Made by a program: the position numbers and the translations under genes. Of a stretch of 64,000 nucleotides of DNA, positions 1 to 64,000 are shown piece after piece (the stretch's first letter is position 1; each line of letters opens with the position of its first letter). This DNA is from Methanosarcina barkeri 3 (GTDB lineage Archaea; Halobacteriota; Methanosarcinia; Methanosarcinales; Methanosarcinaceae), in assembly GCF_000970305.1 (NCBI RefSeq), contig NZ_CP009517.1, forward strand, positions 186,001 to 250,000, given 5' to 3'. Under the pieces are notes generated by a model. That model had not been told where the DNA came from. It did not search any database and saw only the letters and a program-made list of their open reading frames with translations.

Positions 1-1
1 T

Positions 2-454
2 ACTTACCATGTAATTCTAATTGCAACAGATGGGTCTAAGTGTAGTCAACACGCCGTTCTTCACGGAATGGAACTTGCAAAATTAATGGGTGCAAAGGTC
101 TATGCCCTTTATGTTTTGGACAAAAATGCATATGCTCCGCCTACATTAGAAACGCCAATTTATCTAGGTTCCAAATGGGATGTCATGGAGGAAACTCTAC
201 GTCAAGAAGGAGACAACGCTATTCAATATGCAAATAATGTTGCACAGAGTAAGGGAATAGACTTTGAAGGTGTGGTTATTGAAGGTAACCCGGCTAATGT
301 AATCCTGGAATTTGCGGAGCAGAAAAAAGTGAATCTGATAGTGATGGGAACTCTTGGTAAAGGTGGATTGGAAAGATTTTTGCTTGGAAGCGTAACAGAT
401 AAGGTAATAAGACATTCAAAAAGATCTGTCCTTGTAGTAAAGGAAGAAAATTAG
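2..454 (+). CDS. Universal stress protein (UspA family), 5' end cut by window
   Basis: The frame is open from the first bases of the window, so the true start lies upstream; the first internal ATG is at 68. The visible N-terminus has the family pattern ILIATDGS (beta 1 and the ATP-site Asp). The C-terminus has the Walker-like G-2X-G-9X-G(S/T) signature as GTLGKGGLERFLLGSVTDK, which binds ATP in the ATP-type Usp subgroup. The protein is cytoplasmic and homodimeric in known families, with a general stress or energy-sensing role. No operon partner is visible downstream because the next gene is on the other strand. Confidence 0.9.
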   Translation, partial: TYHVILIATDGSKCSQHAVLHGMELAKLMGAKVYALYVLDKNAYAPPTLETPIYLGSKWDVMEETLRQEGDNAIQYANNVAQSKGIDFEGVVIEGNPANVILEFAEQKKVNLIVMGTLGKGGLERFLLGSVTDKVIRHSKRSVLVVKEEN

Positions 455-507
455 AATAAATTAGGTAAGAAGTTAAGGAAAACTTGAAAGATAATTAAAC
501 GAAGTTT

Positions 508-852
508 TCAGTCACCAGAGCAACAATTACAGTCCTCTTCTTCTTTACTATCCTTTTCAAAGATCTTATTGTATATGTTTTCTTCGTATATATTAGTCCA
601 TCCTATCTGTGAACCAGCAGCAATAAACATTACAACTGAGATAGCTTCTGCAATTTCCTCCTTTGTGGCTCCTGCATTAATTGCTCTTTGTGAATGGGTG
701 TCAACACAAAACTGACAGCGCATAAGGACCGAAGAAGCGACAGCAATTAATTCTTTTGTTTTAAGATCCAGAAAGGCGTCTTTAAATATGGAATCTCTCA
801 TCTTCCCGAAAGCTTCCGCAGTTTCAGGCAACATTTCGTTCAAAAATGACAT
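508..852 (-). CDS. Carboxymuconolactone decarboxylase / AhpD-like protein
   Basis: This 114-residue protein carries the AhpD-type redox motif: Cys46-x2-Cys49-x3-His53, in the context RCQFCVDTH. That places it in the peroxidase-related arm of the CMD family rather than with true decarboxylases. In that family the cysteine pair cycles between thiol and disulfide. An unusual Cys-rich, acidic tail (EDCNCCSGD) follows the all-helical domain and could bind metal. The gene stands alone, convergent with the Usp gene. Function beyond a thiol-redox role is not determined. Confidence 0.85.
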   Translation of the reverse strand: MSFLNEMLPETAEAFGKMRDSIFKDAFLDLKTKELIAVASSVLMRCQFCVDTHSQRAINAGATKEEIAEAISVVMFIAAGSQIGWTNIYEENIYNKIFEKDSKEEEDCNCCSGD

Positions 853-971
853 ATTAATACTCCTATTTAAAAATATTATTATAGTTAGTTGCGAATCTTT
901 TAAAATGATTTCAAGTTAAAGGATGCTTGTTTATAGGTAATAGAAGAGTGCCAGAATTATCTATAAAACGA

Positions 972-1152
972 TCAGTTAGAGGTTACGAGATTTTTAGTAT
1001 TTTTAATGACCTGGTCTTCTGCAAAAAGCAGAGTTCCATTGCATACTATTTCCTCGATTTTCAGGTTTGTGTGTATATAGTAAGTCTTCATCATTTTTTG
1101 AGTTGTCTTCAGTTTTCTTTTCTTCCAATACTGCATCGCTCTCTTTATTCAT
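972..1152 (-). other. Two overlapping small ORFs, possibly one frameshifted gene
   Basis: One ORF runs 1152-1003 (49 aa, starting MNKESDAVLEE) and has a good AGGAG ribosome site 8 nt upstream. A second runs 1094-972 (40 aa, starting MMKTYYIHTNLK, ending KNLVTSN) in another frame. The hydrophilic first half followed by the more protein-like second half suggests a single short gene broken by a frameshift, but I recognise neither product. A plus-strand frame across 927-1268 looks non-coding. Confidence 0.25.
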
Positions 1153-1393
1153 GTCCAATCTCCTTTTCTATTGGATATTTTAAGACTATAATTAAAAGAA
1201 GTTCAAATTTTAAGAATCCAGAGGGTGGGTATCAATTATTCTTGATACATTCTAGAACAGCTGAGTGAATCATCAGTAAGCTGATATATCTTAGAGATTA
1301 AGTTTGACCGGGCTTATCAGGATACAGACCTTGTTAATTGAGTCAAAAGAAAAGAAACTAATAAAAATAAAATCATTTTCCTGACAGTGATTT

Positions 1394-1777
1394 TCATGTC
1401 ACTTTTTTTGACGTTTGGCTTTTACTTGTTTTTTTAATAGCTTTTATGTTAGATTTAAAATCAGCTTCCAGTACTTCATTTTCTCTTTGTATTTTTTCAG
1501 CAATCTCGCAGGACAACTCACTTGAGATTCCAAATATATTTTTGAGAGTATCCGCAAGTTCCTCTTTACTTATATGTAATTTTTTATGCTCTCTCAGCGT
1601 TTTCAAAACTGATTTCATTAAAATTTCTTCTGTTACTGTTTCTCTTACTTCCACTCCTTTAATGGTAGAGCGTGAGAATAATTTCCCGTTTAAAATACCG
1701 GAAGTTTTTTCACAGCTAACTGCTACGTTGTGCAAGTTAGTTTTTCCACAATGGGCACAGAAAGTTTTTATGTACAA
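1394..1777 (-). CDS. Hypothetical CxxC protein of the duplicated cassette
   Basis: The product has 127 residues. It begins with a short metal-knuckle-like CAHCGK (Cys8, Cys11), has a middle of alternating strands, and ends in a charged helical region rich in Lys (KKTSKSQTSKK). I do not recognise the family. The start is a TTG with a GGAGG site 8 nt upstream; the nearby ATG at 1784 is in a different frame. The gene is transcribed away from a palindromic TATA region and divergently from the 105-residue gene. A second copy at 19819-20070 is truncated at its 3' end. Confidence 0.6.
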   Translation of the reverse strand: MYIKTFCAHCGKTNLHNVAVSCEKTSGILNGKLFSRSTIKGVEVRETVTEEILMKSVLKTLREHKKLHISKEELADTLKNIFGISSELSCEIAEKIQRENEVLEADFKSNIKAIKKTSKSQTSKKVT

Positions 1778-1789
1778 TTTTCATCCCTC

Positions 1790-1905
1790 CTATTTCATTT
1801 CGTTCAAAATCGCTCTAATTTGGTCTTTCGTCATGCTTATTCTCTCAAGCTTTTTAGATTGCTTTGATTGTTGCTAATTCTTTTGTATGTTTCTGTTGCG
1901 CTCAT
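1790..1905 (-). CDS. Two tiny ORFs preceding the CxxC gene
   Basis: The first ORF, 1905-1837, encodes 22 residues starting MSATETYKRI. The second, 1834-1790, encodes 14 residues starting MTKDQIRAIL. They sit between the palindromic promoter and the CxxC gene, in the order first, second, CxxC, as if cotranscribed. Both are preserved in the right-hand copy (20240-20116) with mostly conservative changes, and the first is recognisable in a third decayed copy at 20947-20906. Conservation of the start MSA(T/M)(E/D)(T/V/A)YKRI across three copies suggests they are or were translated. Function is unknown. Confidence 0.35.
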
Positions 1906-1930
1906 TTTGTGTAACTACAATATAAATGTT

Positions 1931-1956
1931 GACGTAAACTATATAAACTTTACGTC
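1931..1956. promoter_or_regulatory. Palindrome enclosing a TATA box (operator-promoter)
   Basis: GACGTAAA and its exact inverse TTTACGTC flank a 10-bp centre CTATATAAAC that reads as a TATA box in both directions. It lies between the divergent tiny-ORF/CxxC genes and the 105-residue gene. A DNA-binding protein on these arms would block TBP, so autoregulation of the cassette is likely. The same 8-10-8 arrangement recurs at 20267-20292. Confidence 0.6.
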
Positions 1957-2066
1957 CATATGGCTAATAACAGGTAGTTCAAGCGATTTCATTACACAAA
2001 TTTGCTTAATATGAATTTCATTTGTCTTACTTAAGTTTTAAATATTGAAAGTCAAAAATTAGACAT

Positions 2067-2384
2067 ATGAGAGAACCTAAGCGCCCAGGAAAAACAGTTA
2101 AAATGATTATACCTTGCGTTATATCCCTTAGGCCGGGAAAAAAAGATATTATTGAATATTGCACTGTCGATAAACGTGGGTATCCCGTTTTTCGTCGCGT
2201 GAATTTTGCGGGACTTCAAGCGACCGTTATAGTAGGTCACAGAGATCTGGACAATCTATTGTTTAATTCTGAAGATAAGGTGTTTATTTGTCAGTTTGGG
2301 CCACAAGGTCACTTATCTTCCGTGGGAAAAGATTTAGAAGGGCAGGAACTTACGGTTATTGTGCATATTCCTGAAGAAAATTGA
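2067..2384 (+). CDS. Small beta-rich protein (DUF2080-like), left copy
   Basis: The product has 105 residues. Its C-terminal part (KVFICQFGPQGHLSSVG followed by LTVIVHIP) resembles the short 'transposon-encoded' DUF2080 / AbrB-like swapped-hairpin pattern in which a strand, a G-rich turn and a second strand alternate. That would make it a possible DNA-binding dimer. This assignment is tentative. The N-terminus is basic (MREPKRPGK). It diverges from the CxxC cassette across the TATA palindrome. Near-identical paralogue at 20403-20720; distant paralogue at 21047-21355. Confidence 0.6.
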   Translation: MREPKRPGKTVKMIIPCVISLRPGKKDIIEYCTVDKRGYPVFRRVNFAGLQATVIVGHRDLDNLLFNSEDKVFICQFGPQGHLSSVGKDLEGQELTVIVHIPEEN

Positions 2385-2431
2385 TTCTTTTTTCACTCTT
2401 TTCAACATGAGAACAACATATCAGGCATTAA

Positions 2432-2516
2432 ACTCTAGTTGTTACAATTAGGTCAAAAGCGCCAGTTAGAAAGCTGGTTTCGTAGGAATTCATGCATTCG
2501 AATCCCAACCCTCGCA
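2432..2516 (+). pseudogene. Decayed tRNA-Leu remnant
   Basis: The stretch from GGTCAAAAGCGCCAG (2451 on) through a variable arm like TTCGTAGGAATTCATG to the T arm TTCGAATCCCAACCCTCGCA matches the layout of an archaeal tRNA-Leu: D-loop, anticodon arm, long variable arm, T arm, acceptor 3' strand ending in CA. The anticodon arm (CCAG...CTGG) has lost a base, the T stem has mismatches and the 5' acceptor strand no longer pairs. It therefore looks like a dead copy rather than a functional tRNA. It starts where the left direct repeat ends, a position typical of integration scars. Confidence 0.6.
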
Positions 2517-2948
2517 TTAAATCTGAAAAAAATTCACAGCACTGTCCCCTATAGAGTTTATAAGATTTGGAATTTTCGCACAACCATTAATTTTTCAAAA
2601 ATGCCTTAATTTTATTATCTTTCTAAAGTTAAGAGGCACACTAAATTACGTGGTAGCTGAATCCTTGATGAACCTTTTATTTTTTTAATTTAAACAATTT
2701 TATTAGAACAATTTCCCGTCCCAGTGGCGGGGTCAAATCGATGACAATATTCTGGAGTTTCGAGGTTGGTGGTTATGGGGTTCACTTTGTTAAGTAATGA
2801 CTTTATTTATTATTTCACGGTTCTGATTTTAATCTTTTTTGTGAGAGTCATTCTTCTATTTGTTTGAAGAGCATTATTCTGTCTTATTTTAGGATTTATT
2901 TTTGGAATAAACCTAAACAACAACTTATGGATTACTGTTGAATTCACA
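2517..2948. other. Gene-free stretch between tRNA remnant and STAND gene
   Basis: No convincing ORF. AT-rich, with one GC-rich hairpin-like patch near 2716-2738. A minus-strand frame at 2810-2998 runs into the STAND gene 3' end and looks like a shadow. Confidence 0.5.
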
Positions 2949-5435
2949 TTAAAATTTTGTTGGAATTCTAACGGGATACTTTGCAGTTTTTTCACCATTG
3001 GATAGCTTGGATAGTATAATTACACGTGCATCTTCTGAAAGATTCTCAAAATTTATTTCAAAAGACTGTAAAATATATACAACATCCTGAGATTTTTCAA
3101 TATATTTATACAGAACATTCTTTAAATTATCGGAAGTATTGTCAAAATTTTTAATTATGCATCTTGCAACGTATTTTTCACAAGCTTTGTCATTTGAAAG
3201 TTTTATTAATATATATTCTACGATGTCAACCGGTATATTTTTAGATTTGTCTGCAATTGCTTTCGCGACATAGGGCCTAGAGTTTTCTTTTTCGATAATA
3301 TTAAAAAGTAAACATTTTAGATAGTCCGGAAGGTCGCTATAATTTTCAGTAATAGCACGAGCGATGTCTTCATCAAAACGGCCTTTTCCATAAAGTTCAA
3401 ATATTAAATTTTTTACATCTCCTGATACCTCATGATAGTTATCAATCACAGCTCGTGCAAGATGACCTGCAATCTTATCATCTTGGGCCATTTCAAACAG
3501 CCACTTCTGTATTTCTTTTGGGGCTACATAGAAATAATCAGTTATCGCTCTTGCAATATCCTTTTTGAGGTTCTCATCAAAATACAAATCCTGTAACAGG
3601 GCCTGTGCTTCGTTGGGAATATTTGAATAATTATACACAAGGGTACGAGCGACGAATTTTTTTGTATTCTCATTCTGTGCTAGTGTAAAAAGTAAGCTCT
3701 GTATCTCTTTTGGAAACTGGGTATAGTTGTCCGCTATGATTCTGGGGATATATCTTGAGGCATTTTTATCTTCAGCCAATTTCTGTAAAAACTTAAAAAA
3801 AATTTCTGGAAAAATGGCTGTAGACTGTTCTTTTGTTGCAAGCAGATATTTTAAAGCTTGAAGATATGAAGGATGGGAAAATTTTATTCTACAAGTTTGA
3901 TCATTTCTAATTTTGAATTCTTCAATTTTATCGCCTCTAAACCATTTAAATAGTGAAGCAAAACTCAAAGCATCTTTTATTCCAAATTCTTGAATCATTT
4001 CATTGTATTTTTCTTCAACGAATTTTACCCTAAAAGAACCGGATATAAAAGGAAATGATATAAATAAGATTTTATCCGCTGAGAAAGCATTAATTTCATC
4101 CGCAAAACTAATATCTGTCTCCTTTGATTTTTCAGTTATCTGTTCTTTCAATATTAGAGAATCTGTGATATCACAGCTTGCAAAACAAAAATTTCTAATA
4201 CTCAAAGGAGTTGGCAGATTATTAGGTAACTTTAAAAGTTCTAAGATAGAAGTTTTAAGCTTTGCATTAGATAACCACTTACATTTATTTTTTTTAGCCC
4301 AGTTCAGGAGAATTTCTTCTCTTTCACTATATTCTTGGAGGTTATTTTTTGCATTGAGCTTATATTCAAATCTTTTAATGTCAATTAAGTAGTTATATGA
4401 ATTAAATTCTTGAAAAACTTCACTTCTAGAAGTTATTATAAGAAATACGTTTTCAAATTCACGAGCTTTGTCGATTATTGTTTTTATCTTTTTTTCCAGA
4501 AATCCCATTCTTTCATAATTTTTTTCTCCAAACGGGTCTTCAAAATAAAAAATTACTTTTTCCTTTAGGTCAGATTCTATTTTTTCAAACCTTTTTTTCT
4601 TTTTATCTAATGGATTTTCTCCGATTTCCCATATAGGTTGATACTTTTTTAAGTAATACTCCCACAAAAGCCTGACAGCAGTAAATGTTTTTCCACATTC
4701 TGGATTCCCGGTAATAATGATAACTTTATTTTTTTCCAGACTTTTCTTAATTTCATCATATTCTTTCGGAATAACATAAAGTTTATCTATTCCTCCATAT
4801 ATAGGGTCATTTGGAATTCCTAGCGTGTTTAAAAAGTTCAAACTTTTGGCTCGTCTTTTGAAACTCTCGACATCGGCATAATAAAGAATTTTGTTTTTAT
4901 TTCTTTTTGGACTAATTATTTCTTGATCACAGTAGTCCATTTTTTGATATAATTTGTCCGTAAATAAAATAAAAGTGGTTCTAACCGATTGGTCATCATG
5001 AGTACTTTTATACCATTTACAGTATTCGCCAATAATATTATTTTTTAAAAAACAAATAGTAGAGTCTTCATCAACAAAGGAATCACTGTTAAACAAATCC
5101 CTATTTTCTGTATAAATTGCACTACCTAAGGCTATTTCAAAAGGAAAATCTTGTTGTATCTCTGTTATTTCATAAATAGATATGACTAATTTTTGGAGTT
5201 CTTCCGAAACTATTACCCAATCATCTCTTCCAGTACTGACTCCAATTATATAATTTCTCTCTTCAAGCTCTTTTAATTTATTTTTCAAATGGTGTCTTAA
5301 TTTATTTCTTATGTGACTGGGTTTTATATAATAAGGTTTTACATTTAAATCATAAGTTCCCACAATTTCTTTAGCTCTATTTTCAAATCCCAATATGTCA
5401 ATGTAACAAAGATAATACTCTTTTGCATCCACCAT
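2949..5435 (-). CDS. Palm/cyclase-like - STAND NTPase - helical-repeat protein, candidate CRISPR-linked effector
   Basis: The product has 828 residues. Residues 9-110 resemble a nucleotidyl cyclase/GGDEF-type palm: YIDILGF (Asp13) supplies the first metal position, and GRDDWVIV (69-76) sits where GGDEF/GGDD or the second cyclase Asp falls. Residues 215-350 form a P-loop NTPase like the nSTAND3 group: Walker A GNPECGKT (243-250), Walker B VIFYFED (294-300), sensor-like IITSRSE (333-339). A winged-helix-like part ends in FSHPSYLQ. Residues 560-765 hold seven copies of a two-helix repeat marked by (I/V)AR-A(I/V)--NY at 562, 594, 626, 658, 690, 722 and 755, a 32-residue period. STAND proteins are sensors that oligomerise on ligand binding, and several are anti-phage. 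The gene lies 68 nt downstream of the last cas gene on the same strand, with an AGAGG site and a nearby TATA box. Domain calls are by motif only. Confidence 0.7.
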   Translation of the reverse strand: MVDAKEYYLCYIDILGFENRAKEIVGTYDLNVKPYYIKPSHIRNKLRHHLKNKLKELEERNYIIGVSTGRDDWVIVSEELQKLVISIYEITEIQQDFPFEIALGSAIYTENRDLFNSDSFVDEDSTICFLKNNIIGEYCKWYKSTHDDQSVRTTFILFTDKLYQKMDYCDQEIISPKRNKNKILYYADVESFKRRAKSLNFLNTLGIPNDPIYGGIDKLYVIPKEYDEIKKSLEKNKVIIITGNPECGKTFTAVRLLWEYYLKKYQPIWEIGENPLDKKKKRFEKIESDLKEKVIFYFEDPFGEKNYERMGFLEKKIKTIIDKAREFENVFLIITSRSEVFQEFNSYNYLIDIKRFEYKLNAKNNLQEYSEREEILLNWAKKNKCKWLSNAKLKTSILELLKLPNNLPTPLSIRNFCFASCDITDSLILKEQITEKSKETDISFADEINAFSADKILFISFPFISGSFRVKFVEEKYNEMIQEFGIKDALSFASLFKWFRGDKIEEFKIRNDQTCRIKFSHPSYLQALKYLLATKEQSTAIFPEIFFKFLQKLAEDKNASRYIPRIIADNYTQFPKEIQSLLFTLAQNENTKKFVARTLVYNYSNIPNEAQALLQDLYFDENLKKDIARAITDYFYVAPKEIQKWLFEMAQDDKIAGHLARAVIDNYHEVSGDVKNLIFELYGKGRFDEDIARAITENYSDLPDYLKCLLFNIIEKENSRPYVAKAIADKSKNIPVDIVEYILIKLSNDKACEKYVARCIIKNFDNTSDNLKNVLYKYIEKSQDVVYILQSFEINFENLSEDARVIILSKLSNGEKTAKYPVRIPTKF

Positions 5436-5503
5436 TTTAGAGCCTCTTTAAAAATAGGATATAAATTTACAAAATTTTGTTAAATATTAAAATGTGAAAA
5501 GTA

Positions 5504-6511
5504 TTAATCTAAATTCGAAAATTTAAGCAGACCACAGGAATCAAGTTCAATTTTATTTATTTTATCTCCAAAACAAGTACCAGGAACAAACGCAACCCCA
5601 TTGGAATCCAAACGCCTTCCAAACCCCTTTTTACTATCGTATATTCTTCCCACAAGTGGTTCAAGCTCACCCCTATATGTTCCAATTTCATCGGTGTTTA
5701 GTAACAGGTGGCCGAATATAGGATTTCCTTCAAAATTCTTCCCCGAGACAGCGCTTTCTTCATTTGTACAACCGTTATTGAAAATCAAGCGATCGGTGTT
5801 TTCAAGGTCCCAGTTAAAAACAGAGGCTCCTTTTTCAATCTTCTTCACTTTATTTTTGCACAGCTCCAATGTTCCAAATCCATATCTAAGGTCACCACCT
5901 ACACGGATTTCACTTAAAGCTTCAAGTAACTTTATTGATTTACCTTCATACCCAAGTTCTATCTCTTCAAATTCTTCACTGTTTTTTACAGAACATTTTC
6001 CAGAAATGTCTTCTTTCACAAAAAGATATCCTTTCCAGTAAACCTGCTTAACCCCAGTTTTGCAATTTACCTTGTTCAAAATATATTCGGTCTCATGCAA
6101 ACTTTCATCCATTGCTGAGTTTCTGCTCCCTAGTGTGGCTGTGGAAACAAAAGAACTAATGAAAGTGGATTCAAATTCTCTTTCGGAACACTGGCCGTAT
6201 TTTAAGCCTTCTTTCGTAAAGCTAGGATTGAATGTATCTTTACTGTTCCTCTTTTTTTGACCTATAATCTCTGGAAAAAAATACGTGTTTTTTACATAAC
6301 CTTCAATACATTTCCCAACTTTTTCGTAAACTTTGGGGTTATATTTTACGCCTTCATCTATTAGTTTTCTTGCAACATTTGAGGTTATAGCTCCCCACAG
6401 TGTTTTCCCTGGAATGTATCTTCGAGTTTGCTGAATAAAGCCAATTTTTCGGCTGCCGATGAAGATTGGGGATCTGGCTTTAAAACGTAATTCAAAGCAT
6501 GTATAGCCCAT
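5504..6511 (-). CDS. RAMP protein of Cas5 group (Csx10/Cmr3-like)
   Basis: The product has 335 residues. The N-terminal RAMP strand-turn is seen in ARSPIFIGSRKIGF, then the motif RYIPGKTLWGAI (the PG-S/T-L-G type loop common to RAMPs). A Gly-rich stretch RVGGDLRYGFGTLEL and a C-terminal GRRLDSNG/FVPGTCF region follow. This profile fits the Csx10 or Cmr3 branch that occupies the Cas5 position and holds the 5' crRNA tag. The ATG at 6511 is preferred over an upstream GTG at 6520. It follows the small-subunit gene with a 5-nt gap, so the two are translationally linked. Cmr3 versus Csx10 is not resolved. Confidence 0.75.
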   Translation of the reverse strand: MGYTCFELRFKARSPIFIGSRKIGFIQQTRRYIPGKTLWGAITSNVARKLIDEGVKYNPKVYEKVGKCIEGYVKNTYFFPEIIGQKKRNSKDTFNPSFTKEGLKYGQCSEREFESTFISSFVSTATLGSRNSAMDESLHETEYILNKVNCKTGVKQVYWKGYLFVKEDISGKCSVKNSEEFEEIELGYEGKSIKLLEALSEIRVGGDLRYGFGTLELCKNKVKKIEKGASVFNWDLENTDRLIFNNGCTNEESAVSGKNFEGNPIFGHLLLNTDEIGTYRGELEPLVGRIYDSKKGFGRRLDSNGVAFVPGTCFGDKINKIELDSCGLLKFSNLD

Positions 6512-6516
6512 AGTTA

Positions 6517-6960
6517 TCACTCTTGCTTTTCCTCATCAGTATCTTCTTTTTTTGAATCCTCTCTTTTTAATGCATTCTGAGCTTTTGCACGATAACGTGC
6601 ATAAATAAAGATTTGTTCAAGAACTTGCTTTGCGAAAAGCAACTTTCTTAAATCGGTTGAAAGGTTGATGATTTTATCTTCTTCACTTTCCCCAACGTCT
6701 GATTTGAGTTCTATGTTACATTTTTCCAGAATCTCCACTACATTAATTTTTCCATTTCCATCCCCGTTTTTATTTGAGGCTTTTAAATATAACCATAGAG
6801 CGTACACACCATTTGATGAAAGCACTCCTATTGATTTATTTATGAAAGATTCTATTTCCTTAGGTGTCATCCCTTCCTTTGAACCTTCAGGCTTCATTAA
6901 TTTGTCAACAATATCAAAACCGCTTTTTGCAGCGATAAAGTCAATATTATTTTGAGTCAT
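6517..6960 (-). CDS. Type III small subunit (Cmr5/Cas11-like)
   Basis: The product has 147 residues and is predicted all-helical, with the core segment SIGVLSSNGVYALWLYLKA and a second long helix RKLLFAKQVLEQIFIYARYR, then a charged tail (KREDSKKEDTDEEKQE). Size, helicity and position between cmr4 and the Cas5-like gene match the Cas11 subunit that packs along the crRNA backbone. A longer frame exists upstream to 7137, but it lies inside cmr4; the ATG at 6960 gives a short 14-nt overlap with cmr4, normal for this operon. Sequence similarity in this family is weak, so the call rests mainly on context. Confidence 0.65.
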   Translation of the reverse strand: MTQNNIDFIAAKSGFDIVDKLMKPEGSKEGMTPKEIESFINKSIGVLSSNGVYALWLYLKASNKNGDGNGKINVVEILEKCNIELKSDVGESEEDKIINLSTDLRKLLFAKQVLEQIFIYARYRAKAQNALKREDSKKEDTDEEKQE

Positions 6961-7921
6961 TTTCTCCCACTTCCTCAATCGTGACTCTTCCGAAACCTCT
7001 TGTGACCATCCCACCGATACCAAGAGTCTCAAAGTAGCAGAACCCACCTTTAACAATTGATTTAACATCAAGAAGCGAGATCCGGGTGTTACTTTTCCCT
7101 TCTTCTGAGCTGTTCTCACTCTTTTTGCCATATCCAAAATAATCAGGATCGTTTATACCCAGTTCAAACCAGAGTATAGTGCTCCTTGGGATGGCTTCAC
7201 TGGTAAAAAGGGCACCATCCTTTCCTGCACCAGTTACCGGATCAATAGATACTGAAGTTCTGACCTCAAGGTTGGAATTAATAATCTGTGAAATTAATGA
7301 ATCAGGCACGATTACAATTCTACTGGAGAGCAATTTATTTTTCTTTGGCCCAAGGGATGCAAGGTGATCAAAGGATGGCAGTTCTTTTCCATTTTCAATT
7401 GGAAGATTGAGCCACCCAAGATTCAGGCTTGATTCCTTTGAGAACTCAGAGCCAACCACTATACAATCATCAGAAGGTTCGTTTTCCTCTAATTGAATGT
7501 CAAAATCTTCTAAAAGCATGGGAGATGTTATCCACGCAGGCCCTAGCCTGGTGCTAACAGGGAACAAAAGAATGTGAGCGTCACTGAAGTAAACAAGCCC
7601 TTGCGAGCTCCCTATTTTTTCATCATTTTTGGAAAAACCGAAAGATTTGCAGATTATGCAATCCCCACAGTGCCCTCTCTCTTTTTTATCGGACACTGCT
7701 TTATCCTGTCCAGCACAATCTATGTTTTTTTTATCTATTTTTCCTTCATTGATTGCTTTATATGTAGCATAAGTCCTTGAAGTCCCTGCAATGCTACTTC
7801 CGGGGATCTTCGGGATATTGGTTGAAGGCTCTCTCACTATAGTATTGTCCACACGTCCTATCTGGTAGCCCCCGGTGCCGATGTGTATCGGATCAAGCGC
7901 AAACATAAGGTATTTACTCAT
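6947..7921 (-). CDS. cmr4: Cmr4, Cas7-family backbone and target-RNA nuclease
   Basis: The product has 324 residues. The N-terminus DPIHIGTGGYQIGRVDNTIVR followed by PKIPGSSIAGTSRTYA is the Cmr4 signature. Asp25 (in GRVDNT) corresponds to the catalytic Asp that cuts target RNA at 6-nt steps in characterised Cmr4 proteins, so RNase activity is probably retained. A CGDCIICKSFG zinc-knuckle-like insert (two CxxC) and the C-terminal GIGGMVTRGFGRV glycine loop are also seen. The start at 7921 has a GGTGAT site and overlaps the csx11 stop by a few bases; an ATG four codons upstream is possible. Confidence 0.88.
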   Translation of the reverse strand: MSKYLMFALDPIHIGTGGYQIGRVDNTIVREPSTNIPKIPGSSIAGTSRTYATYKAINEGKIDKKNIDCAGQDKAVSDKKERGHCGDCIICKSFGFSKNDEKIGSSQGLVYFSDAHILLFPVSTRLGPAWITSPMLLEDFDIQLEENEPSDDCIVVGSEFSKESSLNLGWLNLPIENGKELPSFDHLASLGPKKNKLLSSRIVIVPDSLISQIINSNLEVRTSVSIDPVTGAGKDGALFTSEAIPRSTILWFELGINDPDYFGYGKKSENSSEEGKSNTRISLLDVKSIVKGGFCYFETLGIGGMVTRGFGRVTIEEVGENDSK

Positions 7922-10900
7922 TTTTATCACCATTTGGCTTCATTTTTAGTATAGAGTTGTAAAATTCCAGAATATCAAAAATCGTTTTGTCGAGACAAAC
8001 CTTCTTAAGTAGCTCTTTCCCTTCTTCATCTAAAGAACTCCACCACTTACGAGTTCCAACATTTATCAAAATATTTTCAATGTGTTTTTCGAGAGTTTCA
8101 TAGTATTCAGTTTTATTTTTTTCTTTACAGTCTTTCCAATCCATATGAAGCTTCACAAGATTTTCTTGTATGTTTTTGAGTTGTGATGTAGTCATTGTTG
8201 GTTTATCGAACAACTCCCATACTTGTTCGAATATGGAGATAAACTCTTCAAGAAGGTAAGGTCTTGGTCCCATGAGTGAACTTTTTTGAATTCTTTTACG
8301 GTTCTTATATCTGATTTCTAATCTTCGGGCAGTAGTATCTAAAAATTCAAAATCAAAGTAATTCGGATACAACTTTACATTGTCATCTGGGCTTAAATCG
8401 GATCCACTTATCAAAAATTCGTTTTTACCGTCTATGAATGTTTCAAAGAAACCCTTTCTTTTTTGTGCTTCATCTTCAGAAGCATTAATTAGAAAGTTAA
8501 AATAATACCTTGCCTGAGCATTTGAACTCGTTCCCAATTGTACTTTTTTCTTCCTTGTTTCTGGTTTAGAAACTTCCAAGTCAATTGTAGAAGAGTTCTT
8601 TGAGATTACAGAGAAATCCAAAAAATCAGCGTTTTCAAAACCTGTGAGTATCCTTCGAGATGCATTTACAGAGGCATAAAGAGCTGTTTTGTAATCAAAA
8701 AATACAACTCCCAAATTCAGAGGTAACCTGCCAGCGACATTTCCCATTTCTTTATCATATTTATCTGTGATTTTCTTAAAAACTGCAGGAACACTATTTG
8801 CAGGCACAATAAACTGAAAGGTTATTGGAGACAGCAGAATTTCTAAAAAAGGTCTATATGACTTTTCACTGAATTTTATTTCCTTTACTTTATAGTTTTT
8901 ATATTCAGAGTTTTTTTCATCTTCTGACTTTATATCTATTTGTTTATACTTGGCGATGTCTTCTTTGTGTAAGAGAAAATGTTGGAGATTCTGGACAGAT
9001 ACAAATTTGGTGCCATCATAGTATGAAAGAAGACCAACTTTTTCGAATTTTAGATGATATACCGCTTTAGCTTTTGGAAATGGTTCATCCAATATAACTT
9101 CCAAACGCTTGAATCTATTTTCAATATTCTTTTTGGATTCAAGCTCTAAGTAAATACCCTGATCTTCTTTCAATTCATTTTGAATTTCGATCCAGAAATC
9201 TTTGGTAGATGTCCAAATTCTTCGTAGACGAGAAGGAGATGGATGTTTTCTGAAAACAGTTAATAGTAGACGTTCTGCCGCTTTTTCACTACTGGAACTA
9301 TCCCAACTACTTATTTTAGTGTTCCAAAGTGGATTTCTATCCACCACAAGATCTTCATAAAACTGTCGAGGACTTTGACCATAGTATGATTCTCCAGCAA
9401 TTTTTTCCAAAATTTCTGATTTTTCGTTATCATTTTCTAATTCTTGTTTCAAACTGTCACATAAAGAGTTCCAATTTTTGTATTCATGTGCATATGATTC
9501 CAGAGTCTGAGAAAACACGGTGTTAAGGAGCTCTCCTTCAAGCCACTTGCTTATGTTAAATCTTCCTGTTATAATTGCTACTTTTCCATTTGAATCTGCA
9601 ATTTCATCAATCCAAATTGTCGGATACTTCTTATTGGAGAAATCAGGCAACCAATCATTTATTCGATTTTCTCTTCTATTCAAACAACACTTACAAACTT
9701 CTTGATATTCACATTTTGGATGGATCTTACATACAGGACAAATATCAACCTGATGTTCTTTATTACCTCCCCCAGCCACACACTCACTATACCTTGTACA
9801 GGTATTCTTACAAAAGCTACGTTTTAGATTTTTTCTATTATTAATTGCACACTTGTTTATGTTTTTGCAAATGTTACAGGAACTTTTATAAACAAGAGCA
9901 TCTTGAACGTTGATAGTTAAAGCTTGATCCCATTTGTCTTTCCATATAGGAATTCCTTCGTACAGCTGAAAGTTACCTTTTGCTTCGGTTAAAAGCTTTG
10001 TGAGTAGTACAAGAGAGCGAGAAGGTTCACTTATGTTTATATATGGGATTACTTCTCCATCAGATTTTTTATTTACTCTACACAGTATATCTTCTTTTAT
10101 CAATTTCTCAAGAGAATCTTTGCCTATATCAGGACCAATAAAATAGATGCCACTTTCATCTTTGTATATTTCATTTCCAATAGGCAACTCTTCTTCGATA
10201 TATATTTTTATTTCTTTATCAATATCTTCAGTTAGTTTTCGGTATGCTACAATATCAACTAATTTATGTGCTTTTTCTATTAGACCAAGCTTATCATATT
10301 GTACTCCTATAATAACCCACTTTAAATCTTTTGGATTGATCCATTCCTCTTTATGTATCATATTTACTATGGCTGATTTGTAAAGACTTGCAACCGAATA
10401 TGAATGATCCCATAAAGTAACATCATTTCCGCTTCTTCTAGTATCTCCAAGCGACTTTAAAAATTCTCTTTTAATCAAGGGGAGAATCTTTCTTCTAATT
10501 AGAGCAATTTTATTTGGATTCTCACATATCTGTTCCAGCAAGTTAGCAAGTTCATTGCATAGTTCATCTCTAATTATTTTAAGATTTAATAATTCAATTT
10601 CATTTTTTTCACTCTCATAACCAAAAGATGTGGACTTAAAAACTCTATCTTTTGGTTGCTTGCCATTATTCTGTAGAAGTCCCTTATCTACACCAGAATC
10701 TAAACCATCTATGTTTGACAATAATTTTATTAATCCAATTCCACTATTTTTGTTATGGTGTTTTGAAATTAGCTGGCTTGGATCCGTTAATTTCTGAGTA
10801 AATATATATTTTCCTTTTTTAAAATCTCTATTGTTTAGATCTCTATTGAATATACTCAATATCTCTTTTTTTGAAATAATGATTTTTAATCGAGGAGGTA

Positions 10901-11030
10901 AAAAATCAGTATAATCGAAGTTTTTGGTACAGCCTTTGAGAATATCTTCATGTTCAAAATTGCAGTTTGGAGAATCTTTACTCTGTTTTGTGATAAATTC
11001 TTGACTAAGTTTTCCAAGATCATGTAACAT
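7914..11030 (-). CDS. csx11: Csx11, large subunit (Cas10 homologue) lacking GGDD
   Basis: The product is 1038 residues from the first ATG. HDLGK at residues 3-7 is the HD-domain metal motif, with a second His in TLWDHSYSVASLYK (205-218), as in Cas10. A dense zinc region holds about fourteen Cys between 385 and 449. Palm-like strands include TIWIDEIADSNGKVAIITGR (471-490). Where Cas10 has GGDD before a hydrophobic strand and 'P-A', this protein has LLSPITFQFIVPA (SPIT at 734-737). Csx11 marks subtype III-C systems, in which the polymerase is thought inactive. HD-type ssDNA cleavage may remain; cyclic oligoadenylate synthesis should not. The ATG sits only two residues before the HD motif. The frame stays open for about 30 codons upstream without ATG, GTG or TTG, so the true start may be non-standard. 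Confidence 0.85.
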   Translation of the reverse strand: MLHDLGKLSQEFITKQSKDSPNCNFEHEDILKGCTKNFDYTDFLPPRLKIIISKKEILSIFNRDLNNRDFKKGKYIFTQKLTDPSQLISKHHNKNSGIGLIKLLSNIDGLDSGVDKGLLQNNGKQPKDRVFKSTSFGYESEKNEIELLNLKIIRDELCNELANLLEQICENPNKIALIRRKILPLIKREFLKSLGDTRRSGNDVTLWDHSYSVASLYKSAIVNMIHKEEWINPKDLKWVIIGVQYDKLGLIEKAHKLVDIVAYRKLTEDIDKEIKIYIEEELPIGNEIYKDESGIYFIGPDIGKDSLEKLIKEDILCRVNKKSDGEVIPYINISEPSRSLVLLTKLLTEAKGNFQLYEGIPIWKDKWDQALTINVQDALVYKSSCNICKNINKCAINNRKNLKRSFCKNTCTRYSECVAGGGNKEHQVDICPVCKIHPKCEYQEVCKCCLNRRENRINDWLPDFSNKKYPTIWIDEIADSNGKVAIITGRFNISKWLEGELLNTVFSQTLESYAHEYKNWNSLCDSLKQELENDNEKSEILEKIAGESYYGQSPRQFYEDLVVDRNPLWNTKISSWDSSSSEKAAERLLLTVFRKHPSPSRLRRIWTSTKDFWIEIQNELKEDQGIYLELESKKNIENRFKRLEVILDEPFPKAKAVYHLKFEKVGLLSYYDGTKFVSVQNLQHFLLHKEDIAKYKQIDIKSEDEKNSEYKNYKVKEIKFSEKSYRPFLEILLSPITFQFIVPANSVPAVFKKITDKYDKEMGNVAGRLPLNLGVVFFDYKTALYASVNASRRILTGFENADFLDFSVISKNSSTIDLEVSKPETRKKKVQLGTSSNAQARYYFNFLINASEDEAQKRKGFFETFIDGKNEFLISGSDLSPDDNVKLYPNYFDFEFLDTTARRLEIRYKNRKRIQKSSLMGPRPYLLEEFISIFEQVWELFDKPTMTTSQLKNIQENLVKLHMDWKDCKEKNKTEYYETLEKHIENILINVGTRKWWSSLDEEGKELLKKVCLDKTIFDILEFYNSILKMKPNGDKNE

Positions 11031-11086
11031 TGCATAAATTTCTGCAAGAAATATTAGATCCTTGTTATCAATTATATCTTTTTTAC

Positions 11087-11965
11087 TCAGCTTAATCCCC
11101 CCTCGATCATTTTTTGCATATCATCAAATGCAGATAACTTATATGGACTGATATTTACAATGCAGTCAATTTCATCTTCTACAACACCATATCCACTACT
11201 TGTCTTAGCACCAAAACCGTATGTTGTCATCATTTTCTTGATTGCATTAGATATTTGATTATAATCTTCTTTAATTTCCTCCAAATTTGGATTCTCAACT
11301 CCGATTAAATCAAAAGGAATATAAAATAAACTAAAGAACCCCGAGCCGCCTTTTGGCACAACCTCATACAAAATTGGATTTTTCACAGTCTTTGAATTTC
11401 TATCATGAGGTGCAATTATTTCAAGTCCAATCTGGTCAAAATAAGTTGGATAAAATATTAGCCTACCTTTTTTCTGGTTCTTACCTGTTTCAGTAGTATA
11501 ACCAAAAAGTCTTTTTATTATGTTGCTGTCTTCAGGGTTTTTATCAATCTGATTAATTTTTATAATTGTATTTCTTAAATTCCCTTTCCAACTACTAGCA
11601 CGTATCATTGGGATTTTGAATACATGTTCTTTTGTAATGGAATTCTCAATTATATAGAAATCATCATCGTCATTAGAATAAAATGGTTTTTTAAGCTTAA
11701 ATTTAAACTGAATAAGTAAAGAATATCTAGGTAAGTTTTTTACTTCTATATCGGGTTTATAAAGTCCAAGTATATCTAATGATTTTAATTCGTTTGAAAT
11801 AAAATAATCATATGATCTGTAAAGCTCATTTTGGTACTTATCCTTTGCATTCTGATATGCTTCCTTTTTAACTTCTTTATATTGCATTGATTTTGATAGT
11901 AGTTTTACATTCCAAAATGAGTTTCTTTCTCCTTCAACATAAAAATCGAAAAAATTAGTTTCCAT
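11087..11965 (-). CDS. Cas7-like RAMP protein (Cmr6/Cmr4-like)
   Basis: The product is about 292 residues. The RAMP core is recognisable from IPMIRASSWKGNLRNTI (the conserved P-x-S/G-S-x-K-G-x-(L/I)-R motif), then RLFGYTTETGKNQKKGRL and the C-terminal TTYGFGAKTSSGYGVV glycine loop. An unusual N-terminal 70 residues of helical, charged sequence precedes the core. In a complex of this kind a Cmr6-like subunit caps the Cas7 backbone near the 3' end of the crRNA. The ATG at 11965 has a GGTGAT site and overlaps the cmr1 stop. The last codons abut the csx11 frame. The exact RAMP subgroup is uncertain. Confidence 0.75.
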   Translation of the reverse strand: METNFFDFYVEGERNSFWNVKLLSKSMQYKEVKKEAYQNAKDKYQNELYRSYDYFISNELKSLDILGLYKPDIEVKNLPRYSLLIQFKFKLKKPFYSNDDDDFYIIENSITKEHVFKIPMIRASSWKGNLRNTIIKINQIDKNPEDSNIIKRLFGYTTETGKNQKKGRLIFYPTYFDQIGLEIIAPHDRNSKTVKNPILYEVVPKGGSGFFSLFYIPFDLIGVENPNLEEIKEDYNQISNAIKKMMTTYGFGAKTSSGYGVVEDEIDCIVNISPYKLSAFDDMQKMIEGGLS

Positions 11966-13202
11966 AAACATTATCACCCAGAAAGTTAAAATTATTTAAA
12001 ACGGATAAATCTTTAATATCTATGTTTTCCTCGGATAAATCTCCCTCAATCTTAACTGAAAAATTATTTTTAAGCACGGACTGAATCTTTTTAATAACTT
12101 CTTTTTTATTAAATCTAATGGAGATCTCATCATATGTAATAACTGGAGGGAGATTGCAAAGAACTCTGAAATTATAAGCATCATTAACCCTGTAGAGATG
12201 ACTTATCTCAACTAAGCTTGCCCATTTATTTTTTAAATCTGAACCAAATAAAGCTCTAGTTACAATTTTTGAAGTATTTTTATATTTTTTTCTAGTGTGA
12301 TATTTTTCACGATTATAGCGCCGAGATTGTTGATGGTTCAAATCAGAGGCATTTAATACCAAAGAATTTATTTCAAATTTCTTAAGAGATTTAAACTCTT
12401 TTCGTAAAAAATATCTAAGTATAAATCCAGTGAGAAGCAAGTTTTTATCGTAATGTTCTAAACCAACAAATTCTTCGAGAACATCTGTTGGTTCAATCTC
12501 TACATCGAAATAATAGAGATCTTGTATGTTTCTTAAATGGCTCAATTTTTTACTTATTCGTAATTTGTCCTGATTAGTTTCGTTGAATTTGTATACTTGA
12601 TTTTTCAAATTTTTCAAATCAAAACGTGGATCAAGTTCATCAAATTTAACTAATCCAAAACCATTCTGAGATTTCGATCCAATAGATCCTACTTTTTCCA
12701 TAAAGTTCAATAAAAAAAGAAGCTTATTTTTGATCTCTTCATTTTCTTCTGTAATTAAGTAAAACTTGAAGTATTCATTAGAGTAAAAAGCCATTGAGTT
12801 AGAATAAGTTTTTTTTATCCAGAACTCTGCATCAAAAACTTTTATTTTTTCTTCAAAAACTAGCTTTACGGGCGGTTTGCCCTCAACCTCTATCCTAAAC
12901 CTTCTTTTCCATCCAGTACACCCAAATAACCTGCAGACAGGGCACACATTTTTTAGCCCGATTTCGAGTGATTCATCAACGCTCTTTCCATTTTTCCTTG
13001 CTCTCTCATAACCCACTGTATTAAACTCACATCCACCATTTGAAGGATCACAAGCATATCCCCCCATCCCTCTAATTATTGCTTCATACCACCACCTCAT
13101 ACTTCCAATAATGCTTGTCTCTTTGATAGTCGTGCATTTTCTATCTGCGTCTCCAGTCCAGATGGGAGTCAAAGTCTTAAATTTGATTTCGGTTTTAATC
13201 AT
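11955..13202 (-). CDS. cmr1: Cmr1, Cas7-like RAMP protein
   Basis: The product has 415 residues. The N-terminus KTLTPIWTGDADRK followed by ETSIIGSMRWWYEAIIRG matches the Cmr1 signature (T-L-T-P-x-x-T-G, then S-x-x-G-x-x-R-W-W). A Cys cluster (CDPSNGGCEF and CPVCRLFGC) near 50-95 could bind zinc, and the RLFG motif is typical of RAMPs. Cmr1 caps the crRNA 3' end of the Cmr complex and contacts target RNA. A ribosome site AGGGG precedes the ATG. It is the second gene of the operon, 19 bp after cas6. Confidence 0.87.
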   Translation of the reverse strand: MIKTEIKFKTLTPIWTGDADRKCTTIKETSIIGSMRWWYEAIIRGMGGYACDPSNGGCEFNTVGYERARKNGKSVDESLEIGLKNVCPVCRLFGCTGWKRRFRIEVEGKPPVKLVFEEKIKVFDAEFWIKKTYSNSMAFYSNEYFKFYLITEENEEIKNKLLFLLNFMEKVGSIGSKSQNGFGLVKFDELDPRFDLKNLKNQVYKFNETNQDKLRISKKLSHLRNIQDLYYFDVEIEPTDVLEEFVGLEHYDKNLLLTGFILRYFLRKEFKSLKKFEINSLVLNASDLNHQQSRRYNREKYHTRKKYKNTSKIVTRALFGSDLKNKWASLVEISHLYRVNDAYNFRVLCNLPPVITYDEISIRFNKKEVIKKIQSVLKNNFSVKIEGDLSEENIDIKDLSVLNNFNFLGDNVYGN

Positions 13203-13221
13203 GATATTCCCCTGTACAAGC

Positions 13222-13965
13222 TTAATTATGAGATGATATTTTGGTATTCAGAAAGTCACTGAATTCATGATCGGAGGATTTTTGAGTATTGTAGCTTGTA
13301 ATTTTCCTCACAGTCCCAAACCCCTTAGCAACCCCCTTTCCCACTCCCATAAAATCCGGAATCAAAAAATTAGCTATAAAACCGCCTGTAAAAGAAGTAA
13401 AATCCATTTGTTTGTACTTTGAACCTCTGAGCTCCACATCAACATCGCATTTTATAGTATCAGGAACCGTATACCCAAAAGCTTTTGACATTGAGAGTAA
13501 ATTTCCTACAAGCGTCTTCCTGAGGATTTCCTTTTTTTCTTCAGGGTTTATAGTCTCAAAGAATTTCTCTTCATTTTCTTTATTAAGGGCAAGCCAGGGA
13601 GTGAGAAACTCGTAAAAGTAGAGGTTTTTTGTAAGGCCAAAGTCCTGTTTTTTAAGCCTCAGAGACATTTCAGTGATTTCAAAGTCCTCGTGAGGAAGAG
13701 TAACCGTATCAAATTTATCGAATAAACCTTTTAAAGTTTCTGCTCCTTCATTTATGCCAACCACTAGCGGCATTCTATCAAGAACTTTGTACTGCACCAG
13801 AGGATAACGATAACAAAACTTGTCAGTATTGTGGTTGTGGAGTTGATCGTATTCATTGAATTTTGACGCAAAGAAACCACGTATCTGATTTGCGTCCCCT
13901 TTGAACTCTTCTGAGCCTTCAAAAGTCATTTCAAGAGTTTTGAGTTTAATATTTTCCGTAGTCAT
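13222..13965 (-). CDS. cas6: Cas6 (Cas6b-like) crRNA-processing endonuclease
   Basis: The product has 247 residues. The N-terminal part has LRG-like RGFFASKFNEYDQLHNHN and YRYPLVQYKVLDRMPLVVGI, the pattern of the Cas6b N-terminal domain, with candidate catalytic or RNA-contacting His residues in LHNHN. The C-terminal domain holds the Gly-rich loop GVGKGVAKGFG. Cas6 cuts the repeat RNA to leave the 8-nt 5' tag, which would be AUUGAAAC here. It is the first gene of the minus-strand cas operon, which points in the same direction as array transcription. Minus-strand TATA-like sequence lies about 60 nt upstream. Confidence 0.85.
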   Translation of the reverse strand: MTTENIKLKTLEMTFEGSEEFKGDANQIRGFFASKFNEYDQLHNHNTDKFCYRYPLVQYKVLDRMPLVVGINEGAETLKGLFDKFDTVTLPHEDFEITEMSLRLKKQDFGLTKNLYFYEFLTPWLALNKENEEKFFETINPEEKKEILRKTLVGNLLSMSKAFGYTVPDTIKCDVDVELRGSKYKQMDFTSFTGGFIANFLIPDFMGVGKGVAKGFGTVRKITSYNTQKSSDHEFSDFLNTKISSHN

Positions 13966-14019
13966 GATTAGTATAATGAATTTTTAAAAAATATCTTTTT
14001 TAATTTTATTCTTATTAGT

Positions 14020-14034
14020 TTTAATATATATACA
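14020..14034 (-). promoter_or_regulatory. Likely TATA box of the cas operon
   Basis: On the minus strand the sequence GTATATATATTAA lies about 60 nt upstream of the cas6 start, at suitable distance for an archaeal promoter with a short leader. A second TATA-like stretch lies at 14075-14092. The region is so AT-rich that either could serve. Confidence 0.35.
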
Positions 14035-14086
14035 TTTTCTCATTTATTAAGACTAATCTTGTAAATTAAAAAAACATCATATATAT

Positions 14087-14326
14087 TTAAATAAAATCTT
14101 GAATCTTTTTATTAATAGTCTGCTCGGTTTTCTCAAGCCCAGCCGTGTACTTTTCACTTTTAAGCTCTTTTTTATCGAGCGGATAAAGTTTTCAACCCAC
14201 ATAAAGCCTCTACCTGTTGGATGGTAAGAGAATCAAAACCAGTTCCTTTTGTATTTCGGTTTAAATTTTTCCAGGCTGTGTAAAGAACTTCTTCTTTCAA
14301 AAAACGATATGTTAAGGGGAAATGGA
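14087..14326 (-). pseudogene. Reverse-transcriptase-like remnant between array and cas6
   Basis: Reading away from the array, the minus strand gives FLKEEVLYTAWKNLNRNTKG then TGFDSLTIQQVEAL, which matches the RT0/N-terminal pattern of group II intron and CRISPR-associated reverse transcriptases (E-x-L-x-x-AWK-x-(V/L)-x-(R/K)N-K-G-x-G-(V/F)D-x-(V/L)T). The frame stops near 14172. After a frame change a further open stretch reads ELKSEKYTAGLEKTEQTINK and ends at 14087. No catalytic RT motif (YxDD) remains. It could be the stub of a deleted RT-Cas1 adaptation module or of a group II intron. Confidence 0.4.
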
Positions 14327-17300
14327 GTTTCAATCCTTGTTTTAGTGGATCTTGCTCACGAATAATTACATCCTTTTCGTGTACTCCCATATATGTAATG
14401 TTTCAATCCTTGTTTTAGTGGATCCTGCTCACGAATTCTAGATTAAGTCCTGAACAATTTGCAAATGAGAAGTTTCAATCCTTGTTTTAGTGGATCTTGC
14501 TCACGAATATGATGGAGGACTTTGTAACATCTCTGTTCCCAGATATGTTTCAATCCTTGTTTTAGTGGATCTTGCTCACGAATAATTATGTCGTATTTTA
14601 CATTTAGGAGGATTGAAGTTTCAATCCTTGTTTTAGTGGATCTTGCTCACGAATATATGATATAATAGATTTGGTTGGAAAAATGGAAATGTAGTTTCAA
14701 TCCTTGTTTTAGTGGATCTTGCTCACGAATAGACATACGCGCAGCCAAGCAATGTTACTCAATGGAGTTTCAATCCTTGTTTTAGTGGATCTTGCTCACG
14801 AATACTGTCCCCTGCCCCGTTTCATATGATCCAGTCGGGTTTCAATCCTTGTTTTAGTGGATCTTGCTCACGAATCAATGGTGGTCTATTGTGAGTGGTC
14901 TTACTTACATGTTTCAATCCTTGTTTTAGTGGATCTTGCTCACGAATAGTGTAATATGAAGAATATTGAAGAAGCCGTCTTTTCAATCAGGTGTTTCAAT
15001 CCTTGTTTTAGTGGATCTTGCTCACGAATTGAGCAGCGCAGAAGCACGTAAACTAGACATTTTGTGTTTCAATCCTTGTTTTAGTGAATCTTGCTAACGA
15101 ATATTGTGGTGGGAATCGGAAGAAGAATATGAGGAACGGTTTCAATCCTTGTTTTAGTGGATCTTGCTAACGAATTGTGGAGAAGCATAGAGTTAGGAAA
15201 GTATCACCTAAGTTTCAATCCTTGTTTTAGTGGATCTTGCTAACGAATCTTTTGGGCAACTGAAGGAAACCTGAACCTGACACAGTTTCAATCCTTGTTT
15301 TAGTGGATCTTGCTAACGAATGATCTGCCTGGGTGGGTGGAATGCTGAGGTATATGAGTTTCAATCCTTGTTTTAGTGGATCTTGCTCACGAATAAGGCA
15401 GGACCGGAAAGATTAGAAGCCGCATTAAAACGTTTCAATCCTTGTTTTAGTGGATCTTGCTCACGAATATCACCACTAGATGCAGCAGCAGCAACACAGG
15501 CACTGTTTCAATCCTTGTTTTAGTGGATCTTGCTCACGAATTCAAAAAGAGCATCTGCATATGGAATTCCATCCGAGTTTCAATCCTTGTTTTAGTGGAT
15601 CTTGCTCACGAATTTTGTTGACGGCGTTGGGGTTTTTGGGCAATTGGGGTTTCAATCCTTGTTTTAGTGGATCTTGCTCACGAATACTACTATGGAACTC
15701 AAAGAACTCAATGAAAAATAGTTTCAATCCTTGTTTTAGTGGATCTTGCTCACGAATTTTTTATAGTACGTTTGTTTAAACCATCGTTTGTTTCAATCCT
15801 TGTTTTAGTGGATCTTGCTCACGAATATCGTGGATCAGGGGGAAACAGCGCAGGAGAGAAATGTTTCAATCCTTGTTTTAGTGGATCTTGCTCACGAATT
15901 CGAACAGGAAGCAGTACAAAAGCCTCTGGAGGTCTGTTTCAATCCTTGTTTTAGTGGATCTTGCTCACGAATAGGGACAATCTGCAACAGGCCAAAGCTC
16001 AAAGTTGAGTTTCAATCCTTGTTTTAGTGGATCTTGCTCACGAATTCCCATGTTTTTGAATTGTGCTTATAGAAGGAATGAAGTTTCAATCCTTGTTTTA
16101 GTGGATCTTGCTCACGAATTTTCAGTTTGGGGAGCATGGATAATAATATCCTGGGTTTCAATCCTTGTTTTAGTGGATCTTGCTCACGAATTCGAAGTCA
16201 ATGAAGTCATATCGCTCTCATCAACTCCAGTTTCAATCCTTGTTTTAGTGGATCTTGCTCACGAATAAAAGGAGAAGGCTGGAAGCGTACCGATGGATCA
16301 ATGTTTCAATCCTTGTTTTAGTGGATCTTGCTCACGAATAATAATCCAATTTGTTAACGTCAACCGTGGGATGTTTCAATCCTTGTTTTAGTGGATCTTG
16401 CTCACGAATGGTTGCGGTACACGCGAGCCTATATGGAGTGTGAAGTTTCAATCCTTGTTTTAGTGGATCTTGCTCACGAATTGTGATTTTTTGAGCAGTG
16501 GAGCCGAAACGTAATTGTTTCAATCCTTGTTTTAGTGGATCTTGCTCACGAATTTGTAATGGTCGAGTGCTACCATCTGAGTTCCAGTGTTTCAATCCTT
16601 GTTTTAGTGGATCTTGCTCACGAATAAGTCAGGATGGTAGATTTTGACGAGTTGTTTAAGTTTCAATCCTTGTTTTAGTGGATCTTGCTCACGAATTAAG
16701 TTTGCTCAGGAAGTTCAGGGGGTGGTCTGATGTGTTTCAATCCTTGTTTTAGTGGATCTTGCTCACGAATTAGAAAAATTAACTCCGGTATGGAACACGC
16801 TTAAAATGTTTCAATCCTTGTTTTAGTGGATCTTGCTCACGAATTCCCAAGGTGTTTTCCTTCTTCTCTAGCTCTTTGGTTTCAATCCTTGTTTTAGTGG
16901 ATCTTGCTCACGAATTGGTTTCCAGGTACTCTATGAAAAACAAGTTGAAGGTTTCAATCCTTGTTTTAGTGGATCTTGCTCACGAATATATAAAGTTTGT
17001 CCGTAGTATGTGGATAAAAAAAGTTTCAATCCTTGTTTTAGTGGATCTTGCTCACGAATTTTGAGTCTATGTCTTTTCAAGCTTTACAGATAGTGTTTCA
17101 ATCCTTGTTTTAGTGGATCTTGCTCACGAATGAGAAAAGACTTCCAAAAAAGGAGAGGATTCTGAGTTTCAATCCTTGTTTTAGTGGATCTTGCTCACGA
17201 ATGAGTGCATCATCGGATAGCGGAAACGGACTTACAAGTTTCAATCCTTGTTTTAGTGGATCTTGCTCACGAATAGTTAAGTAACGGTGGTTTGATTCCA

Positions 17301-19460
17301 CCTAATCTTTTTGTTTCAATCCTTGTTTTAGTGGATCTTGCTCACGAATCGTATGTTTCTGTTTCAGAACTGTAATTTTCGTCAAGTTTCAATCCTTGTT
17401 TTAGTGGATCTTGCTCACGAATTATGTGTGGAAGAGTGTGGATACATGGAACTATACCAGTTTCAATCCTTGTTTTAGTGGATCTTGCTCACGAATTGGT
17501 TTTCCATAGCAATCTTTCACTATTTTTTCAACGTTTCAATCCTTGTTTTAGTGGATCTTGCTCACGAATAAGTTTAGTAATTCGCATTCCAGCTTTAATT
17601 TTAAGTTTCAATCCTTGTTTTAGTGGATCTTGCTCACGAATCTACATGTATATAGATCCTAAAAAACACTGTAATAATGTTTCAATCCTTGTTTTAGTGG
17701 ATCTTGCTCACGAATAAGAAGCTTACCCCGATGAACCAAGCGATGAAGACAGTTTCAATCCTTGTTTTAGTGGATCTTGCTCACGAATAATTTAAAATCC
17801 ACTTCCAAGTGATCGACGGTTCCGTAGGTTTCAATCCTTGTTTTAGTGGATCTTGCTCACGAATCAAGCTCTGGAACCTTCTGAGCTTGTTCAATCGCAG
17901 TTTCAATCCTTGTTTTAGTGGATCTTGCTCACGAATTATTAAAAACCAGAGATAAAAGAACATCTATAGTGTTTCAATCCTTGTTTTAGTGGATCTTGCT
18001 CACGAATTGCAAAGGATCGAATGATAGATTATTCTTGTTCAGTTTCAATCCTTGTTTTAGTGGATCTTGCTCACGAATCTAGCCGGTTTTCAGGAAACTC
18101 TAAAAAACCATACTGTTTCAATCCTTGTTTTAGTGGATCTTGCTCACGAATAAAAAAATGAATGAATCATACAAACAAACAGGAATTAGTTTCAATCCTT
18201 GTTTTAGTGGATCTTGCTCACGAATGGTTGGATTAACCTCCACAAGCTTCCTAAAGCAACTAGTTTCAATCCTTGTTTTAGTGGATCTTGCTCACGAATA
18301 TCATTCGAGGAGATCAAACAAGAACTAGGTGAAAGGTTTCAATCCTTGTTTTAGTGGATCTTGCTCACGAATTAATTCCGCAAAAGTTATTACTTGATAT
18401 CAGGAAATGTTTCAATCCTTGTTTTAGTGGATCTTGCTCACGAATGAGAGTATGTCAAGGGTATAAGCTGTCCTGAAGAAAAGTTTCAATCCTTGTTTTA
18501 GTGGATCTTGCTCACGAATAGAGAATGTAGAAGAAACCATAGAGGAAGTCCAGCCGTTTCAATCCTTGTTTTAGTGGATCTTGCTCACGAATAAATATTG
18601 CGCCCATGTTAGCTCCATTTTCATTGGTTTCAATCCTTGTTTTAGTGGATCTTGCTCACGAATATATTTTGGTTTGTGTTTCATACTCCTCCTTTTTCTT
18701 GTTTCAATCCTTGTTTTAGTGGATCTTGCTCACGAATAACTCCCTGGTTCTTTCCAACGACTATACATTCCACAAGTTTCAATCCTTGTTTTAGTGGATC
18801 TTGCTCACGAATAAGGCTTCTTTCGAACTGCAGGTAATGATAACGTTGGTTTCAATCCTTGTTTTAGTGGATCTTGCTCACGAATATGTAATTGCTGTGA
18901 CCTTGTTGTGAATATCATTGTTTCAATCCTTGTTTTAGTGGATCTTGCTCACGAATAAATACGAAATGCGGTAATTCACGCAATATATTCAAGTTTCAAT
19001 CCTTGTTTTAGTGGATCTTGCTCACGAATTTCAAAAAGAGCATCCGAGTATGGAATACCAGGTGAGTTTCAATCCTTGTTTTAGTGGATCTTGCTCACGA
19101 ATAACCTACTACACTCTAATATTATTTATTATTTTTGTTTCAATCCTTGTTTTAGTGGATCTTGCTCACGAATATATATTATACTAAGTCCTTTTCGTTC
19201 CCCTATCATGTTTCAATCCTTGTTTTAGTGGATCTTGCTCACGAATATTTACAGGTCAATCACTTATTAATATATTAAATGTTTCAATCCTTGTTTTAGT
19301 GGATCTTGCTCACGAATACGACACGAAGCTTTCATACACGTTTCCTTAAATGGTTTCAATCCTTGTTTTAGTGGATCTTGCTCACGAATACGTCAGCAGG
19401 TGCAAACTTTGGATGCATGATAAGTTTCAATCCTTGTTTTAGTGGATCTTGCTCACGAAT
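14327..19460 (-). CRISPR. CRISPR array, 71 repeats of 37 bp, 70 spacers
   Basis: On the plus strand each repeat begins GTTTCAATCC and ends GCTCACGAAT. Spacers are mostly 33-39 nt; one (14948-14992) is 45 nt. Read on the minus strand the repeat ends in ATTGAAAC, the usual 8-nt 5' handle of type III and Cas6-processed crRNAs, so transcription runs from 19460 down to 14327, towards the cas operon. That makes the right end leader-proximal and youngest. Variants are few: one T-to-C change in repeat 2 (14400-14436), and a block of four consecutive repeats (15065-15321) with CTAACG instead of CTCACG, the first of which also has GTGAATC. Frames open across repeats are not genes. Confidence 0.98.
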
Positions 19461-19640
19461 AGGGCAAAAATTTCCGTTATTTGGCCAGAAAAGGTCTGAA
19501 ATGAGCCCTTTTTTGGAGCTAAAATTCTTGCTGGAAAATTATCAAACCCTTTATAAATACAAGAAAAATCTCTTCATATGCAGATACTCCAGTAAGGCTA
19601 TCTACATATTTCATAGAAGATCTGTATGTTTTGGGATATA
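19461..19640 (-). promoter_or_regulatory. CRISPR leader with TATA box
   Basis: Directly outside the last repeat is AT-rich non-coding DNA. On the minus strand TTTATAAA at 19557-19550 follows a purine/T-rich element, which places initiation near 19525, about 65 nt before the first repeat transcribed. This agrees with the orientation inferred from the repeat 3' end. The rest up to 19818 has no gene. Confidence 0.6.
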
Positions 19641-19818
19641 AGTCTTTTTAAACAACATCGAGCATTTTCTGTATTATGTTATCGGCTTCTTTGCAGTCTG
19701 AGGAAATAATTGAGACAATTCCTAAAAACGCGCTTGAAGTCCACAAATTATAACTAAGGCACCGAGAAACAAAATAGACGGTAAAAATTTAGGTAAAATC
19801 ATAAGGATATCGCGACAA

Positions 19819-20070
19819 TTAATTTCTGGACAATAATATTGTCTCAAAGTTACTACTGCTCTCTAAATTACTATTTTTGAGAGTATCAGCAAGTTCCTCT
19901 TTACTCATATGTAATTTTTTATGCTCTCTCAACGTTTTCAAAACTGATTTCATTAAGATTTCTTCTGTTACTGTTTCTCTTACTTCCACTCCTTTAATGG
20001 TAGAGCGTGACAATAATCTCCCGTTTAAAATACTGGAAGTTTTTTCACAGCTAACTGCTACGTTGTGCAA
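19819..20070 (-). pseudogene. Truncated copy of the CxxC protein gene
   Basis: From the middle outward this is nearly identical to the 127-residue gene at 1394-1777. The TTG start of that gene is CTG here, so the CxxC N-terminus would need a weak CTG start at 20112 or is lost, with a downstream TTG at 20070 leaving 83 residues. The 3' part diverges after KEELADTLKN and ends early (FETILLSRN), because the repeat copy ends there. It is probably non-functional or altered. Confidence 0.55.
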
Positions 20071-20115
20071 GTTAGTTTTTCCACAATGGGCACAGAAAGT
20101 TTTTATGTACAGTCT

Positions 20116-20240
20116 TCATCCCTCCTCTTTCATTTCGTTCAAAATCGCTTTAATTTGGTCTTTCGTCATGCTTATTCTACCAAGCTTTTTAGATTGTTTT
20201 GACTGTTACTAATTCTTTTGTATGCGTCGGTTGCGCTCAT
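20116..20240 (-). CDS. Two tiny ORFs, right copy
   Basis: 20240-20172 encodes 22 residues starting MSATDAYKRI; 20169-20116 encodes 17 residues starting MTKDQIKAIL, three residues longer than its left counterpart because a stop codon is replaced by Glu. The changes relative to the left copy keep the reading frames open, which slightly favours translation. Function is unknown. Confidence 0.35.
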
Positions 20241-20266
20241 TTTGTGTAGCTACAATATGAAATGTA

Positions 20267-20292
20267 GACGTAAATTATATAAACTTTACGTC
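20267..20292. promoter_or_regulatory. TATA-enclosing palindrome, right copy
   Basis: GACGTAAA, then TTATATAAAC, then TTTACGTC. Arms are identical to 1931-1956, with one base changed in the centre. It lies between the tiny ORFs and the 105-residue gene. Confidence 0.6.
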
Positions 20293-20402
20293 AACATGGC
20301 TAATAACGGGTTAGTTCAAGCAATTGCATTACACAAATTTGCTTAATATGAATTGTATTTGTCTTACTTAAGTTTTAAATATACAAAGTCAAAATTAGAC
20401 AT

Positions 20403-20720
20403 ATGAGAGAACCGAAGCGCCCAGGAAAAACAGTTAAAATGATTATACCTTGCGTTATATCCCTTAGGCCGGGAAAAAAAGATATTATTGAATATTGCAC
20501 TGTCGATAAACGTGGGTATCCCGTTTTTCGTCGCGTGAATTTTGCTGGATTTCAAGCGACTGTCATAGTAGGTCACAGAGATCTGGACAATTTATCGTTT
20601 AATTCTGAAGATAAGGTGTTTATTTGTCAGTTTGGGCCACAAGGTCACTTATCTTCCGTAGGAAAAGATTTAGAAGGGCAGGAACTTACGGTTATTGTGC
20701 ATATTCCTGACGAAAATTGA
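20403..20720 (+). CDS. Small beta-rich protein (DUF2080-like), right copy
   Basis: The product has 105 residues and is identical to the left copy (2067-2384) except for Leu-to-Phe, Leu-to-Ser and Glu-to-Asp changes. It has the same upstream region with the TATA palindrome about 110 nt before the ATG. The C-terminal strand-turn-strand pattern suggests an AbrB-like or DUF2080 dimer, tentatively a DNA-binding protein acting on the palindrome. Both copies are intact, so dosage or cross-regulation is possible. Confidence 0.6.
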   Translation: MREPKRPGKTVKMIIPCVISLRPGKKDIIEYCTVDKRGYPVFRRVNFAGFQATVIVGHRDLDNLSFNSEDKVFICQFGPQGHLSSVGKDLEGQELTVIVHIPDEN

Positions 20721-20905
20721 TTCTTTTTTCACTCTTTTCAACATGAGGACAACATATGGCATTAAGCTAGGGGCTACAAGCTCAAAGGTAAATCCTTGTT
20801 TTTGTAGTGCTCAATTCCCTTAAGAGGGCAAGCTCTGAAGTTCACTGGTTCCGGTCTCTTCATTGGTCTTCAAAGTGCTTATACTCTCAAGTTTTTTGGG
20901 TTACT

Positions 20906-21000
20906 TTAATTCTTGTCAATTCTCTTGTATACTTCCATTGCACTCATTTTATGTTACTACAAGATATAATATGTATCAAATATATTTAATCTTTTGATAC
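20906..21000. promoter_or_regulatory. Third, diverged cassette: tiny-ORF remnant and a different TATA palindrome
   Basis: Minus strand 20947-20906 encodes MSAMEVYKRIDKN then a stop, a shortened relative of the 22-residue ORF. Beside it, at 20973-21000, GTATCAAA and TTTGATAC flank a 12-bp AT centre (TATATTTAATCT). A further half-site TTTTGATA recurs at 21017. The architecture equals the other two cassettes but the operator sequence is different. Confidence 0.45.
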
Positions 21001-21046
21001 AGAAATATGTTTAAACTTTTGATATAATATTGAGATAAAAATAAAA

Positions 21047-21355
21047 TCATTTATGAATAATAACTGTTACATCGGTCTCGGGTATTCCAATCGATGAAAT
21101 CCTGCCGGATGTCGAAATCGCACAGGACCATACTTTTACCCCATGCTTAATGAATATATCACTGTTTATGCTATCCACTTTACCTAATATTACGGTTGCA
21201 TTCAAGCCGCTCCAGGCTCTTTTATTCGTTCTCACGTTGCCATGTTCATCTGTTTTGTAATGATAAAGCTCATCATTTTCTTTTAAATGAATTGTAATGT
21301 CTGAATTGCAAATCAATTCTTTAGACTGTGATGGCCTATTGCTTCTACGTTCCAT
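21047..21355 (-). CDS. Diverged paralogue of the 105-residue protein
   Basis: The product has 102 residues from an ATG with an AGGAG site 9 nt upstream. It shares with the cassette proteins the segments ATVILGKVDSIN (versus ATVIVGHRDLDN), the strand-turn GRISSIG and the C-terminal TVIIHK, at low overall identity. Here the gene points towards the palindrome at 20973-21000 rather than away from it. It is likely a member of the same small DUF2080/AbrB-like family. Function is unknown. Confidence 0.55.
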   Translation of the reverse strand: MERRSNRPSQSKELICNSDITIHLKENDELYHYKTDEHGNVRTNKRAWSGLNATVILGKVDSINSDIFIKHGVKVWSCAISTSGRISSIGIPETDVTVIIHK

Positions 21356-21397
21356 TTGACTAAACTCCTTTACATTAAACACGTACCAACAGTGCAA

Positions 21398-21840
21398 ATA
21401 CTTTTGCTACAGTGCTTTTGCTACAGTATTTTTGTAATACCTTCTTACTCTAAGCTGTTTAGAAGCATTTTGGAGAGTTGTTAATGCAAAATAACCTTAA
21501 ATGGAATTTCAACTCTAAATTCGATTCTTTTTTCCCTGGAAAAATTCTTGATTTTTGGATATTTTATCCCGATTTTTTTAGAATATTTCTTAACCAGTGG
21601 TCCAGATTTTAGGTGCAGTCCTGAATAGTCTGTAAAGCTTCGTCCGAATTGGAACAAAAAGTAAGTTTTAACGAGATATGTTGTGATCTGGGGTGAAGGT
21701 TGTTCAGATTTTTTGAAAATATGCAAGATGACTATTTTTTCGATTATGGGCCTCCGCTCATGTTTGGATAAGTCAGGTTACATTATTAAAAAAAGTTAAT
21801 ATGAGAAAAGTTATATCCAAGCCTCGCGTTTACGAATCCT
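21398..21840. other. Intergenic region with a weak ORF
   Basis: A minus-strand frame (21726-21481, 81 codons) has no recognisable motif or clear ribosome site. The segment also contains the upstream region of homospermidine synthase, with a possible TATA (AAGTTATATCC) about 25-30 nt before the ATG. Confidence 0.4.
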
Positions 21841-23289
21841 ATGAAAAAAATGTTTTCAAATAAAATCCTCATTATAGGTTATGGCTCAGTTTCACAATGT
21901 ACTCTACCCCTTTTACTGGATAAACTCGATGTTCCGCTAGAAAACATTACTTTAATTGATTTTGAAGACAAATCAAAAGCTCTGAAAAAATATACCAATC
22001 AGGGATTAAGATTCGTCTGTGAAAAAATTACCCCGAAAAATTTGAATCAAGTTTTGTCACAATATATGGAAAATGAAGGCTTGATCATTGATCTTTCATG
22101 GAATATCGATGCCAATGAAATCATTAGTTGGTGCCATGATCACAATGTATTGTACGTTAATACGTCTGTTGAAGTATGGGACCCTGCTGAGAAATTTTTG
22201 ACTCAAAGCTTATTGGAAAAATCTCTTTATTTCCGACAAATGAAATTGCTTGAACTTTCCCGTGATTGGAAAGATGCGCCTACTGCTGTCGTTGACCATG
22301 GCGCAAATCCCGGCCTGATAACTCACTTCGTAAAGCAAGGCTTGCTGGATATTGCCGCTCGCACCTGTGCTGATAAGAAAGTCTCTCCTGAAGATGAAAA
22401 AGAAATTGCCCTCCTTGCAAAAAACAGGGATTTTGCTCACCTGGCTAAGAAATTGGGAGTCAAAGTGATCCATTGTAGTGAGAGGGATACTCAAATTGCC
22501 AGCCGACCAAAGGAAGTTAATGAATTTGTAGGAACATGGAGCATTGAAGGACTAAGAGAAGAAGGAACGGCTCCGGTTGAAATCGCCTGGGGAACGCATG
22601 AGAACAAATTGCCGCACATGGCGCATATACCTCCTTACGGACCGAAAAATGTAATTCTCTTGCCCCAGATGGGCATTAATACATGGGTCAGATCATGGAT
22701 ACCAGATGAAGAAATTGTAGGTATGGCGATCCGTCACGGCGAATCATATGGCCTTTCAAAACTGTTAACTGTTTGGGAAGACGACAGGGCGGTCTATAGG
22801 CCTACCGTACATTATGCTTACATGCCCTGTCATGATACGCTTTCTTCTCTTTGCGAATTGCGTGGCCGGAATTATGAACTTCAACCCAAACTCAGGATTA
22901 TGACAAATGAAATCACATCCGGAGAGGATATAATGGGTGCACTCTTGATGGGCCATTCTTATAATTCCTGGTGGACTGGCAGCGCATTGAGCATTGAAGA
23001 GACCAGATCCCTTGCTCCCGGTCAGAATGCTACTACTCTTCAGGTAGCTGCAGGCATTGTTGCTGCTATACTCTGGATGCTTGAAAATCCACGAGAAGGT
23101 ATTAAAACACCTGAGGACTTGCCTCATGACTTTGTCCTGGATATCGCCAAACCCTATCTCGGAAAATTTATCTCCACACCTTCGGACTGGACACCACTTA
23201 AAAATCGCAAAATATTTTTCAAAGAAAATCCAGCCGTGAAACACAATCCCGACCCATGGCAACTCGAAAATTTTCTTTTCGTAGGTTAA
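21841..23289 (+). CDS. Homospermidine synthase
   Basis: The product has 482 residues and belongs to the saccharopine-dehydrogenase-like family. An N-terminal Rossmann fold with the NAD motif IIGYGSVSQ is followed by DLSWNIDANEIISWC and YVNTSVEVW, which are characteristic of homospermidine synthase. Further conserved parts are VDHGANPGLITHFVKQ and EEGTAPVEIAWGTHE. The enzyme makes sym-homospermidine from putrescine (or from spermidine plus putrescine) with NAD as a transient hydride carrier; Methanosarcina cells contain homospermidine as a main polyamine. Length is normal. The gene is monocistronic and followed by a clear hairpin. Confidence 0.92.
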   Translation: MKKMFSNKILIIGYGSVSQCTLPLLLDKLDVPLENITLIDFEDKSKALKKYTNQGLRFVCEKITPKNLNQVLSQYMENEGLIIDLSWNIDANEIISWCHDHNVLYVNTSVEVWDPAEKFLTQSLLEKSLYFRQMKLLELSRDWKDAPTAVVDHGANPGLITHFVKQGLLDIAARTCADKKVSPEDEKEIALLAKNRDFAHLAKKLGVKVIHCSERDTQIASRPKEVNEFVGTWSIEGLREEGTAPVEIAWGTHENKLPHMAHIPPYGPKNVILLPQMGINTWVRSWIPDEEIVGMAIRHGESYGLSKLLTVWEDDRAVYRPTVHYAYMPCHDTLSSLCELRGRNYELQPKLRIMTNEITSGEDIMGALLMGHSYNSWWTGSALSIEETRSLAPGQNATTLQVAAGIVAAILWMLENPREGIKTPEDLPHDFVLDIAKPYLGKFISTPSDWTPLKNRKIFFKENPAVKHNPDPWQLENFLFVG

Positions 23290-23298
23290 GAACAAACT

Positions 23299-23340
23299 AA
23301 CCCTCCAGGCAGACTGATGTCTGTCGAGGAAGGGTTCTTT
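23299..23340 (+). terminator. Hairpin after homospermidine synthase
   Basis: AACCCT with CAGAC pairs with GTCTG and AGGGTT around a TGAT loop, ending in TCTTTCC. It begins 10 nt after the stop codon. Confidence 0.6.
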
Positions 23341-23390
23341 CCTCTGTGCTTCTACGTTAAACAATCGATTAGATAATAATTCAGTGAGAA

Positions 23391-23438
23391 TTAATTGACT
23401 GTTAATTGACTGTTAATTGACTGTTAATTGACTGTTAA
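23391..23438. repeat. Tandem 11-bp repeat
   Basis: TTAATTGACTG is repeated four times with a partial fifth copy, in the intergenic region (23290-23630) between homospermidine synthase and a coiled-coil gene. Nothing else is seen in that stretch. Confidence 0.85.
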
Positions 23439-23630
23439 CTTTACTTTCTATTTTTTTGATGAAGAAAAGGAGTACAGAGTCAATTATAACTTACAGAACT
23501 TCTGACACACTGCCGTCTAACGATGTAAAAATCTTTAAATCTTCAGGTGCTTAAAAAATAAGTTACAGATATGCCTTTTTTCCTTGCTCACAGGCTATCT
23601 GTTTAACATATATTCTCATTTTGTTTGTCG

Positions 23631-23987
23631 TTAAAATTTTGCGAGCTTCGAGTGTAATATTTTGTTCTCTAGAACTATCAAACTAACTTCTGCATCCAAT
23701 AGTTTACTTATTGCTTCTTCTCTTTTGGTCTCAGCTTTCCTTATTAGTTCTCCGAGACTTTGAATCTGTGAATCTAATTTATTGCTAATTGAATCTAATT
23801 TTTTTGATTGTGTTAGCATAATCTTAGATTCTGCTGATTTCCTCAAACTATCTGCGGCTATTATTAAACTATCAAAATAAGCAATTTTCTCAGATGCTAT
23901 TTCGAGTTCAGCTTTTACTTTTTCAACCTCTTCTTCGTCAATCATTAAATTGTGTTGTTGTCTTTCAATACAACATTCTACACTCAT
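23631..23987 (-). CDS. Hypothetical coiled-coil protein
   Basis: The product has 118 residues. After a short Cys-containing start (MSVECCIE) nearly the whole protein is a heptad-rich helix pair: residues 16-55 and 62-112 have regular hydrophobic spacing (SKKLDSISNKLDSQIQSLGE). There is no transmembrane segment or catalytic motif. The low-Pro, Glu/Lys/Ser-rich composition fits a small structural or adaptor protein. The family is not recognised. Confidence 0.6.
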   Translation of the reverse strand: MSVECCIERQQHNLMIDEEEVEKVKAELEIASEKIAYFDSLIIAADSLRKSAESKIMLTQSKKLDSISNKLDSQIQSLGELIRKAETKREEAISKLLDAEVSLIVLENKILHSKLAKF

Positions 23988-24915
23988 TTCATAACCTCCC
24001 TATTTTATGAGTAATTATTACAGTCTCAAATCCTTATAAATGTTTAGTTCCGGTTAAGCTATAAAGGTAGTAAATAATGAGTCACAAAATTTTTTAACAG
24101 ATTTTCCTCCCAGTTAACTTATTTCTATATTCAGGTTTGCTATAGATCACTGGCAATTCTATATTATGTAAGGACGTGAAAACTCCTACTCCGTATCTGT
24201 TTCTATTTTTTCTATTTTTTTCTATTTTTTTCTATTTTTTCTATTTTGCCCCCAAAGTATCTCACTTTTAACTTATTGAAATATACCGTATACAGTGATC
24301 CGTTATTGAGTATTCATTTAAGGCCTCCCAGTTCCAACAGCGAGATAGGGTCCTTCCTTCGACAAGTGATGATACTGTTGCTGCAGCCTGAGCAATAACC
24401 GCAGGATTATAGCGCAGAATAGTACATGTCAGACTCAGCAACACGGAAGGGGGGAACTGTTAATGTGCGGTCTTATAGCCTAATTTAAGCAATTTTACTC
24501 CCCCATCAATATTTATATAATTAAAAATATAATTTATATTTAAAATCATATTCAGGTTCAAAAATTATTTCAATCTTTTATTATGCCTGCATGACAGGAC
24601 CACTATGGAATCTAAGGGACGAAAACCTTATTTGCCAGCTCACAATCCATGCAAGAAAAGAATATTGTGGATGATTTGCAGAATGACCGCCACCGCATAG
24701 AGATACTCGGCGCAGTTTTGCTATTCTTCGGGAACATTTGAGGGCTCACCGTGGCCTCAACCGACATGGATGCCAACTGCCTCATCACGATTTCTAGGTA
24801 ATGGCTGCTGTTGCTTGGTATTTGGGAAATATAGAAATAAGGGTATTTGACATCAACTAGATAAGTTCTATAAAAAACTAAATATAATTAGGAGAAAGGG
24901 CCATTACTATTAAGT
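23988..24915. other. Gene-free region with low-complexity tracts
   Basis: It contains a (TTCTATTTTTT)n-type tandem tract at about 24199-24247. The GC-richer patches at 24350-24470 and 24590-24800 look like decayed coding DNA but give no recognisable protein. No intact gene. Confidence 0.5.
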
Positions 24916-24995
24916 ATGAGTTATAAAATTCAAATATGAGCTTATAAAATTCAAATATGAGCTTATAAAATTCAAATATGAGTAATAAAATTCAG
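24916..24995 (+). repeat. Four tandem promoter-like units before the YoaK gene
   Basis: The 21-bp unit ATGAGCTTATAAAATTCAAA(T) occurs four times (first and last copies slightly changed), each containing a TATA-like TTATAAAA. The array ends one base before the start codon at 24997, so it occupies the position of promoter and leader. Confidence 0.7.
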
Positions 24996-24996
24996 A

Positions 24997-25719
24997 ATGA
25001 CAAAGATGCTAACATTGAAAAATGAGAGAAAAATTGGCTTATGTAACTTTACCTCTGAGTCTGTGGAACTTGGAATGCTTCTTGCGATTGTAGGGGGATT
25101 TCTTGACGCTTACACGTTTGTTGGAAGAGGTGGGGTTTTCGCCAATGCTCAGACTGGAAATGTCGTACTTATGGGCATAGAAGCTGCAACAGGAGAATGG
25201 GGTCAAGCACTGCTTCATGCTGTACCTATTCTGGCATTTATGATAGGGGTAGTAGTTGCCGAGATGATTAAAAAACCTTCAATGTGCCTGTTTATGCAGG
25301 ATTCCGAAAGAGCAGTTTTAATTCTCGAAACTGTAGTTCTTTTTATCGTAGGTTTTATACCTTACACGAGTCCGAGTATTATTGTAACAGTTGCGGTTTC
25401 TTTTGTTTCTTCGGTTCAGATCTCTTCATTTCGAAAACTCGTTGGTTCTACGTATAGCACTACAATGGTTACTGGAAACTTACGTTCAGCTACACAGGAA
25501 GCTTATATCGCTTTTACGAAAAAAGACGACGAATCGGCTCGCAGAACCATTCGATACTCTACAATTAACCTTTCGTTTCTAGCAGGAGCTGTTCTAGGAG
25601 GGTTGCTTACATCATTTATTGGGGTTAAAGCAGTATGGATACCTGTTGTCGTGCTGATATGCTCTATAATTTTATTCAATAGTGAGCGTAAAGATAAAAA
25701 CGCTAACATTGAAATCTAA
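24997..25719 (+). CDS. YoaK family membrane protein (DUF1275)
   Basis: The product has 240 residues with about six predicted membrane segments. The family signature is clear: GGFLDAYTFVGRGGVFANAQ followed by TGNVVLMG near the N-terminus, and later FRKLVGSTYSTTMVTGNLR. Members are widespread, uncharacterised inner-membrane proteins possibly acting as small-molecule transporters. It has no operon partner. The unusual feature is the tandem TATA-containing repeat abutting the start. Confidence 0.85.
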   Translation: MTKMLTLKNERKIGLCNFTSESVELGMLLAIVGGFLDAYTFVGRGGVFANAQTGNVVLMGIEAATGEWGQALLHAVPILAFMIGVVVAEMIKKPSMCLFMQDSERAVLILETVVLFIVGFIPYTSPSIIVTVAVSFVSSVQISSFRKLVGSTYSTTMVTGNLRSATQEAYIAFTKKDDESARRTIRYSTINLSFLAGAVLGGLLTSFIGVKAVWIPVVVLICSIILFNSERKDKNANIEI

Positions 25720-25928
25720 GACTCAGTGTCGCGCCAATACTAAAGGATTCACAGGTTCCGAATAATTGTAATCGATTTTATAAGACATTTTACGACTGAT
25801 TCGACATTAGTAACAGTAGATTTTTAACGGTAAAGTGACGAATTACTGAAATCAGGTTAATAGATTAGTAATTTTTAGAATAGTGGAGGGTCCTTCAAAA
25901 TAAGTGAATTAATTAAGGTTCGACATGC

Positions 25929-26675
25929 TTATTTCTTCTGACCTACATATGTATACAAGTTTATACTGTAGAAATAATGTCCTGTCTTTTCTATTTGAGT
26001 TATTTGATCCTTAAATAATTCAAACTCAGTATTTTCTATTATTCCTTTTTCAACAAGTGCTTTAAATTCTTCATTTATCAATGAATAACCCCTGAATCCT
26101 TCTTTATACTCGGATTCAGTCACTACATAAGTAAACATAGTTCCATTAAATAAGCCTGTCTCGTTAAATATACCTGAAATTTTTCGTCCCATCCAGGCAT
26201 CACAATCATTCATCCAGGGCTGTTGCCAATCATTATATGTAGTGATAAGCTTTCTATAAAGGTTTTTATCAAAAGCATTAAAAATTTGCGTATCCCAATC
26301 AAAATGCGCCATAATTATTTTTCCATCGGGCTTCAGCACTCTATGAATTTCGTGTAGTAATTTACTTTTATTTTTGATGCATTCTAATACATTACAACTG
26401 ACGATAACATCTATTGATTCATCTTCGAATTTGAGACCATCTTCTACATCGTAAACATCAAATGTAAACCGACAATCCCTTTCAGTCTGCATTTTCGCAA
26501 ATTCTATCAGGTTAGTCTTAACATCAACGCCATACAATTTAGCTTCTTTGTAGGCCCTATTACTAATTTCTATTAGATCATAACCTTTACCACAACCAAT
26601 ATCCAAAAATGTACTGGCTTTTGAAAAGTCTATAAAGGATAAAATATGACTTTGAATTCCTTTTCTATTATACAT
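25929..26675 (-). CDS. Class I SAM-dependent methyltransferase
   Basis: The product has 248 residues. Motif I is FLDIGCGKGYD (SAM binding), motif II is the acidic GVDVKT, motif III lies around IDVIVSCNVLECI, and HRVLKPDGKIIMAHFDWDT is the post-motif of the Methyltransf_11/UbiE-like group. The C-terminal 100 residues (WMNDCDAWMGRKISGIF) resemble small-molecule methyltransferases. The substrate cannot be told. Monocistronic; ATG preceded by AGGAGTAGTTT. Confidence 0.85.
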   Translation of the reverse strand: MYNRKGIQSHILSFIDFSKASTFLDIGCGKGYDLIEISNRAYKEAKLYGVDVKTNLIEFAKMQTERDCRFTFDVYDVEDGLKFEDESIDVIVSCNVLECIKNKSKLLHEIHRVLKPDGKIIMAHFDWDTQIFNAFDKNLYRKLITTYNDWQQPWMNDCDAWMGRKISGIFNETGLFNGTMFTYVVTESEYKEGFRGYSLINEEFKALVEKGIIENTEFELFKDQITQIEKTGHYFYSINLYTYVGQKK

Positions 26676-27571
26676 AATAAACTACTCCTCTTTCTCAACT
26701 ACTCCTCTTTCAAAATTCGTGACACAATATCATGGTTCTTTGCCTCCGATGTAAGATAATGTTTTCTCGCTTCCACGCTCCTGAGTTTATAGGTAAGTCC
26801 AGAAGCTTACATTTTGCTTGCAAACTTTAGCCTTCAGACGAACCGCCTCGACCCGCGAAGATGTAATTTCTCTATCCCTTTTCATAATACTGTTTCGCAT
26901 ATCCTTATCCATGTTTGTAAATTTGGTATGTAAGTTCAATTTTTTTCGTGAGTAGGGTATAGCACTATAATATTAAATGTCTTTAGTATTAATGTCTTTA
27001 TCCAGTTTTTTGGGAGATTCAGAGCTCTTCATTCTTGTTTTCAGTTATTCATTGGTCATCGGTTAAGGACTTTTCTTGCCTGAAAGCTATCGATTTTGTG
27101 TTAGAAGTAGATCTATAAATTTTGTCCTATTTACATGAAATCTATACTCTGTTCCGGCTCGTAATTTATTAAACTATTTGACAAATATTGTGGAAATTGA
27201 CATAGTTTGTCACGATTCCTCACTTAACCGAAAACGAATGCAGCTTTATTAAGTGTTCAATAGCTTTTTTAAACTCTTTATTTTTGATATCCACTATTAT
27301 TTTGGAAAATAATCTGGATATCAAATCTTGCAGCTGTTTGGGCATAAAATGGGATACAAATTCGAATTTAATGATACTAACCAACACTGTTGGTTTTTTC
27401 TCTCGTTAAGCTTCACAACAGATCGGGGGTTATTAACCACAAGGGTTAGTACGAAATACTTTAAGAGGATAAAACAATATTTATATATTTAGTGTAATCT
27501 TTAAACATCTAGCGGCTGACAACAGACTTCTGCGCAATCTATATCAGCTTTCAGTGCAGGGAAGGTAAGCA
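26676..27571. other. Gene-poor region with IS remnant and a small ORF
   Basis: A 41-codon minus-strand ORF (26912-26787, starting MDKDMRNSIMKRD) may be a fragment; I do not recognise it. An insertion-sequence-like remnant lies at 27050-27236. A hairpin CCAAC-ACT-GTTGG followed by six T (27381-27398) looks like a terminator but has no plus-strand gene before it. The last 70 bases hold the upstream region of rlmE, with a GGAAGG site. Confidence 0.4.
27050..27236 (+). mobile_element. Insertion-sequence end remnant, copy 1
   Basis: About 185 bp are similar to the reverse complement of 51967-52152. Translated, the start reads HWSSVKDFSCLKAIDFVLE before a stop; the other copy continues further in the same frame. 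Both end with a shared terminus reading TTGTCACGATTCCTCACTTA. This looks like the C-terminal tail of a transposase plus its inverted-repeat end, too short to move on its own. The IS family is not identified. Confidence 0.5.
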
Positions 27572-28363
27572 ATGGCAAGAGACAGAAGAGACTATTATTA
27601 TCATCAGGCAAAAGAAGAAGGGTACCGGTCCAGGGCTTCCTTCAAGCTTAAGCAGATCAATGAAAGACATCATATTATCAATAGGGGAGATTCGGTTGTT
27701 GATCTGGGTGCAGCCCCAGGTGGGTGGCTCCAGGTTGCAAAGGAACTGTCCGGAGGTAAGGTACTTGGTGTGGATCTTCAGAGAATTGTTCCTATTGAGG
27801 GTGTCGAGACCATTCAGGGTGATATAAACGCAGAATCGACAATAAAGAAGATTACTAAGATCGTAGGGGTAAAAGGAGCTGATGTGGTGCTCTGTGACGC
27901 GGCCCCTAACCTTTCAGGAAACTGGTCTTATGACCATGCACGGTCAATCGAGCTTGCAACTTCAGCTCTTGAATGTGCAAAAAAAATTCTCAAACCTAAA
28001 GGGAATTTCGTTGTAAAAGTCTTCCAGGGAGACATGTTTAACGACTACCTACAACAGGTCAGGGAAAACTTTGTCAAAACAGCCGCATATTCTCCGAAAG
28101 CGTCACGGTCCCAGAGTGCTGAAATCTACGTTATAGGAAAGAAATTCCTTACAGCTCCTCTCCGCAAAGGAGATAAATTCGTAGTGGACATCGAGGAGCT
28201 GGGTTCGAGCGGGGACGGAGCTGTACTCATTGAAGGGTTTGTCGTTTTCGTAAAGGAAGTCGAGATCGGAGAAAAAGTCAGGATTAAAATAACGGATGTC
28301 AAACCCAACTTCGCTTTTGCAGATGTCGCAGAAAGGCTTGGAAAAACCGAAAAATCTGAATGA
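27572..28363 (+). CDS. rlmE: 23S rRNA 2'-O-ribose methyltransferase RlmE with TRAM domain
   Basis: The product has 263 residues. Residues 1-195 are the FtsJ/RrmJ methyltransferase: SRASFKLKQI carries the first catalytic Lys, VDLGAAPGGWLQVA binds SAM, LCDAAPN holds the Asp, VVKVFQG the second Lys and SAEIYVIG the Glu, completing the K-D-K-E tetrad. Residues 200-258 form an RNA-binding TRAM domain, an archaeal addition that the bacterial enzyme lacks. The target in bacteria is U2552 of 23S rRNA; an equivalent role is expected here. A GGAAGG site precedes the ATG by 8 nt. Confidence 0.93.
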   Translation: MARDRRDYYYHQAKEEGYRSRASFKLKQINERHHIINRGDSVVDLGAAPGGWLQVAKELSGGKVLGVDLQRIVPIEGVETIQGDINAESTIKKITKIVGVKGADVVLCDAAPNLSGNWSYDHARSIELATSALECAKKILKPKGNFVVKVFQGDMFNDYLQQVRENFVKTAAYSPKASRSQSAEIYVIGKKFLTAPLRKGDKFVVDIEELGSSGDGAVLIEGFVVFVKEVEIGEKVRIKITDVKPNFAFADVAERLGKTEKSE

Positions 28364-28525
28364 TTTATTATAAACACTGTATAACATAAACTATAGCATT
28401 TCGTAAAAACATATATGTTCAAGCTGTTATATATACAGCTTAAACATTAAATATAGTTATTAAACAAAAAATGTTAGTAAAATTATTAAGAGTTTATCCC
28501 GATTTTAAAAACACCTTCAAACACG

Positions 28526-29182
28526 GTGATCCGGTTGATTGATCTTCACACTCACACGATTTTCAGTGATGGGGAACTTATACCCAGCGAACTTGTCAGA
28601 CGGGCGGTTATTCACGGCTATAAAGCCATTGCGCTTACCGACCACGCCGACTATACCAATCTCGAACAGCTTATCGAAGCTGGACAGAAAGCAAAATACC
28701 TTGAAAATGAATGGGATATCCGCGTTCTGGCCGGGGTTGAACTGACACATGTGCCGCCACGGAAAATAGCTCCTCTTGCAAAGAAAGCAAAAGAGCTGGG
28801 TGCGGATATTGTGGTTGTGCATGGAGAGACCATCTCCGAGCCAGTTGCCCCCGGAACAAATTCAGAGTCCGTTGCCTGTGAATATGTGGATATTCTGGCT
28901 CACCCGGGTCTGATCTCTGAGGAAGATGTCGAAAAGGCTAAAGATAACAATGTCTGTCTTGAGATTACAGCAAGGAACGGACACAATCGGACCAATGGCC
29001 ACGTTGCACGGCTTGCACTTGAAATCGGAGCAACGATTCTTGTAAATACCGATACACATGCCCCTGAAGACCTTATCACAGATGAAACTGCCATGAAAAT
29101 TGCAATGGGAGCCGGACTTACCGAAGTAAGGGCAAGAGAAGCATTAAAAGCTTCAGCAAAAAAAATAGCGGAAATTGTTTAA
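28526..29182 (+). CDS. PHP-domain phosphoesterase (histidinol-phosphatase-like)
   Basis: The product has 218 residues. The PHP metal motifs are intact: DLHTHTIFSDGE, ALTDHAD, AGVELTHVPP, VHGET and ILAHPGLI, ending with VNTDTHAPED. This is the histidinol-phosphate-phosphatase-type PHP fold that hydrolyses phosphate esters with two or three metals; the precise substrate is unknown. The start is a GTG (a TTG four codons later is possible). It lies 160 bp downstream of rlmE on the same strand, with AT-rich DNA between them, so probably has its own promoter. Confidence 0.88.
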   Translation: MIRLIDLHTHTIFSDGELIPSELVRRAVIHGYKAIALTDHADYTNLEQLIEAGQKAKYLENEWDIRVLAGVELTHVPPRKIAPLAKKAKELGADIVVVHGETISEPVAPGTNSESVACEYVDILAHPGLISEEDVEKAKDNNVCLEITARNGHNRTNGHVARLALEIGATILVNTDTHAPEDLITDETAMKIAMGAGLTEVRAREALKASAKKIAEIV

Positions 29183-29727
29183 ACTGTATATATTCTTTTC
29201 TATTTTTTCCAAGTTTTTTCTTAATCTTTTCTTTTTCAATTTATTTCTAATTAGTTTTTGTTTTCCTTTCAAATTATCCCTTATTTTTACTACCTTCTTA
29301 TTTCCTCAGATTATTCAGCTTTTATTATATTAAAAGAGAAAATGGCTCTTAGATCTACGTCGATATCTCAAACAAAAAATAAACTGAACAGAAAAGTATT
29401 CAAGAAATATATGGATATTGGCAAATACAAAAAGGTTTTTTAGTGTTTGTGGTATTTTCTTTTCGAAAGTAAATGCTATCTTAAATGTTTAGCGTACTTT
29501 ATAGTTGTTAAACTCTCGATCTTCTATCTAACTGAATTTTCAATATTCTCGATAGGATGTTTCGCCTCAAAAGATCTAACTATTTATATTATATAAAAAG
29601 TTAGACATGGATTTGCAGTGACCTCCAAACCTCCCCAAATCGGATTACGGATATTGAGAATTAAGGACTTATAGATACAATTCCTTGAGATCGAGAGTTA
29701 AAGTTCCATAATATCTGAGGTACTAGA
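29183..29727. other. Intergenic, upstream of the lipoprotein gene
   Basis: No convincing gene; a 61-codon plus frame at 29258-29443 lacks a ribosome site and known motifs. A strong TATA-like stretch (ATTTATATTATATAAAAAG) lies at 29580-29600. Confidence 0.4.
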
Positions 29728-30081
29728 ATGAAAAAGATGAGCTTTTTAGTAATTGGCTTGCTACTTATGTCAATAGTAGCAATGTCAGGATGTGCTGATG
29801 ATAAGTCATCCAACACTACCGCCCCTGCAGAAGAAGAGAATGCAGGCAATATGTCAGCTAATAATACTATGCCTCCAGGAGGAGAAAACCCAGGTCAGAT
29901 GCCTCCTGGAAATGATTCCATGCCTCCTGAAGGAGCTCCTGGTAATATGTCAGCTAACGGTTCCATGCCTCCAGCAGGAGCTCCAGGTAACATGTCCATG
30001 CCTCCAGCAGGAGCTCCAGGTAACATGTCCATGCCTCCTGAGGAAGCTCCTCAGGCAGAAAACTCAAGCAATATGTCATAA
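29728..30081 (+). CDS. Secreted lipoprotein with Met-Pro-Pro repeats
   Basis: The product has 117 residues. Signal peptide MKKMSFLVIGLLLMSIVA is followed by a lipobox-like MSGC, so the Cys at about 22 is the likely lipid anchor. The mature part is low-complexity, built from repeats of the type APGNMSMPP and NGSMPP with many Asn-x-Ser/Thr sequons, suggesting a glycosylated, unstructured cell-surface protein. The DNA repeats make copy number likely to vary between strains. Function is unknown. Confidence 0.75.
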   Translation: MKKMSFLVIGLLLMSIVAMSGCADDKSSNTTAPAEEENAGNMSANNTMPPGGENPGQMPPGNDSMPPEGAPGNMSANGSMPPAGAPGNMSMPPAGAPGNMSMPPEEAPQAENSSNMS

Positions 30082-30739
30082 TTTGATTAGTTTGAATACG
30101 GCTTTCAAACTGTTTAGACAAGGATGAAGGTAATTAGTCAGATAACAACTTTTACCTTCACCTTGACTTTTTATTATTTTTAAAATCGGTATCATCAATT
30201 TATTCTTGTCAGCTGCAACTCCACAAGGATATTTTCCTACAATTATATCGATGTAATCTGTTTCTTGGAATATGTTGATTTGATATATTTGTTGTGCAGT
30301 TTGTTGATTTGAATATTTATTGCAGTATATAGGTTTAATATATTTATCGTAGTATATAGGTTTAATATATTTATCGTAGTATATAGGTTTAATATATTTA
30401 TCGTAGTATATTGATTTGATCTTTTTGTTGCGATATACTGGTGTAATCTATTTTCTGTAGTGTCAATGTTACATCTTTTGAATCAAAACTGAGCATCGGG
30501 GATTATGTGCTCATTTTACAGAATTAATCAATAACTCAAGGACTGCAAGGACAAAACCCATATAGTCCTATACTAATAAGAACGTATTTATAAAAATCAA
30601 ATTATACAAAGACCACAATTACATAAAACTCAAAACTATGAAAATTAAATTATATAAAAAATCAAAATTACACACATTCAAAGTTATAAAATCAAAATTA
30701 TATAAAAATTAAAATTTCATTTTTGAGGTGTGTTATAAT
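30082..30739. other. Repeat-rich intergenic DNA
   Basis: It holds the 27-bp tandem repeat at 30324-30420 and a second AT-rich stretch (30590-30720) with several near-repeats of AAAATTATATAAAAA, which includes likely TATA boxes for the downstream PEP-utilising enzyme. Confidence 0.5.
30324..30420. repeat. 27-bp tandem repeat, about 3.5 copies
   Basis: The unit starts AGTATATAGGTTTAATATAT and ends TTATCGT; copies at 30324, 30351, 30378 and a partial copy at 30405. Confidence 0.85.
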
Positions 30740-33412
30740 ATGAGTATTTATGTAATGCACTTTAATGAAATCGACAGGACAAACTTGTCTGAGGTAGGGG
30801 GAAAAGGTGCTAATCTGGGAGAAATGGCTAAAGCAGGATTTCCTGTCCCTCCTGGATTTTGCATTACAACGTCGGCTTATCGTGATTTTATTGCAGCAAG
30901 TAGTGAGATGGACAGATTTTTTAATTTGCTTGATCAGTTAAAACCGGATCAACCGGAAGAAATCATTAAACTGGGAAAGCTGATCAGAGACCACTTACTA
31001 ACCGTCCCGATATCTCAAACGATTAAACTCTCTATTCTTGATGCATGGAAAGTACTGGGAGAAGAAAAGGCTTATGCCGTTCGGTCAAGTGCTACAGCTG
31101 AAGATTTACCGACTGCTTCTTTTGCCGGCCAGCAGGAAACCTATTTGAACGTAAAGGGAATAGACCAACTCCTTCAGGCTGTACGGAAATGTTGGAGTTC
31201 TCTGTTTACCGACAGGGCAATAATCTACCGTATTAAAAACGGATTTGGTCACCGAACGGTTTATTTGTCCGTAGTGGTACAGCAAATGATATTTCCGGAG
31301 GTTTCCGGACTTATGTTTACTGTGGATCCTGTTACCGGGCACAGGAATATTATTTCCATTGATGCCAGCTTTGGATTGGGTGAGGCTCTGGTCTCAGGAA
31401 CCGTATCAGCCGACTCCTATCAGGTCCTCAAGGGTAAGATTATCAAAAAGCAAATTGCAGAAAAGAAGATAGCTATTTATCCGATCGCAGAAGGGGGAAC
31501 AATAACCAGAGAACTTGCTCCTGAACTCCAAAAAAAGCAGGCCCTCACTGATGATAAAATTCTGGAACTGGCCCAACTCGGCCAAGAGATAGAAAAGCAC
31601 TATTGCTCGGAACAGGATATTGAGTGGTGCCTGGCAGGGAATAGGTTCTATATCTTACAAAGTCGCCCTATAACCTCTCTTTATCCGATTCCTAAAGTAT
31701 ACGACAACAAACTTCACGTATTTTTGTCGATTGGTCACCTTCAAATGATGACGGATGCCATGAAACCTATGGGAATTTCTGTTTTTCGGGGAATATTTCC
31801 CATTGGAAAAGACTCTATATCCTTTCCCAATCCGGTAATAACGGAAGCGGGAAATAGGCTTTTTTTCGACGTCACCGCTCTTTTGTACAATAAAACCTTT
31901 CGACGATACTTTATCTGGAGAATTTCTATTGTGGACGAACTAATGAGGGATGCCCTGGTGAAAATAGTATCAAGCGGGATCTTTCGACAGGAAGCAAAAG
32001 CAAACAAAGACACAATGAAACAGGTTTTTAAGTTGTTCAAACCGCTGCTTCCGCTCTATCTAAAGGGTATTCCGGTCATTGTTGACAATTTATTCTTCCT
32101 CGAGCCTTCAGGTATCATTGAGCGAGCCACAGCTCCTCTGGAAGATATAATCGATAAGTATAGATATAGCCTCATGCAGGTGTCAGGGTTAGAGCGAATA
32201 AAAAAGGTTCAGGAAAGTACTGGAAAGTTGCTGCAGGAACTTAATGGCAGCATGATGTATGTACTTTTATCGTTCATTGTTCTGCCTATTGCGAATCGTC
32301 TTTCCAGGTTGTGGTTGGGTGAAGACCTTGATGTTGGCACGCTGAGTAAATCTTCTCCTGGAAACGTAACCGGTGAGATGGGGTTAATGATTGGGGATCT
32401 GGCCGATACTGCACGAAAATATCCTGAAGTGATAGATTATTTGAAAAGAGCTGAAGACCGTACTTTCTATCAGGGTCTCGGTAAAGTAAAGGGTGGAGAT
32501 ATATTCGGAGCCGAGCTGGATAGGTTCATGGAACTGTATGGCATGCGCTGCCCTGGGGAAATTGATATTTCAAACATTCGATGGTGGGAAGCTCCTACCC
32601 TGCTTGTTCCGTCTATTATAAACCACATAAAAAGTAATGCTCCCGGTGAACATAGGGACCGTTTCAGACAGGGCCGGAAAGAAGCTCAGGAAGCTATACA
32701 AAAACTTCTGGATGGTATTGGAAATACTCCTGCCGGAAACTTCAAAGCAAGACTAATGTCCAGGCTTCTTTTTATTTATCGAAATTCTACAGGCTTGCGT
32801 GAATTTCCCAAGTATGTCATTGTTCGGTTTTTTGATATCTACCGGAAGGCTATCCTTGCAGAGGCACGAGTTTTACATCAACGAGGGATTCTGGAAAGAG
32901 AAGAAGATGTGTTCTATTTATACCTTGATGAGCTTGTGGCATTATTAGAAAAACGTTTTAATAAAGACCTGAAGGAACTTATAGACTCCCGTAAAAGAGC
33001 CTATGAGCAGTACCAGAAGATGACGCCTCCCAGGGTTATGACCAGCGAAGGGGAAGTAATTACAGGTGTGAGAAGCGATGTAGAGGCTCCAAAAGGGGCT
33101 TTAATCGGGACTCCTGTTTCAGCAGGAGTTGCAGAAGGGTACGTAAAGGTTATCCTCAAACCTGAAGCCGCAAAGTTGAATAAAGGAGATATTTTAGTAG
33201 CTCCTTTTACTGATCCAGGCTGGACTCCCCTGTTTTATTCCGTTGAGGCTCTGGTAGTGGAGATTGGTGGTATGATGACACATGGTTCTGTAATTGCGCG
33301 GGAGTATGGTATTCCTGCAGTTGTAGGTATCGAAAATGCTACCAAAATCTTAAAGGACGGCCAGTATGTCCGTGTTGACGGTACAAGGGGTTTTGTACAG
33401 GTTCTGAAATGA
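30740..33412 (+). CDS. PEP-utilising enzyme, rifampicin-phosphotransferase-like
   Basis: The product is about 890 residues. The N-terminal third is the pyruvate-phosphate-dikinase ATP-grasp domain (GGKGANLGEM; YAVRSSATAEDLPTASFAGQ; QQMIFPEVSGLMFTVDP). The last 100 residues are the swivelling phospho-His domain, with the catalytic His in GGMMTHGSVIAREYGIPAVV at about residue 848. The TIM-barrel PEP/pyruvate domain of true PpsA or PPDK, normally C-terminal, is absent; the middle 400 residues are a different, largely helical domain. This order (ATP-grasp, variable middle, His domain) is that of rifampicin phosphotransferase. It probably phosphorylates an unknown acceptor with release of AMP and Pi. 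The ATG at 30740 has GAGGTG upstream. Confidence 0.8.
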   Translation: MSIYVMHFNEIDRTNLSEVGGKGANLGEMAKAGFPVPPGFCITTSAYRDFIAASSEMDRFFNLLDQLKPDQPEEIIKLGKLIRDHLLTVPISQTIKLSILDAWKVLGEEKAYAVRSSATAEDLPTASFAGQQETYLNVKGIDQLLQAVRKCWSSLFTDRAIIYRIKNGFGHRTVYLSVVVQQMIFPEVSGLMFTVDPVTGHRNIISIDASFGLGEALVSGTVSADSYQVLKGKIIKKQIAEKKIAIYPIAEGGTITRELAPELQKKQALTDDKILELAQLGQEIEKHYCSEQDIEWCLAGNRFYILQSRPITSLYPIPKVYDNKLHVFLSIGHLQMMTDAMKPMGISVFRGIFPIGKDSISFPNPVITEAGNRLFFDVTALLYNKTFRRYFIWRISIVDELMRDALVKIVSSGIFRQEAKANKDTMKQVFKLFKPLLPLYLKGIPVIVDNLFFLEPSGIIERATAPLEDIIDKYRYSLMQVSGLERIKKVQESTGKLLQELNGSMMYVLLSFIVLPIANRLSRLWLGEDLDVGTLSKSSPGNVTGEMGLMIGDLADTARKYPEVIDYLKRAEDRTFYQGLGKVKGGDIFGAELDRFMELYGMRCPGEIDISNIRWWEAPTLLVPSIINHIKSNAPGEHRDRFRQGRKEAQEAIQKLLDGIGNTPAGNFKARLMSRLLFIYRNSTGLREFPKYVIVRFFDIYRKAILAEARVLHQRGILEREEDVFYLYLDELVALLEKRFNKDLKELIDSRKRAYEQYQKMTPPRVMTSEGEVITGVRSDVEAPKGALIGTPVSAGVAEGYVKVILKPEAAKLNKGDILVAPFTDPGWTPLFYSVEALVVEIGGMMTHGSVIAREYGIPAVVGIENATKILKDGQYVRVDGTRGFVQVLK

Positions 33413-33453
33413 AAAAATAAAGAGTCTTAATCAGGCACGTTATTAAAAAAGGA

Positions 33454-33500
33454 GGGAATAGGAGAATGTACTGCAAACAACTTTACATTCTCTTTTTCCC
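33454..33500. terminator. Bidirectional hairpin between convergent genes
   Basis: GAGAATGTA (33462-33470) pairs with TACATTCTC (33484-33492), extended by GGGAA with TTCCC, and followed by a T tract. It lies between the PEP-utilising gene and the 3' end of the fmd operon. Confidence 0.6.
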
Positions 33501-33590
33501 TTAAATCACATCCTTAACAGTACCTCTTGAAACTAAATCAAGGAAGGTTTTCAGGTGGAATATTACTTTAAGAGAATGTAATTATGTGGT

Positions 33591-34940
33591 TTATATCAGT
33601 TTTTCTTCCTTATTTATGGAAGGAAGAGAAGTAGCCTGATCTCTTTTTTTTCTAATTTTCTCAAAGAGTTGTTTTAAAGTGTCTTCGTTACTCTTCGTGA
33701 ACTCGAAAGGTGAACTTGTGAAAGGTTCGAAATGCACCGGCAGATCGTCGAGCCTGTAGAAGGTTCCGTCACACTCCATAGCATCAATGACTCCAGGAAG
33801 TACGACATCCGAAGCAGACACTGTCGGACAGGGAGCAATGTCCATGCAGACCATTGGAATTTTGGCAAGGTAAGCCGCACAATCTGCAGGGATATGGGAT
33901 ACAAGATCAGCACACATAACAAAGGCTACATCTACGTCCTTTTCTCTAAGTACGTCCACGGTCGTGAATTCTCCTGGGTTATAACGTGGGTGTCCACGCA
34001 TAAAGTCAAGCCCGAAGGGGTAGCCGTACATGTAGGTAGCTACCTGGTTAAAGCCTGCAACGTTGCAGTGACCTCGAATAGCTCCAAGGGTGAACTTGGC
34101 GTAGTTATTCAGTTCCTTTACGAGATTCATGGCAATTTCGGAGTTCCTGTACTTCCCCATTGAAGAAGCGAGTCCGAGCCCCACTATAATAGCTCCGAAA
34201 TTGCAGCTCTTCATCATATCGAGCATCTCTTCCATAACAGGAATGGGAACTCCTGTAATCTCTTCTACTGAGTGATGTGGTGTTTTTCCATGAAGTAAGG
34301 TTAGAAGTGCACTTATCAGTTCAAAGTCCGAACCAGGTTTTAGTTGAACATGCAGGTCGGAAGCTTGAGTTGTAGGGGTTTTTCTAGGGTCTACAGTGAT
34401 AACTGTCCTGTCAAAACGTCCGCGTTTTGTCCAGTAACCTCTCGGGAAAACAGCATATCTTGACATCTGTCTTGGCATGGATTCAAGAGGGTTTGTTCCC
34501 CAGTAGATTATAAGGTCCCCCCTGTTCTTTTTCTGCCCTTCGGTTGCACCGACTTTCCCAGCTTCCTGGATTCCCATAGCTGTCGGCCCGTGACAGACAG
34601 TAGCATTGGAGTCAACAATTGCACCAAGGTATTCCCCTATCTTGAGCCCTATTTCATGCGCTTCGCAGGAAGTCTCACTGCCCATGAAAAGCAGGGGACG
34701 CTTTGCCGAAACAAGGATATCGGCAGCTTTCTCAAGAGCTTCATCCCAGGCAGTAGGGGTCAGTTTTCCCTCAACTTTTATAAGAGGCTGCCTGAGTCTG
34801 TGGGAACTTACAATTTCCTGGAATTTGGCATTTCCCATCTTACATGCATTCTTTGCTTCAATTTTTCCGTCTCCGAACTCAACCTGGATGTCATCACAGG
34901 CTGCCCCACAGACCGGACAGATTATGTTTTTGTGAATCAT
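33591..34940 (-). CDS. fmdB: Formylmethanofuran dehydrogenase subunit B (catalytic, Mo)
   Basis: The product has 450 residues. The N-terminal [4Fe-4S] site has Cys8, Cys11, Cys15 and Cys33 (CPVCGAAC and NACKMG). Cys116 in SNATVCHGP aligns with the Mo/W-ligating Cys (Sec in some methanogens), followed by the bis-pterin domain. It reduces CO2 to formate, which then travels to the FmdA site to formylate methanofuran. It is the last gene of fmdEFACDB. The ATG at 34940 overlaps the fmdD stop region and has a GGAGG site; a GTG two codons earlier is possible. The adjacent molybdate genes support the Mo rather than the W isoenzyme. Confidence 0.95.
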   Translation of the reverse strand: MIHKNIICPVCGAACDDIQVEFGDGKIEAKNACKMGNAKFQEIVSSHRLRQPLIKVEGKLTPTAWDEALEKAADILVSAKRPLLFMGSETSCEAHEIGLKIGEYLGAIVDSNATVCHGPTAMGIQEAGKVGATEGQKKNRGDLIIYWGTNPLESMPRQMSRYAVFPRGYWTKRGRFDRTVITVDPRKTPTTQASDLHVQLKPGSDFELISALLTLLHGKTPHHSVEEITGVPIPVMEEMLDMMKSCNFGAIIVGLGLASSMGKYRNSEIAMNLVKELNNYAKFTLGAIRGHCNVAGFNQVATYMYGYPFGLDFMRGHPRYNPGEFTTVDVLREKDVDVAFVMCADLVSHIPADCAAYLAKIPMVCMDIAPCPTVSASDVVLPGVIDAMECDGTFYRLDDLPVHFEPFTSSPFEFTKSNEDTLKQLFEKIRKKRDQATSLPSINKEEKLI

Positions 34941-34942
34941 AC

Positions 34943-35332
34943 TCACTCCCCTCCGATATAAACTTTCAATACTACATCTTCTGCACTAAGAACCTCTTCA
35001 TCAGTGGGCTCAATTGTTACTGGAGCACCCTTATAGAGAGGTGAACCCGTAGAATGGGTGTCGGGATCGATAATAACATTTGACCAGATGGCCCTTAGCA
35101 TAAACACCTGCCCTGGCTGGACTGCATCCGTACATTTCGTATAAACTACAATTGAATGCTTTCCATTCTCGCTTGTTACTTTTACTTTAGAAGGAGAGCA
35201 GAGCGACACAAAATCCAAAGGCGAAATCCAGCACGATGCACACTCCATGGTGTACTCATCCGTGAACTTGTTACCCCCTTTGGCAAGCTTGCCTTCATTA
35301 ATCGTACTTCCTGTAAGGAGTATTACTTCCAT
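34943..35332 (-). CDS. fmdD: Formylmethanofuran dehydrogenase subunit D
   Basis: The product has 129 residues and is the molybdopterin-dinucleotide-binding beta-barrel domain that in other enzymes of the family is fused to the catalytic chain. It begins MEVILLTGSTINEGKLAK and contains YTMECASCWISP and VRAIWSNV-like strands (MLRAIWSNVIIDPD). Together with FmdB it wraps the pterin cofactor. The ATG at 35332 has a GAGGTG site and lies directly after the fmdC stop; an ATG three codons upstream is the alternative. Confidence 0.93.
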   Translation of the reverse strand: MEVILLTGSTINEGKLAKGGNKFTDEYTMECASCWISPLDFVSLCSPSKVKVTSENGKHSIVVYTKCTDAVQPGQVFMLRAIWSNVIIDPDTHSTGSPLYKGAPVTIEPTDEEVLSAEDVVLKVYIGGE

Positions 35333-35342
35333 GCTTCTCACC

Positions 35343-36266
35343 TCAAAGTTCAGGGTTTATGTCTGCAATTACGTAAAGCGCTCCTTTTGCCCGCTTGCTA
35401 ATTGCATAGTCTCCTATGAATTTCTTGAATTCGCCTATTAGCTCAGTCTCACCGGATTTGACACTATTTTCCATAGACACAAATTCAAAACCAGGGGAGA
35501 AACGCTCAATTTTACCCCCTATGACTATGGTGCCTCCTGCCATTTCGGCGCCTACTCCACGAAGAGCGTTTCCTTTTACGAAGATTAGCCCTCCGTTCTG
35601 GCGGATTCCGCAGAAGCTTTCAACATTGCCTTCTACAAGAATTTCGCCTCCATCCATGCCGCCTCCTAGCTGGTGGCGTGCCGAGCCTTCTATAAGGATC
35701 CGTCCACCTTTCATGCCGTGCCATTTTCCTCTGTAAGCACAGCCCACGTGGTCTCCGGCATTGCCTTTAATATGCAGGAGTCCGCCTGTCATTTCCATAC
35801 CTGCCCAGGAATCCGCATCTCCGTAAACGACGATTTCTCCTCCTTTCATCCCTGTGCCTACGTGCATTCCAGCAGAACCCTCAATTTCGATTTTTCCTGC
35901 GCTCATGCCTTCACCAATCCTTTTGACTCTCATTGCGTCACCTTTTATGCGGATGAAGGTCTCAGCTGCAGAACTACCTGCGTTGCCTGTCACTTCAAAA
36001 AACTCAGAGAGAGGATAAGTCCTTGGCCCCTGCCAGACTTCCAGGTTTCCGATTTCTTCGGAGTTTTTACCTGCAAAGGAATCAGGAGTTATAACATCTG
36101 CTTCCAGTTTTATGTCAATCTCTTTTTTAGGAACAAGCGTTACTTCTTCCGTTTCTCCGGTAATTTTGCCGGTAAATGATTCAGGTTTTGTAAATGATTT
36201 AGGTTTTGTAACTTCTTCGAGATTACTCTCTGTCTCTTTTTTATGAGTAAGGACTCCCTCTGTCAT
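35343..36266 (-). CDS. fmdC: Formylmethanofuran dehydrogenase subunit C
   Basis: The product has 307 residues. From about residue 95 it is a right-handed beta-helix of repeated G-x-x-G-x-x-x-G units (for example GMKGGEIVVYGDADSWAGME), the fold shared with the glutamate synthase C-terminal domain. It organises the FmdA/FmdB interface. The first 75 residues are an acidic, Lys/Thr-rich extension with internal KPKSF/KPESF repeats, not typical of the family, and may be a disordered linker. The ATG at 36266 with GAGGTG is preferred; the longer frame overlaps fmdA. Confidence 0.93.
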   Translation of the reverse strand: MTEGVLTHKKETESNLEEVTKPKSFTKPESFTGKITGETEEVTLVPKKEIDIKLEADVITPDSFAGKNSEEIGNLEVWQGPRTYPLSEFFEVTGNAGSSAAETFIRIKGDAMRVKRIGEGMSAGKIEIEGSAGMHVGTGMKGGEIVVYGDADSWAGMEMTGGLLHIKGNAGDHVGCAYRGKWHGMKGGRILIEGSARHQLGGGMDGGEILVEGNVESFCGIRQNGGLIFVKGNALRGVGAEMAGGTIVIGGKIERFSPGFEFVSMENSVKSGETELIGEFKKFIGDYAISKRAKGALYVIADINPEL

Positions 36267-36270
36267 GCTT

Positions 36271-38025
36271 TCACCTCTCACCGTTAACCTGTATGGGAGT
36301 CGGGTTTTCCAGGTACTTCTCTGGAGTCGGATAGTTGGCAAAACCTACGGTGTAATACCTGAACCAGTCCTTAACATCGACCAGCATTTCCTTTTCCCGT
36401 TCGTCCTGTACGTGTACGTCGGAATAGTATGTACGCTTCCCAGGCAAAGAGACAACCTCTCCTTTTACAACCACGATTTCTCCATCCTTTACGGTGTACT
36501 CTGCCTTCCTGAAAGTTCTGAGAAGAGCTTCGTAGTTGTTTGCGTCAAGCTGTTGCGGATTTATGTTGTAAACTGTGACATCTCCATCAGCACCCACGCC
36601 AAGTGAACCTTTCCTGTGTGCCATTCCAATTGTCTTAGCAGGGTTTGCTCTGGTAAGGATCGCAAGGTCATAGAGTGAAAGTTCCCGGTTTATGCCTCCA
36701 AGTGTACTTCTATCGTTTGCCCATTTGTGGCATTCGCTGAAGGTCTGTTTCCTGAAAGCCTCGGACATGATCCAGGTCATAACCTCCGGATACTTCGTAA
36801 ACGGCCCACCATTGGGGCTGTCCGTGGTCATAATTGTCTTCCAGGGGTCATTGATAAGTAAAAGACATTCAAGTCCCATCGCCCACTGCAAGCTGTGTAC
36901 AGGGTTTGACTTGTAATAGGTAAACGGAAGTACACCTGACCCGCACTCCATTTCTACGTCGGTGTTTGACCATTTGTTACCTGTAAGTGTGTAAAGGTCA
37001 TGAATGGCAGGTCCGTCTCCTGTCATAACTGTAGCTTCTCCGAAAGGAGTGCATCCACTGTCGGTCACTACGTGATCTTTATTGTTGATGTAGTCTGCAA
37101 CATACTTTATTCCGGACTCACAGTCTGCCCAGGTTGTACCTGCAAATCCATTGAACATCAGGTGGGACAGGTAAACGGAACGGTTCCTTGAAGGATCTAT
37201 TTTGGTTTCGGCCCATTCCACATCCATATCCTGTCTGGTCTTTACTCCATCCGAAATTTTAAGAGAATCTTTAGTAATTGCATAGCAACCAGGGTGTCCC
37301 AGGTTATTTGCATGCAGGTGAACAGGCATAGGCATGCCGAGAAGTTCGTTGATTTCGGTTAGCCCTTTAATAATCTCTCTTGGAGTAATTTCAAAATGGA
37401 TGTTGGCCTCATCTAATGAGCTGACATTTTTACCCCAGCTCCAGTTTTCAACTCCTGCAGGGTTGACACATTTTATTCCGTAAGCCTTGTGAGTTTTCAT
37501 CATCCAGGCCACATAGGCAGCAGCCTTTTCCATATCCCCTTCCCTGAGATAGCGCATCATAAAAAAGTTGTTTCCGAGTACCAGATACCCACCCATGTCA
37601 AGGAGCGGAGTAGCGTGCATCTCTTCATGGGTATGGCGTGCTTCAAGAGGGGGAATTGCAGCTTCAAAGACAGTTGTATAGCCCATTGTTGAGTAATCGT
37701 ATCCCTGTTTGTAGACCGAGGGAACAGTATAACCTGAACCTGAATGGGTAAGTGAGGTCTTCTGGAGATTTGCTTTATAATGGTCTTCAGGACGCATTGC
37801 CCTGCCGGCATTAACCTTTGCACCTGCAACGTGAGAGTGGGAGTCAACTCCACCAGGCATGATTGTCATACCGGAAGCATCAATAACCTTTATATCTTTC
37901 ATTTCGGCTGCAGAAAGCTCTCTTACAACTTTTCCGTCCTTGATGAAGATATCCATAATTTCCCCATTTATCTCATTGAGGGGATCAAAGACGTATCCGT
38001 TCTTGATTGTAATTGTTCCTGCCAT
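36271..38025 (-). CDS. fmdA: Formylmethanofuran dehydrogenase subunit A (metallohydrolase)
   Basis: The product has 584 residues and belongs to the amidohydrolase superfamily, dihydroorotase-like. PGGVDSHSHVAGAKVN gives the first two metal His; HLHANNLGHPG and the later TTDSPNGGPF Asp region complete the binuclear zinc site. It condenses formate, channelled from the FmdB site, with methanofuran to make formylmethanofuran. Its stop lies just before the fmdC start and its ATG directly abuts the fmdF stop, so the operon is tightly coupled. Confidence 0.95.
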   Translation of the reverse strand: MAGTITIKNGYVFDPLNEINGEIMDIFIKDGKVVRELSAAEMKDIKVIDASGMTIMPGGVDSHSHVAGAKVNAGRAMRPEDHYKANLQKTSLTHSGSGYTVPSVYKQGYDYSTMGYTTVFEAAIPPLEARHTHEEMHATPLLDMGGYLVLGNNFFMMRYLREGDMEKAAAYVAWMMKTHKAYGIKCVNPAGVENWSWGKNVSSLDEANIHFEITPREIIKGLTEINELLGMPMPVHLHANNLGHPGCYAITKDSLKISDGVKTRQDMDVEWAETKIDPSRNRSVYLSHLMFNGFAGTTWADCESGIKYVADYINNKDHVVTDSGCTPFGEATVMTGDGPAIHDLYTLTGNKWSNTDVEMECGSGVLPFTYYKSNPVHSLQWAMGLECLLLINDPWKTIMTTDSPNGGPFTKYPEVMTWIMSEAFRKQTFSECHKWANDRSTLGGINRELSLYDLAILTRANPAKTIGMAHRKGSLGVGADGDVTVYNINPQQLDANNYEALLRTFRKAEYTVKDGEIVVVKGEVVSLPGKRTYYSDVHVQDEREKEMLVDVKDWFRYYTVGFANYPTPEKYLENPTPIQVNGER

Positions 38026-39081
38026 TTATTTCACCTTTTTTTTCACAAGCTTGATTGCATCAACAGGACAGATCATGGCGCAGGCTCCATCTGCCCCGCA
38101 CAGGTCCTGGTTTACTACCGAAATTTTTCCGTCCTTAACCTCAAGAAGAGCTTTTTTATCCATGTCATTCAGGTATCCTGCAGCAAGCTCACGACTATGG
38201 AGAGCATTTACAGGGCAGACAATCACACAATTTCCACAGCCCAAACATGCGTCTTCATCCGTTTCCAGGCAGGTGCGTAGTATAGCGTCAGGAACAGGGA
38301 TTTCAAGCACTTTTTTCTCAAGCACACTCTTTTTCTCCACATTCGGGAGAATTGCAGTTTTTCTGACATCAATGGCGTTAACAGGGCAGGAAACTGCACA
38401 GGCTCCACAGTAAATGCAAGCATCCGGCCTATGACTTATTTTTTCAACTCGTTCTCCGGGTTTAGCTTTTTTATTGAAAATGGCATTTGTGGGACAAACT
38501 TCCACACAGGTGTGGCAGGTCTGGCAGACATTCTCATCTCTGGTCCAGCGCCCTTCAAAGGGTTTTTCCACGGAAATGGCATTCACCGGACAGACTGCAA
38601 CACACCAGCCGCAGTGGATGCAGCGCTCCAAATCAATGTTGGTCTTTCCGACAAGCTTCAGTTTTCCGTCCTCTGAAATTTCACGAGTTACCTCAATACA
38701 GCCTCTGGGACAGATTTCCTCACAAACCCCGCAGTGAACGCAGTTTTCATTTACTGACGTGGGTTTCATTGCCTTGAAAAGATAAGACATATCAGTGAGG
38801 GATTTTCCTTCCTGTTTCAATTCAAGAGCACCTGTAGGACAAACTTTTGCACAAATTCCACAGGCAATGCACTCTTCACTCTTCTTAATTTCCAGAAAAT
38901 CCGCATCTACCACCCCTCTTACTACAGCCCCCACAGCCCCTATGGCCAGGTTACCTTTCGGGCATGCCTGCACGCAGGTTCCGCAGCCAATGCATCTTTC
39001 CGGGTAATAGATTAGCTGCTTGCCTTTTTTTTCGGCAAAGACAGATAATCGCATATCATTTTGCATTTTGTTGCCTCTCAA
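38026..39081 (-). CDS. fmdF: Polyferredoxin FmdF
   Basis: The product has 351 residues. It has seven complete C-x2-C-x2-C-x3-C-P motifs (CIGCGTCVQACP, CIACGICAKVCP, CVHCGVCEEICP, CIHCGWCVAVCP, CQTCHTCVEVCP, CIYCGACAVSCP, CLGCGNCVIVCP). An eighth, CGADGACAMICP, has Asp in place of the second Cys. It is the electron wire that brings low-potential electrons to the FmdB site. The second gene of the operon. The first ATG gives MRGNKMQNDMR; a later in-frame ATG is equally plausible. Confidence 0.93.
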   Translation of the reverse strand: MRGNKMQNDMRLSVFAEKKGKQLIYYPERCIGCGTCVQACPKGNLAIGAVGAVVRGVVDADFLEIKKSEECIACGICAKVCPTGALELKQEGKSLTDMSYLFKAMKPTSVNENCVHCGVCEEICPRGCIEVTREISEDGKLKLVGKTNIDLERCIHCGWCVAVCPVNAISVEKPFEGRWTRDENVCQTCHTCVEVCPTNAIFNKKAKPGERVEKISHRPDACIYCGACAVSCPVNAIDVRKTAILPNVEKKSVLEKKVLEIPVPDAILRTCLETDEDACLGCGNCVIVCPVNALHSRELAAGYLNDMDKKALLEVKDGKISVVNQDLCGADGACAMICPVDAIKLVKKKVK

Positions 39082-39093
39082 CGTCTCTCAACG

Positions 39094-39663
39094 TTATTCT
39101 TTGCAATCGCCGCATAGCAGCTCGTTATCATGTTGAATGAACATTTCTCCACAGCTTTCACAGCACTGGATTCGCTTTTTTTTGCGTACCGGAACTTCTA
39201 CATCCACAAATTTCCAGGAATACACTTTTTCTCCTGCTTCCAGGAGGATTGGGACAACTTCCACATGAGGAAGCTTTTCAGTATTCAGGAACCAGGCGTG
39301 AAGTTTAGGGTAATCTTTTGTTTTTTCAGGGTCGAGAATAATTCGGATCCCTTTTACGTTGTTAGCTCCTTCAGGTGCCTGTTTATTTACCGTGACCGCC
39401 ATTTTCCCAAAGTTCATGATCTTTAACCCATTGTTTCCGATGGTAGCTCCGGCAAGGATCTGGAATGGGTCAGGCATGCAGCTTTTCGTTTCGCAGGTCA
39501 CATATATGCGTTCTCCATCCCGGACGTCGAGCTCCCGCCTTGCGATATTGAGCATCTGGATACCGATTAACGCCCCTGAAGTCAGGAAGCCGTGAAAGGG
39601 AATAACCTTTTCAATCTGTGAAAGCAGTTTGGGGTCTTTTATCTGCTTCATGATTGCTTCCAT
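39094..39663 (-). CDS. fmdE: FmdE protein with C-terminal zinc ribbon
   Basis: The product is about 189 residues from the ATG at 39663 (the frame stays open to a TTG at 39720). The FmdE domain includes PFHGFLTSGALIGIQML and CETKSCMPDPFQILAGATIG, with a conserved His and Cys residues. The C-terminus is a zinc ribbon: CCESCGEMF then LLCGDCK. It is first in fmdEFACDB, as in Methanosarcina barkeri, but is not a structural subunit of the purified enzyme. A role in metal handling or maturation is likely but unproven. Confidence 0.92.
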   Translation of the reverse strand: MEAIMKQIKDPKLLSQIEKVIPFHGFLTSGALIGIQMLNIARRELDVRDGERIYVTCETKSCMPDPFQILAGATIGNNGLKIMNFGKMAVTVNKQAPEGANNVKGIRIILDPEKTKDYPKLHAWFLNTEKLPHVEVVPILLEAGEKVYSWKFVDVEVPVRKKKRIQCCESCGEMFIQHDNELLCGDCKE

Positions 39664-39961
39664 AGTTTCTTTCTCTAATTGCGAGTTTTTATGCAATGTA
39701 TAAACCCCCCATGGGTTCAACTGATATTATTATTGAACATGAGCGTAGGATAGGATATTATGGCTCTAATTATATAAGTGCTATAATATATAATTATCGT
39801 TGAACGTTATCCATCCTCAATTAAGGTCTGTCAGTGGGTTGTAGAAAGTCGCATATCTTTGAGTTATAGAAAGTCACATTACAAAAATCTCTATAAATAT
39901 CCAATATTCAACTCTTTTTTCTTGACTTAATCTCCAGATGATCTGGATTTTCATATTTTTC

Positions 39962-39991
39962 AACCGTTATGTTCACTTAAACATAACGGTT
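39962..39991. promoter_or_regulatory. ModE-box-like palindrome next to a TATA box
   Basis: AACCGTTATGTT and AACATAACGGTT are perfect inverted 12-bp arms around CACTTA. The half-sites CGTTAT and ATAACG match the bacterial ModE operator core. A plus-strand TATA (TTTATATAG) starts at the right edge. Its place between the Mo-enzyme operon and the molybdate genes fits a molybdate-responsive regulator. Confidence 0.6.
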
Positions 39992-40011
39992 TATATAGTT
40001 TGTATGCTTTC

Positions 40012-40155
40012 ATGATTATTGAGGATCACAGAAGAGAAAATCGTGTTAAATCTCAAATCCCCAAAATCATTCCGGTGTATGTATTAGATAAAGGCAAAAA
40101 GTCGAAAAATCAGCCTTTGAACCATCCACCTATGAGCCCCCAACTTTATTCATAA
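40012..40155 (+). CDS. Possible small protein downstream of the ModE-like site
   Basis: A 47-codon ORF (MIIEDHRRENRVKS... ending MSPQLYS) starts 22 nt after the TATA box that abuts the palindrome. It is basic and unrecognised. The ATG is slightly too close to the TATA for a standard start site and has no clear ribosome site, so coding status is doubtful. Confidence 0.25.
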   Translation: MIIEDHRRENRVKSQIPKIIPVYVLDKGKKSKNQPLNHPPMSPQLYS

Positions 40156-40483
40156 AGAGAATGTAGTCAGCGAAAATTATTCTCTCTTCCAGAAACCTGT
40201 CTATTATTAAGGAAGATAAGTTCATTATTTCACATCCTTGCTCCAAATGAAATATAATGAATTTTCCTAAAAGAGAATGACAGAAGAGGAAATTGAATTT
40301 CACAAAAAAGAAGGGTGAGCCTGGTTTGACAAGAAATTCATATAAATTTAGTGTGTTCCATTTGAATGCAAACATTGGGGTTTTGAAACTGGGTGTGTTC
40401 TTGTAGTTATGTGATCCTCATTTGATGTTTAAAAATTGTAAATTCAAAAAAAATCACACTTTCTAAGGTGATTCTAAGGTAAG

Positions 40484-40531
40484 TTTCATTATAAGAGATA
40501 ACATAATGAAATTATCAACTCTCTTGATAAT
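40484..40531. promoter_or_regulatory. Two adjoining palindromes upstream of mop
   Basis: TTTCATTAT and ATAATGAAA (40484-40511) flank 10 bp; directly after, ATTATCAA and TTGATAAT (40511-40531) flank 5 bp. Possible operators, about 260-310 bp upstream of the mop start. Confidence 0.35.
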
Positions 40532-40793
40532 CGATATAAATTTCAGACAATTTTCTGTTATCGGAAATACTGATTATTCTTAGTTCCATATTCTGAGGAC
40601 TAATTTTCATTTGTGGACAGCTTATAGGTAAATTAATAATCAGATTTGCATATATGTATTTCTGAAGCAAAACTATTATTTATACTAATATATATAACAA
40701 AGCCTTATTATATATACATAAACTATATTATCAAGTAGAACAGAAGTGAATAAGCAAGTCTTCATTATGAATACTTGAAGGAGGAGCAAGGAA

Positions 40794-41003
40794 ATGAAAT
40801 TAAGTGCACGTAATGTTTTAAAAGGCAAGGTTAAAAAGGTCGTGACAGGTGCGGTCAATTCTGAAGTTATAATAGAATTGCCTGGCGGAGCAGAAATGAC
40901 TTCCATCATCACAAAGGCCTCAGCTGAAAGTCTTAAGCTAAAAGAAGGAAGCGAAGTATACGCAATCGTTAAGGCTTCAAATGTGATGATCGGTATAGAT
41001 TAA
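40794..41003 (+). CDS. mop: Molbindin (Mop-domain molybdate-binding protein)
   Basis: The product has 69 residues and is a single TOBE/Mop domain: MKLSARNVLKGKVKKVVTG at the start and ITKASAESLKLKEGSEVYAI, then VKASNVMIG at the end. This is the classic Mop fold, which forms hexamers that hold eight molybdate ions. It buffers intracellular molybdate for molybdopterin enzymes such as the neighbouring Fmd. A strong GGAGGAG site lies before the ATG. An inverted repeat after the stop (41009-41042, CAATTTTC with GAAAATTG) could end transcription before modB. Confidence 0.93.
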   Translation: MKLSARNVLKGKVKKVVTGAVNSEVIIELPGGAEMTSIITKASAESLKLKEGSEVYAIVKASNVMIGID

Positions 41004-41350
41004 TCCTCAATTTTCGTTTCATGCTTCGTGCATGAAAATTGATACATAGCGTCATTCCACTCTGCAGAAGTTCGTTATAGTTGCTCAGTTTTGTTAGAGG
41101 TAGCCTAAAAAGTTAAGTGTAATGTACGTTTGCAGAGTGCGAAATAATTTTATTTCAATTTGTGTCTTTAGCAGGATTTTATTTAGTTTGGATTTGTTTT
41201 TATACTCAATTTACATAATCTAGACTACTTCCAAAACTTAGACTCAACTTTTATAATCTGGATCACTCTGCTAAAAAAGTTTTCCCTATAATATCTGATT
41301 AAATGAGCATCTAATTGTCTATTCATCAGATTATCCCGAAAATAAAAGAC

Positions 41351-42028
41351 ATGATCATTATGTTGGACAAGGTATGGTTTCCTTTATCTCTCACGCTCTG
41401 GATAGCAACCATATCATCTATTCTAGTCCTTTTCAGTGGTGTAGTAATCGCTTATATATTTGCAAGGCGTGATTTCCGGGGAAGAGAGCTTGCAGAACTG
41501 TTAGTAACACTTCCTCTAATTCTTCCACCCACAGTGATTGGTTACCTTCTTGTGATCCTGGTGGGAAAAAACGGGTTTCTTGGCCATCTCATTTACAGTT
41601 TTTTTGGCACAGGGATCATGTTTACCTGGCAGGCAGCAGTCATTGCGGCTTATACAGTTTCTCTTCCTCTTATGGTGAGAGCTGCCCAGGCAGCTATTGA
41701 AGCCGTAGATAGAGAGCTTGAATATGCAGCCTATATCCTTGGAAGAAGTGAAATTGAAACTGCTCTCCTGATAACATTACCTCTTTCAAAAAGAGGCATA
41801 CTGGCAGGATTGGTACTCAGTTTTGCAAGGGCTGTCGGAGAATTCGGAGCAACCCTTATGCTTGCAGGGAATATTCCGGGTAAAACAAATACAATGTCAA
41901 TCTCAATATACAGCGCATTTCAGGCAGGCAATGATGAACTTGCTCAGACTCTGGTCCTGATCCTAATTTTTATATCCCTGCTGGCTATATCTCTAACCGG
42001 ACGATTCGTAGGAAAATTAGAGGTATAA
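41351..42028 (+). CDS. modB: Molybdate ABC transporter permease
   Basis: The product is about 225 residues with five to six membrane helices. ARRDFRGRELAELLVTLPLI then LPPTVIGYLL is the ModB pattern, and the cytoplasmic EAA loop is AAYILGRSEIETALLITLPL, which docks on ModC. Frames start as early as TTG 41315; the ATG at 41351 is preferred because it directly precedes the first membrane helix. It is followed after 2 nt by modC. No modA (periplasmic-type binding protein) is present in the window. Confidence 0.9.
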   Translation: MIIMLDKVWFPLSLTLWIATISSILVLFSGVVIAYIFARRDFRGRELAELLVTLPLILPPTVIGYLLVILVGKNGFLGHLIYSFFGTGIMFTWQAAVIAAYTVSLPLMVRAAQAAIEAVDRELEYAAYILGRSEIETALLITLPLSKRGILAGLVLSFARAVGEFGATLMLAGNIPGKTNTMSISIYSAFQAGNDELAQTLVLILIFISLLAISLTGRFVGKLEV

Positions 42029-42030
42029 TT

Positions 42031-43158
42031 TTGGGCGTTAAAATTGACCTTAAAAAACAGTATAATGAAACTGACCTCAGTAGAAAAAGAAGAATTAAGA
42101 AATCCTTTACATTAGATGTCAGTTTTGAAATGGAAAACGAACTTGTCGTGCTTTTTGGGCCTTCAGGATCAGGAAAGACCACGTTATTTAAATGTATTTC
42201 CGGGATAACGGATCTTGACGAGGGAAAAATAACCGTAGGGGATAAAGTTTATTTTGATAACGAGAAAAAAATCAACCTATCTATCCAGAAACGCAATCTG
42301 GGTTATGTTTTTCAGAATTATACTCTTTTTCCACACATGAGTGTAAAAAAAAACATAGAATGTGGACTCAAGGGTTGGGGAAAAGAAGCGAGGGAAGAGA
42401 GAGTTCTGGAAATGCTGAGTCTTCTTCATATTGAGGAGTTAGAAACCCGATATCCATCCCAGCTGTCAGGTGGACAGAAACAGAGAGTTGCTCTGGCAAG
42501 GGCACTGGCTCCCAAACCGGAAATTTTACTTCTGGATGAACCCTTCTCTGCACTTGATCTGGAAATAAGAACCAGACTTGCAGAAAAAATAAAAGACTTG
42601 CAAACTAAAATTGGAATACCTGTGTTGTTCATCACTCACAATCTGGAAGAAGCTTTTCAACTGGCTGACAAGATTCTTGTCTTATACGAGGGGAAAGCTC
42701 AGCAGTTTGGAACCCCGGAAGAAATACTTTATCACCCTGAAAATCTGCATGTGGCAGAATTAGTTGGAATTTCCAACATTTTCGACGATGCTTATGTTAA
42801 AGAGTGTGATAAAGAGTCAAAAAGCATAGTGTTAAAAAGCGATTCTCTGAGTTTAAGGGTAAAAACTCGAAAATTCAAACCTGGAGATAAAGTTTCCTGG
42901 GGAATTCATCCTGAGAACATAACTCTTTTACCCAATTCCAACTCTGAAAATCAAGATGATAATACTTACTCTGTCCGTATTAACAATATAATCAATAAAG
43001 GACCAAAAAAGCGCATTACACTTACACTTGTTAGATGCAGCAAGACTCTGACTGCAGACGTCCCTGCACAGTTTGTTGATTCTCTGAAACTGCATGCAGG
43101 TGATATATGCCTGGCAAAATTGGAAATGACTAAAGTAGTAGCATTCCACAAATCATAA
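42031..43158 (+). CDS. modC: Molybdate ABC transporter ATP-binding protein
   Basis: The product has 375 residues. Walker A GPSGSGKTTLF, Q-loop QNYTLFPHMS, ABC signature LSGGQKQRVALARAL, Walker B ILLLDEPFSALD and the H-loop His in FITHNLEEA. The last 120 residues form a TOBE/Mop-like regulatory domain (VSWGIHPENITLLP, VRINNIINKGPKKRITL). It powers ModB. The start is a TTG with GAGGT upstream, 2 nt after modB, so the two are co-translated. A decayed copy of its 3' end lies at 44350-44440. Confidence 0.92.
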   Translation: MGVKIDLKKQYNETDLSRKRRIKKSFTLDVSFEMENELVVLFGPSGSGKTTLFKCISGITDLDEGKITVGDKVYFDNEKKINLSIQKRNLGYVFQNYTLFPHMSVKKNIECGLKGWGKEAREERVLEMLSLLHIEELETRYPSQLSGGQKQRVALARALAPKPEILLLDEPFSALDLEIRTRLAEKIKDLQTKIGIPVLFITHNLEEAFQLADKILVLYEGKAQQFGTPEEILYHPENLHVAELVGISNIFDDAYVKECDKESKSIVLKSDSLSLRVKTRKFKPGDKVSWGIHPENITLLPNSNSENQDDNTYSVRINNIINKGPKKRITLTLVRCSKTLTADVPAQFVDSLKLHAGDICLAKLEMTKVVAFHKS

Positions 43159-43326
43159 ATCATAACTCAATAAATAACACTAAACAATAGGCAGTGTACA
43201 AGTTTTTCTGTAAAATTACAAATTTTAATATGTTTTTGAGTCAAAAATTCAAGATAAGTAAATGAATTTCATATGTCATGTCCAAAAAATTGATCTTGAA
43301 TTTACAGCAAATTCGCGACACTGCCT

Positions 43327-43386
43327 AACAATAACAATAACAATAACAATAACAATAACAATAACAATAACAATAACAATAACAAT
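43327..43386. repeat. Hexanucleotide microsatellite (AACAAT)n, about 10 copies
   Basis: Ten uninterrupted copies of AACAAT (as read from AACAATAACAAT) downstream of modC. Confidence 0.95.
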
Positions 43387-43473
43387 ATTTAGATATGTAA
43401 AAAAACTTCAACATTTGGCTGGTTATTTATAAGGGACGTACTGACAACGGAGTAAAGCATTGTGATATAAGCA

Positions 43474-43971
43474 TTATGATATTATTTTTTGGTATGCTAT
43501 TACATCTAGCAGTTGTCCAAATTTCTCTCCTACTTCTTTATAATGTGCACATTTGCTAAATCCGTTTCTTACAAATAAATTAATACTCTTAGAATTTTCC
43601 CCGCATATTGTCGCAATAAGTACGTGAATATTTTGCTTTTTTGCAACATCTTCAATAAACTTAACAGCCTGGCTGCCTATACCTTTACCGATGTAATTCG
43701 GCTTTAAGTATACAGTTACTTCAGCAGTTCCATCGTATGCTTCACGTTTTTTGTACTGGGTCAATATTACATATCCATCAATTTTATTAACAGATTTTAT
43801 GACAAAAGTTTTATATTTAGGGTTTTCAAAGAATACCAATTCTCGCATTTCATCTTTTGAGAAAGCATGCGCGTGAAAGGTTACATTTGTGTTGAGAACA
43901 TAATGGGTATAAATTTCCAAAACATCATTCAGATGTTCTTCCTTTATTTCCTCAAAAATAACTTTGCACAT
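43474..43971 (-). CDS. GNAT acetyltransferase (phosphinothricin-acetyltransferase-like)
   Basis: The product has 165 residues. LNTNVTFHA (the T-x-x-T/N-F-pattern of the Pat/Bar group) near 35, strands IDGYVILTQYKKREA, and the acetyl-CoA loop PNYIGKGIGSQAV at about 90-103 define the fold. Members N-acetylate small amines or amino-acid analogues such as methionine sulfoximine; the physiological substrate is not known. Monocistronic. Confidence 0.82.
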   Translation of the reverse strand: MCKVIFEEIKEEHLNDVLEIYTHYVLNTNVTFHAHAFSKDEMRELVFFENPKYKTFVIKSVNKIDGYVILTQYKKREAYDGTAEVTVYLKPNYIGKGIGSQAVKFIEDVAKKQNIHVLIATICGENSKSINLFVRNGFSKCAHYKEVGEKFGQLLDVIAYQKIIS

Positions 43972-44680
43972 TTTGATCTGCCTTTAAAAACTTAATTTTC
44001 TTGTATTAAAAAGTCATTCAATCAGATTGGATTATTTTAAAGGTTTCCTGATAGTCGTTATTATTCCAAGTATGTAGGCCAATCCAACCTAATACTAAAT
44101 ATTAACTATTATACCAACATTATTCGTGAAATTTAAAATTTGAGACAAGCACGAGGAAATACCTGCAGTTTTGCCTTATTCTTATGAAATTCACAAGAAA
44201 GCAGACATGAGTATGAGAATTGTTTAAAAAAATCTCAATTCAATATTGGTGGTCAGCCAGCTAACCAGAACATATCTTTTATTCAGGAGAGCGTAAAAGC
44301 GTAGAATTCAAGCATAGGCCCACAACTTGTTCTTACTGTAGGGACAGTACTAATAATATAATCGATAAAGGGTCAACGTTTGGCAAATTAGAAATGGCTA
44401 AAGTGAGTGGCATTCCATAATTTTAGACCATAAATAACAGAATTTGGATATAAAACAATCTCTATACTCAAAATTTGCTTCTTTGGATCTGGTATTTTGG
44501 TGATTACTTAAATTCTTCTAATGAAAGCAGTTTCAAAAATCCTATTGATTTAGGTTAAAGCAGTTTTAGGGATCAGTTTGTTTTCTGAGTTTTTCGTTTA
44601 CTTCAGTCACTGGATTCTGAAAGAAATTATCAATTTTTACGATCCCATCTAAAAATCTCAGCATTTTTCATGCAGACTAC
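43972..44680. other. Gene-free region with modC 3' remnant
   Basis: Apart from the modC-like fragment at 44350-44440 nothing coding is seen. Confidence 0.5.
44350..44440 (+). pseudogene. Decayed fragment of a modC 3' end
   Basis: TAATAATATAATCGATAAAG matches modC at 42981-43001 (TAACAATATAATCAATAAAG). After a deletion, TTGGCAAATTAGAAATGGCT through GTGGCATTCCATAA matches modC 43112-43158, and even the 3' flank (CATAAATAACA) is alike. A duplicate mod gene once lay here, or a partial duplication occurred, and it has since decayed. Confidence 0.6.
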
Positions 44681-44821
44681 TCATCCATAAATCATTATTG
44701 AGTCAAGTCTTACAGTACCTATTTTTGTCCAGTATTCGCAAGTGCTACAATACTGAGTTTCACCATCGGAGTGCAATTTCAGTTCAGAATGGCATTTTGG
44801 GCATATTTTGAGATGTTTCAT
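44681..44821 (-). CDS. Small zinc-ribbon protein
   Basis: The product has 46 residues from the ATG at 44821 (a GGGGT site lies upstream; the frame extends further but the extra part looks non-coding). CPKCHSEL and YCSTCEYW supply two CxxC pairs 17 residues apart, a minimal zinc ribbon. The tail ends VRLDSIMIYG. No partner gene; function is unknown. Confidence 0.55.
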   Translation of the reverse strand: MKHLKICPKCHSELKLHSDGETQYCSTCEYWTKIGTVRLDSIMIYG

Positions 44822-44975
44822 GAATAGAACCCCTATCTTCTTCTCTTTGCTGATGTATGGAAACATATTTCCTTTTAATATTATAAATATTTTATTGAAT
44901 AAGTGTAACATAAATTGAGCAGAAATTTCACACAGTGCAAATTATATGTCAGGTTTCTAAAAAGGACGAATGAGT

Positions 44976-45803
44976 TCAGTATAAAATAAGGTCAATAATT
45001 CCTGTCATTTGTAGCCCTATATAAAGCATTATGATTATAAAAAAATGCTTCAAATGCTCTGGATTCATAAGGTGAGCAATTTTCGCTCCGTTTTTTGCTG
45101 CAAAAAACGCCGGAAACGCAAGTAAAATCCAATTTAGAAGATTTACATATCCAACAGAATAAGGAGGAAGTCCGGCCTTTCCCCAGCCATTGATTATATA
45201 CCCGACAGATCCGCTAAAAGAGGTAAAGATTATTACTGCGGCTGAGGTTCCTATGGCTTTTCGCAGATCTAAATGAAGAAAAATTAACATGATTGGAATT
45301 CCAATAACTCCACCCCCAAGCCCCAAAAGGCCGGAAAAAAAGCCTATGACAATACCTGAAAAAACATAAGAAAATGAATTGGAACTGATATAGTTCTTTT
45401 CTGTAACAGCTGGGGTTAAATAAGTTCTAATTGCACCAATCAGAACTACGATTCCGAATATTTTGCTAAGGGTAGAAGCCGGTAAGTAAGAAGCTAGTGC
45501 TGCTCCTGCAAAACTGAAGATTGATCCGAAAACTCCTATTATTGTTGCCTGTTTCCAGAGTACTGCATTTTTTTGATGGTAAATGTGAGCAACATTTATA
45601 GCGTTTAGCAGAACCACAAAAAGAGTTGTCCCAAAAGCTATCCTTATTGCGATGTCATGCTGAAGCCCGGTCTCCTGCAAAAGCCAGTACTGAACAGGAG
45701 ACATGATAAAGCCTCCACCGATACCAAGCATACCCGAGACGATACCCGTAAAAAATCCTGTGAGAATCAGGACACCGAGATAAAGAGGGTCTGTAGGAGT
45801 CAT
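44976..45803 (-). CDS. TauE/SafE family membrane exporter
   Basis: The product has 275 residues with about eight membrane helices and an internal duplication. The family motif GMLGIGGGFIMSPVQ occurs in the first half and GLLGLGGGVIGIPIML in the second. TauE/SafE proteins move sulfonates, sulfite or other small anions out of the cell; the substrate here is not known. Monocistronic, with a short 3' gap to the zinc-ribbon gene. Confidence 0.87.
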   Translation of the reverse strand: MTPTDPLYLGVLILTGFFTGIVSGMLGIGGGFIMSPVQYWLLQETGLQHDIAIRIAFGTTLFVVLLNAINVAHIYHQKNAVLWKQATIIGVFGSIFSFAGAALASYLPASTLSKIFGIVVLIGAIRTYLTPAVTEKNYISSNSFSYVFSGIVIGFFSGLLGLGGGVIGIPIMLIFLHLDLRKAIGTSAAVIIFTSFSGSVGYIINGWGKAGLPPYSVGYVNLLNWILLAFPAFFAAKNGAKIAHLMNPEHLKHFFIIIMLYIGLQMTGIIDLILY

Positions 45804-46409
45804 TTCCAGTCAAGTATGGTTTATTTTATGATTGCCTTGGGTCTTGCTATTTTCCCTATATAAGAAGAAGTTTGTCCTTTTTTCCTCAGATATGCATTAA
45901 TCTGTAAGTTGATTAAAGTTTGTGTTTAATGTCCGTATCCTGCCTTGCTTTTTGTTGTTATTTAACCCAAATTTGACAGAATTTATTAATTGGCAAAGTA
46001 TTTTTCTACAAAAAACGTGTAGTATTGACGCAGAATTTTTTGGAAAAATGAAAATAGCAAAAAATCGAGAACAATGTACGGAAACCTCAAATGTAGGGGA
46101 AAACAGGGGCATGAAGCTCCTTTTTCATTTTAATTTTTATTTTTCTGTCAAATTAGGGATTTAACATGGATTTATGCATTTTTTGTTTTCTCGCAGGTTA
46201 TTTCGGAATACAGGTCAGTAGACAAAGGGATATTTAAAGAAGAAATGCTTCCAGCTGAGAGAATAAATTTTACTATATAGCCAATATTCTTTTTTCACTC
46301 ATATATTGTATCTGTTCTTGTATATTGTCTAAATCGAATAACTATATATAAGTTTGTGAATTATGTTTCCAAACCTTGAAACGCGAATGAGTAAGACAGA
46401 GGAATAGAA
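45804..46409. other. Intergenic region
   Basis: No convincing gene. A six-codon ORF (ATGAGTAAG... stop at 46407) ends two bases before the probable phosphoesterase start and could couple its translation. Confidence 0.4.
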
Positions 46410-47153
46410 ATTAAAAAAATAGTACATATTTCAGACATCCACTTTTCAGAGGCATATTATTTGCCTGAAATTGCAGATTCCATGCTTGAAAACATAAACC
46501 GGAGCTCTCCTGATATTGTAGTAATCACCGGTGACCTGACAGAAAACGGGCTTGCAGCCGAGTATAACGGTGCAAAAAAATTCATTGACAGGATTGGATG
46601 CAAAAACAAGATAATAGTTCCGGGGAACCATGACTCCAGAAATGCCGGTTACCTCTTTTTTGAGGACCTTTTCAAAACCAGATCAACCTCTGGGCACTTT
46701 GGAGAGGTCACTATAGTAGGGATTGACTCTTCCCAACCGGAACTTGACGAAGGACACATCGGAAGGGAAAATTACACCTGGATAGAAAACACTTTTTCAG
46801 TAAATAGTTTCAAAGTTTTTGCCCTTCATCATCACCTTATTCCGATTCCAAAAACTGGCAGAGGAAATAATGTACTTGTAGATGCAGGCGATGTTCTGGA
46901 ACTCCTGGACCGTTCAGGTGTGAACCTTGTGCTCTGTGGACACTGGCACATTCCCTGGGTTTGGAGATTAAATGACATGCTTGTAATCAGTGCTGGAACT
47001 GTTTGTTCTTCCAAAGTTCGTGGAAAAATATCTCAGTGTTACAACTTGATTGAAGTTGATGCACCAGAATCCGATTGCAAGCGCTGGCACCTGAAAGTGT
47101 ATAGAGTTTTCTCTAAAGGAGAAAAAGAGAAAGTTGTTGATAGTATAATATAA
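46410..47153 (+). CDS. Calcineurin-like metallophosphoesterase
   Basis: The product is about 247 residues. The metal-binding motifs are in order: HISDIHF, VVITGDLTENG, VPGNHDSR, ALHHHLIP and CGHWHIPW. The first motif lies upstream of the earliest ordinary start (TTG at 46461) and is needed for activity. The frame to its left is open back to a TAA at 46392 but has no ATG, GTG or TTG. The most protein-like start is ATT at 46410 (I-KKIVHISDIHF), with GAGG 7 nt upstream; otherwise the start codon has mutated. The substrate is unknown. Confidence 0.75.
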   Translation: MKKIVHISDIHFSEAYYLPEIADSMLENINRSSPDIVVITGDLTENGLAAEYNGAKKFIDRIGCKNKIIVPGNHDSRNAGYLFFEDLFKTRSTSGHFGEVTIVGIDSSQPELDEGHIGRENYTWIENTFSVNSFKVFALHHHLIPIPKTGRGNNVLVDAGDVLELLDRSGVNLVLCGHWHIPWVWRLNDMLVISAGTVCSSKVRGKISQCYNLIEVDAPESDCKRWHLKVYRVFSKGEKEKVVDSII

Positions 47154-47709
47154 TAAACAAATAAGTTATATATAAAAGAAAAACAAATTATATATAATAA
47201 CAAAATAAGTTGTAAAAACAAACTAAACTTGAAAAACAAATTAACTTGAAAAACAAATAATCTTAAAAGTAAAATAAGTCGTAGACTCAAATAAACTTGA
47301 AAAACCAAGCAATTTATGAAAACAAATAAACTTGAGAAACAAGTAAACTTGAAAAATAACGCACTTGAAAAACACCACATCTAGTATTCGAGAAATATCT
47401 CGTTTCCTTTCCTGAAAAAACTGAAAATATAGAAGATACTTAAACATATTTACATTTTTTTACTTTAATATCCGGAGCAACAGGTGTAAGCGATATTTAT
47501 TGCAAATGCAAGAAGATTTGCATGTAAGAAATAAACGACTTTCAATCAATATATGTATCCTTATTTTATAACCAACTGTTTACATAATTTGTAAAATTTG
47601 TTGGATTTTTCAAAAATATAAGAAAGTCACAGGCTTTAATTAAAGGTGTTAGAAGATAGTATAAGCATTGAGTAGGAAATCTCATGGTACGTGCACTAAA
47701 GGAGGAAAA
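47154..47709. other. Low-complexity region with degenerate short repeats
   Basis: 47160-47370 is built from variations of AAACAAATAAACTTGAAAAA, probably expanded tandem repeats; minus-strand frames through it are Phe/Leu-rich artefacts. The rest is AT-rich upstream DNA of the next gene. Confidence 0.6.
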
Positions 47710-48342
47710 ATGTATACTTCATTAATAATTTTGCAGCATGCAGATATTAACACAATCCTTCCTTATATTGATTACTTTGCAAAAGAGTATCACTTGAGTA
47801 AAGCCGATGTAATAAGAAATGTACTTTATCAATACTTTGGATATCAAGCACCAGAAAGATCCTCAAAACAAAGAGAGCAGGAATGCAGGAAAGAAACTAG
47901 TTTGCGACTGAGTCTACAAAATCAGTATATTCCAGTTTTTTTAGATATAGATTTCAAGGTTAAGTATTTAGATACTAGTTCGTTCAAAAGTATGACAATT
48001 GTTGTTAATATATTAAATAAGTTTTTTAATTCTGGAATTACACTTAAAGTTTTGACTAGAAAGCAATTAAATCATAAATTAAATCCTCAAATTAACTCTA
48101 ATTTTGAAGATATCCTTACTGAGACTTTCCGTCATCCGTGGAATTCCGTTTATAAATATGACATGAAGCTTCTCCATAACTTGAACTTCTTTAAAAAAAT
48201 AGCTAGAGGAAAGGTTACTATGAAGAGAAGAAGTGGGATTACAAAAAACATAGATTATTTTTTCAATTCTACGCCAAAATGCTCTCTGAATCGTTCTCGG
48301 ATTCTTCAGAGAAAATCACTACTCCATCAAGCAAATTCATAA
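47710..48342 (+). CDS. Hypothetical protein with RHH-like N-terminus
   Basis: The product has 210 residues from an ATG with a perfect GGAGG site 7 nt upstream (a TTG 14 codons earlier is less likely). Residues 2-45 look like a ribbon-helix-helix: strand TSLIILQ, helix NTILPYIDYFAKEYH, turn LSKADVIRNVLYQYFG. The remaining 165 residues are basic and unrecognised, with a strand-rich centre (IPVFLDIDFKVKYLD). A DNA-binding regulator is possible. No operon. Confidence 0.55.
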   Translation: MYTSLIILQHADINTILPYIDYFAKEYHLSKADVIRNVLYQYFGYQAPERSSKQREQECRKETSLRLSLQNQYIPVFLDIDFKVKYLDTSSFKSMTIVVNILNKFFNSGITLKVLTRKQLNHKLNPQINSNFEDILTETFRHPWNSVYKYDMKLLHNLNFFKKIARGKVTMKRRSGITKNIDYFFNSTPKCSLNRSRILQRKSLLHQANS

Positions 48343-48719
48343 TTTTTGAGGGACTCAATACCGTTTTAAAAAAACATATTATTTTATCAGGTATCATATG
48401 ACCCCAAAAAAGATATCTATCTCTTAGCTTAATCTTTCTTTGTATGCATTTGACTTTTTTTGGTAAGACTTAATTATTTTATTCCTGTTTCTCAATTATC
48501 AATCCATTTTTTATCGATGTGAAAGCTTAAATATCCTCTGACTTCTGTTATCGATCCGTTATGGCTATAACACTCATAATCATGGTCGAAGCTTTCTTTA
48601 TTAAGTTCTGCCCGCTGACAGAGATATTCCGCTTATGTCAATGTGCTTCATTCTTATTGGAGTTTGATTTCTTCTTTGATTAACTTTTCCGATTTCATCT
48701 CAAAAACAATTTCATCCGG

Positions 48720-48837
48720 CTATAAACAAAGGAAAATGGTCTTTTAACAGTTTCAACAGGTTGTAAACAAAGGAAAATGATCTTTCAACAGTTTCAACGG
48801 GTTGTAAACAAAGGAAAACGGTCTTTCGACAACTGTT
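48720..48837. repeat. 41-bp tandem repeat, three copies
   Basis: AAACAAAGGAAAATGGTC begins the copies at 48724, 48765 and 48806; each unit ends with TTTCAAC and GGTTGT, with small differences. Confidence 0.85.
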
Positions 48838-48859
48838 CATTTCATACAATTCCCTTATT

Positions 48860-48879
48860 ATTGTTGACTGGTCAACAAT
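48860..48879. promoter_or_regulatory. Palindromic operator upstream of marR-type gene
   Basis: ATTGTTGAC and GTCAACAAT around a 2-bp centre, about 15 bp before a TATA-like box of the MarR gene. Length and symmetry fit a MarR dimer site. Confidence 0.55.
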
Positions 48880-48960
48880 TTTGATACGACCCATTTATTA
48901 TAAATAGTATACTAATCAACTAATTTTCCAAAAAGTTTGTATCATGCTGAATTACCATGA

Positions 48961-49425
48961 GTGAAAATAATGAATGAGGAAGAAACACCTATCCAGTGGA
49001 TTGAGGATATTGACAAAATTGCCGCACTGATCTCGTTTACGTATCGCTCTGTCCAGAAGCATTTTGCAAAAGAACTTGCTCCTTACCATATAGGATGGGG
49101 ACATTTCTCTATCCTGATGTCTCTATATTGTCAGGAAGGCCGAAGTCAGGACAGCCTTGCACAGTCCAGAGGATTTGACAAAACAATGATTGCAAAATCT
49201 ATTCTGAAACTGGAGAAAGAAGGCATTGTATACCGTATAACAGACCCGGAAGATAAACGAATCAAAAGACTCTACCTTACTGAAAAGGGTAGAAAACTAA
49301 AACCTGAGATGCGGAAGATAGGCTTTGAAATGAATTCTCTTCTGCTCAAAGGTTTTGACTCGGATGAGCTACCATCTGCTATCGAAATAGTTAGAAAGAT
49401 TGCATTGAATGCAGCTCAACTCTAA
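48961..49425 (+). CDS. MarR family transcriptional regulator
   Basis: The product has 154 residues. The winged-helix core runs from about 50 to 120: GHFSILMSLYCQEGRSQDSL, then recognition helix FDKTMIAKSILKLEKEG and the wing RITDPEDKRIKRLYLTEKG, which carries the conserved D-x-R. It heads a cluster with an ABC exporter and a methyltransferase and most likely represses it through the palindrome at 48860-48879. The start may be GTG 48961 or ATG 48970. Confidence 0.88.
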   Translation: MKIMNEEETPIQWIEDIDKIAALISFTYRSVQKHFAKELAPYHIGWGHFSILMSLYCQEGRSQDSLAQSRGFDKTMIAKSILKLEKEGIVYRITDPEDKRIKRLYLTEKGRKLKPEMRKIGFEMNSLLLKGFDSDELPSAIEIVRKIALNAAQL

Positions 49426-49537
49426 CAAACACACGTCCACCGATACAGGTAAAAATCGCGTCATATGTAAATTTTTTAAAATGATTTTCACATTTAAACC
49501 GAATATTTCTGTTAACCACTTTATTCAAGGATCAAAC

Positions 49538-50329
49538 ATGCAAAACATACTTTCAGTCCAATCTCTTATAAAGAAATTTGATGATTTTACAGCCGTAAAA
49601 AACATCAGTTTTAATGTGGAAGCAGGTTCAATTTTTGCTTTTCTAGGTCCAAACGGAGCAGGCAAATCCACGACTATCAAGATGCTCACAACTGTTTTGA
49701 AGCCCACATCAGGAGAAATTATTATCAACGGTTTCAATGTTCTTAAAGAACAGGATAAGGCGCGTGCATCTTTTGGGATAGTCTTTCAGGATCCCAGTCT
49801 TGATGACGAGCTCACAGCTTATGAAAATGTTGTCTACCATGCAGTTGTCTATAAAGTACCTAAAAAAGAAAGAGCAGAAAGAATTCAGAAAGCTCTGGAA
49901 ATTGTTGGACTTTGGGACAGGCGGGAAGACTATGTTAAAAACTACTCAGGCGGCATGAAACGCAGACTTGAGATTGCAAGGGCTCTTGTCCATTATCCGA
50001 AAATTCTTTTCCTCGACGAGCCCACAGTTGGCCTGGATCCCCAGACTCGAAACTCTATATGGGATCATATCAAAAAGTTGAACGAAGAAAGAAACATGAC
50101 AATTTTTTTAACCACGCATTATATGGAAGAAGCCGAAGCAATTGCGGATCAGGTAGCAGTCATTGACCATGGAAAAATCATAGAATCGGGAACAGTTGAA
50201 GAGATTAAAAGGCAGACCGAAACCGAATCTTTAGAAGAGGCTTTTCTGAAATTAACAGGAAGGAATATCCGCGATGACAATGGGACAAGTAGAAAGAGAA
50301 TGATGCGAGGTATGGGGAGGATGAGATAA
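49538..50329 (+). CDS. ABC transporter ATP-binding protein (DrrA/drug-efflux type)
   Basis: The product has 263 residues. Walker A GPNGAGKSTTI, Q-loop FQDPSLDDELT, signature YSGGMKRRLEIARAL, Walker B ILFLDEPTVGLD, H-loop LTTHYMEEAE. The D-x-x-L-(D/T)-x-x-E after the Q-loop and the C-terminal LEEAFLKLTGR are typical of DrrA-like subunits of ABC-2 exporters. The Arg/Met-rich tail (RKRMMRGMGRMR) is unusual. The frame extends upstream into marR, but the ATG at 49538 matches the family start. Its stop overlaps the permease start by one base. Confidence 0.9.
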   Translation: MQNILSVQSLIKKFDDFTAVKNISFNVEAGSIFAFLGPNGAGKSTTIKMLTTVLKPTSGEIIINGFNVLKEQDKARASFGIVFQDPSLDDELTAYENVVYHAVVYKVPKKERAERIQKALEIVGLWDRREDYVKNYSGGMKRRLEIARALVHYPKILFLDEPTVGLDPQTRNSIWDHIKKLNEERNMTIFLTTHYMEEAEAIADQVAVIDHGKIIESGTVEEIKRQTETESLEEAFLKLTGRNIRDDNGTSRKRMMRGMGRMR

Positions 50330-51081
50330 TGATTGAGGTTATTTACGCTCTCTGTCTGAGGCAGCTCAAACATTACTGGCGTTCCAAAGCCAGACTTATA
50401 GGCACTCTAGGGCAGCCAATGCTTTTTCTGATTGCCTTTGGATTTGGGTTCGGTCCTATGTATTCCAAGGTTAGCGGAGGAGCAAATTACATCGATTTTC
50501 TTGCTCCAGGAATTGTCACTATGGGAATTCTGTTTACAGCTGTCTTTTCCGGCCTGGAAGTAATATGGGACAGGCAATTCGGTTTTCTCAAAGAAACTCT
50601 GGTAGCTCCGATCTCAAGAACGGAAATTATGATAGGAAAAACATTTGGAGGCGCAACTATAGCCATCATCCAGGGCTTAATCATACTTATCTTGACTTCT
50701 ATTCTTGGATTCAGGGTTCCCAATATAACTAGCCTTGTCATCGGGTTAATTTTTATGTTTTTGATAGCCATTTTCTTTACAGGGATCGGACTCACTATAG
50801 CTTCACAAATGAAAGATATGCAGGGTTTTCAGATGATATTGAACTTTCTAATCATGCCTATCTTTTTCCTTTCAGGCGCTCTCTTTCCTCTAGAAAACTT
50901 GCCTCCTGCAATTTATTTCATTAGCAGGATTGATCCGCTAACTTATGGAGTTGACGGCCTGAGGGGAGCCATCACGGGTATAAGCACTTTCGGCGTCTCC
51001 AGTGACCTTGCATTAATAGGCTCGCTGTCAGTTATTATCTGTTTGATAGGCGCAGTGCTTTTTTCCAGGATGGAAGCATAA
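50329..51081 (+). CDS. ABC-2 type transporter permease (DrrB-like)
   Basis: The product has 250 residues with six membrane helices. YIDFLAPGIVTMGILFTAVF and RQFGFLKETLVAPISRTEIM are typical of the ABC-2 domain of DrrB/NodJ-like permeases, as is FLSGALFPLENLPPAI before the last helices. With the preceding ATPase it forms an exporter for a hydrophobic compound or drug. The ATG overlaps the ATPase stop (ATGA-type coupling). Confidence 0.9.
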   Translation: MIEVIYALCLRQLKHYWRSKARLIGTLGQPMLFLIAFGFGFGPMYSKVSGGANYIDFLAPGIVTMGILFTAVFSGLEVIWDRQFGFLKETLVAPISRTEIMIGKTFGGATIAIIQGLIILILTSILGFRVPNITSLVIGLIFMFLIAIFFTGIGLTIASQMKDMQGFQMILNFLIMPIFFLSGALFPLENLPPAIYFISRIDPLTYGVDGLRGAITGISTFGVSSDLALIGSLSVIICLIGAVLFSRMEA

Positions 51082-51138
51082 GCCATCCGGAATTACTTTC
51101 TTTTCATTAGCTTTAAAGTACTCAAGAAGGTGAATTTA

Positions 51139-51954
51139 ATGAGTGAGATTGACTGGGATACCCCGGAAAGTGCTAAAATTTATGATCAGAATTGTGACCA
51201 CCAGTTTCAGAAAGGTCAAACACTGATAAGAATAATGAAAATTAAGAATGGAGATTCTGTACTTGATATCGGCTGCGGGACAGGAAGGCAGGCTTTAAAT
51301 GTCTCGGAAATTATTGGGCAGTCCGGCAAGCTTACTTGTATTGACCCCTCCTCATATAGAATAGAACTTGCAAGGAAAAAGTTTGGCGTTAATTCTTCCA
51401 ATAACATCTGTTTTCTTGTGGGACAGGCTGAAGATCTTAGTTCCATACCTGACAACTCAATCAATCACGCCTATTTCTGCTCTTCATTTCATTGGGTTGA
51501 TGACAAGAAAATCGCTCTCAATGAAACATATCGGGTGCTTAAGCCAGGAGGCAGTGTAGGCATGACTACACTTGATAGAGACAGTCCTAATACAATGAGA
51601 AAGCTTGTGGATCCTATTCTGGCAAAATATAACATTACCAGGAACTTTGAACTGCATAAGGGCATTAACAGAGTCAATGCAGTTGAACTCCATAATCTTC
51701 TGTCTGAGGCAGGTTTTACCTCTATCTCAATCGAATCAAGGATGATACCAAGGCAGCATCGTTCGCCAGAAGAATTTTTGAAGCGCCTGGAAGAGAGGGA
51801 TAGTTCAAGGAACTTGTTGACGGATATCCCAGACGAAATTAAAGAGAAGATCAAACAGGAGATCTACGAAGAATATATTAAGATCCAAAACTCGACCTTT
51901 GCTGAATCTGGTATTGTTACGTTATTCGCAATTGCAACAAAACCCAACGAGTAA
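51139..51954 (+). CDS. SAM-dependent methyltransferase
   Basis: The product is about 271 residues. Motif I VLDIGCGTGRQALNV, motif II LTCIDPSSYRIELA, and the Methyltransf_11 feature YRVLKPGGSVGMTTLD. FCSSFHWVDD resembles the small-molecule methyltransferases close to UbiE and Tam. It is 57 bp downstream of the permease, probably in the same transcript, so it may modify the exported compound. The ATG at 51139 has AAGGTG upstream; a GTG three codons earlier is possible. Confidence 0.85.
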   Translation: MSEIDWDTPESAKIYDQNCDHQFQKGQTLIRIMKIKNGDSVLDIGCGTGRQALNVSEIIGQSGKLTCIDPSSYRIELARKKFGVNSSNNICFLVGQAEDLSSIPDNSINHAYFCSSFHWVDDKKIALNETYRVLKPGGSVGMTTLDRDSPNTMRKLVDPILAKYNITRNFELHKGINRVNAVELHNLLSEAGFTSISIESRMIPRQHRSPEEFLKRLEERDSSRNLLTDIPDEIKEKIKQEIYEEYIKIQNSTFAESGIVTLFAIATKPNE

Positions 51955-51966
51955 TGGTGATATATG

Positions 51967-52152
51967 CGTCTTCGGTTAAGTGAGGAATCGTGACAAACTA
52001 CGTCAATTTCTTCAACATTTGTCAAATATTTTAATAAATTCTGAGCTATAACAGAATATCGAGTTCATGTAAATAAGCCAAAGTTTAAGGCTGGTTTCTA
52101 ATGCAAAATCGATAGCTTTCAGACAAGAAAATTCTTTAACTGATGACCAATG
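51967..52152 (-). mobile_element. Insertion-sequence end remnant, copy 2
   Basis: Inverted relative to the copy at 27050-27236. On the minus strand it reads HWSSVKEFSCLKAIDFALE and continues through YMNSIFCYSSEFIKIFDKC to a stop, then the terminus TTGTCACGATTCCTCACTTA. It retains a longer open frame than copy 1. It fills the gap between convergent genes. Confidence 0.5.
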
Positions 52153-52166
52153 AGTATAATTTGAGT

Positions 52167-54695
52167 TCAAAGTTTTACCCTTTTGTAAAAAAATCTCTTC
52201 ACTATTTCAGCTGTAAGAATATATATTCCTATTATAACTCCAATTAACAGGATAATGGAGATCGGAAGAGGCTTGAAGCCAAAAGGTGTTGCAAAAGGAG
52301 TTAGTGGAAAACAAAGCGTAACTATTACTATAAAGAGGGTAGCTGCCAGGAGATACTTTCCAGGTTTGCTTTTGAAAAAGGGTCTTCTGCTCCTTATTAC
52401 CAGGACTATCATGGATGCAGAAATAACAGATTCTATAAACCAGCCAGTTCTGAATTGCTCTACCATACCTGGGAATATAAAAAGCAGGATACCGAAGGTC
52501 ATGTAATCGAATACCGAGCTGGTAATGCCAAACACTATCATAAATCTGCGGATAAAATCTACGTTCCAGCGACGAGGGTTTTCAACCAGTTCCTTATCAA
52601 CAGAGTCAGTGGCTATTGTCATCTCAGGGAAATCAGTTAATAAATTGATTAGCAGGACTTGTGTGGGCAGTAAAGGAAGAAAAGGCAGGAAAAGTGAAGC
52701 TCCTGCCATGCTAAACATATTTCCAAAATTGGCACTTGTAGCCATGAAGACATACTTCAGAGTGTTGGCAAAAGTTTTTCGTCCACCTTTTATACCTTCG
52801 ACAAGTGCATTCAGGCTCTTTTCCATCAGCACGATGTCTGCAGCTTCTTTGGCAACGTCTGCAGCACTATCTACCGAAATTCCCACATCGGCTGCGTGAA
52901 GAGCACTTGCATCGTTAATGCCGTCCCCAAGATATCCGACAACTTTCTCACAATTCTTAAATGCTATGATAATGTGTTCTTTCTGGTCTGGTTCTATCTC
53001 GGCAAAGACATCAGTGTCGTTCACTTTTTTTATCAGAGTTTCCTTATCCATCCGAGCAATTTCGCTTCCGGTTAGAATTCTTGAGCTTTCAAGCCCTACC
53101 TCCTGGCTAATACTGGCAGCTACAAACTTATTGTCTCCAGTAATAATTTTCAGAGATATTCCAAGCTTTTCCATGCTATCTATCGTTTTAGCAATATCCA
53201 GTTTTGGCGGATCATAAAAGGCGAGGAACCCAAGAAAAGTCATTCCTGTTTCTTGCTCTTTTTTGATAGTTTTTTGCTGGCCCATGTCCTTATAAGCAAG
53301 TCCCAGTGTCCGAAGTCCTTTTCGACTAAACTCTTCAAACTTTTGTTCAATTTGTCCCTTGACTTCAGAGATCTCTACAACTTTTCCAGGTTCGGTTTCT
53401 GCTACTGAACAGACTTCAAGGACATTAGGAAATGCGCCTTTAGTAATCATTACGCTACTGCCATTTTTTGAAACAAGGATGCTTAACCGTCTGCGGATGA
53501 AATCGTAAGGAACTTCATCCAGATTTTCGTACTGGGACACATCTGCTTTTTTCTCTGCAAGGATTGCCCGGTCGATAGGGTTCTCAAAGCCTTTCTGGTA
53601 GTAGGCATTAAGAGTAGCATAAAGGAGAATTTTTTCACTCTGATCTCCTTTGAGATTTTGAAATGAGTGAAGTTTTAGTTCCCCTTCGGTAATAGTACCT
53701 GTCTTGTCAGTACATAGAAGGTCCATACTACCGAGATTTTCAATTGAAGCCAGCCTTTTGACAATTACTTTATTTTGAGCCATTTCTCTTGCTCCGTGTG
53801 AAAGGTTAACTGCTATTATCGCAGGTAAAAGCTGGGGAGTTAGTCCTACCGCAAGAGCAAGAGAAAAAAGAAATGAGTCAAGTAGAGGACGCTGAAGATA
53901 TATATTGATTACAAAGATGGCTGTTACCATAATCACTGTAACTCTTACTAGAAAATTGCCAAAGCGTGAAACACCTTTTTCAAATTCGGTTTCCGGGATA
54001 TTTTGTTTTAATGTCTCGGATATTTTCCCGAATTCTGTTCCTTTCCCCGTAGATACGACCAGTGCTTTCCCGCTTCCACTGGATACGCTCGTTCCCATCC
54101 AGAGGGAGTTTGTACGCTGTGCGAGAGCAGTTTCTGCTTTCAGTACCCCGGTTGACTTTTCTACAGGATAGGTCTCTCCAGTAAGAGTAGATTCGTTAAC
54201 AAAAAGTTCTTTTGATTCCAAAATCAGGCTGTCTGCAGGGATCATATCTCCTGCATGGAGAATAATTATGTCTCCTGGCACTACTTCCTCAATAGGGATT
54301 TCCTTTTCCTTTCCATCCCTGAGCACGGTCGTTTTTACCCTAACGGTGTTTAGCAATTTTTCAAAAGCGTCTGCTGCTCCTTTTTCCTGCCAGAAACCCA
54401 GCATACTGCTAATCAGAATAATAGTTACGATAATCACAGTGTCTGTAACATCACCGAGAAAAGAAGATAATCCTGCTGCAAATAATAGAATTATAGTAAT
54501 CGGACTTTTGAACTGAGAAAGCAAAATTTTAATGGTGTTGAACCGGTTTTTTGGTTTAAGAATATTGGTTCCATATTTCGCGAGCCGTTCAGTGCTCTCG
54601 GAACTTTTAAGACCTTCATCCGTTGTCTGAAGCCTCTGTAGCATCTCCGATGCTGGAACACTCCAGAACTCAGATTTCTTCTCGCTATTAGTCAC
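52167..54695 (-). CDS. P-type ATPase, Mg2+-transporting (MgtA/MgtB-like)
   Basis: The product has 842 residues. The P3B-type signature is intact: phosphorylation motif CTDKTGTITEG, actuator loop STLTGETYPVEKS, hinge GYLGDGINDASALHAADVGI and SVDSAADVAKEAADIVLMEK, with about ten membrane helices. PQLLPAIIAVNLSHGA in the fourth helix and the C-terminal cluster TDFPEMTIATD match bacterial and archaeal MgtA rather than Ca2+ pumps. It imports Mg2+ at the cost of ATP. It starts MTNSEKKSEFWSVPASEML. Monocistronic; no riboswitch-like leader was recognised. Confidence 0.88.
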   Translation of the reverse strand: MTNSEKKSEFWSVPASEMLQRLQTTDEGLKSSESTERLAKYGTNILKPKNRFNTIKILLSQFKSPITIILLFAAGLSSFLGDVTDTVIIVTIILISSMLGFWQEKGAADAFEKLLNTVRVKTTVLRDGKEKEIPIEEVVPGDIIILHAGDMIPADSLILESKELFVNESTLTGETYPVEKSTGVLKAETALAQRTNSLWMGTSVSSGSGKALVVSTGKGTEFGKISETLKQNIPETEFEKGVSRFGNFLVRVTVIMVTAIFVINIYLQRPLLDSFLFSLALAVGLTPQLLPAIIAVNLSHGAREMAQNKVIVKRLASIENLGSMDLLCTDKTGTITEGELKLHSFQNLKGDQSEKILLYATLNAYYQKGFENPIDRAILAEKKADVSQYENLDEVPYDFIRRRLSILVSKNGSSVMITKGAFPNVLEVCSVAETEPGKVVEISEVKGQIEQKFEEFSRKGLRTLGLAYKDMGQQKTIKKEQETGMTFLGFLAFYDPPKLDIAKTIDSMEKLGISLKIITGDNKFVAASISQEVGLESSRILTGSEIARMDKETLIKKVNDTDVFAEIEPDQKEHIIIAFKNCEKVVGYLGDGINDASALHAADVGISVDSAADVAKEAADIVLMEKSLNALVEGIKGGRKTFANTLKYVFMATSANFGNMFSMAGASLFLPFLPLLPTQVLLINLLTDFPEMTIATDSVDKELVENPRRWNVDFIRRFMIVFGITSSVFDYMTFGILLFIFPGMVEQFRTGWFIESVISASMIVLVIRSRRPFFKSKPGKYLLAATLFIVIVTLCFPLTPFATPFGFKPLPISIILLIGVIIGIYILTAEIVKRFFYKRVKL

Positions 54696-55319
54696 TGAGA
54701 CTCTCCGTATTAGCTGTTATTAGCTTTATTATGTTACAGCTTATCGATTGCTTATTTTGCAGTTAGCATTTAATTTAGCAAAAACCTTAATTTAGCACAA
54801 ATTTTAATTTAGCAAAATTTTAATTTAGCAAAGTTTTCTATTTTGAGATAAGTTAATTACGGGGGAGGCCTCAAAGTCTCATAAAATGATTCAAAGGTAG
54901 GTTATTTTAAACAATAGTTATCTCCCAGATATTATAAGGATAGCTAGAACGTTCGATAAGAGAATCCTTATCCTATGAAAAATAAACACGGATTTGAAAA
55001 TCCAGAGGAGATAATCGGTAAAATGATCTGTGAGAAGACTTATAGTGGGAAAGATAGTGGGAAAGATGGTGGGAAAGATAGTGGGAAAGCAAATTGGAAT
55101 TTACTCAACATTTGATCTTTTGTATCGCCTGTTTTTGTATTATATACTAGACTTTCATGTACTGGATTTCAAAGTGGTTTTAAGTCTGCGAAATCATCTC
55201 AGGATACAACATAATTAGTATTTTAAATTAATTATCTAAAGCAGACTTTAAACAAACAATGCTTTGAGGTTAAAAATTTCAAAGTAAATACACAGTCCGA
55301 TATTAAGTAAGTATTAATA
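54696..55319. other. Intergenic region with a possible small ORF
   Basis: Short TTTAGCAAAA-type repeats at 54765-54835. A possible 46-codon ORF is listed separately; nothing else is seen. Confidence 0.4.
54975..55115 (+). CDS. Possible small protein with SGKDSGKDGGKD repeats
   Basis: The 46-codon ORF starts MKNKHGFENPEEIIGKM and then has four 12-bp repeats encoding SGKD/GGKD. There is no clear ribosome site. The repeat DNA could equally be non-coding, so confidence is low. Confidence 0.25.
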   Translation: MKNKHGFENPEEIIGKMICEKTYSGKDSGKDGGKDSGKANWNLLNI

Positions 55320-55688
55320 TTATACAAATTCCTTTATAAATTCTCCAAATAATATCTTTGACTTCTCAAGTCCTTCATATATTCCCTCTAAACAGTCTGC
55401 AGAACAGCCTGGTTTTCCTATCTTAAGCGTGTCTATAAGTAAGTTATATTCGTTCTGTAAGTTCTGTATCTTTGTGGTTTGATTCTCTTTCGAACTGAAT
55501 AAGTCAAATTTTTCTATATGATCTCCAAAGTTATACTTTGCGATATCCAGACCTTTGTTTACTCCTTCTTTAAAATCTGAATAAGCCAGTTTTTCCTTGT
55601 TTTTATCAATTAAGTTACTAAACTTTTTAATAGTATGTTCAATCTCTTGCGTATCCAGATTTTGCCCCCTTGCTTTTAGATTAAACAT
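55320..55688 (-). CDS. Hypothetical helical protein
   Basis: The product has 122 residues, predicted helical throughout, with two similar halves: FKEGVNKGLDIAKYNFGDHI and CLEGIYEGLEKSKILFGEFI share the pattern E-G-x-x-x-G-L-(D/E)-x-(A/S)-K-x-x-(F)-G-(D/E)-x-I, indicating an internal duplication. Two Cys (GCSADC) lie in the second half. I do not recognise the family. The gene is isolated. Confidence 0.55.
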   Translation of the reverse strand: MFNLKARGQNLDTQEIEHTIKKFSNLIDKNKEKLAYSDFKEGVNKGLDIAKYNFGDHIEKFDLFSSKENQTTKIQNLQNEYNLLIDTLKIGKPGCSADCLEGIYEGLEKSKILFGEFIKEFV

Positions 55689-56304
55689 TTAATGCAGTAA
55701 GAAGAAGTTTGATTCCATTTATTCGTTTATTATTTTGAGAAATGATAAACAATGCAGGTCTATAAACAAACTAACTTATATATTTTAAGATATATAATTT
55801 CTTTGAGTAGTTTATCCGAAAAAAGAAATTACGTTATTAAATATGTTTATTGTCTCTTAATAACGAGCTTATATATTCTTTTTTTGAACGTCAGGATATT
55901 TATAAATCTAATTTGATATATTAACAAGTTATTATTGGCGACAGTTTACACAAAAAACCATAGCTATACTCTAGGGAAGAGTACCGTGGCTAAAGAGGAA
56001 GATCATGATGAAAATGACAGCTTAAGACCACTTGGGAAATGCAGGGTTTTTACTTCGTGATCTCTTCTCATTACTCTGACAGGAGCCCTTCTTGTAGGAT
56101 TTGTTTGATGACTTCGGATACTTTGCAGAAAACTGCTACAAACACAACTATAGTATTTTCCAGTTAATGAACTATGCTTTTTTACTGGAAAGGGTACCAT
56201 GCTACCCAAGAGTACATATATCCTGCCTTTAAAGTCACCAGTCAATGCCATTATACCATCAGCGCTCACCCGGACTTCATAATAATATCTAATGGGGCCT
56301 AGCA
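55689..56304. other. Gene-free stretch before the antiporter
   Basis: AT-rich DNA followed by a GC-richer patch (55960-56290) that looks like decayed coding sequence, but no intact or recognisable product in any frame. Confidence 0.4.
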
Positions 56305-57540
56305 ATGACAGAAACTGAGCTAAATATTATCCTTTTAATTATAGGCTCACTGGTTCTTTTTCTCGGAGCCGTTTCCAAGCTTATCAGGAAGTGGAACTTT
56401 TCACAACCTTTTATAGCTTTGATGGTGGGCTTTCTACTGAGCTCATTTGAGCTTGATATTTTTAGTCCGGGTTTCTGGAATCACTATATATTGCAAGAAG
56501 CTGCCAGAATATCCATTGCAATTGGTGTGATGGGTGTTGCACTAAAAGTCTCTTATACCTATACTTTCAAAAACTGGCGGTCAATAGCACCCATGCTAAC
56601 GATAGTAATGGCTTTTATGTGGATAATAAACAGTATGCTTGTTTACTGGATTTTGGGGTTCAGTTTTATAGTCGCTCTTCTCGTGGGTGCAATTATAACT
56701 CCAACAGATCCTATTCTTTCAGCTTCCATTCTAAGCGGAAGAGTTGCTGAAAAGAATATTCCTGAAAAGCTGAGGAACTTAATCTCAGTAGAATCAGCTT
56801 CTAATGATGGTCTGGGTTATCCTTTTGTACTACTTCCTATTCTCTTGATAACTTACAGACCTCAAGAAGCACTAAGCTACTGGTTTATCCATACAATTCT
56901 CTGGGAAGTTGTCGGTGCTGTAATTTTTGGAGCCATAATCGGCTATATTGCCGGATACTTGTTTAAAATAGCTCTGAGCAAAAGGACTATTGATGAATCT
57001 TCTTACGTTACTTATACGCTGGCTCTGGCTTTGATCGTACTTTCCAGCATAAAGTTATTAGGAGCTGATGGTATTCTTGCGGTTTTTGCTGCCGGAATTG
57101 CTTTTAGTACCACATCAACGGTAGGACAGAGGCTTGATGAAGATCGTGTTGTGGAAGGTATGGATCTCTTTTTCACAACTCCTATATTTACCCTGCTCGG
57201 CCTGGTCGCACCATGGAAGGAGTGGATGAGTCTTGGATTGGAAGGCTTACTGGTATCTTTTTTAATACTATTACTTCACCGAATACCTATTCTGTATCTT
57301 ATTAATCCTATTGTACCCAATATTCGAAGTAATCTGGATGTACTTTTTGCGGGCTGGTTTGGTCCCGTTGGAGTAGCAGCTTTTTATTATTCCCAGTTTT
57401 CAATGATACAAACTGGAAAAGAAGAACTCTGGCCAATTGTCAGTCTTGTAATATGTGTTTCTGTTATACTTCACGGGATAACTGCGACTTATTTTACAAA
57501 GCTCTACGGAAAATACTCAAGAAAGTCAGGAAATGAGTAA
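56305..57540 (+). CDS. Cation:proton antiporter (CPA1/NhaP-like)
   Basis: The product has 411 residues with 11-13 membrane helices. The TM5 motif is IITPTDPILSASILSG (the T-P-T-D-P ion-binding core of CPA1), and SVESASNDGLGYPFVLLP gives the conserved ES-x-x-N-D-G in helix 6. GWFGPVGVAAFYY is the family's conserved (G/F)-G-P-x-G. It exchanges Na+ or K+ for protons, important in a sodium-dependent methanogen. No accessory C-terminal regulatory domain. The ATG matches the first membrane helix. Confidence 0.9.
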   Translation: MTETELNIILLIIGSLVLFLGAVSKLIRKWNFSQPFIALMVGFLLSSFELDIFSPGFWNHYILQEAARISIAIGVMGVALKVSYTYTFKNWRSIAPMLTIVMAFMWIINSMLVYWILGFSFIVALLVGAIITPTDPILSASILSGRVAEKNIPEKLRNLISVESASNDGLGYPFVLLPILLITYRPQEALSYWFIHTILWEVVGAVIFGAIIGYIAGYLFKIALSKRTIDESSYVTYTLALALIVLSSIKLLGADGILAVFAAGIAFSTTSTVGQRLDEDRVVEGMDLFFTTPIFTLLGLVAPWKEWMSLGLEGLLVSFLILLLHRIPILYLINPIVPNIRSNLDVLFAGWFGPVGVAAFYYSQFSMIQTGKEELWPIVSLVICVSVILHGITATYFTKLYGKYSRKSGNE

Positions 57541-57647
57541 TTTGTATTTTAAAGACGTTAACAGACTCTTTATACATGTTAGTTTGTACATGTTAGGAAG
57601 AAGACTGTTGTTTATCTGATGCGGTAATAATTTATATTATGCCACAA

Positions 57648-57795
57648 ATATATTTATGGGAAAATACATATTTCTGGGAAAATACATATTTCTGGAAAAA
57701 TACATATTTCTGGAAAAATACATATTTCTGGAAAAATACATATTTATGGGAAAATATGTATTCATGAGAGGATACGTATTCATGGGAAAACACGA
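57648..57795. repeat. Tandem ~18-bp repeat upstream of the hydrolase-like gene
   Basis: GGAAAAATACATATTTCT and close variants recur seven to eight times, with later copies drifting to GGAAAATATGTATTCAT. It occupies most of the intergenic region. Confidence 0.85.
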
Positions 57796-57838
57796 GCTTT
57801 GCTTATTATAGCTTAATTATTAGAGCTTGGGGGATAAA

Positions 57839-58510
57839 ATGGAAGAATTATCTAATATAGAACAGGAGAGTAAGGAGGTCCGAATTCCAATTGGGCCAAT
57901 CTATCTTAATGGAGACCTGGATATTCCCACAGGAGCCAGGGGAATTATTGTTTTTGCACGCGGTACTGGGAGCAAAAGCTTAAGTTCACGTGACCAGTAC
58001 ATTGCACAGGAATTTAATAAAAACAATCTCGGAACTCTTTTACTCGATCTCTTGACAGTAGATGAAGGAGGAATCGAGATGTTAAAACGTGATTTTCATT
58101 TTGATATAGAAATGCTTTCAATAAGGCTTATTGATGTGAGCAGATGGCTTTTAAACAGGTCTGACACTAAAGGGCTTAACTTGGGCTATTTTGGGACCAA
58201 TACAGGGACTGCAGCTGCACTAATAGCTGCAAAAGAGCTCAAGGACGTTGTAAAAGCAGTTGCCTCTAAGGGAGGACGACCTGACCTTGCTGAAGATGCT
58301 TTAATGTATGTAGAATCACCTACTCTGTTTATTGTAGGCGGAAAAGATGCCGAAGCAGTAGACTATAATAAATGGGCTTTAGATAGAATAGTTATAGCAG
58401 ACAAGGAACTTAAGATTATTCCAGGTTCTAACAACCTTTTTGAAGAACAGGGAGCTATAGAAGAAGTTGCTCGTTTAGCATGTAACTGGTTTAAAAAATA
58501 TCTTCTATAA
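57839..58510 (+). CDS. Dienelactone-hydrolase-like protein with lost catalytic residues
   Basis: The product has 223 residues. It is an alpha/beta hydrolase of the group often fused to phosphoribosyltransferases. The nucleophile elbow reads GYFGTNTGTAAAL, so Asn replaces the Ser of G-x-S-x-G. The usual PGATHLFEE reads PGSNNLFEE, so the catalytic His is Asn too; the acid in VGGKDAEAVDYN remains. The gene is otherwise full length and undamaged, which suggests a non-hydrolytic role. The ATG at 57839 has GGGGG upstream. Confidence 0.8.
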   Translation: MEELSNIEQESKEVRIPIGPIYLNGDLDIPTGARGIIVFARGTGSKSLSSRDQYIAQEFNKNNLGTLLLDLLTVDEGGIEMLKRDFHFDIEMLSIRLIDVSRWLLNRSDTKGLNLGYFGTNTGTAAALIAAKELKDVVKAVASKGGRPDLAEDALMYVESPTLFIVGGKDAEAVDYNKWALDRIVIADKELKIIPGSNNLFEEQGAIEEVARLACNWFKKYLL

Positions 58511-58739
58511 ATCAAGTTTTAGAGTAGAAAATGTATCATAGTTTTATGTCACTTTCAGAAGAAACTAATCTAGAAGAGACAGACCGATGCTGGAAAAAAC
58601 TGAAGAAGTCACAGAAACCAGAAACAAGTTCAGTCAGCATTCCATCTGCCATGGTCTGCGTAATTATTTCCTAGAGCTGGTTTGCATCAAAGTGCTTAAA
58701 ATTTGAGATAGTAAAGAAAATGTTAGCTTAAATGTTAGC

Positions 58740-59231
58740 TTATGTATACTCATTGTAAGACATGATTTCTTCCAGAGTTTTCCTTGGTCTGGCGGTAGGC
58801 GACTCGTCAGGGATTCCGACAGTCAGTAAAGCGACTACTTTTTTGTCCTGAGGTATCCTGAGTAACCTTTTAACCTCATCTTCGTTGAAAGCGCCAATCC
58901 AGCAGGTACCCAGTCCTAGCTCGACAGCCTCCAGAACAATGTGTTCAAGAGCAATGGCAAGGTCAACCTGGTGCCATTTTTGGGAGAGATCCCCTATGCC
59001 TGCAATGATATGCGAGGCAGTACCTACGAAAGCCTGATTATTGCAAGCAGTAACAAGCTGTTTTTTTACCTGCTCATTTTCGACAACAATGAACTTCCAG
59101 TTCTGCCTGTTTGCAGCCGATGGTGCTAACCTTGCGGCCTCCAGCAGTTTCTCAAGTTTTTCCTGCGGTATACGCTCGCTTTTATACGTCCGTATGCTTC
59201 TCCTATCCTTAATCGTATCAAATATGCCCAT
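58740..59231 (-). CDS. Nitroreductase family protein
   Basis: The product has 163 residues. DRRSIRTYKSERIP at the N-terminus and AARLAPSAANRQNWKFIVV are the FMN-contact signatures of the family; LGLGTCWIGAFNEDEV and VALLTVGIPDESP complete it. It is one of the short forms that bind FMN as dimers and reduce flavin, nitro or quinone compounds with NAD(P)H or ferredoxin. The native substrate is not known. Monocistronic. Confidence 0.88.
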   Translation of the reverse strand: MGIFDTIKDRRSIRTYKSERIPQEKLEKLLEAARLAPSAANRQNWKFIVVENEQVKKQLVTACNNQAFVGTASHIIAGIGDLSQKWHQVDLAIALEHIVLEAVELGLGTCWIGAFNEDEVKRLLRIPQDKKVVALLTVGIPDESPTARPRKTLEEIMSYNEYT

Positions 59232-59597
59232 ATCAATCTCACCTGCGGTTGAGGATAATCGATGGTTTTTAATAACTGGTAATAATCGCTACAAAATATA
59301 TTACTCTCTGTTTGTTAGAGTGGTTATTCGATAAAGCACGGAAGAGCAGTTCATGCGGGAGGAGCTGGAGACAAGTTTAGAGGGAATTTCTACAGAGCTA
59401 TTTTCTTAGTATGAGTCAGTTATTTTCGCGCGTTAGTAGAAATCCTTTACAAATCCACTTAGTTTCAGAGCGCTATTCATATGTTGTGACGATCTCTTAT
59501 ATATTATAAAACAATTAATATAAATATTGATTATAAGGATATAAACTCAGGAAAATGAAACGGGACAGTGGAACGCTGAAGTTTAAAAGAGGAAGAC
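59232..59597. other. Intergenic region
   Basis: No gene seen. A TATA-like CTTATATATTATAAAAC at 59496-59512 precedes the small Cys-rich gene at 59598. Confidence 0.4.
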
Positions 59598-59771
59598 ATG
59601 TCTAACATTAAGTGTAAATACGCTTTAAAATGTACTGCTTATCGAGATAATTCGTATACGTGTACAAAAGCTTTTGATAAAAGGTACTGCGGAATCTATA
59701 GACAGTTTATAAGTGGGGCTATTAAAGTATATAAGCAAGATTCTAATTCTCTTCAAAAGTCTTACCGTTAA
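59598..59771 (+). CDS. Small Cys-rich protein
   Basis: The product has 57 residues, with a good AGAGG site 7 nt before the ATG and a TATA-like box about 90 nt upstream. Four Cys (Cys6, Cys12, Cys22, Cys31; spacing x5, x9, x8) in a Lys/Tyr-rich sequence beginning MSNIKCKYALKC suggest a small zinc-binding fold. The family is not recognised. Confidence 0.5.
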   Translation: MSNIKCKYALKCTAYRDNSYTCTKAFDKRYCGIYRQFISGAIKVYKQDSNSLQKSYR

Positions 59772-60183
59772 CTTTTCAGCTAAGCAATTTTTCGGCTAAG
59801 TATTGTAACTCCTTTCTTTAATTTTTCGAAAATTTTCAGCATGTACAGCCATTAGAATTAGACTTAAAATGACATTTTGAGTGACCGTTAAGAGCCGCTT
59901 CATTTGCCTTTCTCTCTTCTTTTCTATACAGTTTTTTCTGGCGTCAATATAGAAAAACAGAGTTTGATAGGTTTATAAATTTTCTTTAAATTTCCTCTGT
60001 TGACAAAGAAAGCAGAATCTCAAAATTTGATAAATATCCTCTAACAAATGTTTGTGTTGAATCGTTTTTATATAATTATAATTATACTATTTATCGGAGG
60101 TGGACAGCAAGGAGAAAAGAGGTAGCTACCTGAATCTCTATTAAGGTTACCTATCAAAATGATAAACAAGAGATTAGGAAATC
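59772..60183. other. Intergenic region
   Basis: A minus-strand frame ending at 59836 reads AALNGHSKCHFKSNSNGCTC but has no start codon, so it may be the tail of a lost gene. Otherwise nothing is seen. Confidence 0.35.
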
Positions 60184-60447
60184 ATGATTGTACGAGTACT
60201 GTTTTATCTTGCTAACAAAAATCTTCTCAGGTTTGCAAGGGAAAACAGGAGGAAAATGACTTTGGATACTTTGGAGAGAATACCTGAAATAGAATATAAT
60301 GCCAGAATATATTGCTCTGATTTATCAGTGAAACCGAACATCTGGAAAGCCAGAGTACTAAAGAGCAAACAAGTCCAACTACTGAACTTTATGGGACAGG
60401 TTTTTGGTCAAGTAAACTCACCTGAAGAGCATGTTCTTATAACTTAG
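60184..60447 (+). CDS. Degenerate DUF2795-like paralogue
   Basis: The product has 87 residues. Residues 8-38 (LANKNLLRFARENRRKM, TLDTLERIPEIEYN) align with the core of the DUF2795 protein encoded 108 bp downstream (PAKKQDLIEHAKKNNAS, VLETLENIPDKEYT). The proper N-terminus and the D-V-(N/S)-K-E-F end are missing and the remaining 45 residues are unrelated. It is therefore probably a decaying duplicate. Confidence 0.45.
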   Translation: MIVRVLFYLANKNLLRFARENRRKMTLDTLERIPEIEYNARIYCSDLSVKPNIWKARVLKSKQVQLLNFMGQVFGQVNSPEEHVLIT

Positions 60448-60554
60448 ATTAAAGGCTCAAAAAGCTCTAAAGTTCAGAAAGCTCTAACGAAAACATATTC
60501 CAGTAATGACGAGGCCATTATAGAGTTTGAAAAAGTAAATGGTATGGTGGATCT

Positions 60555-60743
60555 ATGGAAACCAATCCAAATCAAGTCCAGAAGTTTTTGGAAGATGTTT
60601 CATATCCCGCAAAAAAACAGGATCTTATTGAGCATGCTAAAAAAAATAATGCGAGCAATAAGGTATTAGAAACTCTTGAAAACATTCCAGACAAAGAATA
60701 CACCAGAGCCGAGGATGTCAACAAAGAATTTCAAATAAAATAA
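60555..60743 (+). CDS. DUF2795 protein
   Basis: The product has 62 residues and is a complete DUF2795 domain: FLEDVSYPAKKQDLIEHAKK, then NNASNKVLETLENIPDKEY and an EDVNKEF end. This small helical family occurs widely in bacteria and archaea and has no known function. The next gene on the same strand is 86 bp away. Confidence 0.8.
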   Translation: METNPNQVQKFLEDVSYPAKKQDLIEHAKKNNASNKVLETLENIPDKEYTRAEDVNKEFQIK

Positions 60744-60829
60744 GTTCCGATAGTTATACTTTACGTGGTTCAGTCTATATCTGCATAAACGGTTGACTAA
60801 AGGGTTAAACTTGTATTAGGGGGTTAAGA

Positions 60830-61162
60830 ATGAAAAAGATATCAATAGCTTGTCTGATAGTTTTATGCTCAATTTATTCTACTGGGTTAGCACAAGCACA
60901 GTTTGGAGGAGGTGGTTGTAGACCAGTAACGTATTCCGGTATTACACCTGATAGGTTTGAGTGCATGAAGCAGGGTCTTCAGGACTACGGCATCAACGTT
61001 CCGTCGGGAGAAAGCGGAGAAATTTCCGGCAATGGGATTACTGCGAATTTTGAATGGGATGGGAGATCAAAGCTTACGATCACAGTTACCGAAAAACCAT
61101 TTTTCGCTGGCTGCGGGACCATAACTGATAGAATAAGACAGTTTGCGCAAGACTGCGAATAA
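60830..61162 (+). CDS. Secreted hypothetical protein
   Basis: The product has 110 residues. A typical signal peptide (MKKISIACLIVLCSIYSTG, cleavage likely after LAQA) is followed by a mature domain of about 85 residues with four Cys (GGCRP, FECMK, AGCGT, QDCE) that could form two disulfides. GGGG after the cleavage site is a flexible link. It carries a GGGGG ribosome site. The family is not recognised; a small extracellular domain is likely. Confidence 0.6.
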   Translation: MKKISIACLIVLCSIYSTGLAQAQFGGGGCRPVTYSGITPDRFECMKQGLQDYGINVPSGESGEISGNGITANFEWDGRSKLTITVTEKPFFAGCGTITDRIRQFAQDCE

Positions 61163-61448
61163 AATATTATCTTATAGTTATATTTTTTGACATTTTCAAT
61201 AAATCATGGTTTGATATTTCCTGAGCGAATGGTATCATATACAGTATGATCTACCAGGTCAGTGCCTCGTGACCAGTCATTCGATCATGGATTAATCTTC
61301 CCCCGCTGCACAAGATCCTACTCACTACACAAGATCCTTACTATTGAAAGTTTATTTTTATCGCAATTTTTTGCATATTTTTTGTATATTTCTTTGTATA
61401 TTTCTTTATGCGTTTCTTTGTAAGTTTCCTTGTAAATTTCCTTGTTCA
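61163..61448. other. Intergenic region with short tandem repeats
   Basis: Contains TTTGTATATTTCT-like short repeats at 61380-61445 and a pair of ACAAGATCCT repeats at 61308-61328. No gene. Confidence 0.5.
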
Positions 61449-62324
61449 TTATTTCTTCGATTCAAAAATACATTCTTTTCCAGAACAAAGTCCTTCACTT
61501 TCAAGTTCAAGAGTTGAATGCTCTATATGATGCTCCTCTAATTTGTTTTTAATAGCTTGTCTCATTTTATCCGGTGTTTGTAGATATTTGTCTTCCACAA
61601 CAACATGAGCTGTTAAAAGGTCGGTTTCTCCTTCCAGAGACCATACATGTAGATCGTGAACCATCTTCACTCCTTCAACCGACAAGATAGATTTTTTAAT
61701 CTCTTCAATATCGATATATTCAGGGACACCTTCCAGAAGAAGATTCAATACTTCTTTTGCGTTTTTAGAAATTCCCCATAATACAAAAACAGTGAATCCT
61801 ATTGTCATTATAGGATCGATAACAGGTTTGTTCCAGAACCTCATGATTATTGACCCGGTGAGCAGAACTACCCATCCCAAAATGTCTTCCAGAAGATGCC
61901 AGGATAATACTTTCTCACTCTGGCTCATCCCTTTCTTTAATCGAAAATATCCAAGTCCATTTATAGTGACTCCGATGACTGCAATTAAAATCATTCCTTC
62001 GGCGTTTACAGGTTCTGGACTGATTAGACGCGGGATAGCCTGAGTAAGTACAAACAACGATCCGGTTACCAGTACAATAATAGTAAATGTTGCAGATAAA
62101 AGAGATAACCTTCTGTATCCAAAAGTCATTTTGCTTGTTGCAGGTTTTTTTGCTTTCTTTTCCGCGTACCAGGCTATTATTAACGCAAAACTATCAGCAA
62201 AATCATGCAAGGCATCAGCTATCAGTGCTAAGCTGTTTGTTAAGAATCCTCCTATCAGTTCTATGACTGTGAAGATTATGTTCAAAGCTGCAGCAAACCC
62301 TACATTTTTTTCTCTATCACCCAT
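61449..62324 (-). CDS. Cation diffusion facilitator (CzcD/ZitB-like)
   Basis: The product has 291 residues with six membrane helices. LIADALHDFADSFALIIAW gives the D/H metal site of helix 2, and HLLEDILGWVVLL the second site in helix 5 (H-x3-D). The cytoplasmic C-terminal domain has HDLHVWSLEGETDLLTAHVV and ends with a Cys-containing tail (GLCSGKECIF). It exports Zn2+, Cd2+ or Co2+ in exchange for protons. A GGTGGAG site precedes the ATG at 62324. Confidence 0.9.
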   Translation of the reverse strand: MGDREKNVGFAAALNIIFTVIELIGGFLTNSLALIADALHDFADSFALIIAWYAEKKAKKPATSKMTFGYRRLSLLSATFTIIVLVTGSLFVLTQAIPRLISPEPVNAEGMILIAVIGVTINGLGYFRLKKGMSQSEKVLSWHLLEDILGWVVLLTGSIIMRFWNKPVIDPIMTIGFTVFVLWGISKNAKEVLNLLLEGVPEYIDIEEIKKSILSVEGVKMVHDLHVWSLEGETDLLTAHVVVEDKYLQTPDKMRQAIKNKLEEHHIEHSTLELESEGLCSGKECIFESKK

Positions 62325-62336
62325 ATACTCCACCAA

Positions 62337-63248
62337 ATAATTTGCTATCCCCAGTTAAGTTTATCCTGTATTGAAAACAATTTACTATTATCATAAATGT
62401 TACTATATAGAATAATGAAAATATGATTCGGAATTATAAAACCTTTCTTGAATTCAAGAAGATGAAATAGGCAACGATGGAAGTAAAATCTATACATTTA
62501 TTCAATTTTCTAGATTTTTCATTTTTTAGATTTTCCATTTTTTAGATCTTCTGATTTTTTAGATCTTCTAATTTTTAGATCGTCCGTTTTTTAGATTTCT
62601 GAGCACTAAGAAAGACGTAGAAATTACAAAGTTTCACGTCGAACCTATTCCAAAGCCAATATAATGCCAGAATAGGAGTTATAATATTGGCGGTAATAGT
62701 AGATTAGATAATATTTTGGGATAAGTTCTGTATGTGAAAAAATAAGTCCTGCTTTTTATAATGAAGAAAAAAGATACACAATTTAAAAATAGTCATTAAT
62801 ATTAAAATGTTCTTTGCTAAAAAAACATTTTATATGAGGATATTATTTGCTCGGGACCAATTTTTTATATAGTTTATTTTAAATAAGTTTGGGAATAATT
62901 ATAGTTTGTAACTCCACGAGAATAAGAGAACAGATTCAACCTCACGAGAGCAAGAGAGTAAACCCAAATAAACGGATAAAAAACGAATGGACAAACCGCT
63001 AAGACAAAAAGAAAAAGTCAACAAAAATGGGAACTGACTGGGGTATGTGAGTAAAGAATTGCCTGGAAGATGTTCTAATTCAAAGATATATTGAGGGTAT
63101 GTCTCTGGATTACTTTACCGGGGGATAGGTAATAAGAACAAAAAATCTTCCAGGTTTTCTCTAATCTTTTTTAACTATTTTTAAACTATTTTTTAAACTA
63201 TTTTTAAACTATTTTTAAACTACTTTTAAACCACTTTTAAACCACTTT
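62337..63248. other. Gene-free AT-rich region with tandem repeats
   Basis: Two repeat tracts: TTTTTTAGATCTTCTGA-like units at about 62505-62600, and TTTTTAAACTA-type units at about 63160-63250. No credible gene in either strand. Confidence 0.55.
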
Positions 63249-63437
63249 TTACATATAAACATTGGATTTTTTTACTTCCTTTTTATACAGGACTACTGCA
63301 AGCAGGCTAACTGCTCCGTAATATACTTCAAAGCCTGGCATTTTCGAGATTTCTTTTTGTTCATCTTGTGGTTCTTTATTCTCTGTATTGTTTTTATTAA
63401 TTGTCTCAGGGTAATCAACCTCTGTTTTCGTTAATCA
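63249..63437 (-). pseudogene. C-terminal remnant of a PGF-CTERM-type surface protein
   Basis: The minus strand reads NKNNTENKEPQDEQKEISK then MPGFEVYYGAVSLLAVVLYKK and a short basic tail to a stop at 63249. This is the P-G-F motif, hydrophobic helix and basic end used by archaea to anchor secreted proteins, preceded by the usual hydrophilic linker. A stop codon directly upstream and the absence of a start show that only the tail is left. Confidence 0.55.
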
Positions 63438-64000
63438 GTACTAGAGAAGGATTTACAATTTCAAAGATTATAAGAAAGAGTTTAGCTTAAAACAACTTCA
63501 CGATACAAGGAAATCCCTTTCCAGATTTTAAGTCCTGCTCAGTTCTACTTTTGAAAAACGTCGCTGGTGTGAAGTTCCATGAAAAAAGCTGTTGTTGTAT
63601 CGAGAGCAGCATTTCTGTTCTCAAGCTCAAACCTGAGAACATGCCTGCACTTCTGTTTACGGTAGTGAAATGAATGATATCCAGGAACATTGATGTCCTG
63701 CAAATACCAGAACTCTTTCCTTTGTTATTGATGAAGGTAAACTTGAGACCACAAATTAGAATGAGTTCAGGAAAGAACCAATGTTCACTGATGTGGAAAA
63801 AATTTTTTATTTCAAAGAAAGTCTTTAAAAGGAGTATGACTTGTGCATTTTCAATTGTCTACTAATTGTTCTTTATTCCTATTGTTTTCAAAACTGAATA
63901 ATGCTTAAGATCCGGTATCGAAAGATTTCGTAGGTTCAAATCCACACTTCACACTGAACTTCAAGGTAATAGGGATCTCATATTTTTAGTGTGCAACTGA
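63438..64000. other. No clear gene
   Basis: Short frames only. GC-richer DNA at 63490-63690 may be decayed coding sequence. Near 63905-63950 a TTAAGATCC...GGTTCAAATCC pattern hints at a tRNA-Leu-like 3' half but does not fold. Confidence 0.4.

Follow-up and report, generated by a model that had tools for sequence, protein, structure and literature searches.

Known and proposed sharing of adaptation between type I-B and type III loci

The closest described counterparts of the loci analysed here are the combined I-B and type III systems treated in a survey of many genomes, whose sections on adaptation describe type I PAMs for the arrays of type III loci without adaptation genes, give shared repeats with shared machinery (the third of three categories) as the most frequent arrangement, and list TTA as the PAM of Methanosarcina I-B (PMC8482600). 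A CRISPR array of Methanosarcina barkeri 3, located in the 64,000-nucleotide stretch that we analysed (the window; contig NZ_CP009517.1, positions 186,001 to 250,000), resembles what those sections describe in several respects: no cas1 or cas2 stands beside its type III locus, its repeat is nearly the same as that of a second array in the genome, and the type I PAM TTA is found for the type III array as well. The survey draws on many genomes, whereas we deal with one genome and one dominant mapped virus, and, unlike in the systems it describes, the repeats of our two arrays are set apart by one base. Methanogen viruses, including those of Methanosarcinaceae hosts, have been linked through spacers compared with IMG/VR, the same approach as ours, in a study whose sections on these links make no mention of diverged spacer pairs or of dozens of diverged spacers per virus, and whose list may already include the virus contig central to the present analysis, IMGVR_UViG_3300005263_000012 (PMC12143468). 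The TTA PAM and the sharing between I-B and type III are already published, as the survey's sections on adaptation attest (PMC8482600); what we add is the virus link and the spacer pairs, the latter with no claim to priority.

Organization of the two arrays

The type III genes and the array of the window, which we call array A, are arranged as follows:

5504..6520, minus strand, cmr3
6517..7137, minus strand, cmr5, small subunit
6947..7933, minus strand, cmr4
7914..11030, minus strand, cas10 of subtype III-C (Cas10c, 1.2e-154)
11087..11977, minus strand, cmr6
11955..13202, minus strand, cmr1
13222..13965, minus strand, cas6b, beside array A
14327..19460, minus strand, CRISPR array A, 71 repeats of 37 nt and 70 spacers
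19461..19710, minus strand, probable leader side, 250-base alignment with the flank of array B

Cas10c together with Cmr1, Cmr3, Cmr4, Cmr5 and Cmr6 makes this a type III-C effector locus; a GGDD-like motif was not found in its cas10, and none of the proteins tested beside array A was an adaptation protein. Array A has regular repeats, unique spacers and a leader-side flank in common with array B, and lies at 0.20 Mb of the contig that carries array B at 3.73 Mb. Array B belongs to type I-B, with a cas8b piece, cas7, cas5, cas3, cas6b, cas1, cas2 and cas4 as neighbours, and comprises 101 repeats, 98 of them with one base difference from the array A repeat, and 99 spacers, a set that omits one 845-nt stretch between two repeats. 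A genome-wide profile search for Cas1 (PF01867) gave a single match, at 3727699-3728562 in the I-B locus, where Cas2 and Cas4, read at that locus, adjoin it.

Since the flank from 19461 on aligns with that of array B, the leader of array A is to be placed there, which makes spacer 65 the sixth and spacer 17 the 54th from the leader and agrees with the different ages that the initial annotation had given these two spacers. Reading the crRNA from the minus strand, which that annotation had entertained, follows from this leader position and from TTA standing on the fitting side of the mapped protospacers described below; the repeat RNA then has the 3' end ...GGATTGAAAC.

A pair of diverged spacers in array A

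Two spacers of array A, separated by 48 positions within it, are similar to each other:

15542..15576, minus strand, spacer 17, 35 nt, older of the pair
19030..19065, minus strand, spacer 65, 36 nt, younger of the pair

Taken as crRNA (the reverse complement) and aligned from base 1, they are identical at 28 of 35 positions and differ at positions 3, 4, 5, 9, 18, 19 and 21; TCAAAAAGAGCATC and TATGGAAT are present in both, and the PAM-side edge (the crRNA 5' end) is exactly the same. Three of the differences (positions 3-5) fall within the seed region of the crRNA. All 169 spacers of the genome, 70 from array A and 99 from array B, were compared with each other (14196 pairs). Spacers 17 and 65 reached a local alignment score of 22, where none of 40 simulated spacer sets exceeded 16, and an identity anchored at the crRNA 5' end of 80%, against 65% in the best of 100 simulated sets. 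The agreement at 28 of 35 bases from which the initial annotation had started is thus beyond chance.

Two further diverged pairs came from array B, b61/b72 (score 22) and b55/b76 (score 21), and the orientation is the same in all three. The crRNA 5' edge is exactly common to b61 and b72, and b55 and b76 overlap by 27 bases with differing 5' edges. Of the seven differences between b61 and b72, six concern the same codon position (P about 0.02).

A tailed virus matched by both arrays

The pattern of b55/b76 had a sole match in IMG/VR, IMGVR_UViG_3300005263_000012, a tailed-virus contig of 101,744 bp; the scan with another sister-pair pattern gave 0 matches in IMG/VR. Its genes include those for a terminase, a Linocin/encapsulin-family capsid protein, a tape-measure protein and an MCM helicase, and there is a portal match below its cut-off. 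It also has genes for proteins with FilR1 and disaggregatase-related domains, which we take to be typical of Methanosarcina. No terminal repeat was found when we looked for one in the contig, which may therefore be incomplete.

Forty-two of the 169 spacers match this contig without gaps at 75-100% identity, with three exact matches among them; none of 845 shuffled spacers reached 75%. The initial annotation had proposed looking for other spacers of the array that match the element of its pair; 15 of the 70 spacers of array A, besides 27 of the 99 of array B, fall on this one virus. Those of array A are:

14364..14399, minus strand, spacer 1, 31/36 to the virus contig
14876..14910, minus strand, spacer 8, 34/35 to virus contig position 71477
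15614..15720, minus strand, spacers 18 and 19, 29/35 each
16192..16302, minus strand, spacers 26 and 27, 32/38 and 27/36
16554..16659, minus strand, spacers 31 and 32, 27/35 and 30/34
16771..16807, minus strand, spacer 34, 37/37 to virus contig position 91288, in the tape-measure gene
18152..18482, minus strand, spacers 53-57, consecutive, 34/37, 30/37, 32/36, 31/36 and 32/37
19247..19280, minus strand, spacer 68, 27/34

Spacers 18 and 19 adjoin spacer 17, and the direct neighbours of spacer 65 are unmatched on the contig. The virus matches of array A are clustered (7 adjacent pairs versus 3.0 expected, P 0.008) and those of array B are not (8 versus 7.0, P 0.40). Identity to the contig shows no rise with proximity to the leader (Spearman 0.02 and 0.19 for the two arrays, not significant), so that no simple time course can be discerned. 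At the same threshold of at least 75%, 0 of the 169 spacers matched each of five IMG/VR records with a related terminase; the count was likewise 0 on 59.8 of the 60.4 kb of one contig in genome G008, of the same genus, with 26/36 as the best match. Three quarters of the 169 spacers are without a known source.

On the virus contig, b76 matches at 37/37 and b55 at 33/36, both in one ORF of 167 amino acids, and b61 (31/37) and b72 (28/35) match at one site, beside the same TTA, in an ORF for a FilR1-type regulator (FilR1 middle domain); the next best matches of b61 and b72 within the contig are at 62-63%. Each of these two pairs thus sits on one site of one virus, as befits allelic spacers. Spacers 17 and 65 reach no more than 63% and 61% on the contig, the level of chance. 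The repeated encounters with one element lineage postulated by the initial annotation are accordingly seen for the genome as a whole, in the two sister pairs and the 42 spacers, while 17 and 65 themselves are unmatched there.

PAM and adaptation module

The trinucleotide TTA precedes 8 of the 15 array A protospacers and 13 of the 27 array B protospacers, compared with a background of 2.5% in the contig; at 21 of the 42 protospacers in the virus contig the exact TTA is missing, as diverged alleles may show. The array beside the III-C locus, which is without adaptation genes, hence obeys a type I PAM rule, and the best reading is that it would be filled by the I-B module.

Search for the source of spacers 17 and 65

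The initial annotation had suggested database searches with both spacers and with their encoded peptide; those that we ran on phage and plasmid collections, on IMG/VR and on genome collections yielded no protospacer of either spacer. Hits in the phage search had E values of 0.5 or worse, and those in the plasmid search of 1 or worse, apart from one Runella plasmid with 12 matching pieces (E 8e-4), which we read as repeat matches and set aside. Scans of IMG/VR with four patterns in which wobble or variable positions were left free gave 0 matches. A fifth pattern led to four loci, which were rejected: 18-23 of 35 bases agree with spacer 17 or 65, and the best match there by any spacer is 68%. 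Comparison of 67 other fetched loci with all 169 spacers gave 71% at best, the pattern was unmatched in 20 IMG/VR records of related viruses, and peptide searches with both readings against the virus and the related loci had best scores of about half the self score.

Among cellular genomes, spacers 17 and 65 matched only the array itself in 111 genomes of the family. In 99 genomes, our own included, a search at up to three mismatches returned the array and three further sites, one per genome, in three members of a genus from another family of the same order; these sites lie in one oxidoreductase-like ORF (named by eye) and were rejected as a short peptide coincidence. We likewise discarded an unrelated gene that is present twice in genome G020, found along with the array at one mismatch in 392 genomes of the phylum, and seven scattered three-mismatch sites, one in the host's own genome, found along with the array in 30 genomes of the genus and judged by eye. 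Three bacterial loci obtained with a wobble pattern from the genome_contigs collection were rejected as unrelated frames. In genome G008, the 17/65 pattern had 16 sites at two to three mismatches versus 6 for the reversed control.

The lineage from which the two spacers came is most likely a virus, and judged from the spacer sequences they may derive from one viral gene. That lineage is perhaps a relative of IMGVR_UViG_3300005263_000012 with a gene that this contig does not have; as a guess, the target would be a gene absent from this contig and present in its relatives.

Coding strand and spacer selection

Read on the plus strand, both spacers are open in a frame for SKRAS(A/E)YGIP, which the initial annotation took for the coding frame. 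A minus-strand frame, S(D/P)GIPY(A/S)DALF, is equally open and has the same wobble positions. Scored by the codon use of the virus, the plus strand receives 2.98 (spacer 17) and 3.08 (spacer 65) and the minus strand 3.72 and 2.75, a tie that leaves the choice of the plus strand unsupported; the method was right for 26 of the 31 mapped spacers in ORFs of at least 300 bases, having been trained on ORFs of the same virus contig on which it was scored. Four of the seven differences between spacers 17 and 65 lie in one codon position, a share with a probability of about 0.5 by chance, and the wobble pattern of this pair by itself is no evidence of coding.

Nor did we find support for the pairing of type III complexes with mRNA as a principle of spacer selection: relative to ORFs of the virus contig chosen by length, without annotation, the mapped spacers of array A count 9 antisense, 4 sense and 2 outside (P = 0.27), those of array B 14 antisense, 11 sense and 2 outside, with neither bias significant, and the PAM is of type I. 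The survey sections cited above describe a mild coding-strand bias (PMC8482600), to be compared with our 9:4 and 14:11.

Origin of the spacer pair

Spacers 17 and 65 were probably acquired separately, from two mobile elements of one lineage that had diverged from each other, both times at one PAM-anchored site, in an array that the I-B module would have filled. This upholds the initial annotation's proposal that diverged homologues were taken up on two occasions; its interpretation stands in outline and is unproven for this pair itself. PAM-guided resampling of a drifting virus lineage is demonstrated by the sister pairs b61/b72 and b55/b76, and is likely for 17/65. The I-B adaptation module elsewhere in the genome, where the only cas1 was found, would select stretches of some 36 nt that adjoin 5'-TTA and add them to both arrays at the leader end, array A beside the III-C genes among them. 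As the virus drifts, old spacers would cease to match and a site could be sampled anew; the seed mismatches at positions 3-5 may have let the younger allele escape spacer 17, and the distance between the two spacers in array A suggests that they were taken at widely separated times.

In primed adaptation of type I systems, partly matching old spacers drive new acquisition. Our observations are reminiscent of this process in the old spacer with seed mismatches, in the several spacers on one virus and in the run of neighbouring spacers in array A, with clustering assessed by adjacency in the arrays.

The similarity of spacers 17 and 65, taken alone, would fit paralogous sites or repeats in a single element genome, sampled in one or two infections, just as well as it fits alleles of two strains; since there is just one site on the virus contig for each sister pair, pairs of this kind resemble alleles in this genome, and with 48 positions between the two spacers as well we regard paralogues as unlikely. 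It is considerably less probable that one spacer is a duplicate of the other, made within the array and then mutated. Duplication does occur in this genome, but its sole clear case, b24 and b25 in array B, consists of exact and adjacent copies, whereas spacers 17 and 65 are unequal in length and disagree at 7 of 35 bases, and 66 of the 71 repeats of array A are identical, the four flanking spacers 17 and 65 among them. A chance match, finally, can be neglected: some similarity is to be expected among so many pairs, and spacers 4 and 24 (65%) were dropped as a fourth pair, the simulations reaching an equal value, but both scores of 17/65 exceed the simulated range, which counts against chance provided that the simulations did not badly misrepresent composition. 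Separate acquisition from diverged members of one lineage is therefore the reading that we retain.

How often the same site is sampled

The virus contig holds 5,116 TTA sites. If the 169 spacers were random draws from a single genome of this kind, one would expect 2.8 same-site pairs with TTA and 1.6 with TTR, TTG also serving, and two were seen among the 14196 pairs, 17/65 and b61/b72; the number seen being close to that expected under random draws, same-site pairs call for no special re-targeting. A capture-recapture estimate gives 7,098 sites (95% range 1,965-58,610), to be set against the 5,116 in the contig, and is rough, having two pairs as its basis and pairs below about 65% identity escaping detection. 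The 42 mapped spacers alone would give 0.17 same-site pairs, and one was seen (P = 0.15). These figures suggest a small threat pool. We consider it possible, at slightly less than an even chance, that both arrays are a long and dense record of one group of 100-kb viruses, which supplied the 42 mapped spacers and perhaps many of the unmapped ones too. If this is true, pairs such as 17/65 would serve as a capture-recapture gauge of the size of a wild archaeon's threat pool, and 17/65 itself would mark a gene absent from the known virus contig.

The kind of phenomenon is known, and the analysis is useful for linking virus and host and for the dense spacer record: a metagenomic tailed virus of 101.7 kb is tied by 42 spacers to a probable Methanosarcina host. 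What began as one spacer pair has become a measurable pattern of three diverged pairs, two of them with identical PAM-side edges. Given more virus genomes, such pairs could make one host genome enough to date escape and re-immunisation.

Genes and repeats of the two CRISPR loci

Two genes of the III-C neighborhood deserve mention:

Window 2949-5435 (-): 828-aa nSTAND3 NTPase
Window 7914-11030 (-): Cas10 of the III-C system

The NTPase gene lies on the same strand as cmr3 and starts 68 nt downstream of it, placed as if it were the final gene of the III-C operon; the PADLOC model PDC-S73 also matches part of its product. We found no GGDD-like motif in the III-C Cas10, and signalling by this protein through cyclic oligoadenylates is therefore doubtful.

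Among the older repeats of the array beside these genes, four in succession (window 15066-15321) carry a C-to-A variant, three of them being identical and one having an additional change. This run suggests that a variant repeat was copied during successive insertions. Two solitary repeat copies with base changes, a remnant or a mini-array, are found distant from both arrays (locus L014, at G000:C1:2970905 of the source genome's contig and 72 bases below).

The second array (subtype I-B, locus L013 of G000:C1) is interrupted near its leader-distal end:

L013:15070-15914: 845-nt stretch between two repeats
L013:15183-15434: 83-aa ORF in this stretch (DUF7557 above the cut-off, VAPB_antitox just under it)
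L013:15436-15822: 128-aa Fic/Doc ORF in this stretch

The two ORFs likely constitute a toxin-antitoxin module within the CRISPR array.

The virus matched by the spacers and a relative

A 60-kb contig of a same-genus genome (G008:C111, L107-L109) is a related virus or provirus, judging from its terminase, which shares 56% identity with the viral one. The best spacer match within the 59.8 kb compared is 26/36.

In the virus itself (G451), one gene lies immediately upstream of that matched by b55 and b76, a diverged spacer pair of the second array:

L025:10666-12021: gene whose product has a beta helix in addition to a disaggregatase-related domain

The product of this gene may open the sugar coat of the host. 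A full-text literature search for disaggregatase together with Methanosarcina and virus led to one paper, whose subject is host cell surfaces.
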